Shown: in pieces, positions 1-31,708 of the stretch
Layout of the letters: the number at the start of each line of letters is the position of its first letter
Position numbering within the stretch: the stretch's first letter is position 1
From: a virus
Length of the DNA: 31,708 nucleotides
Direction: 5' to 3' (one strand)
Virus record (IMG/VR): IMGVR_UViG_3300032246_000353
Span: 1 to 31,708 of that record
Notes under the pieces: generated by a model
Databases searched by the model: none
What the model was told of the DNA's origin: nothing
What the model saw: the letters and a program-made list of their open reading frames with translations, nothing else
Translations under genes and position numbers: made by a program

Positions 1-36
1 ATTGGGGTAAAATAAAAAAGCAGGGTCTTTAGCCAT
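1..36 (-). CDS. Duplicate 5' fragment of replisome-organiser gene
   Basis: This is the second copy of the first 12 codons (MAKDPAFLFYPN) of the gene that lies complete at 30956-31621. It is cut by the window edge and exists only because the contig ends overlap. The ATG is at 36-34. It should not be counted as a separate gene. Confidence 0.9.
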   Translation of the reverse strand, partial: MAKDPAFLFYPN

Positions 37-61
37 AAAATAAAAAAGCCCCATTGAATCC

Positions 62-80
62 CTACCAGTCGGATTGGTAG
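62..80 (-). other. Hairpin in leader of replication operon
   Basis: The inverted repeat CTACCA (62-67) and TGGTAG (75-80) encloses a 7-base loop. An alternative pairing, AATCC (57-61) with GGATT (71-75), uses part of the same bases, so two folds exclude each other. It lies in the roughly 85-base leader between the promoter-like box at 128-135 and the ATG at 36 (31621 in the other copy). There is no U-run, so it is not an intrinsic terminator. A leader RNA structure or a protein-binding palindrome is possible. Confidence 0.4.
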
Positions 81-127
81 TTCATCGCAAGGGCAATAAG
101 TTCTTAATGAGTATCCGACACTCAATA

Positions 128-135
128 CAAAGATA
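128..135 (-). promoter_or_regulatory. TAnnTTTG box (TATCTTTG) ahead of replication operon
   Basis: On the minus strand the sequence reads TATCTTTG, matching the Bacteroidota -7 consensus TAnnTTTG. Transcription would start near 120 and run into the replisome-organiser gene across the contig junction. I do not see a clear -33 TTG at the right distance, so this is a candidate only. Confidence 0.45.
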
Positions 136-137
136 AG

Positions 138-341
138 CTAATTTAGTGAATACTTTGCCACATTTCTAGGCTTCTTCTTAGTCCCTATATTCATTAGTTC
201 AGTTTTAATCTTTAACCCATCAGCTTTTAAATTAAATATAATAGCTGCTAATCGTAAGCTACCAAATTTAGTTAATGCCTGAATTGGAGTTAAACTTTTG
301 CCACTTTGTAGGTAGTTGGCAACCTGTTGCTTTTGACTCAT
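138..341 (-). CDS. Small helix-turn-helix protein
   Basis: A 67-residue basic protein. Its N-terminal half (QQVANYLQSGKSLTPIQALT, then KFGSLRLAAIIFNLKADGLK) has the layout of the short phage winged-helix/HTH proteins of the HTH_39 type: a helix ending in LQSGKSLT, a second helix with ALTKFG, and a recognition helix with RLAAIIFNLK. The C-terminal strands end in VAKYSLN. It is the last gene of the early block before the genome wraps into the replication operon, so it may bind DNA near the promoter at 128-135. The ATG at 341 follows an A-rich leader. The family assignment rests on pattern only; the target is unknown. Confidence 0.6.
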   Translation of the reverse strand: MSQKQQVANYLQSGKSLTPIQALTKFGSLRLAAIIFNLKADGLKIKTELMNIGTKKKPRNVAKYSLN

Positions 342-364
342 TTTTTTTGTTTTTAGATTAGTTA

Positions 365-634
365 TTAAAACGGCAAATCATCTTCGCTTTCTTGTTGATT
401 AACGGCTTTATAATATTCTTTCTTTTCAAAGTTGTATTCTTTGCCTGAACCTACATACTCTTTCTTCTTTTTCTCTGCTCTTTCATCCTTAGACTGGGAG
501 TTAGATACTGAATGAGTATTCTCATACTTATCCTTTTCTTTACGTTTTTCTACTACTACTGTTGCATACTCTTTGCCATTCTTTTCGGATTTCTTCCATT
601 TAACGGCTTCCTTTTCAATTGATAATACTATCAT
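365..634 (-). CDS. SSB-like protein with acidic C-terminal tip
   Basis: An 89-residue protein ending in ESEDDLPF, the acidic tip by which single-stranded DNA-binding proteins recruit partners (Bacteroidota SSBs commonly end in DDLPF). The body has strand-like segments (MIVLSIEKEAVKW, YATVVVEKRKEKDKY) followed by VSNSQSKDERAEKKKKEYVGSGKEYN, a pattern I associate with short OB-fold-like phage proteins. It is much shorter than a normal SSB of about 110-180 residues, so it may be a reduced OB fold or only an SSB mimic. It lies two genes after the ERF annealing protein, which fits a role on ssDNA during recombination or replication. The tip is seen; the OB fold is inferred. Confidence 0.6.
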   Translation of the reverse strand: MIVLSIEKEAVKWKKSEKNGKEYATVVVEKRKEKDKYENTHSVSNSQSKDERAEKKKKEYVGSGKEYNFEKKEYYKAVNQQESEDDLPF

Positions 635-655
635 TTTTATTTGTTTTATTGTTTA

Positions 656-886
656 TTAATCAAAGTTTTCAAATTCTTCTGTTAAATCATCTAATCTAGT
701 AAATGGTTCAGCAGGGGTTAATAATTTAGTTACTGGATAATTCTTTTCTTTGTATTCCTTTAGATTGTTTTTAGCTTCTTCTAATTCATTCCAAGCTGAT
801 TTTTTACCAATGTGTCTAGCACATTTGTATTTCCAATCATAATACAATACTAATTCTCTTAGTTTTTCTAATTTTTGGTCAATCAT
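656..886 (-). CDS. Hypothetical small coiled-coil protein
   Basis: A 76-residue charged protein that I do not recognise. Residues 1-50 look helical (QKLEKLRELVLYYDWKYKCA, then WNELEEAKNNLKEYKEKN); the tail is acidic (DDLTEEFENFD). Its ATG overlaps the stop of the ERF gene by 4 bases (ATGA at 883-886), so the two are probably translationally coupled. The position between ERF and the SSB-like gene suggests an accessory role in recombination, but nothing in the sequence shows this. Confidence 0.7.
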   Translation of the reverse strand: MIDQKLEKLRELVLYYDWKYKCARHIGKKSAWNELEEAKNNLKEYKEKNYPVTKLLTPAEPFTRLDDLTEEFENFD

Positions 887-1437
887 AATTTTGTTTTTTT
901 AGATGTAAATAATGCACTTATTCCCTCGTTTAATAAATCAGTATTTAAAGTATGTAGCTTTTTTAATTCGTTTAAGTTTTCGCACATATCAATAGCTAAT
1001 GTTAAATCTAGCACCGACTTGTGTTTCTTAATAAACACTGAAGCTGATTTCTCTCCAGAGGCATCGGTATCTTTATCAGTTACTAATCCTAATGCAGCAG
1101 ATAGGGCATATCTTCTATAATAGGTAATACCACTACCAAAAGATTGATACTCGTTCATACCCCTTAAAGTAATCTGCGGAATAGTTGCATTTGATTCAAT
1201 TGATTCCCCACTAATAGTGTGAAAGATAATTGTCTTTAATCCATCCTCAATAAGTAGCTGGGTAAATCCTAAATTGTGTTTCTTGAGCAAAGGATTGATT
1301 ACTTCAAGAATTGTAGGGAAATCGGCATAGGTGTAATTATGACCATTTGTTCCCTTGTGAATTACAGGGCAATCCTGTTGAAAGGATGCTAAAGCCTTGT
1401 AAATGTTGATAAGTGTGTTTGTTTGTAAGTTAATCAT
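883..1437 (-). CDS. erf: ERF-family single-strand annealing protein
   Basis: A 184-residue protein of the ERF superfamily of phage recombinases, which coat ssDNA and anneal complementary strands. The hallmark core is present: YTYADFPTILEVINPLLKKH near residues 35-54, then QSFGSGITYYRRYALSAALG followed by LVTDKDTDA near residues 97-125. The C-terminal part (about 130-184) is a separate helical segment. It sits with the SSB-like gene downstream, a common ssDNA-handling pairing in phages that may help recombination-dependent replication or genome circularisation. The leader AAAAACCATAGT sits directly before the ATG and is shared with the gene starting at 2661. Confidence 0.9.
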   Translation of the reverse strand: MINLQTNTLINIYKALASFQQDCPVIHKGTNGHNYTYADFPTILEVINPLLKKHNLGFTQLLIEDGLKTIIFHTISGESIESNATIPQITLRGMNEYQSFGSGITYYRRYALSAALGLVTDKDTDASGEKSASVFIKKHKSVLDLTLAIDMCENLNELKKLHTLNTDLLNEGISALFTSKKTKL

Positions 1438-1482
1438 ACTATGGTTTTTATGTAATTAATAATTAAAAATAAGACTTTTTTG

Positions 1483-1830
1483 TCAATAACTCAATATTTT
1501 TTTTATTTCTTTTATATCGATGGAAATGTCGGTATCATACTTTTGAGTTATGCTATCTTGTATCATCCTTAAGGAATGAATAATGGTAGTGTGATTTCGC
1601 CCAAACATATCTGAAATAGCCGTTAATTTAAGACCTAATTCATCCTTGATAAGATAAATGGCTACAAATCTAGGCTTAGTATGTATAAACTTTCGGCTTT
1701 TGCCTCTAATATCCTTATTAGAAACTTTGTAATATTCGCATACCTTTTCTATGATAGTATCAGCGTAATTCATCTTTTCTTTCATTGCTTTCTGCCTTTC
1801 CTTTAATGATGGCATTGTCCAGTAGTTCAT
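1483..1830 (-). CDS. Stand-alone DnaA domain IV-like DNA-binding protein
   Basis: A 115-residue protein matching the C-terminal DNA-binding domain of DnaA and nothing else of DnaA: helix YADTIIEKVCEYYKV (22-36), DIRGKSRKFIHTKPRFVAIYL (40-60, the basic loop and first HTH helix) and FGRNHTTIIHS (76-86), which corresponds to the DnaA signature around G-R-D-H-T-T. There is no AAA+ ATPase. Such a protein could bind DnaA-box-like sites in a phage origin, recruit or block host DnaA, or act as a regulator. The start is uncertain: the ATG at 1830 overlaps the upstream 59-residue gene by 71 bases. Later ATGs at 1815, 1785 and 1773 would still leave the domain intact. Confidence 0.8.
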   Translation of the reverse strand: MNYWTMPSLKERQKAMKEKMNYADTIIEKVCEYYKVSNKDIRGKSRKFIHTKPRFVAIYLIKDELGLKLTAISDMFGRNHTTIIHSLRMIQDSITQKYDTDISIDIKEIKKILSY

Positions 1831-1939
1831 TCTTTTCTATTTTAAGTTTTATAATTTGGTTTCTTAGCATCTCGTTTTCGGTTTCTAGTATGTAAATCAG
1901 ACGATGCAAATCTGCTTTAGTATTGTCAACGTAACTCAT
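1760..1939 (-). CDS. 59-residue coiled-coil protein
   Basis: A short gene beginning MSYVDNTKADLHRLIYILET and continuing with a leucine-zipper-like stretch (ENEMLRNQIIKLKIEKNELL) before a charged tail ending RKDELR. Its ATG (1939-1937) overlaps the stop of the preceding gene in a perfect ATGA junction, strong evidence that it is translated. Its 3' end runs into the start region of the DnaA domain IV gene, so the two are probably coupled and may work together, for example with the coiled coil supplying a dimerisation partner. That last point is inference. The family is unknown. Confidence 0.65.
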   Translation of the reverse strand: MSYVDNTKADLHRLIYILETENEMLRNQIIKLKIEKNELLDNAIIKGKAESNERKDELR

Positions 1940-2232
1940 TGGATAACATTTACAGGTAACATAAAATTCTCACTTATAGAATACAATTCTACAATTAGCC
2001 AATAATAACTTTTAAGGATTCTTTTTTGTATGTCGTTTAATTCAGCAAGTCTAATAAGATAATTATTCTCGTGAGTAAATAATCTCACATTATCAAAATG
2101 CCCTGCTGCTCTCCATTCAGCTAATAACTGCTCCTGTCTTGATTGTTCGCTTTGTGCTTTCTTTAAAAGTTCTAGCAAACAAGTTGCTCTTTTGTGTAAC
2201 TTTAGTTGTTTTCCTTGATAATCTAGCTTCAT
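1936..2232 (-). CDS. Hypothetical helical protein
   Basis: A 98-residue protein starting MKLDYQGKQLKLHKRATCLL. It is mostly alpha-helical and charged, with ALENDIQKR-like helices near the C-terminus (RLAELNDIQKRILKSYYWLI). I do not recognise the family. I chose the ATG at 2232 because it falls one base after the stop of the ribbon-helix-helix gene and follows the leader AAAAACCAATAGT, a variant of the motif used by two neighbours. An open frame extends upstream to a TTG at 2268 but would overlap the regulator gene. It ends in an ATGA overlap with the next gene. Confidence 0.65.
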   Translation of the reverse strand: MKLDYQGKQLKLHKRATCLLELLKKAQSEQSRQEQLLAEWRAAGHFDNVRLFTHENNYLIRLAELNDIQKRILKSYYWLIVELYSISENFMLPVNVIQ

Positions 2233-2233
2233 A

Positions 2234-2383
2234 CTATTGGTTTTTAGATTCATAATATTTTTGGACAATAATGGACACTAATTTACTTGGTGCTAAATAC
2301 ATTTTTTTAGCTTCGGCATCTACTTTCTTTTTAATTGATTCTGGCAGTCGGATGCAGACTACTTCTTTTTTTTCTACTTTCAT
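2234..2383 (-). CDS. Ribbon-helix-helix (Arc/CopG-type) regulator
   Basis: A 49-residue protein with the RHH layout: a basic-flanked strand KEVVCIRLPESIKKKVDAEA (strand then helix A) and helix B APSKLVSIIVQKYYE. RHH proteins dimerise through the strand and insert it in the DNA major groove; they usually repress their own or nearby promoters. Likely operators are the palindromes and direct repeats in the non-coding stretch 3101-3430 just upstream in the same block, but no site can be assigned from sequence alone. The ATG at 2383 follows the leader AAACCAAAAT. It is one codon class too short for common ORF cutoffs. Confidence 0.8.
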   Translation of the reverse strand: MKVEKKEVVCIRLPESIKKKVDAEAKKMYLAPSKLVSIIVQKYYESKNQ

Positions 2384-2391
2384 ATTTTGGT

Positions 2392-2478
2392 TTAAATGTT
2401 TTGCAAGATTGCAGTTACAATAAAGGCAAAGATTATTATTACAATTGCCTGAAAATTCCTGTTTTGTTGTTTTGACAT
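2392..2478 (-). CDS. 28-residue single-span membrane peptide
   Basis: A tiny gene coding a polar N-terminus (MSKQQNRNFQ) and one hydrophobic segment (AIVIIIFAFIVTAIL) followed by QNI. This is a typical single membrane span. It lies 3 bases after the stop of the 59-residue gene upstream and 8 bases before the RHH gene, so it fits the tight packing of the operon. Small membrane peptides of early phage genes may alter host membrane functions or superinfection, but nothing specific can be read here. Confidence 0.6.
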   Translation of the reverse strand: MSKQQNRNFQAIVIIIFAFIVTAILQNI

Positions 2479-2481
2479 AAT

Positions 2482-2661
2482 TTAGATTTTTTCGATTGAG
2501 ATAATGATTTGATTGTTGGCTAGGTCAATAGTCCTAAACTTTACTACGAAGAACTTAGTATCTTCTATTGAGTAGTCTAAGAAAATGTTGTCCCCTGATT
2601 GTGGAATAAAGTTCCCATTATAGGGATAGAAATTGTTGTTGAGGCTTAATAGTGTTTTCAT
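2482..2661 (-). CDS. 59-residue hypothetical protein, beta-rich
   Basis: The frame starts MKTLLSLNNNFYPYNGNFIP and continues with short alternating hydrophobic strands (NIFLDYSIEDTKFFVVKFRT, DLANNQIIISIEKI), which suggests a small beta-barrel. I do not recognise a family. The ATG at 2661 follows the 15-base leader AAAAACCATAGTATG, identical to that of the ERF gene, which supports translation. It is followed after 3 bases by the 28-residue membrane peptide. Confidence 0.6.
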   Translation of the reverse strand: MKTLLSLNNNFYPYNGNFIPQSGDNIFLDYSIEDTKFFVVKFRTIDLANNQIIISIEKI

Positions 2662-2687
2662 ACTATGGTTTTTCGGTTTTTAAATAT

Positions 2688-2720
2688 ATGCGTTGTGCAG
2701 TCGCATCCCTGCCCTTTGGG
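2688..2720 (-). other. Two small hairpins between early genes
   Basis: ATGCG (2688-2692) pairs with CGCAT (2702-2706) around a 9-base loop, and CCC (2712-2714) pairs with GGG (2718-2720) around TTT. They lie in the 60-base gap between the genes ending at 2722 and starting at 2661. The minus strand runs into TATATTTAAAAACC afterwards, not a clean U-run, so at best this is a weak terminator or an RNA-processing/structure element. Confidence 0.3.
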
Positions 2721-2721
2721 G

Positions 2722-3024
2722 TTAATTATTACTTAATTGTAAATCATTTACTAAATCTGATAATTTTTTATTTGCTTTTAATCTAGGTAAAAAATCTTCA
2801 TCATTAGACATTAATCCGTTATAATCGTGACAAATTGTTTGAATAATAATTTTATTAAAAATTTCTTTACTTTGATTATCTAAATTTTTAGTTTCTATCA
2901 TTTCAACTAAAGCATCTGAATAAGGCATTAGTTTTAATGCAATTTTACAAGCCAACATAAAATTTGTACTGCTAACTTCTTCTGAAATAAAATTAAAAAT
3001 TGTTTGATATTGTTGATTTTTCAT
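2722..3024 (-). CDS. Hypothetical protein, first gene of early block
   Basis: A 100-residue acidic, helical protein (MKNQQYQTIFNFISEEVSST at the N-terminus, KANKKLSDLVNDLQLSNN at the C-terminus) that I do not recognise. It is the first gene downstream of the large non-coding stretch and of the promoter candidate at 3071-3100, so it is probably among the earliest expressed genes. Such first genes in phages often code host-takeover proteins, but that is position only. The ATG at 3024 is preceded by ACCATTAGT, a variant of the early-leader motif. Confidence 0.65.
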   Translation of the reverse strand: MKNQQYQTIFNFISEEVSSTNFMLACKIALKLMPYSDALVEMIETKNLDNQSKEIFNKIIIQTICHDYNGLMSNDEDFLPRLKANKKLSDLVNDLQLSNN

Positions 3025-3070
3025 ACTAATGGTGCAGTTTATAGAGTGCCTCTCTTTTTGTTTGATAGAA

Positions 3071-3100
3071 CAAATATATAAACAATTACAATAGTAACAA
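3071..3100 (-). promoter_or_regulatory. Bacteroidota-type promoter for early block
   Basis: On the minus strand TTG (3100-3098), 19 bases, then TATATTTG (3078-3071). This matches the Bacteroidota -33/-7 layout (TTG, about 19-21 bases, TAnnTTTG). Transcription would start near 3064, about 40 bases ahead of the ATG at 3024. It is the best-formed promoter in the window. Confidence 0.65.
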
Positions 3101-3173
3101 TAAATTATTATAATTATTTTAGTTAAAAAAATGTTAAAATGACTATACCATTGAAAATCAATAAGTTATGTAT

Positions 3174-3206
3174 TTATCGGTCATAAATGAGGCTATTATC
3201 GGTCAT
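3174..3206. repeat. Direct repeat TTATCGGTCAT x2, 22-bp period
   Basis: TTATCGGTCAT at 3174-3184 and 3196-3206, spaced two helical turns apart. The first copy overlaps the small inverted repeat TCAT-aa-ATGA (3181-3190). The first five bases match those of the DnaA box TTATCCACA, but the rest does not. These could be sites for the phage DnaA domain IV protein or for the RHH regulator. Confidence 0.6.
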
Positions 3207-3310
3207 TTACGGCTCAAAGTTGCCTTATTAGGTAACTTTTATGATTGATAAGTTTACTATTAGCAAACTTTTATGGTATGTTCTATTATGGAACTTGTAA
3301 CCATATTGGT

Positions 3311-3326
3311 AACATTGTACAATGTT
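3311..3326. promoter_or_regulatory. Perfect 16-bp palindrome (operator candidate)
   Basis: AACATTGTACAATGTT is identical to its own reverse complement over 16 bases. There is no loop and no U-run, so it is more likely a binding site for a dimeric protein than a terminator. It is the longest perfect palindrome I found in the window. Confidence 0.6.
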
Positions 3327-3366
3327 TTAAGTAGTAATACTAAGGAAATTAGTAAAAAAGTAAACC

Positions 3367-3420
3367 TATAACTTGACAAAATATAAGTCAGTAATGTTAT
3401 AACTTGACTTATGTTATAAC
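3367..3420. repeat. Clustered repeats TATAACTTGAC and GTTATAAC
   Basis: TATAACTTGAC occurs at 3367-3377 and 3398-3408; the 8-bp palindrome GTTATAAC at 3396-3403 and 3413-3420; and AAGTCA (3385-3390) faces TGACTT (3405-3410) as an inverted repeat. All lie within 54 bases, just downstream (in the direction of transcription) of the second terminator. This fits a multi-site operator or an AT-rich unwinding element. Confidence 0.5.
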
Positions 3421-3430
3421 AATATGTGTC

Positions 3431-3464
3431 AAAAAAAAGGGAGGCAACGTAGAAACGTACCTCC
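3431..3464 (-). terminator. Intrinsic terminator (second of tandem pair)
   Basis: On the minus strand GGAGG (3464-3460) pairs with CCTCC (3444-3440), with an inner ACGT/ACGT stem and a 4-base loop, followed by eight T (3438-3431). This is a textbook rho-independent terminator for the operon ending with the HExxH gene. Confidence 0.8.
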
Positions 3465-3493
3465 GAACCATTAGTATATCTAAACACAAATAT

Positions 3494-3523
3494 AAACAAA
3501 ACTCCCCACCTTTCGGCAGGGAG
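3494..3523 (-). terminator. Intrinsic terminator (first of tandem pair)
   Basis: On the minus strand CTCCC (3523-3519), TG, CC, GAAA loop, GG, TG, GGGAG (3506-3502), then TTTTGTTT. The stable GAAA tetraloop and U-rich tail support termination, about 25 bases after the stop of the HExxH gene. Together with the next hairpin it isolates the late and lysis genes from the early block. Confidence 0.75.
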
Positions 3524-3548
3524 AACCTATGAACAAGAAAAAACAACC

Positions 3549-3818
3549 TTACATTGACCCATCCTGTAATGGCTCATCGTTTGTATCATCTACTCTACGA
3601 TAGCCTTCATTCCACAGAATCTTAGTCAAAGTTACACTTTTGCGAATTATGGTTTTTTCATCATCCTTTGGGTTTAATAAATGTAATATCTCGTGAATCA
3701 ATATCTCGCAATGCTTCTTACCCTTAAGCCTTTCATCAATCTCTATTACCCCATCACTAGATGATATTCCGTAAGCCTGTTCCTTACCAAGTTTACGATA
3801 TATGATTTTGATTCTCAC
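3549..3818 (-). CDS. Small HExxH metalloprotease-like protein
   Basis: An 89-residue protein with HEILH at residues 42-46 inside LIHEILHLL, the zinc-binding HExxH motif of gluzincin/SprT/ImmA-like metallopeptidases. Two strands precede it (RIKIIYRKLG, GVIEIDERL), as in the minimal metallopeptidase fold. A third zinc ligand is not obvious; E54 or a later acidic residue could serve. The start is GTG at 3818, which overlaps the upstream stop as GTGA. It is the last gene of its operon, ahead of two terminators. The substrate is unknown; it could cleave a host regulator or a phage protein. The size is less than half that of most ImmA or SprT proteins. Confidence 0.65.
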   Translation of the reverse strand: MRIKIIYRKLGKEQAYGISSSDGVIEIDERLKGKKHCEILIHEILHLLNPKDDEKTIIRKSVTLTKILWNEGYRRVDDTNDEPLQDGSM

Positions 3819-4000
3819 GATTTCAGTAATGCTTCATCTGGTCTTTCAATCTCCTTAACTACAATTCTTTGCCCACCTCTTAATTTGGCTAACATCTTGC
3901 TAACTGATTCTACTTCGCTAATCATATCTTGATATTTCTTAACCAACCAACTTTCTTGTTCAGTAATATTAAGACGATTCCAGTTCTTAGGCATTTTCAT
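3815..4000 (-). CDS. Small hypothetical coiled-coil protein
   Basis: A 61-residue protein (MKMPKNWNRLNITEQESWLV at the N-terminus) with a predicted helix (KKYQDMISEVESVSKMLAKL) that could form a coiled coil. The family is not recognised. Its ATG overlaps the stop of the exonuclease gene by one base (TAATG), and its stop overlaps the GTG of the metalloprotease-like gene, so all three are one transcription and translation unit. Confidence 0.65.
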   Translation of the reverse strand: MKMPKNWNRLNITEQESWLVKKYQDMISEVESVSKMLAKLRGGQRIVVKEIERPDEALLKS

Positions 4001-4749
4001 TATTTATCGGTTTTTGAATGGTATTTATTACAAGTATTACATTTATATTGAATCCTAGTTAAGCCTGTGGCAGTAACTACTTTGTTATTGCGTATCAAAT
4101 CATCGCTTCCACACTCTGGACAAGTTCCTCTATCTGCTCCAAAAATAACTCCGTAATGAGTTTTAGGCTCTATATGATTCTTTAATTCTGCAAATACTTT
4201 CTCTAGCAAAATAACATCCTTTTTGCAATATTTAATCATCTTTTCCATAGCAATCTTATCCTTGTGTAAAAGAATGTCTTTCCACAAAGAATATTCAGTC
4301 TTTATCTTTTGTCCTAAACCTAAGAAATCTGCTATGTAATTAAGTCTATTAGAATTAAATCTAAACTTTTGTCTTGCTACTTTAAGAGTATCAATAGTTA
4401 AATACTTAGGGAACATTGGTATATGATGAAACAAGCATCTTGTTCTAATCCAAGCCAAGTCAAACTTGTCGCCATTGTGTCCAACCATTTCAGTAGCCAA
4501 ATTTGCCACCTCAATAAACTTAAGGAGCATTGCTTTATCGTTCTGCTTAGAATCCCATTGTAAAGCATAAACTTCTTTTTCATCTTCCCATTTGTAGCAA
4601 ATGCAAATAATTGCACGTTCTTGAATAATGTTTGAGTAATCAATGTTTTTTTTATATCCAGCCTCCCAGAACAAACCGATGTTTGGACTTGTTTCGATGT
4701 CGAAAAAGAGTCTCCTACGCTTAGTTTTAAGCGGTTGTTGAGTTGCCAT
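4000..4749 (-). CDS. DEDD-type 3'-5' exonuclease with C-terminal zinc ribbon
   Basis: A 249-residue RNase H-fold nuclease. Exo I is FDIET (D17, E19), Exo II is GHNGDKFDLAWI (D97), and Exo III is YCKKD (Y174, D178), giving the DEDDy set of the DnaQ/PolB-exonuclease (YprB-like) group. The C-terminus adds a zinc ribbon with C210-x2-C213 and C237-x2-C240, likely for nucleic-acid binding. There is no polymerase domain, and none elsewhere in the window, so it may trim DNA ends in recombination or degrade host nucleic acid. It starts 14 bases after the muramidase stop; its leader AAAAACCAAAAAT matches the early-gene motif, which may allow separate expression. Confidence 0.8.
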   Translation of the reverse strand: MATQQPLKTKRRRLFFDIETSPNIGLFWEAGYKKNIDYSNIIQERAIICICYKWEDEKEVYALQWDSKQNDKAMLLKFIEVANLATEMVGHNGDKFDLAWIRTRCLFHHIPMFPKYLTIDTLKVARQKFRFNSNRLNYIADFLGLGQKIKTEYSLWKDILLHKDKIAMEKMIKYCKKDVILLEKVFAELKNHIEPKTHYGVIFGADRGTCPECGSDDLIRNNKVVTATGLTRIQYKCNTCNKYHSKTDK

Positions 4750-4763
4750 ATTTTTGGTTTTTG

Positions 4764-5369
4764 TTATGCTAACGAATCACGAATAAGGTCAGCCTCAGCT
4801 TCCCTTCTCACTACCAAGCCATCAAGACCTTTGCCTTCCCAATGTCTTTTGCTCTTTTCGATTTCCTCTGCAATTCCATTATAGTCTTTACGTTTTACCA
4901 TATCAACTATTCTTTTCATCTCAATCCTTGAATCCCCTTCTAGTTTGTTCCCTCTATTATAAACCATAGAAACTAAAGCTCCTTGAGTGTCCTCATTTAA
5001 CGTTTCTAACTCTGGATATATTGTCTTAGTTAATTTAAAATATTTAGGTATAGAGCTTTTAACAAATACTTCATAAGCCTGATTGTAAGATATTTTAACC
5101 TGTAACAATTCGCCTCTTAGCATTTGTTTAGCTTGAGTTCCTTTAAGTCCTATAACCTTTCTTAATGGGTCAAGAAAATTAGGAGTCAATTGATTACCCC
5201 AATCTTGGAAGAACTGGGTTTCGGTACAATACCCCATATCATATCCCATTCCGATAGTTACACCACTTTCTCCACCTGCCCATATAGGGGATTGAAGTTT
5301 TTTATCATAATAGGCTCTACCGCCAACTTCAAATTGAATGATAAGGTCAATTGCTTTTTTACTTAACAT
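4764..5369 (-). CDS. Endolysin, phage-lysozyme-like muramidase
   Basis: A 201-residue protein with the T4-lysozyme-like pattern: catalytic Glu14 in QFEVGG, an Asp at 22 (YYDKKL), and the strand VTIGMGYDMGY (37-47, Thr38 in the place of the T4 Thr26). The C-terminal half has LVSMVYNRG and the RREAEADLIRD helix typical of this superfamily. It would cleave the glycan backbone of peptidoglycan at the end of infection. There is no signal peptide, so release needs a holin; the holin-like and spanin-like genes are immediately upstream. The start at 5369 overlaps the 28-residue membrane peptide by 11 bases. Confidence 0.85.
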   Translation of the reverse strand: MLSKKAIDLIIQFEVGGRAYYDKKLQSPIWAGGESGVTIGMGYDMGYCTETQFFQDWGNQLTPNFLDPLRKVIGLKGTQAKQMLRGELLQVKISYNQAYEVFVKSSIPKYFKLTKTIYPELETLNEDTQGALVSMVYNRGNKLEGDSRIEMKRIVDMVKRKDYNGIAEEIEKSKRHWEGKGLDGLVVRREAEADLIRDSLA

Positions 5370-5445
5370 ATATTTCTATTATAAAAAATATTAATAATGC
5401 AAACCATAATGTTAATGCTATTTTTATGATTACTGATTCTTTCAT
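5359..5445 (-). CDS. 28-residue membrane peptide in lysis cassette
   Basis: MKESVIIKIALTLWFALLIF followed by FIIEIYVK: one long hydrophobic span with charged ends. The ATG overlaps the stop of the holin-like gene (ATGA), and the 3' end overlaps the endolysin start by 11 bases, so translation is probably coupled on both sides. It may be a second holin component or an antiholin; the position is the only evidence. Confidence 0.6.
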   Translation of the reverse strand: MKESVIIKIALTLWFALLIFFIIEIYVK

Positions 5446-5636
5446 TTTGTAAATTTATCTACTGTTGCAAGTCCACACCAAGCACATACTAAATAAAATA
5501 TTAAATCTGCTAAATGCTGGTCCTTAGTAAAGCAATAAACTCCAAATAGGATAAATGACCCTATAAAAGCCAAAGTTCTTTTATGGCTAATGCTTCCTCG
5601 TTCATCTGCCAACATATTTTTAATAAATTCTACCAT
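5442..5636 (-). CDS. Holin-like two-span membrane protein
   Basis: A 64-residue protein with a cytoplasmic-looking start (MVEFIKNMLADERGSISHKR) and two hydrophobic segments (TLAFIGSFILFGVYCF and LADLIFYLVCAWCGLATV). This layout, with the SxKR motif before the first span, is common in small holin-like proteins of Bacteroidota phages. Placed between the spanin-like and endolysin genes, it is the best holin candidate. It overlaps the end of the upstream gene by 17 bases. Confidence 0.6.
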   Translation of the reverse strand: MVEFIKNMLADERGSISHKRTLAFIGSFILFGVYCFTKDQHLADLIFYLVCAWCGLATVDKFTK

Positions 5637-6156
5637 AATATCCTATTGTATATTGATTAGTTGTTGCTCCAAAGGTAAATAAGCCCTTTTTAGGCACTTT
5701 AATTGCAAATCCAACTCCTACCCCCACTTTTTCATCAAAGCGTCTTAAATCGCCTAATAACCCCAAATAAAGCTCTATTTTGGAAGGTATTGTCTTAATG
5801 GTTTCTATTCTTATGGTCTTTTGGGTAAAATTGGAGAAATATGACCTACCTATTATCTTATTTTTAGATATGGTATCTTGGATAGATACATAGTTTTCCG
5901 TGTCGATACGGAAGGTATCTGAGTAAGCTCGTACAAACGAATAATCTTGAAGTATGCGTATAGTATCGTGAATGGTAGTAGTGTCTATGCCAACAACAAC
6001 AAAAGGGATAGAATCCCCTTTCTTATATTTTCTTATTGTGTCGTGCTTAACTAAAGTATCTATGTGCGTTAAGTAAGTAGGCTCAATAGCATCCCTTCCT
6101 TTAAAAATAAAAAAGATTAGTACTGCAACCAACAAAGTGATTACAACCTCTTTCAT
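5620..6156 (-). CDS. Membrane-anchored protein, spanin candidate
   Basis: A 178-residue protein with an N-terminal membrane anchor (VVITLLVAVLIFFIF, residues 4-18) and a large extracytoplasmic part with many Thr/Ile/Asp strands (DTTTIHDTIRIL, DTFRIDTENYVSIQDTI). It ends in an amphipathic beta-hairpin-like region (LYLGLLGD, VGVGVGFAIKVP, GLFTFGATTNQYTIGYYGRIY) that resembles outer-membrane strands. Such a layout could link inner and outer membranes as a spanin, which fits a Gram-negative host and the position next to lysis genes. There is no lipobox. The function is inferred from topology and context. Confidence 0.45.
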   Translation of the reverse strand: MKEVVITLLVAVLIFFIFKGRDAIEPTYLTHIDTLVKHDTIRKYKKGDSIPFVVVGIDTTTIHDTIRILQDYSFVRAYSDTFRIDTENYVSIQDTISKNKIIGRSYFSNFTQKTIRIETIKTIPSKIELYLGLLGDLRRFDEKVGVGVGFAIKVPKKGLFTFGATTNQYTIGYYGRIY

Positions 6157-6329
6157 TATTTGTATGATTTAGCTGCTTTCCAATAAAATCTAATAGCTAA
6201 AACACCTGAGACAATAGCGACCAAACTGGCTACGAAAGTAACAATAGGTTGGAAGTTAGTAAGGCTGATTCCAGCACTTGTGATACTTAGTACCATTCCG
6301 AAGTCAGCTTGACCGCTATGATTTGCCAT
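6156..6329 (-). CDS. 57-residue single-span membrane protein
   Basis: Starts MANHSGQADFGMVLSITSAG and has one strong hydrophobic segment (PIVTFVASLVAIVSGVLAI), then a basic tail (RFYWKAAKSYK). It overlaps both neighbours by one base (TAATG junctions at 6329 and 6156), so it is surely translated. It could be a holin or antiholin. It is too short for most ORF cutoffs. Confidence 0.7.
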   Translation of the reverse strand: MANHSGQADFGMVLSITSAGISLTNFQPIVTFVASLVAIVSGVLAIRFYWKAAKSYK

Positions 6330-6475
6330 TAGTCTAATTTTGCTTCCTCTACTGGAGGATTTTGTTCTGCATTCAATTTACCTAAAAACTGCAATAGGGG
6401 TAAGCCGTATTGAGTTGGGATTTGGTTAATGAATGTTTCTAAATCTTTTAATTGTTGTTCGTTAATTGTTATCAT
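6329..6475 (-). CDS. 48-residue hypothetical protein, first of lysis cassette
   Basis: A small soluble-looking protein (MITINEQQLKDLETFINQIP, ending NPPVEEAKLD) that I do not recognise. It follows the promoter candidate at 6491-6522, with the ATG at 6475, and overlaps the next gene in TAATG. It resembles the short leader genes often found before holins in Bacteroidota phages. Confidence 0.65.
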   Translation of the reverse strand: MITINEQQLKDLETFINQIPTQYGLPLLQFLGKLNAEQNPPVEEAKLD

Positions 6476-6490
6476 AGTATTGATTTTTTA

Positions 6491-6522
6491 CAAATATAAG
6501 ATTATTCTATTATAATTTACAA
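6491..6522 (-). promoter_or_regulatory. Promoter candidate for lysis cassette
   Basis: On the minus strand TTG (6522-6520), 21 bases, TATATTTG (6498-6491), then GTAAAAA. The start of transcription would be near 6484, giving a leader of under 10 bases before the ATG at 6475. The -33 part lies over the fibre stop codon. Confidence 0.55.
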
Positions 6523-9500
6523 TCCAGCTTTATCTAGCCTTTCTTTTAAATCTTGGTTTTGTTTAGATAGTTCTTGAATAGCTTTTAACATTGGTGTTAT
6601 TAATCTTGAATACTCAATACCAATCATTTTTTTTCCATCTTCAGTATCATCATAATTAATTAAGAAGTCTGCTATTGGTTGAGTATCTTCAGCTATTAAA
6701 CCATAGTTTAAATCTTCAAATGTTTCTTCAGTATAATTACCTTCTTCATCTTTTTTGCGATAATTAAATGTTACAGGGTTTAATTGATATAGCCAATCTA
6801 CTTTTGATACATTTATAATATTCTTTTTAGATGCACGAATAGAAGAAATACCACCAATGTAATAATCATTTGCTATGTATAATGTTCTAGCTGAACCACC
6901 TGTGCTATTATTATAAACTGCACTATTAAAAACAATTAAACCCCCACTTGTAATACGCATATATTCTGTGCTATTATTACCAGCCATAAACTTATAAGCG
7001 TTTGACTGAAATCTTGCACCAAAAAATGCCTCACTTGTAAATTCAAATCCTCCACCGCCTGTAAGTGTACCGTCTTTAATATTTATAGCACCCCCACTTG
7101 TAATACGCATTCTTTCGGTATCAGCAGATTTGAATATAACACCACCAGTATTAGAACCTACTTGAATAAAACTACCATCTTGATAAACATATCCTTTATC
7201 AGTACCACTTGCTCTAAACATTATACCTTGAGATGATGAACCATCTATAGTTAATGTAGTAGTAAAATAGTTTGCTGGACTACTTGTACCAATACCTACT
7301 AAACCTGCTGAGGTTATACGCATTCTTTCGCTTCCATTGGTAACAAATGCCATAGCACCTGTTGTTAATTTATTCTCAAATGCTGCATTACCTGCTCCAT
7401 CTATACCTATTGTAACTGTTGAACTGTTAGTTGATGATTTAAATGCAATTGTAGAAAATACTTGAGTTGATTCTACTAACATTACATCAGTACCAGCAGT
7501 ATTGTATAAATGTAATAACTTACTAGGACTACTTGTACCAATACCTAATCTATTATTAGTAGCATCCCAAAAATGATTTGATGAACCTGTTACTGTGCTT
7601 GTACCATTAAAATATGTTACTTGACCACTTGTACCTGTGCCTGTTACTGGGTTAGTTAATGCGTTTTGTTTACCATTAAAAGTACTCCAATCAGTAGAAC
7701 TTAAAGCACCTCTATTTGTAGCACTAGCCGTTGGTATGTTTAAAGTAATTACAGGAGTTGTAGTACCAGTAGCCACGCTTGAAGAAACATCCGTTCCTGT
7801 TGTACCTAATGTTAAAGCTGCTACCGAAGTAACTGTTCCCACATTAGAAGTAAATCCGCTAGGATTAGAAGCTAAATAATAAACACTTGTATCAAGACTA
7901 AAAGTACCAGCAGCCGTCATTTTTACAAAAGAAGATGATGCGTAAGTTAACCCAGATAATGAAGTTAAATTAGTTGCCAAAGGTTGCCCACCTAAACCAG
8001 TTAAAGTATAAGTAGGAACGTTTAACACATTAGAAACTAAAGTAGCTGAACCACTAGAACCAGTTGTAGTTAAACTTGTGATTCTATTTGTATATGCAGT
8101 ATCCCAATTTGTAGCACTTGTAGTAGTAGGGATAACATAACCTGAAGTCAAACTAAATACCCCAGTTGTATTTGTATAAGTTAAACCAGTAGCACTAGAA
8201 CTTAAAGAAGTTAAAGTAATATAGTTAGAACCATTAGTAATTTGAGTATTGTTAGTTGGTATTGTTATAACCCCAGTTGTAGAGTTATATGCACCACTTC
8301 CAGCTACAAAACTTAAAGATGCTCTTGCTCTTACATCCGTATAGTATAAGTTAGTACCCTCTGCGATATTCGTAGTAGTACCAGCTACATTCTTCCATAA
8401 AGAAGATGCAGCATTGTATTGTAAAATGTTGTTATTAGCTACACTTGTTATTTGTACATCGTGTAATTCATCTAATTCATATCCGTTTTGTATTCTAACC
8501 TCTAAAACTCCTTGAGTTGGATGAGACCTAACAACAACCGCAACATAAACTAAATGAATAGGTGCTTGTGGCTTAGTAGAAGTATAAGTTCCAGCCGTTG
8601 TTCCACTTAAATACAACTGTGTACCATTTGCATAGGCTTGAGTGTCCATATTCTCAAGATTACCTATTACAGTTACAAAACCATTATTGTTGTTTGTTAA
8701 ATCAGCATTGATAAAACCATAAGTTTGAGCTGAAGTAGAATCAGATGTAGCTAAAGCCTTTGCCACAGTTGGTAAGTTGCCGTGTCCTCCATTGATATAA
8801 ACTATTGTACCCTTAGTTAAAGTTGCACCTGTTTCATTGTAAACCTCAGTAACTAAATTACTTGCTTGGGTAATTATAGATGGGAAAGTTATTAAAGAAC
8901 CATCTCCACCTACATATTGACTAGAAGTACCTGCAAATCCAATATTAATATTACCACTTGTAGTTACTGGGCTTCCAGTTATTGATAAAGCAGCCACAGA
9001 TTCAGTAATTCCTATTGAAGTTACAGTTCCATTATAAGTATCGTTACTTGTTATTGTAAAAGAAGGATAAGTACCACTAATTGATGTAGTTCCTGCACCA
9101 GTTAAAGAAACTGTTTGGTCAGGTGCTGAGTTTGTTATAACACCACTTGTAGAGTTATAACTTATTCCTGTACCTGCTGAGTTACTTAATCTTGCTCTAG
9201 CATCGGTATAATAAAGATTTGTCCCCTCAGTAATATTAGAAGTAGTTAAACTAACTGCTCCTGTAAATCCATTAACTGAAACTACCGCATCTGTATTATC
9301 TACTTGTTGCCAAGCAGTGCCATCAAATATTGCCCAATCACCAACAAACCAATCAGTAATGCCGTCTAAGTTAGTAGTACCAGCAACTGATACGATATAA
9401 TACCATCCAGCAGTTCCCACACCACTTGCTAATGCAGGTGTGTTAGTTGATGCGTTCCAAGTTCCTTTATATATTGAACCACCTATTAATCCGTTTATTT

Positions 9501-11247
9501 GATTTTGAACTTTACCAAAAGCAGTTAAAATAGAATCGGTAGCAGTAACAGTCCCTCCTGTAATATTAACGCCAGTTAAAACTTTTGCAGTAACTGCTGA
9601 GTTAACTAAAGAAGGATTAGTATAAGTTCCACTTAATTCGCCACCTGCTGCTATACCTGAAATAGTTGTTAGATATGTAGAGTTATCATAAGATACAGTT
9701 GTTCCTGAAACTTTAACAAACCCAGTTCCGTTTAATTGGTTTTGTTTTCCGTTAAATGTTGACCAATCAGCAGAAGTTAATAAACCAGTTACAGAACTAG
9801 AAGAAGTTGGTATTGCAGTTTGACTAGCAGCAGTTACTAGACCTTTGCCGTTAACAGTTATTGTAGGAACTGAAGTAGAAGTTCCATAAGCACCAACATT
9901 TGTATTTACAGTTGCTAAAATTAAAGTAGAACCTGAACCAACTACCGCACCAGTACCACCTGTTACAGTTATATCTGAACTTGTAAGATTACCTAATGTT
10001 AAAGCACTTTGCTTAGAATTAAATGTATTCCAATCAAATGAACCCAAATATCCATCGGTAGATGTATTTGCTTGTGAGATGCTAAATACACCAGTAGTAT
10101 TAGAATAACTTAATGGAGCAGTTGCACTTAAACTTGTTAGAGTAATATATGCAGCACCATTAGTTATTTGATTATTATTAGTAGGAATAGTAATTACTCC
10201 TGTTGTTGAATTGTAAGCACCTGAACCAGCAACAAATGAGTTAGAAGCTCTAGCTCTAACATCTGTATAATAAAGGTTAGTTCCTTCAGTTACTAAAGTT
10301 GTTGTATAATCACCTGATTGAGCAACCACTGCTCCAGTTCTACCAAATACGGAAGTAACCGCATCTGTGTTTATATCAGTCCAAGAAGCCGTTATTGTAC
10401 CACCACCTTGCTCATTTAATGTCAAAGTTTTAGTAGTAGTTCCAGTTACCGCAGCAGATGTTAAACTTCTATTATAAGCAGTGTCCCAAGTTGTTTGACT
10501 TGCAGTTGTAGGTATTCCGTACCCACTTGTAGTACTAAAAACACCAGTAGTATTTGTATAAGTTAATCCCGTCGCAGTAGAGCTTAAGGCAGTCAAAGGA
10601 ATAAAAGATGAAGGATTAGAAGCTAAATAATATGATGAATTATCATAACTTATTGTAGTTCCGCTAATCTTAACAAAACCAGTTCCGTTTAAAGCCGTTT
10701 GTTTATTATTGAAAGTAGTAAAATCAGTTGCAGCCAAATATCCATCTACCAAAGTAGTTGATTTAGCTATTGCAAAAGTTCTATTTGCTGATAAATCTCC
10801 ACCACCAGTCAAAGGAGCAGTAGTAGAAATAGTAGTTGCTTTTAAAGCCTTTGCATCTAAAGTAGATTCTAGTGGAATAACATAACCAGTATCTAAACCA
10901 AAAGCCAAAGTCCCTGCGGTAGTAATTGGATTGCCAGAAATAGTCATTCCAGTAGGAACTGAAGCATTTACGCTGGTTACAGTACCCACAAAACTTTCGG
11001 TATTATTAATCCAAGAACTTCCATTATAAACTAATGCTTGACCAGTTAATGGATTTGTAATTGTTACATCACCTAATTGAGTTAATGTATAATCGCCATC
11101 TTGTGCTATTACATTACCTGTTCTTCCAAACACAGAATAAACACCACTAGGCAAAGGATATGCACCACTAGGAGCTTCAATTATAATCGGCTCTTCGGTT
11201 ACATTAATCTCTATAATATCGTTGTTTACTATTATTTCTGTACTCAT
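6517..11247 (-). CDS. Long tail fibre with C-terminal S74 chaperone
   Basis: A 1576-residue Thr/Ser/Asn-rich fibre built of short repeated modules: SVFGRTGxV (38, 299), EGTNLYYTDxRAR (321 and two later copies), YNSTTGVITIPTNNxQITNG, and TFNxKQ units. Near the C-terminus come two LGIGTSSP-type segments. The last 108 residues are an S74 (endosialidase-type) intramolecular chaperone, SIRASKKNI at 1469, with Ser1469 and Lys1474 spaced as in the Ser/Lys dyad used for self-cleavage. It ends in a coiled coil (IQELSKQNQDLKERL). The chaperone drives trimerisation and is then usually cut off. The start overlaps the adaptor gene's stop (TAATG). This is the main candidate for host receptor binding. Confidence 0.85.
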   Translation of the reverse strand: MSTEIIVNNDIIEINVTEEPIIIEAPSGAYPLPSGVYSVFGRTGNVIAQDGDYTLTQLGDVTITNPLTGQALVYNGSSWINNTESFVGTVTSVNASVPTGMTISGNPITTAGTLAFGLDTGYVIPLESTLDAKALKATTISTTAPLTGGGDLSANRTFAIAKSTTLVDGYLAATDFTTFNNKQTALNGTGFVKISGTTISYDNSSYYLASNPSSFIPLTALSSTATGLTYTNTTGVFSTTSGYGIPTTASQTTWDTAYNRSLTSAAVTGTTTKTLTLNEQGGGTITASWTDINTDAVTSVFGRTGAVVAQSGDYTTTLVTEGTNLYYTDVRARASNSFVAGSGAYNSTTGVITIPTNNNQITNGAAYITLTSLSATAPLSYSNTTGVFSISQANTSTDGYLGSFDWNTFNSKQSALTLGNLTSSDITVTGGTGAVVGSGSTLILATVNTNVGAYGTSTSVPTITVNGKGLVTAASQTAIPTSSSSVTGLLTSADWSTFNGKQNQLNGTGFVKVSGTTVSYDNSTYLTTISGIAAGGELSGTYTNPSLVNSAVTAKVLTGVNITGGTVTATDSILTAFGKVQNQINGLIGGSIYKGTWNASTNTPALASGVGTAGWYYIVSVAGTTNLDGITDWFVGDWAIFDGTAWQQVDNTDAVVSVNGFTGAVSLTTSNITEGTNLYYTDARARLSNSAGTGISYNSTSGVITNSAPDQTVSLTGAGTTSISGTYPSFTITSNDTYNGTVTSIGITESVAALSITGSPVTTSGNINIGFAGTSSQYVGGDGSLITFPSIITQASNLVTEVYNETGATLTKGTIVYINGGHGNLPTVAKALATSDSTSAQTYGFINADLTNNNNGFVTVIGNLENMDTQAYANGTQLYLSGTTAGTYTSTKPQAPIHLVYVAVVVRSHPTQGVLEVRIQNGYELDELHDVQITSVANNNILQYNAASSLWKNVAGTTTNIAEGTNLYYTDVRARASLSFVAGSGAYNSTTGVITIPTNNTQITNGSNYITLTSLSSSATGLTYTNTTGVFSLTSGYVIPTTTSATNWDTAYTNRITSLTTTGSSGSATLVSNVLNVPTYTLTGLGGQPLATNLTSLSGLTYASSSFVKMTAAGTFSLDTSVYYLASNPSGFTSNVGTVTSVAALTLGTTGTDVSSSVATGTTTPVITLNIPTASATNRGALSSTDWSTFNGKQNALTNPVTGTGTSGQVTYFNGTSTVTGSSNHFWDATNNRLGIGTSSPSKLLHLYNTAGTDVMLVESTQVFSTIAFKSSTNSSTVTIGIDGAGNAAFENKLTTGAMAFVTNGSERMRITSAGLVGIGTSSPANYFTTTLTIDGSSSQGIMFRASGTDKGYVYQDGSFIQVGSNTGGVIFKSADTERMRITSGGAINIKDGTLTGGGGFEFTSEAFFGARFQSNAYKFMAGNNSTEYMRITSGGLIVFNSAVYNNSTGGSARTLYIANDYYIGGISSIRASKKNIINVSKVDWLYQLNPVTFNYRKKDEEGNYTEETFEDLNYGLIAEDTQPIADFLINYDDTEDGKKMIGIEYSRLITPMLKAIQELSKQNQDLKERLDKAGL

Positions 11248-11612
11248 TAGATTTGTGTTATATCTTGATAAACAATAAAGTTACCCCATATATATGTTTT
11301 GATATTCTCATTTGGGAATTGAATAGTCATATCATACACATAAGAACCAGCATCTATATTGACATCGTAATTAATTGTAATTTGATTTGAATCTATACCA
11401 CCAACTGTAATACCATCGGCTAAAGTCAATGTCATATCTGCATCTGCTGAATTTGGTCTCCTACGGACTTGTATTTCAACATTAGCACCTGTTAAATCAA
11501 TAGGCTCTGTATTAGCAGTTAATTGGAAAATTTGACTCCAAGTATTATTCTGCCAAATCTGAATATTATAATTTGCTGGTCTAAAATCAGCATTAGAAGG
11601 ATTACAAGACAT
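11247..11612 (-). CDS. Small beta-rich tail protein, fibre adaptor candidate
   Basis: A 121-residue beta-rich protein. The segment PIDLTGANVEIQVRRRP followed by GITVGGIDSNQITINYDVNI and SYVYDMTIQFPN resembles the N-terminal beta-sandwich of baseplate upper proteins (BppU_N-like), which attach receptor-binding proteins to the tail. The stop overlaps the fibre ATG, so the two are coupled and probably act together. A TAnnTTTG box lies 15 bases ahead of the ATG. Confidence 0.55.
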   Translation of the reverse strand: MSCNPSNADFRPANYNIQIWQNNTWSQIFQLTANTEPIDLTGANVEIQVRRRPNSADADMTLTLADGITVGGIDSNQITINYDVNIDAGSYVYDMTIQFPNENIKTYIWGNFIVYQDITQI

Positions 11613-11627
11613 TATTTACTATTTTTA

Positions 11628-11635
11628 CAAATTTA
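11628..11635 (-). promoter_or_regulatory. TAnnTTTG box (TAAATTTG) ahead of fibre genes
   Basis: TAAATTTG followed by GTAAAAA, 15 bases before the ATG at 11612. The same 15-base sequence is found before the connector gene (22491-22505). It could start a separate transcript for adaptor and fibre. No good -33 element seen. Confidence 0.4.
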
Positions 11636-12511
11636 CTAATTATTAAACAATTCTTTGTATTGATTAGATTCTCCCCAATAAGGATGTATAGTATAAGTAT
11701 TTTCCTTAGAATAGATAGAATTGTGAGATGTAAAGTGAACTCCGTGATTTATATGGATTGCCTCGTTTAAACTATCCCATTGTATTCTATTTAAACTTTG
11801 GGTTTCTATGCAACCACTATTAGTCCTTAAAGCATTAGGTAGAATCTTTAAACAATGCTCAATTGCATCATCAAACTTCATTGTCATTTGATGAAATGGC
11901 TCATCATCTTGATTCCTTTTTTGCCACCCTTCTTTATTCAATCCACCATAATTCATATTGGTTAAAACCTGCCCATTCTCAAAATCAGGAAAATCAAAAT
12001 ATCCCTTTGGATATAATACATCGTGCTCTAAAAAAGATACATAATCATAAACTCCCATTTCTTTAGCCGTGTACAAGCATTGCATTATTTGCAATAGTTG
12101 GTTTAAATGGCTTTGCGACCTATACCAACTAGAAACCGAATTAAAGGGGTTTTTAGGCATATCTTCCCAAAGGCAAGTAATTATATCAGCTTTACCCTCA
12201 GATGCGATTTTTACGCTATATAAAGAGCAATAAATGGCATTCCAAATGTCTTTATTGTTATTGTTAGAGTAAAATATACCTAATTTGTTAAACCCTGTTC
12301 TTGGTAGGTTAATTAATTCGCCTTCTCTAAATGCCCTAATAGTTACTTTGCCTTCGTGCTCATAACTCATTTCTAGGAACTTAACCTGCCCAACTTTAGG
12401 GTCGCCAATTATCTCATTAGTTACCCTCATCATTAATCTATCATTCTTTACTTTAGTACTTATAATTTCTGTACAATCTTTCCCTCCATAATTAGCAGAT
12501 ATTATTCTCAT
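11636..12511 (-). CDS. Putative glycosyltransferase, EHD motif
   Basis: A 291-residue protein with signs of a GT-A-like fold: a nucleotide-sugar-binding-like middle region and YVSFLEHDVLYPKGYF (157-172), where EHD (162-164) sits at the end of a hydrophobic strand in the position of the usual DxD. Conserved-looking polar elements follow (NYGGLNKEGW, TNSGCIETQ, HINHGVHF). I start it at the ATG at 12511, which forms an ATGA overlap with the upstream glycosyltransferase; the frame is open 13 codons further but that part overlaps. With its neighbour it probably transfers sugar to a phage or host acceptor. The acceptor is unknown; the Thr-rich tail protein just upstream is the obvious candidate. 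Confidence 0.55.
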   Translation of the reverse strand: MRIISANYGGKDCTEIISTKVKNDRLMMRVTNEIIGDPKVGQVKFLEMSYEHEGKVTIRAFREGELINLPRTGFNKLGIFYSNNNNKDIWNAIYCSLYSVKIASEGKADIITCLWEDMPKNPFNSVSSWYRSQSHLNQLLQIMQCLYTAKEMGVYDYVSFLEHDVLYPKGYFDFPDFENGQVLTNMNYGGLNKEGWQKRNQDDEPFHQMTMKFDDAIEHCLKILPNALRTNSGCIETQSLNRIQWDSLNEAIHINHGVHFTSHNSIYSKENTYTIHPYWGESNQYKELFNN

Positions 12512-13434
12512 AGAACTGTTGTTTTTGCTGTTTTTTCTATTAGTTCCCAATATTTATATGAACATCTTTTATAATCTAATTCTAGTTTCTCCCCATAAGG
12601 AAGTTTATTTACATAAATAGCTTTATAAAACATCCCTTCATTTTCTGAAGTTACCCCTGCATTATGATAGATATTACATTTATCCCAATCTTCAGGACTA
12701 CTTGTTGCCCAAGCAAAATCAAAGTCTTTGTGCATAATGCTTTCATATCCTAATTTCCAACCATTCCAAAGTACTGCCCACATATCAGCACACCATATTT
12801 GTAACTCGTGATAGTTAGGATTAGATTCTTTCTTTTTTACATTAAGTTCTGTTATTTGCTTAAATAATGCTTCACTATCTTTTTCTACATTATCCCAAAA
12901 CTTCCAATCTATTCCTTTCATTAAATATTGAGCACCTATTGAATTTAATTCGTTGTCTTTTATTAATTGTTTGTCTATGCCCACTATTTCACACATTAAA
13001 TCTAAGACATCTTCTCCTTTGCTCATTATATAATTATACCCTATGTAAAATCTAGTATCTGAACCATACCATTTATTATTGTAAAGAAACTCACCGAATA
13101 TCATTTGCTTTGTAAATACAATATCACAATCGTGATAAAAGATTGCCTTTTTAGATAACTCTGAATATTTGTAGAAATGTTGTTTAAGTATGTTTGGTCT
13201 TATTGATGAAATATAAAATGAATTTTCTCTAGTATCATCATAGAAAAAGAATCTTGCTGCATACCCATTGGCAAGTTTACTCCATTCATCTGTTATTATG
13301 CCATTTTCTTTCCAGCATACTATATCAACATTATTTAGATTAATGCCGACATAAATAAAGTTATTTAACATTACCTCAACTTGCCACGCATAGTATAACG
13401 TTGCTGGTTGAGCACATACATATTGTAGTTCCAT
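12508..13434 (-). CDS. Putative peptidyl glycosyltransferase (HPAT/SerGT-like)
   Basis: A 308-residue protein with FYHDCDIVF (99-107): D102-x-D104 is a DxD motif after a hydrophobic strand, as in GT-A glycosyltransferases. The order of elements matches what I know of hydroxyproline O-arabinosyltransferases and peptidyl serine galactosyltransferases: an early WQ (YYAWQVEVML), an IRPNILKQHF helix before the DxD, GAQYLMKGIDW in the middle, ADMWAVLWNGWKLGYE and IYHNAGV near the end. These enzymes act on Ser/Pro/Thr-rich proteins, and the gene directly upstream codes a Thr-rich tail protein. There is no signal peptide or membrane span, so it acts in the cytoplasm. The family link is by eye and needs a profile search. 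Confidence 0.6.
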   Translation of the reverse strand: MELQYVCAQPATLYYAWQVEVMLNNFIYVGINLNNVDIVCWKENGIITDEWSKLANGYAARFFFYDDTRENSFYISSIRPNILKQHFYKYSELSKKAIFYHDCDIVFTKQMIFGEFLYNNKWYGSDTRFYIGYNYIMSKGEDVLDLMCEIVGIDKQLIKDNELNSIGAQYLMKGIDWKFWDNVEKDSEALFKQITELNVKKKESNPNYHELQIWCADMWAVLWNGWKLGYESIMHKDFDFAWATSSPEDWDKCNIYHNAGVTSENEGMFYKAIYVNKLPYGEKLELDYKRCSYKYWELIEKTAKTTVL

Positions 13435-13443
13435 AGGTTGTTT

Positions 13444-15081
13444 TTAACAAAGACCATTTATTGCTGCTAAACCACTTGTTATTGTCCAATTGAACCCTTG
13501 AAAATCTGCCCAATAAGCACCAGTTACATATCCACCACCAGTATTTAACAAAGTTCCATTAACATTATAATAAGTATGTCCTGCCACGAATCCACTATAA
13601 TCTCCACTTGAACCTCCTGCAACACTTCCATAAACATTAGCATAAGAACCATTAACTGTATTACAAGCATCTGAAGATGTGCCTGAAGCATAAGCAGTAA
13701 ACAAAAGATTATAAGGTGATGCCGTTGTTGTAGTCGTTGTACTTGTTGTAGTTGATGTCGTAGTTGTCGTTGTCGTTGTAGTCGCTGGACATCCTGTTCC
13801 TGCGGTAGCAGTTACTGATAATAAAGTTCCACTTGGAGTTGAATAACTAATTGCATCTATTACCGAAACAATACTTCCAATATCAGTAATAACCCTATCA
13901 TTAATATTAAATGTTCCTAAAACATAAGGGATAGTCCAAGTTAAAGAAGTCCCTGTTTGACAATTATAAAGTCTATAATATACCAATGGTAAGGTTGTAG
14001 TAGTAGTCGTAGTAGGAGCAGCAGTAGTCGTAGTTGTTGTTGTAACAGGACAACCAGTCGCAGCCGTTGGAGTAACATCATAAAATGGTCCAGCAGGTGG
14101 AGAATATTCAATTTGGTCAATAACACAAGTTCTACTACCAATAACTGTAATAACTCTATCATTTAGATTAAATGTTCCTAATACATATTGAGTAGTATAA
14201 GTAAGTGATGTTCCAGTAGAACAATCAAATAATCTATAAAAAACTAAAGGCAAAGTAGTTGTAGTTGTAGTAGAAGTACTTGTAGTTGTTGTTGTAGCAG
14301 GACATCCAACTTGAGCAGTTGCCGTAACCGAATATAAAGTCCCAATTGGAGTTGAATAAGTTATTGCATCAATTACACAAGTAGCACTATCAGAATCTCT
14401 AATAACTCTATCATTTATATTAAAAGTACCTAAAACATAAGGTATTGTATATGTTGTTGATGTTTGAGTAGCACAATTTAACAATCTATAATAAACCAAA
14501 GGTAAAGTTGTTGTCGTTGTAGTTGTAGAAGTTGTCGTAGTTGTTGTAGGAGCAGCAGTAGTTGTTGTAGTTGTAGTACTTGTTGTAGTTGTAGAAGTTG
14601 TTGTAGTAGTTGAAGTGCTTGTTGAAGTAGATGTGGTAGAAGTTGTTGTTGTAGGAGTTTTTTCAGTATAATACTTACCTGTCCCAACTAAATTAACATT
14701 GTAAGTCCCTATCTCTTTGTAATTACCATTTATTGAAATATTACCTATAAAACAATACCCACTAATATATCTTTTACCATCTATGCCATTATCAATCTCA
14801 AATCTAACCAAAAGATAAAGTCTATCCTTTTGATATTGTAACATTTCATCATACGAGAAATTATCTAAGGTAATTATACCATTACAAGACATTGTCCATT
14901 TAGAAAGGTCAACTTTCGGTTCTTTAAAGTAAGCATTTGAAGCACTTGAAATTTCAGTTAATTCAGTTTCAGAGTAAAAACTACAAGATGTAGAACAAGC
15001 GAAAGGGGATTCCGTTGCAGGAAAAGTAGATGTATCTACCTTGTATAAAATAACATTATTCCCATTTACTTTAACCGCCAT
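13444..15081 (-). CDS. Tail protein with tube-like domain and mucin-like Thr linkers
   Basis: A 545-residue modular protein. Residues 1-140 are a paralogue of the next upstream gene and of the tail-tube fold (shared VxGxNxILYKV, PFACSTxCxF, YKEIxTYxxxLxGxGxY). Then come four linkers made almost only of Thr and Ser with AAP (143-192, 262-276, 347-363, 433-454). They separate three copies of a 70-residue domain (193-261, 277-346, 364-432; each LPLVxYRLxxC...FNxNDRVI...GCP). The C-terminal 90 residues form a different domain (YNLLFTAYASG, aromatic and Gly-rich). It is probably displayed on the tail and may bind host glycans. The linkers resemble mucin and could be glycosylated by the two downstream enzymes. 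The three repeat domains are of unknown family. Confidence 0.7.
   Translation of the reverse strand: MAVKVNGNNVILYKVDTSTFPATESPFACSTSCSFYSETELTEISSASNAYFKEPKVDLSKWTMSCNGIITLDNFSYDEMLQYQKDRLYLLVRFEIDNGIDGKRYISGYCFIGNISINGNYKEIGTYNVNLVGTGKYYTEKTPTTTTSTTSTSTSTSTTTTTSTTTTSTTTTTTTAAPTTTTTTSTTTTTTTLPLVYYRLLNCATQTSTTYTIPYVLGTFNINDRVIRDSDSATCVIDAITYSTPIGTLYSVTATAQVGCPATTTTTSTSTTTTTTLPLVFYRLFDCSTGTSLTYTTQYVLGTFNLNDRVITVIGSRTCVIDQIEYSPPAGPFYDVTPTAATGCPVTTTTTTTAAPTTTTTTTLPLVYYRLYNCQTGTSLTWTIPYVLGTFNINDRVITDIGSIVSVIDAISYSTPSGTLLSVTATAGTGCPATTTTTTTTTSTTTSTTTTTTASPYNLLFTAYASGTSSDACNTVNGSYANVYGSVAGGSSGDYSGFVAGHTYYNVNGTLLNTGGGYVTGAYWADFQGFNWTITSGLAAINGLC
13720..13785. repeat. Triplet-repeat tract coding Thr linker 4
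   Basis: Degenerate (ACN/TCN)n on the minus strand coding residues 433-454 of the tail protein. Mixed ACA, ACG, ACC and ACT codons. A change in copy number keeps the reading frame. Confidence 0.7.
14506..14655. repeat. Triplet-repeat tract coding 50-residue Thr/Ser linker
   Basis: A 150-base run of almost pure ACN and TCN codons (residues 143-192). It is the longest low-complexity tract in the window. Such tracts are prone to slippage and recombination with the other three linker tracts in the same gene, changing linker length or number of domains without a frameshift. Confidence 0.75.
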
Positions 15082-15093
15082 TGGACAAAGTTA

Positions 15094-15501
15094 CTAAGAT
15101 ATTGTATATGCACCAACTCCTGTCAATTGAATGCTATAAGTAGCTATTTCTTTATATGGACCATTAATTTGTAAAGATGTTATAATTGCCGAGCCTGATA
15201 ATATTACTACGCTTGTGCCATTATCAATACTAAATTTAACACTAATAGAATTTCTAGCTAATTGGTCTGCTAACATATCAGCATAAGAATAACCATTAAG
15301 AGTAATAATACCCTCACAACTTAAATTCCAAGAAGCTATGTCTATTTTAAATTCTCTAAACCAAGCAGAACTTTGGCTAGTTACATCTTTTTGGTCAACT
15401 TGTACGTTAAAAGTACAATTTGTAGAACAAGCGAAAGGAGTATTAGTCCCAGACACCACCTTATATAAAATTATATTTTTGCCTTGTACTTTATTTGCCA
15501 T
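15094..15501 (-). CDS. Tail-tube-like protein, second copy
   Basis: A 135-residue protein beginning MANKVQGKNIILYKVVSGTN with PFACSTNCTF, clearly paralogous to the N-terminal domain of the next gene, and sharing the IxLxKxxxPxACxTNxxF pattern of the main tube protein at 20171-20623. It keeps the beta-rich layout of the tube fold (SVKFSIDNG, YKEIATYSIQLTGVGAY). It follows the tail-tip gene, so it may form a distal ring or the base to which the Thr-rich protein is joined. A TAACTTTG box lies only 4 bases ahead of the ATG. Confidence 0.6.
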   Translation of the reverse strand: MANKVQGKNIILYKVVSGTNTPFACSTNCTFNVQVDQKDVTSQSSAWFREFKIDIASWNLSCEGIITLNGYSYADMLADQLARNSISVKFSIDNGTSVVILSGSAIITSLQINGPYKEIATYSIQLTGVGAYTIS

Positions 15502-15510
15502 AATTCAAAG

Positions 15511-17709
15511 TTAACTAAAGATATTTAAAATTACCCCATCTATACCTATTTCATAAACCTTAGTAGTTGGGAAAACTGTAACAACTTTCCACCATAAATG
15601 ACCACCATCAAATGTAATTGCACAATCTTGGTCAAAGTAGAATACATCTCCAATATCAGGTGTAGTTATAGTGCTCAATGTATAAATAGAGTACGTTGTT
15701 AAATTTGATGCAGCTGCCTCTCCACTTGTTACATATCCATCTGACCTTAAATGAGCAATACCTAAAGCATAAGGAGGTCTACTATTTGAGTTAATAATAA
15801 CAGAAATAGCAGCATCTATATTTTCATTATTTATATCTAATAATGTTCCTTGTATTATATTATTAAATAAATCAATAGTAGTATTACCTATCATATATTT
15901 CTTACTAGAAACGCTTATTTGTGCTGGGTCTATATCAGTTGCAATAATTCTCATAGCTCCATTAAATCTACCAGCAGATGTATTCATACCCATAAAACTA
16001 GAATCTATATTAATAACATTCTTGTTTAAATTATTAGAATATTGTCTAATAATAAGTTGGCTCAATGACCTATATTTATTATCAGTAGGATATTCATATC
16101 TATACCAATTCTTTAAGTTTAAACCTGCTGAATTAGCTAAAAAACCTTTGTAAGAATAATATCCATTATAATTATCATTAAAACCTATCTCTAAAGTTGG
16201 ATTAAAAACATATTCTTTAGCAGAACTTATAGAACCTATACATTGATATGAAACAAAAGAAGGTATAATAGTAAATGAGAAATTCATTACCTCTGTTGAA
16301 CGAACTGTAGATTTAAGATAATGAGAAGCTGGTTTTGCTAATATATATTCAAAAAATATAGTCCCAGTTTCAGGAACAGGAGTAGTTGTTATATTAAAGT
16401 TTCTTGTTGTTATATTAGCGTCAAAAATTTCATAATATTCTTCACCACCAATAACCCAACCATTATTATTTGTATAAATATAATATGTTGTAGGTGTTTG
16501 TAATTGAATTTTTAATATAAAAAAAGAAGTTGGTGTCCAATCTGTACCTACTGAAACTAATTTTACATCAAATGAAATTTGCACTGATTCATTATAAGCA
16601 ATTTTAGGGAAATAAGTAGGCTTTACAGACATATCATAATTAGGAGTAACAGCACTAGTTACATCTAATAAATATGAATTAAAAGCTAAATCTGGATATG
16701 GAACAACAAATAAGACACCACCATTAGGGTTTTCAGTCCAAGCATAAGCAGGACTTCCAGCAGTATAATTCTTTAAATCCCAATTAGTAATATAATTTGA
16801 TGGATATTCTATTAGCTTTGTAAAATCAATTTGACTATACCCTTTTCTTAATAATTTAGTTTGGCTATTATCTACAAAATAAAGTCCGCTAGTATTACCA
16901 GTAAACCCTTGTATTTGCCCAGTAATACTTTTTGTTCCAGAACTAACAACTGTACCAGAACTATTATATTCAGTATAATAATAACTAGATTGAGCAAATT
17001 GAGAAATTGCTAAAATATTCCATTTGCCATTTGCTTGAAATAATCTTGCTCCAAATCCTTGTATTATTTTATTAAGAATTAAAAGACAATTATCTACTGA
17101 CCTATTATCATTAATAAAAGTTGCATAATTTAAATAAGATTGTGCTAATGGGTCTGATGAACTTAACATACTTCTATCTGACATCCCATCTGCATAATAA
17201 CTAATCCCTGTTATTACATTTAAATTAGTAGGAAAATCGACTGAATTTAAACAACCTAAAATATATGATAAACAAGTATTAAAATTACTTAATACATAAT
17301 CATTTGGTACTGGGAAAGGTATTTTTTCTAACATACCTAATCCATCTATTGAATTAAATGATAATTCTTTTCTGCCTGTACTAAATGAAAAACTAACACT
17401 ATCGCTTAATGCCCAACCTTGCCATTCTAATGTAGAATCATAGTATAATTTACATAAATATTTTCTATCATTAAGAGTAGTTAAATTTGGCATATTATTA
17501 ATGTCATCAGTAACATCAATAACAACAGATAATTGACTTACATAAATAGCCTCAAAAATATCATCACTTTTGGGGATATAAGTTAATTCTAATTTTACTG
17601 CAGGATATTCAATTAAACTTCCTGAATAACCATCTTCTAAAAGATATAAATAAGAAATGCTACCGCTTTTGGTAGCCATTGTAATTTTGTATTTATTTGC
17701 GTATGCCAT
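15511..17709 (-). CDS. Tail-tip or baseplate hub protein
   Basis: A 732-residue beta-rich protein directly after the tape measure, the place of Dit/Tal-type tail-tip proteins. The N-terminal 130 residues (LIEYPAVKLELTYIPKSDDI, DVTDDINNM, YYDSTLEWQGWALSDSVSFS) and SVDNCLLILNKIIQGFGARL near residue 205 match what I know of conserved tail proteins in Bacteroidota phages and prophages. The rest is beta-rich with repeated aromatic strands, perhaps carbohydrate-binding. The exact family is not certain. It overlaps the tape-measure stop by one base (TAATG). Confidence 0.6.
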   Translation of the reverse strand: MAYANKYKITMATKSGSISYLYLLEDGYSGSLIEYPAVKLELTYIPKSDDIFEAIYVSQLSVVIDVTDDINNMPNLTTLNDRKYLCKLYYDSTLEWQGWALSDSVSFSFSTGRKELSFNSIDGLGMLEKIPFPVPNDYVLSNFNTCLSYILGCLNSVDFPTNLNVITGISYYADGMSDRSMLSSSDPLAQSYLNYATFINDNRSVDNCLLILNKIIQGFGARLFQANGKWNILAISQFAQSSYYYTEYNSSGTVVSSGTKSITGQIQGFTGNTSGLYFVDNSQTKLLRKGYSQIDFTKLIEYPSNYITNWDLKNYTAGSPAYAWTENPNGGVLFVVPYPDLAFNSYLLDVTSAVTPNYDMSVKPTYFPKIAYNESVQISFDVKLVSVGTDWTPTSFFILKIQLQTPTTYYIYTNNNGWVIGGEEYYEIFDANITTRNFNITTTPVPETGTIFFEYILAKPASHYLKSTVRSTEVMNFSFTIIPSFVSYQCIGSISSAKEYVFNPTLEIGFNDNYNGYYSYKGFLANSAGLNLKNWYRYEYPTDNKYRSLSQLIIRQYSNNLNKNVINIDSSFMGMNTSAGRFNGAMRIIATDIDPAQISVSSKKYMIGNTTIDLFNNIIQGTLLDINNENIDAAISVIINSNSRPPYALGIAHLRSDGYVTSGEAAASNLTTYSIYTLSTITTPDIGDVFYFDQDCAITFDGGHLWWKVVTVFPTTKVYEIGIDGVILNIFS

Positions 17710-19481
17710 TATGCTCCCCTTCTAAGGTTAAGTGAATAATTAGACCTATTCAAAGCTAATACTAAATCATTACCTTTCAATACAAATTGCCCACCACTTC
17801 CACTTTCAGTTCCACTCATTGCACCTGCATTAAATGTGCTTTTCATCATTGCACCTAATTTACTTAAAGGCATTATAGCCTCTGGACCAGCCTCTCCAAT
17901 CATTCCTATATGTGCTTTAGTTGTAATTCCGCCTTCAGCATATTTAGGTACCATTAACATTTTACCAGCTGAACCTGCAACATCAGATGCTGCTACTCCT
18001 GCTACTGCACCTGCTGCACTTGTACCACCTGTTAATACAGCCATTATAGCATCAAAAATTAATGTTTTTATTATTAATGCTCCTAATTGTTCAACCATTT
18101 GACCAAGCATATCTAAAAAGGCTTGACCAAAAGATTTCCCATTTTGCATAGAAGTGTACATTCCCATTAAAGAATTTGTAACGTCTTGAGAAAGTGTTTT
18201 AGCAAATGATTTATAAGAATCATTTAAGCCTTTAACTTTCTTTTCTTCTATATCCCATTGTTTAACTCTTTCTGCTGAATCTCTTTGTAAAAAATCACCA
18301 AGACCACTTTTTTTAGATTGGTCAGTTAATTCTTTTAATTGTTTATCAAAATATTGCTTTCTTTTTTCTTCTTCTTTATCTGCTTTAGGGTTAAATACAT
18401 CTAATATTGGACTTAAATCTAATGCTTCAAATTTCTTTTTTAAATTAATTAAATCATTTAATTCTTTTTGTAGCTCATATTTTTGTTGAGCCATATATTC
18501 AGCAAAAGTATCACCACTCTTTGAAACTTTATCAGGCTTTAAATCAAAATTAAAACCTTTAGCATATAAATCAGAAACTGATTGTGCATCAAAAGCAATT
18601 TTTCTATATTGTTCAATTATCTTTTGTTGTTCATCAAGATTTTCTTTTTGTCGTGCTAATTGTGCTTTTTTTGCTTGGTCAGCAGTATTTACTCCAACTC
18701 CTGCTCCACCACCAGTACCAGCACTACCCAAATCAAAGAAACTTCTATATTCTTCTGGTGCTTTTAATGATTCTAATTTTTGTTTAAGCAATTCTTCAGC
18801 AGCCTTTTTACTTGCACTATCTGCTAATGCTCTTTGTAATGAAGCCTCTACATAAGCAGCAGTTTTATCTTTAAATGTTTGCTCTGCTTCATTTATATTA
18901 GATTTAATTCCAAAGTTTTTACCTAACTCTTCGTTATAAACTTTAAGTGCTTCATTCCCTGTTATTATTCTACTATGGTATTCTTGAAATGCTATACCAA
19001 CTTTTTCTACTTTTTGAAGTACGCTTGTAAATTCTGTACCAATCCCAGCCAATGCTTCTTTCTCTGATTTTAAAGCATCATTACCACTTAATAAAGCATT
19101 AACAAAATCAGATATTCTTCCACCAAATGCTAAAAATAAAGAAGATACAACACCTAAAGCAACTCCAAGTCCTGCTGGTCCCATTAATCCTGAAACCATA
19201 GCTTTTAATGCTCCACTAGCACTACCAGTTTCTTTTTGTAAACGTTCAAATGATTCCAACATTGGATTCAAGTTGTTCGCAATACCTATAAATCCATAAG
19301 GAGCATCTTGGGCAATTCTAGATAAGTTAACTAATGATTGAGTTGCATCTGCTGCTGGTCTTTTAATACTATTAAGTTGAGTACCAAATTGTGTAACGGC
19401 TTGGGATGCTTGTTGTAAACCTTGTTGTAATGGTTGTACATTTATACCTAAATCAATTTGTAAACCTTTATTATTATCCAT
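17709..19481 (-). CDS. Tail tape measure protein
   Basis: A 590-residue protein whose length sets tail length; at the usual 1.5 angstrom per residue this gives a tail of about 90 nm. It has helical Gln-rich ends (LQIDLGINVQPLQQGLQQAS), a hydrophobic Gly/Ala segment (LMGPAGLGVALGVVSSLFLA, about 93-112), long charged coiled-coil stretches in the middle, and near the C-terminus YAEGGITTKAHIGMIGEAGP followed by EAIMPLSKLG, a hallmark of phage tape measures. It follows the frameshifted chaperone pair, the normal order. Confidence 0.9.
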   Translation of the reverse strand: MDNNKGLQIDLGINVQPLQQGLQQASQAVTQFGTQLNSIKRPAADATQSLVNLSRIAQDAPYGFIGIANNLNPMLESFERLQKETGSASGALKAMVSGLMGPAGLGVALGVVSSLFLAFGGRISDFVNALLSGNDALKSEKEALAGIGTEFTSVLQKVEKVGIAFQEYHSRIITGNEALKVYNEELGKNFGIKSNINEAEQTFKDKTAAYVEASLQRALADSASKKAAEELLKQKLESLKAPEEYRSFFDLGSAGTGGGAGVGVNTADQAKKAQLARQKENLDEQQKIIEQYRKIAFDAQSVSDLYAKGFNFDLKPDKVSKSGDTFAEYMAQQKYELQKELNDLINLKKKFEALDLSPILDVFNPKADKEEEKRKQYFDKQLKELTDQSKKSGLGDFLQRDSAERVKQWDIEEKKVKGLNDSYKSFAKTLSQDVTNSLMGMYTSMQNGKSFGQAFLDMLGQMVEQLGALIIKTLIFDAIMAVLTGGTSAAGAVAGVAASDVAGSAGKMLMVPKYAEGGITTKAHIGMIGEAGPEAIMPLSKLGAMMKSTFNAGAMSGTESGSGGQFVLKGNDLVLALNRSNYSLNLRRGA

Positions 19482-19487
19482 CTTATA

Positions 19488-19859
19488 TTAATTTACTCCG
19501 TACAATTTTAATGTTTTAGCCAATTGTTCATCACTCAACATTTCTTTTTCTTCTTGTTCTTCAACATCATCTATCATTGGGATGTGCCAAAATGTTTTTA
19601 TTGACTTTGGCGACTTTTCGGTAGTATTACTTAGGTATATAATATAGGCGAGGTTTCTTGTCCTCGCCCATTCATTTAACTCATTTCTTTCCTTCCCCAT
19701 TACAATAATGGAAAAGTCTTTCCAAGTAATATCCCAAAACTCATTAGGTCTCAAACCACATTCAGCAGCCTTAACTAATATATCATCCCAACTTAGGTTT
19801 GTTAGACTTTTTTTTTTCTTCTTTAGGCATCCCTTGAACTGCGGTAACAGTATTCTCAA
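19488..19859 (-). CDS. Tail assembly chaperone, frameshifted (gpT-like) part
   Basis: The open frame has no good start of its own: its first ATG gives a basic, unlikely N-terminus. It overlaps the upstream chaperone gene. After the A10 run it codes SLTNLSWDDILVKAAECGLR and PNEFWDITWKDFSIIVMG, a pattern typical of gpT-like extensions (a helix, then G-x-x-P-x-E-F-W-x-x-T). It is therefore probably made only as a fusion with the upstream frame, about 220 residues in total, which helps load tube protein on the tape measure. The upstream frame must shift +1 or -2 to enter it. Confidence 0.75.
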   Translation of the reverse strand: MRILLPQFKGCLKKKKKSLTNLSWDDILVKAAECGLRPNEFWDITWKDFSIIVMGKERNELNEWARTRNLAYIIYLSNTTEKSPKSIKTFWHIPMIDDVEEQEEKEMLSDEQLAKTLKLYGVN

Positions 19860-20154
19860 CTATATACTTAACATATTCAATAAATTGACCTTCAGTTTTA
19901 AAAAGTCCTCCTAATTCATCTATCCAATCACAAACATCTACTTCATCATATTCAATAGGTTGTTTGTTACTTGCACAAGCTGATTTATAACCTATGTAAA
20001 TCATCTTTACTACTAAGTTTAAGTCAAATTGTGTTTTACCTAATAATTCAAAGTACTTATCTATGCCAATATTGTTTTCTATACAAAATTCACGCATAGC
20101 CCAAGTTCCCCACTTTAGTGAGATAGTTTTGTTGTTCAGTCTTAATTCAAACAT
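19783..20154 (-). CDS. Tail assembly chaperone (gpG-like)
   Basis: A 123-residue protein lying between tail tube and tape measure, the place of gpG. MFELRLNNKTISLKWGTWAM followed by REFCIENNIG and a C-terminal helical part (WIDELGGLFKTEGQFIEYVK) is the usual layout of small tail chaperones. The end of the gene (MPKEEKKKSNKPKLG) contains the A10 slippery run; most ribosomes end at the TGA at 19783 and a few move to the frame ending at 19488. Confidence 0.8.
   Translation of the reverse strand: MFELRLNNKTISLKWGTWAMREFCIENNIGIDKYFELLGKTQFDLNLVVKMIYIGYKSACASNKQPIEYDEVDVCDWIDELGGLFKTEGQFIEYVKYIVENTVTAVQGMPKEEKKKSNKPKLG
19808..19817 (-). promoter_or_regulatory. A10 slippery run, recoding site
   Basis: On the minus strand GAAG followed by ten A and GTCTAA. 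In the gpG-like frame this reads GAA-AAA-AAA-AAG-TCT. A -1 shift meets GTC-TAA and stops at once, so only a +1 or -2 shift, or RNA polymerase slippage on the A run, joins the two chaperone frames. A one-base sequencing error in the run would also fuse them. Confidence 0.65.
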
Positions 20155-20170
20155 AGTTTTTTATTTTTTT

Positions 20171-20623
20171 TTATTCCATTTCAGTTTGTGCAATAGGAGG
20201 TACACATACAACGAAAGTAGCAGAGAATTTTACATCATCTTTATCAGCAGCAGTTACATCAAAGTTGCTAATAAATACTGTACTTGTTGATAAACCACCA
20301 TAATACACATCACCAGCAGCAGGAGTTGCTTTACCCATTTTAATGGTAAATTGAGTCCCAGCAGCGTGAGCAGCATACAATTGTTGGTAAGAATCTTTAC
20401 TTGGAGTTCCTGTTTCATCAATTGCAAAACCATCGGCTTTGAAAGATTGAGTGTAAGCAGGACCAGATTGAAATTGGTCTCCACATTTTGAAGTTGCATC
20501 AATAGTGTTTACAGTTGATGTAAATGAGTTTGTTGTTAAACAAGCTACTGGTATAAAAGTTGTACCACCAGCTAAATCTGCTAAGAGAATATAGTCCCTT
20601 GCTGATACTTTAGTTTCTGCCAT
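20171..20623 (-). CDS. Major tail tube protein
   Basis: A 150-residue beta-rich protein (MAETKVSARDYILLADLAGG, PVACLTTNSFTST, FKADGFAIDE, FTIKMGKATP, VFISNFDVTA) typical of TP901-1-like/phage tail-tube proteins that polymerise to the tail tube. It sits just before the chaperone pair and tape measure. The motif LLAD...PVACLTTNSF recurs in two later tube-like genes (15094-15501 and 13444-15081). Confidence 0.8.
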   Translation of the reverse strand: MAETKVSARDYILLADLAGGTTFIPVACLTTNSFTSTVNTIDATSKCGDQFQSGPAYTQSFKADGFAIDETGTPSKDSYQQLYAAHAAGTQFTIKMGKATPAAGDVYYGGLSTSTVFISNFDVTAADKDDVKFSATFVVCVPPIAQTEME

Positions 20624-20629
20624 TTTATT

Positions 20630-21037
20630 TTAATTTTGAGTTATTGTTAAATTATATGTTATTAATGTTCTAAAAACGTTATCCAAAGGGTTTAATCCAT
20701 CTAAATTTGTAACACTTCCAATACTTAAAGCAGATGAAGTAAATCCATTGCTTAGAGTTATTATTGTGTCCGAATTTATGTTCGCTAATACCAAATCACT
20801 TATTTCTTCGGCTCGTTTATAGCCAAAGTTAGCATTTTTTGTAACAATGTCAACTATGATAGTAATAGAATTTGTATAACCTGCTTTACCTTGTTCTTGA
20901 CTTGATGTTCTACCATCTAAAACAATGTATTCATTTCCTACTCCATCAGGTGTTATTCCATCATAAACACCTAGACTTGTTGCATTTACTAATTCAGTAT
21001 AAAACCATTTCTTTATTTCTATGTTAGGGTTAAGCAT
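20630..21037 (-). CDS. Tail completion protein (DUF3168-like)
   Basis: A 135-residue protein with the order of the DUF3168/tail terminator family: an N-terminal helix (IEIKKWFYTELVNATSLGVY), P-x-G, a first strand with EYIVLDG, then SITIIVDIVTKN, an alpha-helix (YKRAEEISDLVLANI) and a last strand (FRTLITYNLTI). It lies between the gp10-like gene and the tail tube, as in HK97-like phages, and would cap the tail tube where it joins the head. Confidence 0.7.
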   Translation of the reverse strand: MLNPNIEIKKWFYTELVNATSLGVYDGITPDGVGNEYIVLDGRTSSQEQGKAGYTNSITIIVDIVTKNANFGYKRAEEISDLVLANINSDTIITLSNGFTSSALSIGSVTNLDGLNPLDNVFRTLITYNLTITQN

Positions 21038-21617
21038 TTTTTATGATATTTTCTAGTCTAGTAATCAATTTTGGTTTTTCTTGTTCAAAAGATGGTATTA
21101 AATAAGGTTGAGGTCTTAATCCTTTTCTTAATATACTTAATGCTATTGCATAAGCAGCAGACATATTTTGTTTATTTTGATTAGATTTATTACCAGTTCT
21201 TCTTTGTGTTTTTACACTATAAGTACCTACAATTCCTTTACTCATTACCCATTGTGCTAATGCTTTAACCATATCAATAAATTTTCCTCCTGTTTTGCCT
21301 TTAAACTGCATAGCATAGTTTTCATACCCTACTGGTATTGATACCTTCCCTCCTGTGCCAAATTCTATATAAGGAGCATAACTTAATTTAGTTCCTACTG
21401 AATAAACAAACCCATTTTGATTGCTTATTTCAGTAAGTTGAATAGAACCTCTTAATGTACCAAGATTAATTGGTGCTAATTTCTTTGCATCCGATTGAAT
21501 CTTTAAAGCAGACGCATTAACTTCATCTTTAACTACTTTTTGGATTTTTTGGTCCATTTGTTTAAAGTTATTTAAGACTTCGTTTAACCCCTTTAATTCA
21601 AAAGTTATATTAGACAT
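21030..21617 (-). CDS. HK97 gp10-like tail component
   Basis: A 195-residue protein with the gp10 family features: N-terminal helix, then LKIQSDAKKLAPINLGTLRG (a basic helix followed by the conserved AP-x-x-x-G-x-L-R), the strand YSVGTKLSYAPYIEFGTGG (Y-A-x-x-x-E-F-G-T) and a helical C-terminus ending in PQPYLIPSF. It is found between head-closure and tail-terminator genes in HK97-like phages. It overlaps the next upstream gene by 8 bases. Confidence 0.85.
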   Translation of the reverse strand: MSNITFELKGLNEVLNNFKQMDQKIQKVVKDEVNASALKIQSDAKKLAPINLGTLRGSIQLTEISNQNGFVYSVGTKLSYAPYIEFGTGGKVSIPVGYENYAMQFKGKTGGKFIDMVKALAQWVMSKGIVGTYSVKTQRRTGNKSNQNKQNMSAAYAIALSILRKGLRPQPYLIPSFEQEKPKLITRLENIIKNA

Positions 21618-21951
21618 ACATTATAATTTCAAAGAATCTTCTTGCATTATCTACATCCTTAATAGAGTGAATAGTGTACATCTGCCCTTCTACCTCTAAT
21701 TTGTATATATCGGTAATATTTATATCAAACCTAATGAATATCTTAGCCATCCTTGTAAAGCTCAATTCTGCCTCTAATAAGGCTCTATTTTGCTCTTGTG
21801 GTCTGTAATCACCCCAAACTGTCTTTTCTAGATTAAAGGTCGTTGTATAGCCTCCCTGACCATCTGTGGTCAATGTAGGAGCATATACATTAACCAATCT
21901 AGTCATAGAGTTGGCATCTACATAATTATCCTTGTGGAGTCCTATTCTCAT
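21610..21951 (-). CDS. Head closure protein (head-tail adaptor)
   Basis: A 113-residue beta-rich protein starting MRIGLHKDNYVDANSM, with YAPTLTTDGQGGYTTTF, VWGDYRPQEQNRALLEAELS and IYKLEVEGQMYTIHSIKDVD, the layout of SPP1 gp16/HK97 gp7-type stoppers (a basic start, TDGxGG turn, WA/WGxxxP, R-F-Dxx, Y-x-I-x-x-I-x-D). I start it at the ATG at 21951, one base after the connector stop. The frame is open to 22008 but that would overlap the connector by 56 bases. Confidence 0.75.
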   Translation of the reverse strand: MRIGLHKDNYVDANSMTRLVNVYAPTLTTDGQGGYTTTFNLEKTVWGDYRPQEQNRALLEAELSFTRMAKIFIRFDINITDIYKLEVEGQMYTIHSIKDVDNARRFFEIIMYV

Positions 21952-21952
21952 A

Positions 21953-22483
21953 TTATAATATTGGGCTTGTTCTAGTCCATCTTTGGCAAACTCGCCAAGT
22001 TTTCTCACATATACCTAAATCGTTTACATCCATACCACGATTCTCATAACCATAGTTAATTTGGTCTAACATAGCTATTTTAAGCTCTTTTGGAAGGCAA
22101 TTAAACCCAGCCATATATTGAGCAGACATATCATCAAAATTAGGAAATCTAACCTTCGGATATTGGTCTCCAACAATACTATAAGTATTAGAAGAAATCT
22201 CATTTCCTTGAGCATTAAATAAAGCCATAAAATAAGTTACTGGACCAAATGGCAATTCATAACCTCCAGCTAAATTGCTGAACCAAACATTTACCTGTCT
22301 AGGTATAAGGCTTAGATTAGTAGCCTTTTCAATGGCTTCACGGCTTTGAGTAATTAATTCTGCAAATAAATCATCTTCTATGTCATTAGTAACACGACAA
22401 TAAAGTTTTGCTTCTGCTACTGTAACACTTTCCACAATTGGAGTGTTATCAATAAAAGTATAATCATTTAGAAAGTTATACAT
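21953..22483 (-). CDS. Head-tail connector (gp6-like)
   Basis: A 176-residue protein with the gp6/YqbG-like connector pattern: SVTVAEAKLYCRVTNDIEDD followed by LFAELITQSREAIEKATNLS (two helices, the second leading to IPRQVNVWF). The later strands (LPFGPVTYFMALFNAQG, VRFPNFDDMSAQYMAGF) and helix (LPKELKIAMLDQINYGYENR) complete the family layout. It docks under the portal. It is the first gene after the terminator that follows the capsid gene, with a TAAATTTG box 13 bases before its ATG. Confidence 0.8.
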   Translation of the reverse strand: MYNFLNDYTFIDNTPIVESVTVAEAKLYCRVTNDIEDDLFAELITQSREAIEKATNLSLIPRQVNVWFSNLAGGYELPFGPVTYFMALFNAQGNEISSNTYSIVGDQYPKVRFPNFDDMSAQYMAGFNCLPKELKIAMLDQINYGYENRGMDVNDLGICEKTWRVCQRWTRTSPIL

Positions 22484-22496
22484 AATTCCTTTTTTA

Positions 22497-22504
22497 CAAA
22501 TTTA
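22497..22504 (-). promoter_or_regulatory. TAnnTTTG box (TAAATTTG) ahead of tail operon
   Basis: Lies between the capsid terminator and the connector ATG (22483). The 15 bases GTAAATTTGTAAAAA are identical to those ahead of the adaptor and fibre genes (11622-11636). A new transcript starting here would make sense after the terminator. No convincing -33 TTG, since that place is taken by the terminator stem. Confidence 0.45.
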
Positions 22505-22514
22505 CATTAAATTC

Positions 22515-22544
22515 AATAAAAAACCCCACCGATTAAGATGGGGT
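22515..22544 (-). terminator. Intrinsic terminator after capsid gene
   Basis: On the minus strand ACCCCA (22544-22539), 10-base loop, TGGGGT (22528-22523), then TTTTTATT. The position between capsid and connector genes suggests it ends, or partly attenuates, the head transcript, so that head and tail genes can be made at different levels. Confidence 0.75.
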
Positions 22545-22569
22545 CTTTATTTATCTATTTTTTAGATGA

Positions 22570-23658
22570 TTAGTCTAACAAAGAAGCATAGATAGCTGAA
22601 GAGTTCAACATTAAGTTGATTTCTTCTTGACACTCAATACGTGCGGTTACTAAGTTCTTTTGGAAGTTAGTACCATTCTCGTAAGAAAACTCAATTGCTA
22701 AAGATTCTACTTCTACTCTTTCGATGTAGTCTCTATCGATTACTAACGCTTTATTGTTAGCGACCCAAGATGCAGAGATAACAGGTACACCCCAGATAGT
22801 GATTCCACCATTAGGAGAAACCATTACGCTACCAGAACCAGCATAATAACCAGCAGTGATAGTGTTCTTCAAGATGTTAGCCATATTTGCTTCACTTACC
22901 AATACATAAGATGCGTTGAAGTTTGCAGTCTTTTGGTTACCTATTAAATCAACTAATTGACTTAAATAATCAGCACCAGTTACAGTTGTAACTCCAGTTG
23001 CAGCACTAGAAATAGTACCGAAGAAAGAAGCATTCTCTTTTTTAAAGAAATCTCTTTGTAACATTCTTGGAAGTGTTTGAGTCAAGAAAGGTAATGACTT
23101 CAACATTTGCTTAGAGAATGTAGAGAAACCAGCTAAGTACTCACTTACTACTTTAACCTCAGTTAATGCGTAGTTGTTTTGTCCTTTGTCATCTCCTTCA
23201 GTTTGGAAAGCAATGTTGTTAGTTTCACCAGCATTTTCTTGGTAGTAAACATACAATCCAGTTGCACTTCTTACAGTTGGAACTAAATCTCTAAAGTTAA
23301 TCTTTTGAGATGGGTAGATAGCTTGGTTAACTGCGTAAGTAGCAACAGGGTCTCCTGTTAAACTTGCAGACAATGTCATTGTTTTAACATCAGACAAGTC
23401 CATACGGAATTTACCATTCTTCTTCATTTGGTTTTCCATTTCGCCCATTTGACCATCCAATTTTTCCATAATAACCTCATCCATAAACTTAGTTTGCTTA
23501 GATTCAGCTATTTTCTTACTTGCGAATGCAGCATCAATTTGCTTTTGCATTTCGTCTTTTACAACACTGATTTCAGATTTAACTGAATCAATTTGAGCAG
23601 TTACGTCGGCTTTGATACCTTTTACGTTTTCTGCCATTTCGTTAATTACGTTTTCCAT
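22570..23658 (-). CDS. Major capsid protein, HK97 fold
   Basis: A 362-residue protein. Residues 1 to about 95 are a coiled-coil scaffold-like delta domain (VTAQIDSVKSEISVVKDEMQ and KLDGQMGEMENQMKK), which the upstream protease should remove. The remainder matches HK97-family capsids: VPTVRSATGLYVYYQENAGE (E-loop region), ALTEVKVVSEYLAGFSTFSK (a conserved strand leading to a spine helix), ASYVLVSEANMANILK and GGITIWGVPVISASWVANN in the A and P domains. It is followed by a terminator, and its high output is probably helped by this. Confidence 0.9.
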   Translation of the reverse strand: MENVINEMAENVKGIKADVTAQIDSVKSEISVVKDEMQKQIDAAFASKKIAESKQTKFMDEVIMEKLDGQMGEMENQMKKNGKFRMDLSDVKTMTLSASLTGDPVATYAVNQAIYPSQKINFRDLVPTVRSATGLYVYYQENAGETNNIAFQTEGDDKGQNNYALTEVKVVSEYLAGFSTFSKQMLKSLPFLTQTLPRMLQRDFFKKENASFFGTISSAATGVTTVTGADYLSQLVDLIGNQKTANFNASYVLVSEANMANILKNTITAGYYAGSGSVMVSPNGGITIWGVPVISASWVANNKALVIDRDYIERVEVESLAIEFSYENGTNFQKNLVTARIECQEEINLMLNSSAIYASLLD

Positions 23659-23660
23659 TT

Positions 23661-24416
23661 TTACTTTTTAAATAATTGATTAAATTCTTTTATTGCCTTC
23701 AGGACTTCTTCATCATTGTTTTTAATTTCTTCGATTATCGGCTCAGGTGATTGCTCGGTCTGAGTGATTTCTTTAACGATTTCAATTTCTAATAATTCTG
23801 ATTGAATCCTTTTTATTTCAATCTCCATCAACGCAAAGGTCTCATCTGTGAAACGACCACCTTTAAACGCTTTCAAGAGTTTCTCTAGCCTATTTGCTAA
23901 TTGCTCTTTCTTAACTTCACTTTTAACAGAGATAGTTGGAGTTTCTGGGTTTGCTGCCCATAATACCGCACTTCCTTCGTAAAGTTTAAGTTCTGTTATA
24001 GTTCTTACTCCGTTCTTATCTACATTTGAATTAATTGTGCTAAATCCAATTGAGTGTTGATTAATAAGACCAGCATCGTACATTTTTATCATATCCTCTC
24101 CTGTTTCAGTTTCTACTATTGGAGTGATAGCAATAAGCATATCTCCTTCAACGTATAATTGTTCAGGTTTACCAATTACTGCTTCCATTTCAGCACAATG
24201 GTCAACTAAAGACCAAATTAAGTTTTTACCAGCTGGACCTCTTTCTTTAAGAGTCTTAGTAAATGCTTCAGCAACGATTATATCGTTATCTAAATCAATG
24301 TTACCACATCTTGCCCAAACTGCTTTTACTCTGCGGCTTTCGGTATCTACATCCATTACTGAATATCCGATATCTTGTTTCTCAACAATTGTATCTTTAC
24401 TTGAGTATGTTTTCAT
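23661..24416 (-). CDS. Prohead protease, HK97 (U35) family
   Basis: A 251-residue protease. The beta strands lead to LIWSLVDHCAEMEAVIG with catalytic His73, and later INQHSIGFST with Ser122, the His and Ser of the herpesvirus-assemblin-like fold; an acidic residue in the VLWAANPETP strand region may complete the triad. The C-terminal 80 residues are charged and helical, perhaps removed or used for capsid docking. It cuts the delta domain from the capsid gene product made just downstream, 2 bases away. TAACTTTG (24422-24429) precedes the ATG by 5 bases. Confidence 0.85.
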   Translation of the reverse strand: MKTYSSKDTIVEKQDIGYSVMDVDTESRRVKAVWARCGNIDLDNDIIVAEAFTKTLKERGPAGKNLIWSLVDHCAEMEAVIGKPEQLYVEGDMLIAITPIVETETGEDMIKMYDAGLINQHSIGFSTINSNVDKNGVRTITELKLYEGSAVLWAANPETPTISVKSEVKKEQLANRLEKLLKAFKGGRFTDETFALMEIEIKRIQSELLEIEIVKEITQTEQSPEPIIEEIKNNDEEVLKAIKEFNQLFKK

Positions 24417-24421
24417 ATTAA

Positions 24422-24429
24422 CAAAGTTA
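24422..24429 (-). promoter_or_regulatory. TAnnTTTG box (TAACTTTG) ahead of protease gene
   Basis: Only 5 bases separate the box from the ATG at 24416. If used as a promoter it would give a nearly leaderless mRNA. Identical TAACTTTG boxes precede the portal and two tail genes. Confidence 0.35.
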
Positions 24430-24441
24430 TTATTTTTTTTG

Positions 24442-25326
24442 TTATTGTATTAAGTCTGAAATAAATCTTCCTATTGTTTGTCCAATTACATTTGTTAACG
24501 CATCCCATATAACTGCAATTCTTCCTTTTGGTGGATTATCTTGCAATGTTAAAAGTTTACCATTAGCACCTCTTACGGCTTCATATCCTAATGTGCATCT
24601 GCAATTACAAACATTCGCAGCACTTGCTTTAGAATCACAAGGATGGTCCATTAATTCATAACCCAAACCAAGTTTATCATTAGGAACGTGAAATTGCTTT
24701 TCCATAGGAAGTTTAACCCCATCCATAACTAAATGGTCTGTGTGGTCTCTTGGCTCACGTCTTGTTCTGTTATCTTGAGCAGAAATCCATTCCTTAATAG
24801 TTACAAGTCCAGTTGCAGTTGCTCCCACTTGAGAACCAATATTAGCTGCCCTTCCTGTTTCAGTTCTAGCAATAAGTTCGGCTCTATAATTTGTTATCCC
24901 TGCCGTACGAAGTAAGGCTATTGTTTCAGGCATTGATAGATTTTGTTCTGCTGACTGAATTAGGAATCTTCTTATTTGTTCTTTGGTTGTATCGGTAATA
25001 TCTGAAGCTAATTGGTCTAATCCATCATTCTGAAGGACTTTAATTATGGCATATTGGTAAGCATCCGTTTTAGATGACTTTAACTCTAAAGGCACATAAA
25101 TGCCCTTTACAGACTTTTTAACGGCACTTTCGCTTATTTGAGCCATCTTAGTACCCATAGCTAAATGGAGCTTGTAAATGGTCTTTTTAAGCGATTTGTC
25201 GCTAATTGCGTTATAGTCTTGGGTACGGCAATATGTATCCACCTGCTTTTGTAGTTCTTTCTTGAACTTAGGTGAATATTGTTTTAGAGCATTGGCATAT
25301 AGTTTTCTATAATCTTGCCAAATCAT
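24442..25326 (-). CDS. MuF-like minor head protein (SPP1 gp7 type)
   Basis: A 294-residue protein with the phage head morphogenesis (MuF) core: ITNYRAELIARTETGRAANI near residues 142-161, then IKEWISAQDNRTRREPRDHT followed by DHLVMDG, and HPCDSKASAANVCNCRCTLG, a Cys cluster typical of this family. The N-terminus is helical. It binds the portal and is carried inside the head; it may go into the cell with the DNA. The stop lies just before the protease gene. Confidence 0.85.
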   Translation of the reverse strand: MIWQDYRKLYANALKQYSPKFKKELQKQVDTYCRTQDYNAISDKSLKKTIYKLHLAMGTKMAQISESAVKKSVKGIYVPLELKSSKTDAYQYAIIKVLQNDGLDQLASDITDTTKEQIRRFLIQSAEQNLSMPETIALLRTAGITNYRAELIARTETGRAANIGSQVGATATGLVTIKEWISAQDNRTRREPRDHTDHLVMDGVKLPMEKQFHVPNDKLGLGYELMDHPCDSKASAANVCNCRCTLGYEAVRGANGKLLTLQDNPPKGRIAVIWDALTNVIGQTIGRFISDLIQ

Positions 25327-25688
25327 TATGATAAGGTTAAAAGGTAACTTGTTTGAGCTATTAGTTGAGCAATCTCATCTACTTGGTTTTGTACCCAAGA
25401 ATCTTGATAGATAGTTTTTCTTTCTCTTTGGATAAAATCGTATAAAGATTTATAGTATTTAACTAATTGCTCGTGTCCTGTATAGTTTTGTAAGGTCTCT
25501 ACTGAGTAACCAACTGGTCTACCATAAATACCACTTACGCTTTCTACTAATTCATCTATTAACTCAACAATCTCATCATAGTAATTATTCAAAGCCTTAT
25601 GCTCGGAATAAGATGTAGTTTGATGATGCCAAACAATAGTTTGTTGCTTTGAGTCGTGTAATTGACTTATAAATTCTACAAATTGCAT
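25326..25688 (-). CDS. Small helical protein between portal and MuF genes
   Basis: A 120-residue all-alpha protein (FVEFISQLHDSKQQTIVWHH, EHKALNNYYDEIVELIDELV, YKSLYDFIQRERKTIYQDSW, VDEIAQLIAQTSYLLTLS). The regular helices with His and Glu recall ferritin/Dps-like four-helix bundles, and small proteins of this sort (such as DUF5856) are known in Bacteroidota phages. The metal ligands are not complete enough to claim iron binding. The function is unknown; the position suggests a head component or internal protein. It overlaps the MuF ATG by one base. Confidence 0.55.
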   Translation of the reverse strand: MQFVEFISQLHDSKQQTIVWHHQTTSYSEHKALNNYYDEIVELIDELVESVSGIYGRPVGYSVETLQNYTGHEQLVKYYKSLYDFIQRERKTIYQDSWVQNQVDEIAQLIAQTSYLLTLS

Positions 25689-25689
25689 A

Positions 25690-27075
25690 TTAAGGTTTTA
25701 TATTGTCAGGAATAGTTAATGGTTGAAATTGGTCTATTGGTTGCAAAGATGAAGGCACATATAGTTTCTCCATTTCATCTTGTGGAATATAATCAGGGGT
25801 TTTAATACCCATTATTTCATTCTTTTGAGCAGGAGGAATCCACCAAGCAGTATTTAACCAAGCAGCTTGTTCTGATTTGTTAGCTTCTAATTCTTGGTAA
25901 ACCTTAATGTCATAATCAACATAAATATTAGTGCCTCTATAACCCCAGTCTGAATGTAGTTTTCTATTAAGATTATCTCTTAATGAATCTAACAAAGGGA
26001 TAGCACAACGTAATGTTAAAGCCTTCTCTCCTTCTTGTTGATTGTTGTAAGTCTTGCTATCTGAATCATTTAATAGTTGAGCAGGTACTCCATAAATATT
26101 ACAAAGTGCTTTCATATCCCATTTCTCTGATTCAATAATATTAAGCTCAACTGGACTAAGTCCTATTTGTTTCCAATCTACTTTATAACCAGATACTGCA
26201 ATTGAATTAAAGTTTGATGCACCACCTTTTTCGCTGATTGCTCTTTTAAGTGCTTGTGCTTGTTGGTTACCACTTGTAGGGTCAAATCTATCATCGTTCA
26301 TAAATAGAACTCCAGCTGGACCACCATTTTGGAATGATGCAACGGCAGCAGTCTTAGCTTCATTACTTCTTGTTAAAGTACGAGCAGCAGCCATTAGCGG
26401 TGATTGTCCGTACAATTGATTACCTGTAACATTCCAACTAGGATTATAATATTTATCGTGAAGTATCTCTATCGGACTGAATGACCATAATTTTCCATAG
26501 TACAATTGATACCCAACTCTAACTGGTGGGAACAACTCAACATTTGCAATAATAGCCATATACTGAGCAGGTAAGGCAATAAGTTCAAAAGGTTTGCTTT
26601 GGTTTGAACCACCTTCAATAAGTTTTGCATAGATAAATGAATTTCCTGTTATTAACTTAAAACCAATCCATTGTTCAACTAAATCTGACCAAGTATCTTC
26701 GCCATTAGGATATTTTAATAGGTCGTTTAATCTTTGGTCGCCTGTATATATTTCAAATGCTTTTTTGTGCAAATTATTTACCTCTTGCCAGTTAGTTATC
26801 TTATCAGGTTGTTTCATCAATGATTTATATCTTTTTGCAGATACTTCATCAACTACTTTATAAACGTGAAATGGAGCAAGTTTTGCCTTGTCGGTAATTA
26901 GTTTAATTATTGAATAAACAATATCATTCTTTTGGTAGCCATCGTTAACGTAAGATTGAGCATTTGCACCTTGCCACGTTACAATTCCTTGTTGAATTGC
27001 TATTTGCGAATTAGTTGGAAACGTAGGTACAATAGTATTAATCTTCTTCTTACTGAAGAAATCAAGTAAACCCAT
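25690..27075 (-). CDS. Portal protein, HK97 family
   Basis: A 461-residue portal, the dodecamer at the head vertex through which DNA is packed. It has the short family N-terminus (MGLLDFFSKKK), VNDGYQKNDIVYSIIKLITD, LIEGGSNQSKPFELIALPAQ and YNPSWNVTGNQLYGQSPLMA followed by AARTLTRSNEAK, the conserved GxSPLxxA stretch of HK97 portals. The DxxWPP-like end PAQKNEIMGIKTPD is also typical. It starts 36 bases after the large terminase, with a TAACTTTG box between. Confidence 0.9.
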   Translation of the reverse strand: MGLLDFFSKKKINTIVPTFPTNSQIAIQQGIVTWQGANAQSYVNDGYQKNDIVYSIIKLITDKAKLAPFHVYKVVDEVSAKRYKSLMKQPDKITNWQEVNNLHKKAFEIYTGDQRLNDLLKYPNGEDTWSDLVEQWIGFKLITGNSFIYAKLIEGGSNQSKPFELIALPAQYMAIIANVELFPPVRVGYQLYYGKLWSFSPIEILHDKYYNPSWNVTGNQLYGQSPLMAAARTLTRSNEAKTAAVASFQNGGPAGVLFMNDDRFDPTSGNQQAQALKRAISEKGGASNFNSIAVSGYKVDWKQIGLSPVELNIIESEKWDMKALCNIYGVPAQLLNDSDSKTYNNQQEGEKALTLRCAIPLLDSLRDNLNRKLHSDWGYRGTNIYVDYDIKVYQELEANKSEQAAWLNTAWWIPPAQKNEIMGIKTPDYIPQDEMEKLYVPSSLQPIDQFQPLTIPDNIKP

Positions 27076-27091
27076 ATTATTAGAATTTAAA

Positions 27092-27099
27092 CAAAGTTA
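27092..27099 (-). promoter_or_regulatory. TAnnTTTG box (TAACTTTG) ahead of portal gene
   Basis: The box lies in the 35-base gap between terminase and portal genes, 16 bases before the portal ATG. A TTTG lies upstream but only 12 bases away, too close for a normal -33 element. A candidate start of the head transcript. Confidence 0.4.
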
Positions 27100-27110
27100 T
27101 GATTTTTACA

Positions 27111-28421
27111 TCAAAATACACTTACTTGAAATTTAGGTGAATACTCAAAGAACATTCTCATTGCCAAACAATCACTAAAATCTGGTGAACGACCTATTGC
27201 TGCTTTGACTTTATCCTTTGGTATTATTCCTTTGCTTGAATCGTTGTCAACGTATTTTTGTTTTACTTGTTCTAGTTCCTCAATGATTAATTGCTTCTGC
27301 TTCCCATCCGCATTAATATACAATTTGCTATCGTTTATCATCTCGGCTAATTTGTAATAGCATTGAGATTTAAGATTGTCAAAGTTTTCTTTAGCGTGAG
27401 TAACTGGGTTCTTTAATGCTGAACTATTATTGACAAATCCTTTACATCTAAGAATATCTACAACTCCGCCTCCTACCCCATCTTCATCTATACAAATGTT
27501 AGATACAGGAACTTTATATTCTAATGCAAAGTTCTTTATAAGTTCAGCGACTTCCACAACCGATTTACCATTGTATTGATATAGTTTAACACGAAGTCCA
27601 CTCCATATCCCAATGACAGTACTATCAGAGCCAAAACGTGCCACATCGCAAGTAATATAAGGATTGCCGCTAATAACAAAAGCATTGGTAAATGCATCAA
27701 GTATTTTTTCATAATCTATTAATTGTGCAGGGTCAGAGGAATATTCCCAGTTACCAAAGAGTAATCTTTCTTTGCTAACCTTATCTAAAGTTAAAAGGTT
27801 TTCTTTATAGTGCTTGGATATGTAAGGATTGTCATCTATTAACGATGCAATAAATCTTTTATTATCTGCTATGCTTCCGTCTTGTTGTGGTTTATAAAAT
27901 TCAGAATATGCCCAATTCTTTGCTGGGTTACAAGTGTAAAGTATCTTAGGCACTAAATCGTTTTGGTCCAATTGAAATCTTATCCTTGATTTAATAATAT
28001 TTCTAGCCTTGTCATCTACTTGATTAGCTTCATCAATAAATGCATCGGTAATCTCTAGTGAACCTAATTCATCAAAGTTTGGGTCGCTAGGATAGGAGTA
28101 AAGGTCTTTGAGTAGGATAGTTGAACCATTAGGAAACTCTATTTGACTAGATTGTCCGTTGTACTTATAATGCTTTCCTGATTCTAGTCCTTGCATTTTA
28201 GCTATTTGGAAGAACGAAACAAGGGTGGTTTCTTTTAGGGTTTTTAACACGGCTCTCCCAATTAGTCCTCTAGTATTAGGATATTTTAATCTTTGTTTTA
28301 GCTGCCAATAGCAACCTAACGCAGTCTTGCCACCTCCTGCTCCGCCTCCAAATAATATCTCGTTTGTTGTTTTATCTTCTAATAAGTCAAGAGCAATTGT
28401 TTGCTTGATGGATAGTTCCAT
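27111..28421 (-). CDS. terL: Terminase large subunit
   Basis: A 436-residue packaging motor. Walker A is GGGAGGGKT (25-33), Walker B is ITDAFIDE (124-131), motif III is LYTCNPA (161-167). The C-terminal RNase H-like nuclease has CDVARFGSD (Asp259) and IDEDGVGGG (Asp312/Asp314), with a last acidic residue probably in SPDFSDCLAMRM. It translocates DNA in the head and cuts concatemers. The ATG overlaps the small subunit's stop (TAATG). Whether packaging is headful or site-specific cannot be read from the motifs by eye. Confidence 0.95.
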   Translation of the reverse strand: MELSIKQTIALDLLEDKTTNEILFGGGAGGGKTALGCYWQLKQRLKYPNTRGLIGRAVLKTLKETTLVSFFQIAKMQGLESGKHYKYNGQSSQIEFPNGSTILLKDLYSYPSDPNFDELGSLEITDAFIDEANQVDDKARNIIKSRIRFQLDQNDLVPKILYTCNPAKNWAYSEFYKPQQDGSIADNKRFIASLIDDNPYISKHYKENLLTLDKVSKERLLFGNWEYSSDPAQLIDYEKILDAFTNAFVISGNPYITCDVARFGSDSTVIGIWSGLRVKLYQYNGKSVVEVAELIKNFALEYKVPVSNICIDEDGVGGGVVDILRCKGFVNNSSALKNPVTHAKENFDNLKSQCYYKLAEMINDSKLYINADGKQKQLIIEELEQVKQKYVDNDSSKGIIPKDKVKAAIGRSPDFSDCLAMRMFFEYSPKFQVSVF

Positions 28422-28768
28422 TAAATAGTTCCTTTGTTTTCAACGTATGTTTTCTTTTCTTCCCAAGTAATATTTAAACCTCCTGATAATTCTATTTCGC
28501 TAGTTTGCTTTGCTCTCCCTTCTAGTCTATCAAGAATCTCTTGATATGCCCTTAAGTCGCCTTTAAATGCCTTTTGCAGTACCATTAGGTCTAATTGTTC
28601 GGCAACAGTAAATTCTTCTTTCTCGCCAGTAATTGGGTTAGTCTTTACTTGTACTAATTCTAATAATCTTAGTAAACGAGTCTTGCTATTAGGCACTCCT
28701 TTTGGGCGACCATTTGGGTTTCTAATTTCACCTTTTTGAGCAGGAATTAAATTTTGTTCGTTTGCCAT
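28421..28768 (-). CDS. terS: Terminase small subunit (DUF5681-like)
   Basis: A 115-residue protein with the N-terminal GEIRNPNGRPKGVPNSKTRL, a basic DNA-binding-like motif of DUF5681/small-terminase proteins, then a helical body (LDLMVLQKAFKGDLRAYQEI followed by LDRLEGRAKQ). It lies right before the large terminase and overlaps it by one base. It would recognise phage DNA and start packaging. Confidence 0.8.
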   Translation of the reverse strand: MANEQNLIPAQKGEIRNPNGRPKGVPNSKTRLLRLLELVQVKTNPITGEKEEFTVAEQLDLMVLQKAFKGDLRAYQEILDRLEGRAKQTSEIELSGGLNITWEEKKTYVENKGTI

Positions 28769-28792
28769 AATCTCTAATCACTTTCTAATTAA

Positions 28793-29221
28793 TTACAAAG
28801 ATACGCCACAATTAGGGCATTTCTTCTCTCCTTTGGCATTGTCTTGTTTTTCTTCTATATCATTATTAGCAAAAGCTGGTATATCTAAACCCCATTCATC
28901 TAGTTCTAATATGTTCCATTCGTTAGCTAAAATATCCCAATCGTGTTCACCAAATGAAATGTTATCCTTGATTATAAATTCTTTCTTTTGTTCTTCGGTA
29001 AGATTATTTGCGTGAATCACTGGAACATCTGTTAACCCAGCTTCAAGACAAGCCTTAAGCCTCATATTGCCACCTAAGACCATATTGTTCTCATCTATTA
29101 CAATAGGTCTAAGTTCTAACATTTGTGGGAAATCCTGAATAGACTTTACAAGTTGTTTAAACTTATGGTCCTTAATAATTCTAGGATTGTTTGGGTTTGA
29201 TTTTATTTCTGTTATTAGCAT
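28793..29221 (-). CDS. ParB-like nuclease-domain protein
   Basis: A 142-residue protein with the ParB/Srx N-terminal fold: IKSNPNNPRIIKDHKFKQLV (strand, PNNPR loop, helix), then LRPIVIDENNMVLGGNMRLK (the conserved GGxxR) and ACLEAGLTDVPVIHANNLTE. A short C-terminal CPNCGVSL could bind half a zinc site. Phage ParB-domain proteins next to terminase genes are common and may act as CTP-dependent DNA-binding or nicking factors in packaging or replication. There is no HTH domain, so it is not a full partition protein. A TATCTTTG (28796-28803) at its end may serve the small terminase. Confidence 0.75.
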   Translation of the reverse strand: MLITEIKSNPNNPRIIKDHKFKQLVKSIQDFPQMLELRPIVIDENNMVLGGNMRLKACLEAGLTDVPVIHANNLTEEQKKEFIIKDNISFGEHDWDILANEWNILELDEWGLDIPAFANNDIEEKQDNAKGEKKCPNCGVSL

Positions 29222-29337
29222 CTTCCTTGTCGATTATATGGTTTTGTTGGTTTGTCTTTAGGACCAGAGTTCTTTTTGTATTTGCCTTTCTTTCTACTTC
29301 CAAAGTTTACTTTGCCTGTTGTTAATCCTTTTGCCAT
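29215..29337 (-). CDS. 40-residue basic peptide
   Basis: A very basic short protein (MAKGLTTGKVNFGSRKKGKY, then KKNSGPKDKPTKPYNRQGRC). The ATG overlaps the NinG stop by one base (TAATG) and the end overlaps the ParB-like ATG by 7 bases, so it is locked between two real genes. It probably binds nucleic acid. The family is unknown. Confidence 0.65.
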   Translation of the reverse strand: MAKGLTTGKVNFGSRKKGKYKKNSGPKDKPTKPYNRQGRC

Positions 29338-29708
29338 TATTTGTACTTTTCTATTATTTCGTTTAATTCAGTTCTTGACCATTTTTTTATTAGTCTATGT
29401 TGGCTTTCTAAATGCAATACCATTCTTTCGCCTATCTTATCTATTAAATTCTTTCGGTAGCCTATTAAGTGGAATTGGTCAAAGCCATTGCAAGATTTAC
29501 ATTCTCCGTTTACGTTGTATTCATCAAATCTTAAAGCTGAACTTCCTTTGACTGGAACGTAATGCCCAGCATCCATAACTTCGTGTCCTTTTACTTGACC
29601 GCAAGAAATACAAGTAAAAAATCCATCTTGTGAATCTCTTGTTCGGATGTATCGATTAAATATTGTTTGAGCCTTTGCCGTTAATTTAGGAATTGTAGGT
29701 AATGCCAT
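29337..29708 (-). CDS. ninG: NinG/Rap-like recombination nuclease
   Basis: A 123-residue protein of the lambda NinG (Rap) family, a structure-specific nuclease that acts on recombination intermediates. It has C33-x2-C36 (CISCGQ), the DAGHYVPVKG motif (46-55) that carries the catalytic His, and C70-x2-C73 (CKSCNGF), an HNH-like zinc-bound core. The protein is about the size of the conserved core of NinG. It goes well with ERF, SSB-like and exonuclease genes as a phage recombination set. TACTTTTG ends 4 bases before the ATG. Confidence 0.8.
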   Translation of the reverse strand: MALPTIPKLTAKAQTIFNRYIRTRDSQDGFFTCISCGQVKGHEVMDAGHYVPVKGSSALRFDEYNVNGECKSCNGFDQFHLIGYRKNLIDKIGERMVLHLESQHRLIKKWSRTELNEIIEKYK

Positions 29709-29722
29709 AATGCAAAAGTAGG

Positions 29723-29920
29723 TTACTTTTTAATACGAAATACTATTTTACGTTCTTGGTAATCAAATCTCTTTTTAGCAATAGGGTTTAAACTTCTTCT
29801 TATTGTGTACTCATTAAATCCTGTTACCCTTGCAGCATAAGCTACCGACTTCAATTCTAATTCTTCTTTAGTATCTAGGAATATTAATCTTAAAGCCATA
29901 GCATTTTCGTGTCCTTTCAT
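29723..29920 (-). CDS. Small HTH-like DNA-binding protein (NUMOD1-like)
   Basis: A 65-residue protein: a first strand (MALRLIFLDTKEELELKS), then VAYAARVTGFNEYTIRRSLN, a helix-turn-helix pattern close to NUMOD1 modules of homing endonucleases and related phage regulators, and a last strand (RKIVFRI). I start it at the ATG at 29920, an ATGA overlap with the preceding 24-residue peptide. An open frame of 15 more codons upstream overlaps that peptide and is unlikely. It may regulate the operon. Confidence 0.6.
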   Translation of the reverse strand: MKGHENAMALRLIFLDTKEELELKSVAYAARVTGFNEYTIRRSLNPIAKKRFDYQERKIVFRIKK

Positions 29921-29991
29921 AGTTTTTTTATAAGGTAATAGTACAATACTTTTGATAATTCCCAAACCAATATTATTGCAATTACTTTCAT
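29917..29991 (-). CDS. 24-residue membrane peptide
   Basis: MKVIAIILVWELSKVLYYYL followed by IKKL: one amphipathic hydrophobic helix with a basic end. Both ends form ATGA overlaps with its neighbours (29988-29991 and 29917-29920). A frame this short can arise by chance, but two perfect junctions make it likely to be real. Confidence 0.5.
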   Translation of the reverse strand: MKVIAIILVWELSKVLYYYLIKKL

Positions 29992-30101
29992 TTTTTCAAT
30001 TCTTTTATTTCAATACAAATCATTGCAGTACAGTAAACAATAATAAATACTGGTAATGCAATTAAAAAAAATCTAATTAGTTCTAATGGCTTAATTCTCA
30101 T
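29988..30101 (-). CDS. 37-residue single-span membrane peptide
   Basis: MRIKPLELIRFFLIALPVFI followed by IVYCTAMICIEIKELKK: a basic start, a 17-20-residue hydrophobic span and a charged cytoplasmic-like end. It overlaps the previous peptide by 11 bases and the next by 4 (ATGA). The function is unknown. Confidence 0.6.
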   Translation of the reverse strand: MRIKPLELIRFFLIALPVFIIVYCTAMICIEIKELKK

Positions 30102-30171
30102 AAGGTGCGTTTTTAAGTTCATAGATTACCCAAATCAGTAGGATGCACAGAATTCCGATTGCAATTTTCAT
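30091..30171 (-). CDS. 26-residue single-span membrane peptide
   Basis: MKIAIGILCILLIWVIYELK followed by NAPYEN: a typical short membrane span or signal-anchor. It follows a leader with AAAAACCAACAAAG, the early-gene motif, and overlaps the 3' end of the 72-residue gene by 53 bases in another frame. It starts a chain of four coupled genes. Confidence 0.55.
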   Translation of the reverse strand: MKIAIGILCILLIWVIYELKNAPYEN

Positions 30172-30337
30172 TTCTTTGTTGGTTTTTGGTTATAGGTTTA
30201 AATACTTTTTTCTTTCTTTTATCAGTCATATAGATGCCTTTGACTATTTCCTCAAATTTTGCCTTTTCTTCCTTTGTTATATCAGGATGGTATTTTACTC
30301 TAATAAGCACATCTTCCATAGGTATAAATGTTTCCAT
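30119..30337 (-). CDS. 72-residue hypothetical protein
   Basis: A helical, charged protein (MEDVLIRVKYHPDITKEEKA, KFEEIVKGIY), basic in the middle (DKRKKKVFKPITKNQQR). It overlaps the preceding stop by one base (TAATG). The last 17 residues are read from bases that also code the 26-residue membrane peptide, so its tail may be little constrained. It is not recognised. Confidence 0.6.
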   Translation of the reverse strand: METFIPMEDVLIRVKYHPDITKEEKAKFEEIVKGIYMTDKRKKKVFKPITKNQQRNENCNRNSVHPTDLGNL

Positions 30338-31038
30338 TATAATTCGTTTTCGTAATAAAGTTTAAGTGAATATTTTTTGCATTGTTGTCTAAATGTTTCT
30401 TCATCAACCTTTAAATCTGATGGCTTTTTTACCAATGACATATTGTAGGCAGTTACTCTAGCTTTTACTAAATCAGCCTTTTCAGGACTAATTTTAATTA
30501 GCTTTCGCTTCCATAAGTAATCAAAACATTGATGATTTAAGAATCTCCAGTCTTTCTTTGACGTTTTCCAATACTCGGCTTCTTCCCTCATTACTTGCTC
30601 CTCATCTATTTTCATTTCTATTTGTTTAGGTTCTTCTGGTTCTATTTTGCTTCTTACTTGAACGGCAATCTTTTTATAAGCATTTAGTACCTCACCAATT
30701 AATTTAGGAGAAAAACTTATATGTTTATCAATAGTAAACTTATCCTCTGCAAACATCTTAAATGCAACTCCTAATTCTTTAAGTTTGTATTGACCAAAAG
30801 ATTCTATTGTAAATGATACGCATAAATTAAAAATTTGAGTAGTTGGTACTTGCATACCACTTAAAGCAATACAAGTCTTTAAATGCTCCATTACTTCTAT
30901 TCTTGAACATCTATTTATACCCATTGAATCTAAAGCCTTAACTACCTTTAGTTCATCATTGTCCCAAGTTTTTAAGACGTTCCCACTCAAGTTCTGCGTA
31001 GCTAAGTTTTGTACTAATAGTTCGTTCAATGATTTCAT
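30337..31038 (-). CDS. Hypothetical replication-associated protein
   Basis: A 233-residue, mostly helical protein in the replication operon directly after the replisome-organiser gene. There is no Walker A motif, so it is not a DnaC-type loader. The first half has KTWDNDELKVVKALDSMGIN and FSPKLIGEVLNAYKKIAVQV; the C-terminal part is basic (WRFLNHQCFDYLWKRKLIKI). It could link the initiator with the host helicase, from position only. The ATG at 31038 overlaps the upstream gene by 83 bases; a start at 30924 (MGINRCSR) would remove the overlap. Confidence 0.6.
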   Translation of the reverse strand: MKSLNELLVQNLATQNLSGNVLKTWDNDELKVVKALDSMGINRCSRIEVMEHLKTCIALSGMQVPTTQIFNLCVSFTIESFGQYKLKELGVAFKMFAEDKFTIDKHISFSPKLIGEVLNAYKKIAVQVRSKIEPEEPKQIEMKIDEEQVMREEAEYWKTSKKDWRFLNHQCFDYLWKRKLIKISPEKADLVKARVTAYNMSLVKKPSDLKVDEETFRQQCKKYSLKLYYENEL

Positions 31039-31621
31039 CGTTGAAATTTTTGTTGTTAAGATAGGTTGTGGGATGTTTTCTAAATTGTTTGTCTGGAGTT
31101 GATTTAACGTATAAAGGTGCGTTTTGTAAAGCTAAAGCCTTTTCCTCTTTATTTAAAGTTTTCCAAGCCTTTTCTGCTTTGTCCCTAGATTTCTTATAAT
31201 CATACAAATCCCAAAATTCTTCAAACTGAGTATCTATAATTTTAACTTTATTTATATTTCTATTTACATCTTCATTTACATCTTCCATATGGGATGTCAT
31301 ATGACCTAACGTATGACCTATCGTATGTTGGTTAAGTCCTTTAATATTATTCCTTCTAGATTGAGTAAAAGACATTCTTTTATCTTTTTCTTGGTCTAAA
31401 CGAACATTATACCATAATCCTTGCTCATCTTGTATAAACTTGCACTTGATAGATTCCCATAGTTGACCTACGAGTTGACCTATCATATGCGAGGTCATAT
31501 GACCACGATTAAATTGTAACATTAAAATTTCGATGTATGCTCCTTTCTCTTCAAAAGTCATACCCATTGTACCACCTATGTAATCATTGGGGTAAAATAA
31601 AAAAGCAGGGTCTTTAGCCAT
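30956..31621 (-). CDS. Replisome organiser-like protein (DUF1376 type)
   Basis: A 221-residue protein. Residues 1-85 (MAKDPAFLFYPNDYIGGTMG, MTFEEKGAYIEILMLQFNRG, then LWYNVRLDQEKDKR) match DUF1376/phage replisome-organiser N-terminal domains, which bind origin DNA. The C-terminal part (FEEFWDLYDYKKSRDKAEKA, WKTLNKEEKALAL, TPDKQFRKHPTTYLNN) is the conserved tail seen in such phage replication proteins. Between them is a hinge with GHTLGHMTSHM-type repeats, which reflects iterons in the DNA. I start at 31621 (MAKDP); an in-frame ATG at 31639 adds six residues that are unlike the family. First gene of the rightmost operon. Confidence 0.75.
   Translation of the reverse strand: MAKDPAFLFYPNDYIGGTMGMTFEEKGAYIEILMLQFNRGHMTSHMIGQLVGQLWESIKCKFIQDEQGLWYNVRLDQEKDKRMSFTQSRRNNIKGLNQHTIGHTLGHMTSHMEDVNEDVNRNINKVKIIDTQFEEFWDLYDYKKSRDKAEKAWKTLNKEEKALALQNAPLYVKSTPDKQFRKHPTTYLNNKNFNDEIIERTISTKLSYAELEWERLKNLGQ
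31296..31325. repeat. Iteron pair 1 with GTCATATGAC palindrome
   Basis: TGACCTAACGTA (31302-31313) is followed directly by TGACCTATCGTA (31314-31325), a 12-bp tandem repeat with one change. GTCATATGAC, a 10-bp palindrome (31296-31305), overlaps the first copy. It lies inside the replisome-organiser gene, as origins do in lambda-like initiator genes. Confidence 0.65.
31464..31503. repeat. Iteron pair 2 with GTCATATGAC palindrome
   Basis: TGACCTACGAGT (31464-31475) and TGACCTATCATA (31476-31487) form a second 12-bp tandem pair, followed by a second exact copy of the palindrome GTCATATGAC (31494-31503). This is 162 bases from the first pair. Confidence 0.65.
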
Positions 31622-31708
31622 AAAATAAAAAAGCCCCATTGAATCCCTACCAGTCGGATTGGTAGTTCATCGCAAGGGCAATAAGTTCTTAATGAGTATC
31701 CGACACTC
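31586..31708. repeat. Right copy of 123-bp terminal direct repeat
   Basis: Exact copy of bases 1-123. It lets the replication gene be read in full across the contig junction. Confidence 0.95.

Follow-up and report, generated by a model that had tools for sequence, protein, structure and literature searches.

Glycosylation of the virion is known from the mycobacteriophages Che8, Corndog and Myrna (Freeman et al. 2023, Cell Host Microbe, cited in PMC12619734 and PMC12363180). These phages use their own glycosyltransferases to modify capsid and tail tube subunits, reportedly at the C-termini, which resembles what we propose here. Among the papers open to our search, none linked Thr-rich structural proteins of phages with glycosyltransferases. 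The window analysed is the whole 31,708-nucleotide stretch of viral DNA in the IMG/VR record IMGVR_UViG_3300032246_000353. It contains a gene for a Thr-rich protein, directly followed by two glycosyltransferase-like genes encoding P0002 and P0001 (Table 1). A first-pass annotation, made from the sequence alone, had read the three genes as a possible self-contained virion glycosylation system. Its open reading frames and coordinates were right, the ATGA overlap of the two enzyme genes was confirmed, and the system it suggested is supported; the glycan itself has not been shown. In our main reading, which we hold to be very likely (about 0.85), enzymes of phrog_4417, the family of P0002, are O-glycosyltransferases that modify poly-Thr tags of the virion, and a further sugar is probably contributed by P0001. 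There is no biochemical or mass-spectrometric evidence for it.

Table 1. Features of the Thr-rich tail gene, its neighbour and the two enzyme genes in the window.
Feature	Position	Strand	Basis
P0001, second GT-A glycosyltransferase, proposed extender	11636..12511	-	AlphaFold2, Foldseek
EHD motif E162-H163-D164 of P0001	12020..12028	-	invariant in 24 homologues
P0002, GT-A enzyme in phrog_4417, proposed O-glycosyltransferase of poly-Thr	12508..13434	-	phrog_4417 match, AlphaFold2, Foldseek
H257 of P0002, start of HNAG...K motif	12664..12666	-	H257, G260, K271 invariant
DxD motif of P0002 (D102-C-D104), predicted to bind metal and nucleotide sugar	13123..13131	-	invariant in 44 relatives
545-aa Thr-rich tail tube paralogue, proposed glycan acceptor	13444..15081	-	phrog_1407 4.9e-13 over aa 2-183; linker counts
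Thr/Ser linker 4, aa 432-456, 25 residues	13714..13788	-	linker count
Region with three related domains, each about 68 aa long (LPLV[YF]YRL...GCP) and flanked by linkers	13789..14505	-	repeat starts at aa 193, 277, 364
Thr/Ser linker 3, aa 347-363, 17 residues	13993..14043	-	linker count
Thr/Ser linker 2, aa 261-276, 16 residues	14254..14301	-	linker count
Thr/Ser linker 1, aa 142-192, 51 residues, 47 T/S	14506..14658	-	linker count
N-terminal tail-tube-like domain of the 545-aa protein, aa 1-140	14662..15081	-	likeness to adjoining tail tube protein
Tail tube protein of 135 aa, representing the parent family of the 545-aa paralogue	15094..15501	-	Pfam Phage_tail_2 2.2e-9; phrog_1407 7.7e-20

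The 545-residue protein had been described as a tail appendage with four linkers of almost pure Thr/Ser, up to 50 residues long. The linkers are there, the longest having 51 residues, and the term appendage was corrected: the protein is a paralogue of the tail tube (major tail) protein and not fibre-like, with 46% identity to the adjoining tail tube protein across 137 residues. No Pfam match was found for the three domains flanked by the linkers (aa 193-260, 277-346 and 364-431). The longest pure Thr/Ser run was 32 residues, compared with a maximum of 11 in 1000 shuffles of the same composition, and a density of at least 14 Thr/Ser per 20-residue window was reached by just 14 of 2209 genes from other phage loci. 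The Thr codons used in the linkers were ACA (39), ACT (33), ACG (9) and ACC (2). Since all four are mixed, the linkers are not a single-codon slippage tract, and such slippage of the DNA was ruled out as their origin.

P0002 is a clear member of phrog_4417 (1.4e-63), with residues 4-302 aligned to positions 2-291 of the 293 in the profile, which met our criterion for a full-length match. Its AlphaFold2 model had a pLDDT of 96.9 and a pTM of 0.93. A Foldseek search of the PDB returned enzymes of the GT8/GT24/GT6 type (E from 1.6e-7, probability 1.00), among them WbbM, the catalytic domain of UGGT, XXYLT1, LgtC, glycogenin, LARGE1 and the blood-group enzymes GTA/GTB. Because the TM-scores were modest (about 0.4-0.5), neither the donor nor the acceptor can be read from the fold. 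When Pfam and NCBIfam were searched, no model of any kind was above the cut-off for P0002 or P0001. The GT8 profile (Pfam Glyco_transf_8) matched neither P0002 nor its relatives, leaving a likeness at the fold level only, and a PDB sequence search with P0002 gave no convincing relative, the best being a single match at E 0.43. The DxD motif that had been noticed in P0002 held up. Across the 23 sequences of a broader set, ranging from Bacteroidota to Firmicutes phages, D102, D104, H257, G260 and K271 were all invariant. By analogy with the GT8 enzymes, H257 may be the third metal ligand; this metal role is inferred. The model allows us to predict with confidence that P0002 is a GT-A glycosyltransferase, and its sugar-transfer activity is inferred.

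The AlphaFold2 model of P0001 reached a pLDDT of 89.4 and gave Foldseek matches with E down to 3.4e-7, including BoGT6a, SpsA, chondroitin synthase, GalNAc-T2 and the capsid glycosyltransferase of PBCV-1. For P0002 and P0001 alike, every listed match was a glycosyltransferase (probability 0.98-1.00). Confident models thus give both enzymes GT-A folds, with transfer activity inferred for P0001 as well, and the absence of this fold, which would have refuted the first-pass annotation, did not occur. No family model matched P0001, a comparison with annotated phages gave no match, and a PDB sequence search with it yielded no more than a short, partial match to rhamnose-binding lectins (5h4s, 2zx0). 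The EHD motif claimed for this gene was confirmed, and we infer that it is a DxD-like variant. A segment HxNHGxHFTSH is nearly invariant across 24 homologues.

The 68 homologues of P0001 were found almost wholly inside P0002 loci. They adjoin P0002 also where no neighbouring gene is Thr-rich, and the acceptor of P0001 is therefore less certain. Most P0002 loci that had been sampled for poly-Thr showed no P0001. Taken as a unit, the two enzymes are a local feature, with P0002 as the constant partner and P0001 as an optional one. It could be argued that only P0002 acts on the Thr tags and that P0001 is a passenger with an unrelated acceptor, for which the last two observations speak. Against this stand the ATGA overlap with P0002, the near confinement of the 68 homologues to P0002 loci and the contigs that have the pair without an adjacent Thr gene, which mostly carry Thr-rich genes elsewhere. 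The passenger explanation is unlikely in our judgement, and an extension of the glycan by P0001 remains the preferred reading.

The coupling of enzyme and tail was analysed in 74 loci that were found only via a tail-tube profile stripped of tails, making the sampling blind to tails and enzyme. Seventeen of them had both a poly-Thr tail and a gene of the P0002 family and 57 had neither, without exception (Fisher 4e-17; 6e-14 after 85% dereplication). It had been stated beforehand that finding the genes just as often without Thr-rich proteins would refute the idea; this failed to appear. Capsid proteins were tailed in 15/16 cases with the enzyme present and in 0/41 with the enzyme absent. All 17 enzyme-bearing loci had two or three genes with at least six consecutive Thr, and any such gene was found in only one of the 57 others. 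On the tree of the tail-tube cores, tail and enzyme each need 9 changes, which are matched, and 6 independent pairs on well-supported branches all had the same direction. In the window's own lineage, the tail-tube relatives without Thr linkers had no enzyme in any of the nine loci. A search of the whole records of linker-free relatives for P0002 was also empty, which is only weak support as no positive control was run alongside. The capsid-anchored sample offered no contrast, since its usable set held enzyme-free loci only. That tag and enzyme occur together one-to-one is shown; that the tag is the acceptor is an inference, which is supported and withstands these controls, with no glycan shown.

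Phage-encoded glycosyltransferases commonly act on glycans of the host surface, as in the gtr systems. The enzymes studied here might likewise modify a host surface glycan for serotype conversion or superinfection exclusion, with the Thr linkers being chance flexible spacers, and the fold of P0002 is indeed also like that of the LPS/lipooligosaccharide enzymes WbbM and LgtC. However, this does not fit the perfect coupling on homologous tail-tube proteins with its nine matched changes, the tails that come with the enzyme on structural genes lying apart (two or three of them), or the position of the enzyme gene within the late structural operon. We regard it as very unlikely. Phage glycosyltransferases also often act on DNA (work cited in PMC12619734), and the enzymes could glycosylate the phage DNA as part of a base hypermodification. 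This is extremely unlikely, as the enzyme tracks a protein trait and not a nucleotide-biosynthesis trait, and its gene sits in the structural operon; other base-modification genes were not searched.

Over hundreds of bacterial viruses, the enzyme family occurs almost exclusively alongside capsid or tail proteins with Thr stretches. The gene order itself is shown. In 90 of 138 representatives (90% identity, loci sampled for poly-Thr left out), a Thr-rich gene lay directly upstream of the enzyme, the figure for downstream genes being 12 of 911. Another set of 120 loci had been chosen for poly-Thr DNA alone; where these contained an enzyme-family gene, it stood directly behind a Thr-rich gene in nearly every case. 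Of 11 large contigs in which no Thr-rich gene adjoins the enzyme, 9 had Thr-run genes elsewhere. Poly-Thr structural proteins were present in all seven cultured phages inspected, including Lactococcus 1706, Enterococcus phiFL2B and Lactobacillus iLp84. In Firmicutes prophages, the capsid, connector and tail-tube proteins are tailed together. Adjacent genes recombine jointly, and since the two adjoin in the window, linkers and enzyme might be one recombination cassette without functional coupling; within one lineage, the pairing may have a single origin. Yet in Firmicutes the tailed capsid gene still follows the enzyme from a distance of five to seven genes, most of the intervening ones untailed, and the tags are on non-homologous proteins (tail tube, capsid, decoration, baseplate-like). 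A mere cassette is therefore very unlikely.

The converse does not hold. In one sample, a P0002-family gene was absent from about nine in ten poly-Thr phage loci within the stretches examined, many of them short, and Thr runs alone thus do not imply an enzyme of this family. As only a few of the genes downstream of poly-Thr genes encode other glycosyltransferases, we dropped the idea that a glycosyltransferase accompanies each poly-Thr gene. Among 39 chromosomal relatives from Bacteroidota, 7 had a Thr-run neighbour and most had none. Capsid and tail-tube proteins can end in the same residues, which we considered as a recognition tag and rejected as evidence, since this is also seen in phages without the enzyme.

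In the mechanism that we propose, P0002 would be a cytosolic, metal-dependent GT-A enzyme that acts before or during assembly. The phage's own structural proteins carry the poly-Thr tags, and the enzyme would put a sugar on the threonines, and probably the serines, of these. P0001 would then probably add a second sugar; which sugar is added and the order of the two enzymes are inferred. The tag carrier would be the tail-tube paralogue in the window. In other phages the tags are C-terminal and lie on the major capsid protein, on a head-tail connector or decoration protein and on the tail tube protein. With capsid and tail-tube subunits tagged, particles would be released already coated with glycan. 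As the tagged proteins of the relatives are mostly such subunits, we infer a coat over the whole particle and not a receptor-binding appendage. The purpose of the coat is a matter of inference, and the earlier suggestions of binding to mucus or host polysaccharide, or of masking, remain speculation.

If correct, this gives a function and a concrete acceptor to a phage family that is annotated as unknown and occurs in cultured phages of Lactococcus, Lactobacillus, Enterococcus, Staphylococcus and Chryseobacterium. As laboratory phages exist, a direct test is possible. The poly-Thr tag would be an easily scanned marker for virion glycosylation, and glycobiologists would be interested in a soluble enzyme able to glycosylate a simple run of Thr. 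In a bolder reading, there is a widespread poly-Thr glycan-tag code with phrog_4417 as its signature enzyme, by means of which phages of at least two host phyla tag whichever structural protein is to be coated, and the same domain in Bacteroidota chromosomes glycosylates the Thr runs of double-glycine-leader peptides. One family of peptide O-glycosyltransferases would then serve virion coats and ribosomal peptide natural products. Taken jointly, we lean slightly against these claims.

Compared with the mycobacteriophages, the candidate acceptors are again capsid and tail tube, with poly-Thr tails on both in Firmicutes phages and on the tail-tube paralogue only in the window. The Che8 capsid gp6 and tail protein gp11 have no Thr run, unlike the tagged proteins here, and the Che8 enzymes gp108-110 are encoded at the far end of the genome, unlike P0002. 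They could not be aligned with P0002 (hhalign probability at most 0.3%), and no comparison supported homology to the Che8 glycosyltransferases, neither those of alignment A4 with gp108, gp109 and gp110 nor that of alignment A1 with gp110 (all below 1%). The system proposed here suggests that virion glycosylation is commoner than known and arose with unrelated enzymes. The PBCV-1 enzyme glycosylates the capsid of the virus that encodes it. Its structure (PDB 2p6w) matched P0001 (E 1.3e-3), a likeness of fold only, from an unrelated chlorovirus. Eukaryotic mucin-type O-glycosylation shares the Thr/Ser-rich acceptor and a GT-A enzyme, GalNAc-T2, which matches the fold of P0001; the phage system has no lectin domain and no secretory pathway, and the analogy is one of working principle only. 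The CAZy families GT8/GT24/GT6 (LgtC, glycogenin, XXYLT1, LARGE, UGGT, GTA/GTB) have, like P0002, the GT-A fold, a DxD ending a core strand and, towards the C-terminus, a conserved His with G and K after it, at an identity of just 6-14%. phrog_4417, previously without a function, can now be assigned as a family of predicted GT-A enzymes coupled to poly-Thr structural proteins.

The late region of the window, a viral record of 31,708 bases in IMG/VR, is siphovirus-like and lies on the minus strand. The first-pass annotation had placed a Thr-rich protein of 545 residues next to two glycosyltransferase-like genes, P0002 and P0001, and this placement of the three genes held.

Late features of the window, in gene order
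Feature	Position	Strand	Remark
Tape measure protein		-	start of the late gene order
732-aa structural protein		-	after the tape measure
Tail tube protein	15094-15501	-	precedes the 545-aa protein
545-aa Thr-rich protein	13444-15081	-	after the tail tube protein
Domains of about 68 aa	13789-14505		in the 545-aa protein
P0002	12508-13434	-	after the 545-aa protein
P0001	11636-12511	-	after P0002
121-aa protein		-	after P0001
1576-aa fibre		-	after the 121-aa protein; S74-type chaperone end

The 545-residue protein had no match in Pfam and matched phrog_1407. Its residues 1-140 form a second tail-tube domain with 46% identity to the neighbouring tail tube protein. Four Thr/Ser linkers of 51, 16, 17 and 25 residues follow, and in the gaps between them lie three related domains, each about 68 residues long. 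The longest pure Thr/Ser run spans 32 residues, whereas 1000 shuffles gave 11 at most, and the Thr codons in the linkers are mixed. The 68-residue domains contain cysteine, and similar domains were seen in Thr-rich proteins of other phages, for example at phage locus L214.

P0002 matched phrog_4417, a family without an assigned function, along its entire length; no Pfam or NCBIfam model matched the protein. All listed PDB matches of its structure model (pLDDT 96.9) were GT-A glycosyltransferases, with best E-values of 1.6e-7. The DxD residues D102 and D104 as well as H257, G260 and K271 were invariant from Bacteroidota to Firmicutes phages. In glycogenin and LgtC, the metal is bound by the DxD motif and a later histidine; by analogy, H257 would be the metal-holding histidine of P0002. 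P0001 was not matched by any family model, but its structure model (pLDDT 89.4) also matched GT-A enzymes, among them BoGT6a, SpsA, chondroitin synthase, GalNAc-T2 and a chlorovirus capsid glycosyltransferase. The two families could not be aligned by profile.

By four tests, the Thr-rich neighbour of P0002 is no coincidence. When P0002-family genes were sampled regardless of Thr, the directly upstream gene was Thr-rich in 90 of 138 representatives, compared with 12 of 911 downstream genes. Among 120 loci picked by a poly-Thr DNA pattern alone, about a dozen carried a P0002-family enzyme, nearly always directly behind the Thr-rich gene. All seven cultured phages with the enzyme that were inspected (Enterococcus phiFL2B and VPE25, Staphylococcus SA2, Lactococcus 1706, Lactobacillus iLp84 and Iacchus, Chryseobacterium MA9V-3) have poly-Thr tails or linkers on capsid, decoration, tail-tube or other late-region proteins. 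Finally, 9 of 11 large contigs without an adjacent Thr-rich gene had Thr runs elsewhere; those inspected fall within open reading frames, and several are C-terminal tails of short proteins. Sampling rested on pattern-based scans with a capped number of rows, and the contigs are in many cases fragmentary.

In SA2, the tail-tube gene (L095:5117-5930) ends in ACT CCC TAA G, where a +1 shift would extend the protein by an overlapping, Thr/Ser-rich stretch that is annotated as a gene of its own. Programmed frameshifting may thus provide some tail-tube subunits with a longer tag, a possibility inferred only from the sequence. A few poly-Thr genes without P0002 (loci L101-L171) precede other glycosyltransferases (Gly_transf_sug/Caps_synth, GT2-type and GT group 1); the role of P0002 may thus be filled there by enzymes of other families.

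For the decisive control, viral contigs were searched with the profile of a Firmicutes tail-tube protein from which the poly-Thr tail had been removed, which kept both tail and enzyme from influencing what was sampled. Counting five or more Thr as a tail, 17 of the 74 loci with enough downstream sequence had both tail and enzyme, 57 had neither and none had just one (Fisher 4e-17; 6e-14 after 85% dereplication). Of the capsid proteins, 15 of 16 with the enzyme were tailed and 0 of 41 without it; the single exception appears to be a truncated gene call. On a tree of the tail-tube cores, each trait required nine changes; the supported branches gave six independent pairs, every one of them concordant (sign test p 0.03, the minimum possible with six pairs). 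The tailed capsid gene and the enzyme gene are five to seven genes apart, so co-transfer of tail and enzyme as one small cassette does not account for the pattern. The co-occurrence establishes a functional coupling but not the reaction itself.

In the lineage of the window, tail-tube relatives with the Thr-rich paralogue also had both enzymes, and those without it lacked them, except for contigs ending before the enzyme genes. In place of the layout of two genes and two enzymes, the relatives without Thr linkers (L233-L241) have one longer tail-tube gene of 227-384 residues and, immediately behind it, a large gene (about 1000-1200 residues where complete). At phage loci L407-L486, the final 2-4 residues of the major capsid protein and of the tail-tube protein from the same phage are identical far more often than chance would give (e.g. 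both PAGA or TPTV), with and without the glycosyltransferase.

The Bacteroidota chromosomal relatives of P0002 are mostly larger. One (L244:10004-11713) has a weak galactosyltransferase-type match at its C-terminus, to a Glyco_transf_7C-like domain. An actinobacterial contig (L311:536-3640) encodes a fusion of a P0002-like domain with a GlcNAc glycosyltransferase domain (PF11397, 1e-51). At a further contig end (L100:1-1117, minus strand), the P0002-like domain continues into a methyltransferase-like segment (MLDIPCGDFNWM); a glycan made with this enzyme could be methylated. Several chromosomal relatives have Cys-rich peptides with double-glycine leaders nearby. In the Sphingobacterium (L263, ~9609-9857) and Niabella (L266, ~9630-9866) chromosomes, such small peptides lie directly upstream of the P0002-like gene and carry TTTTTTSS or TTTTTTT just past the double-glycine site. 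Similar peptides near other relatives had no long Thr runs, and most of the chromosomal loci showed no Thr run. The two peptides might be glycosylated RiPPs, and their Thr runs, though few, would be compatible with a family of peptide Thr glycosyltransferases.

The glycosyltransferase fold, the motifs, the gene order and the co-occurrence of tag and enzyme are shown; acceptor, donor and the order of the enzymes are inferred. In the simplest reading, for which there are no chemical data, P0002 would use a nucleotide sugar as donor and attach its sugar to the Thr residues of the tag, in the cytoplasm and before or during assembly. P0001, whose translation start overlaps P0002, would best be placed as the extender of this sugar. 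Since it is capsid and tail-tube subunits that carry the tags, we infer that a general surface coat for shielding, solubility or adhesion is likelier than a receptor-binding role.

The literature searched, which mostly did not cover subscription papers, contained no description of phage poly-Thr tags with glycosyltransferases. Mycobacteriophages use phage-encoded enzymes to glycosylate the C-termini of their capsid and tail-tube proteins (Freeman et al. 2023, as cited in PMC12619734 and PMC12363180). Unlike the poly-Thr-tagged phages, mycobacteriophage Che8 has no Thr run on its capsid and tail proteins, and its enzymes are encoded elsewhere in its genome. The Che8 enzymes did not align with P0002, nor did Che8 gp110 with P0001. 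To the extent that Che8 is representative, the window system thus probably works like mycobacteriophage glycosylation, but with enzymes from outside that group.
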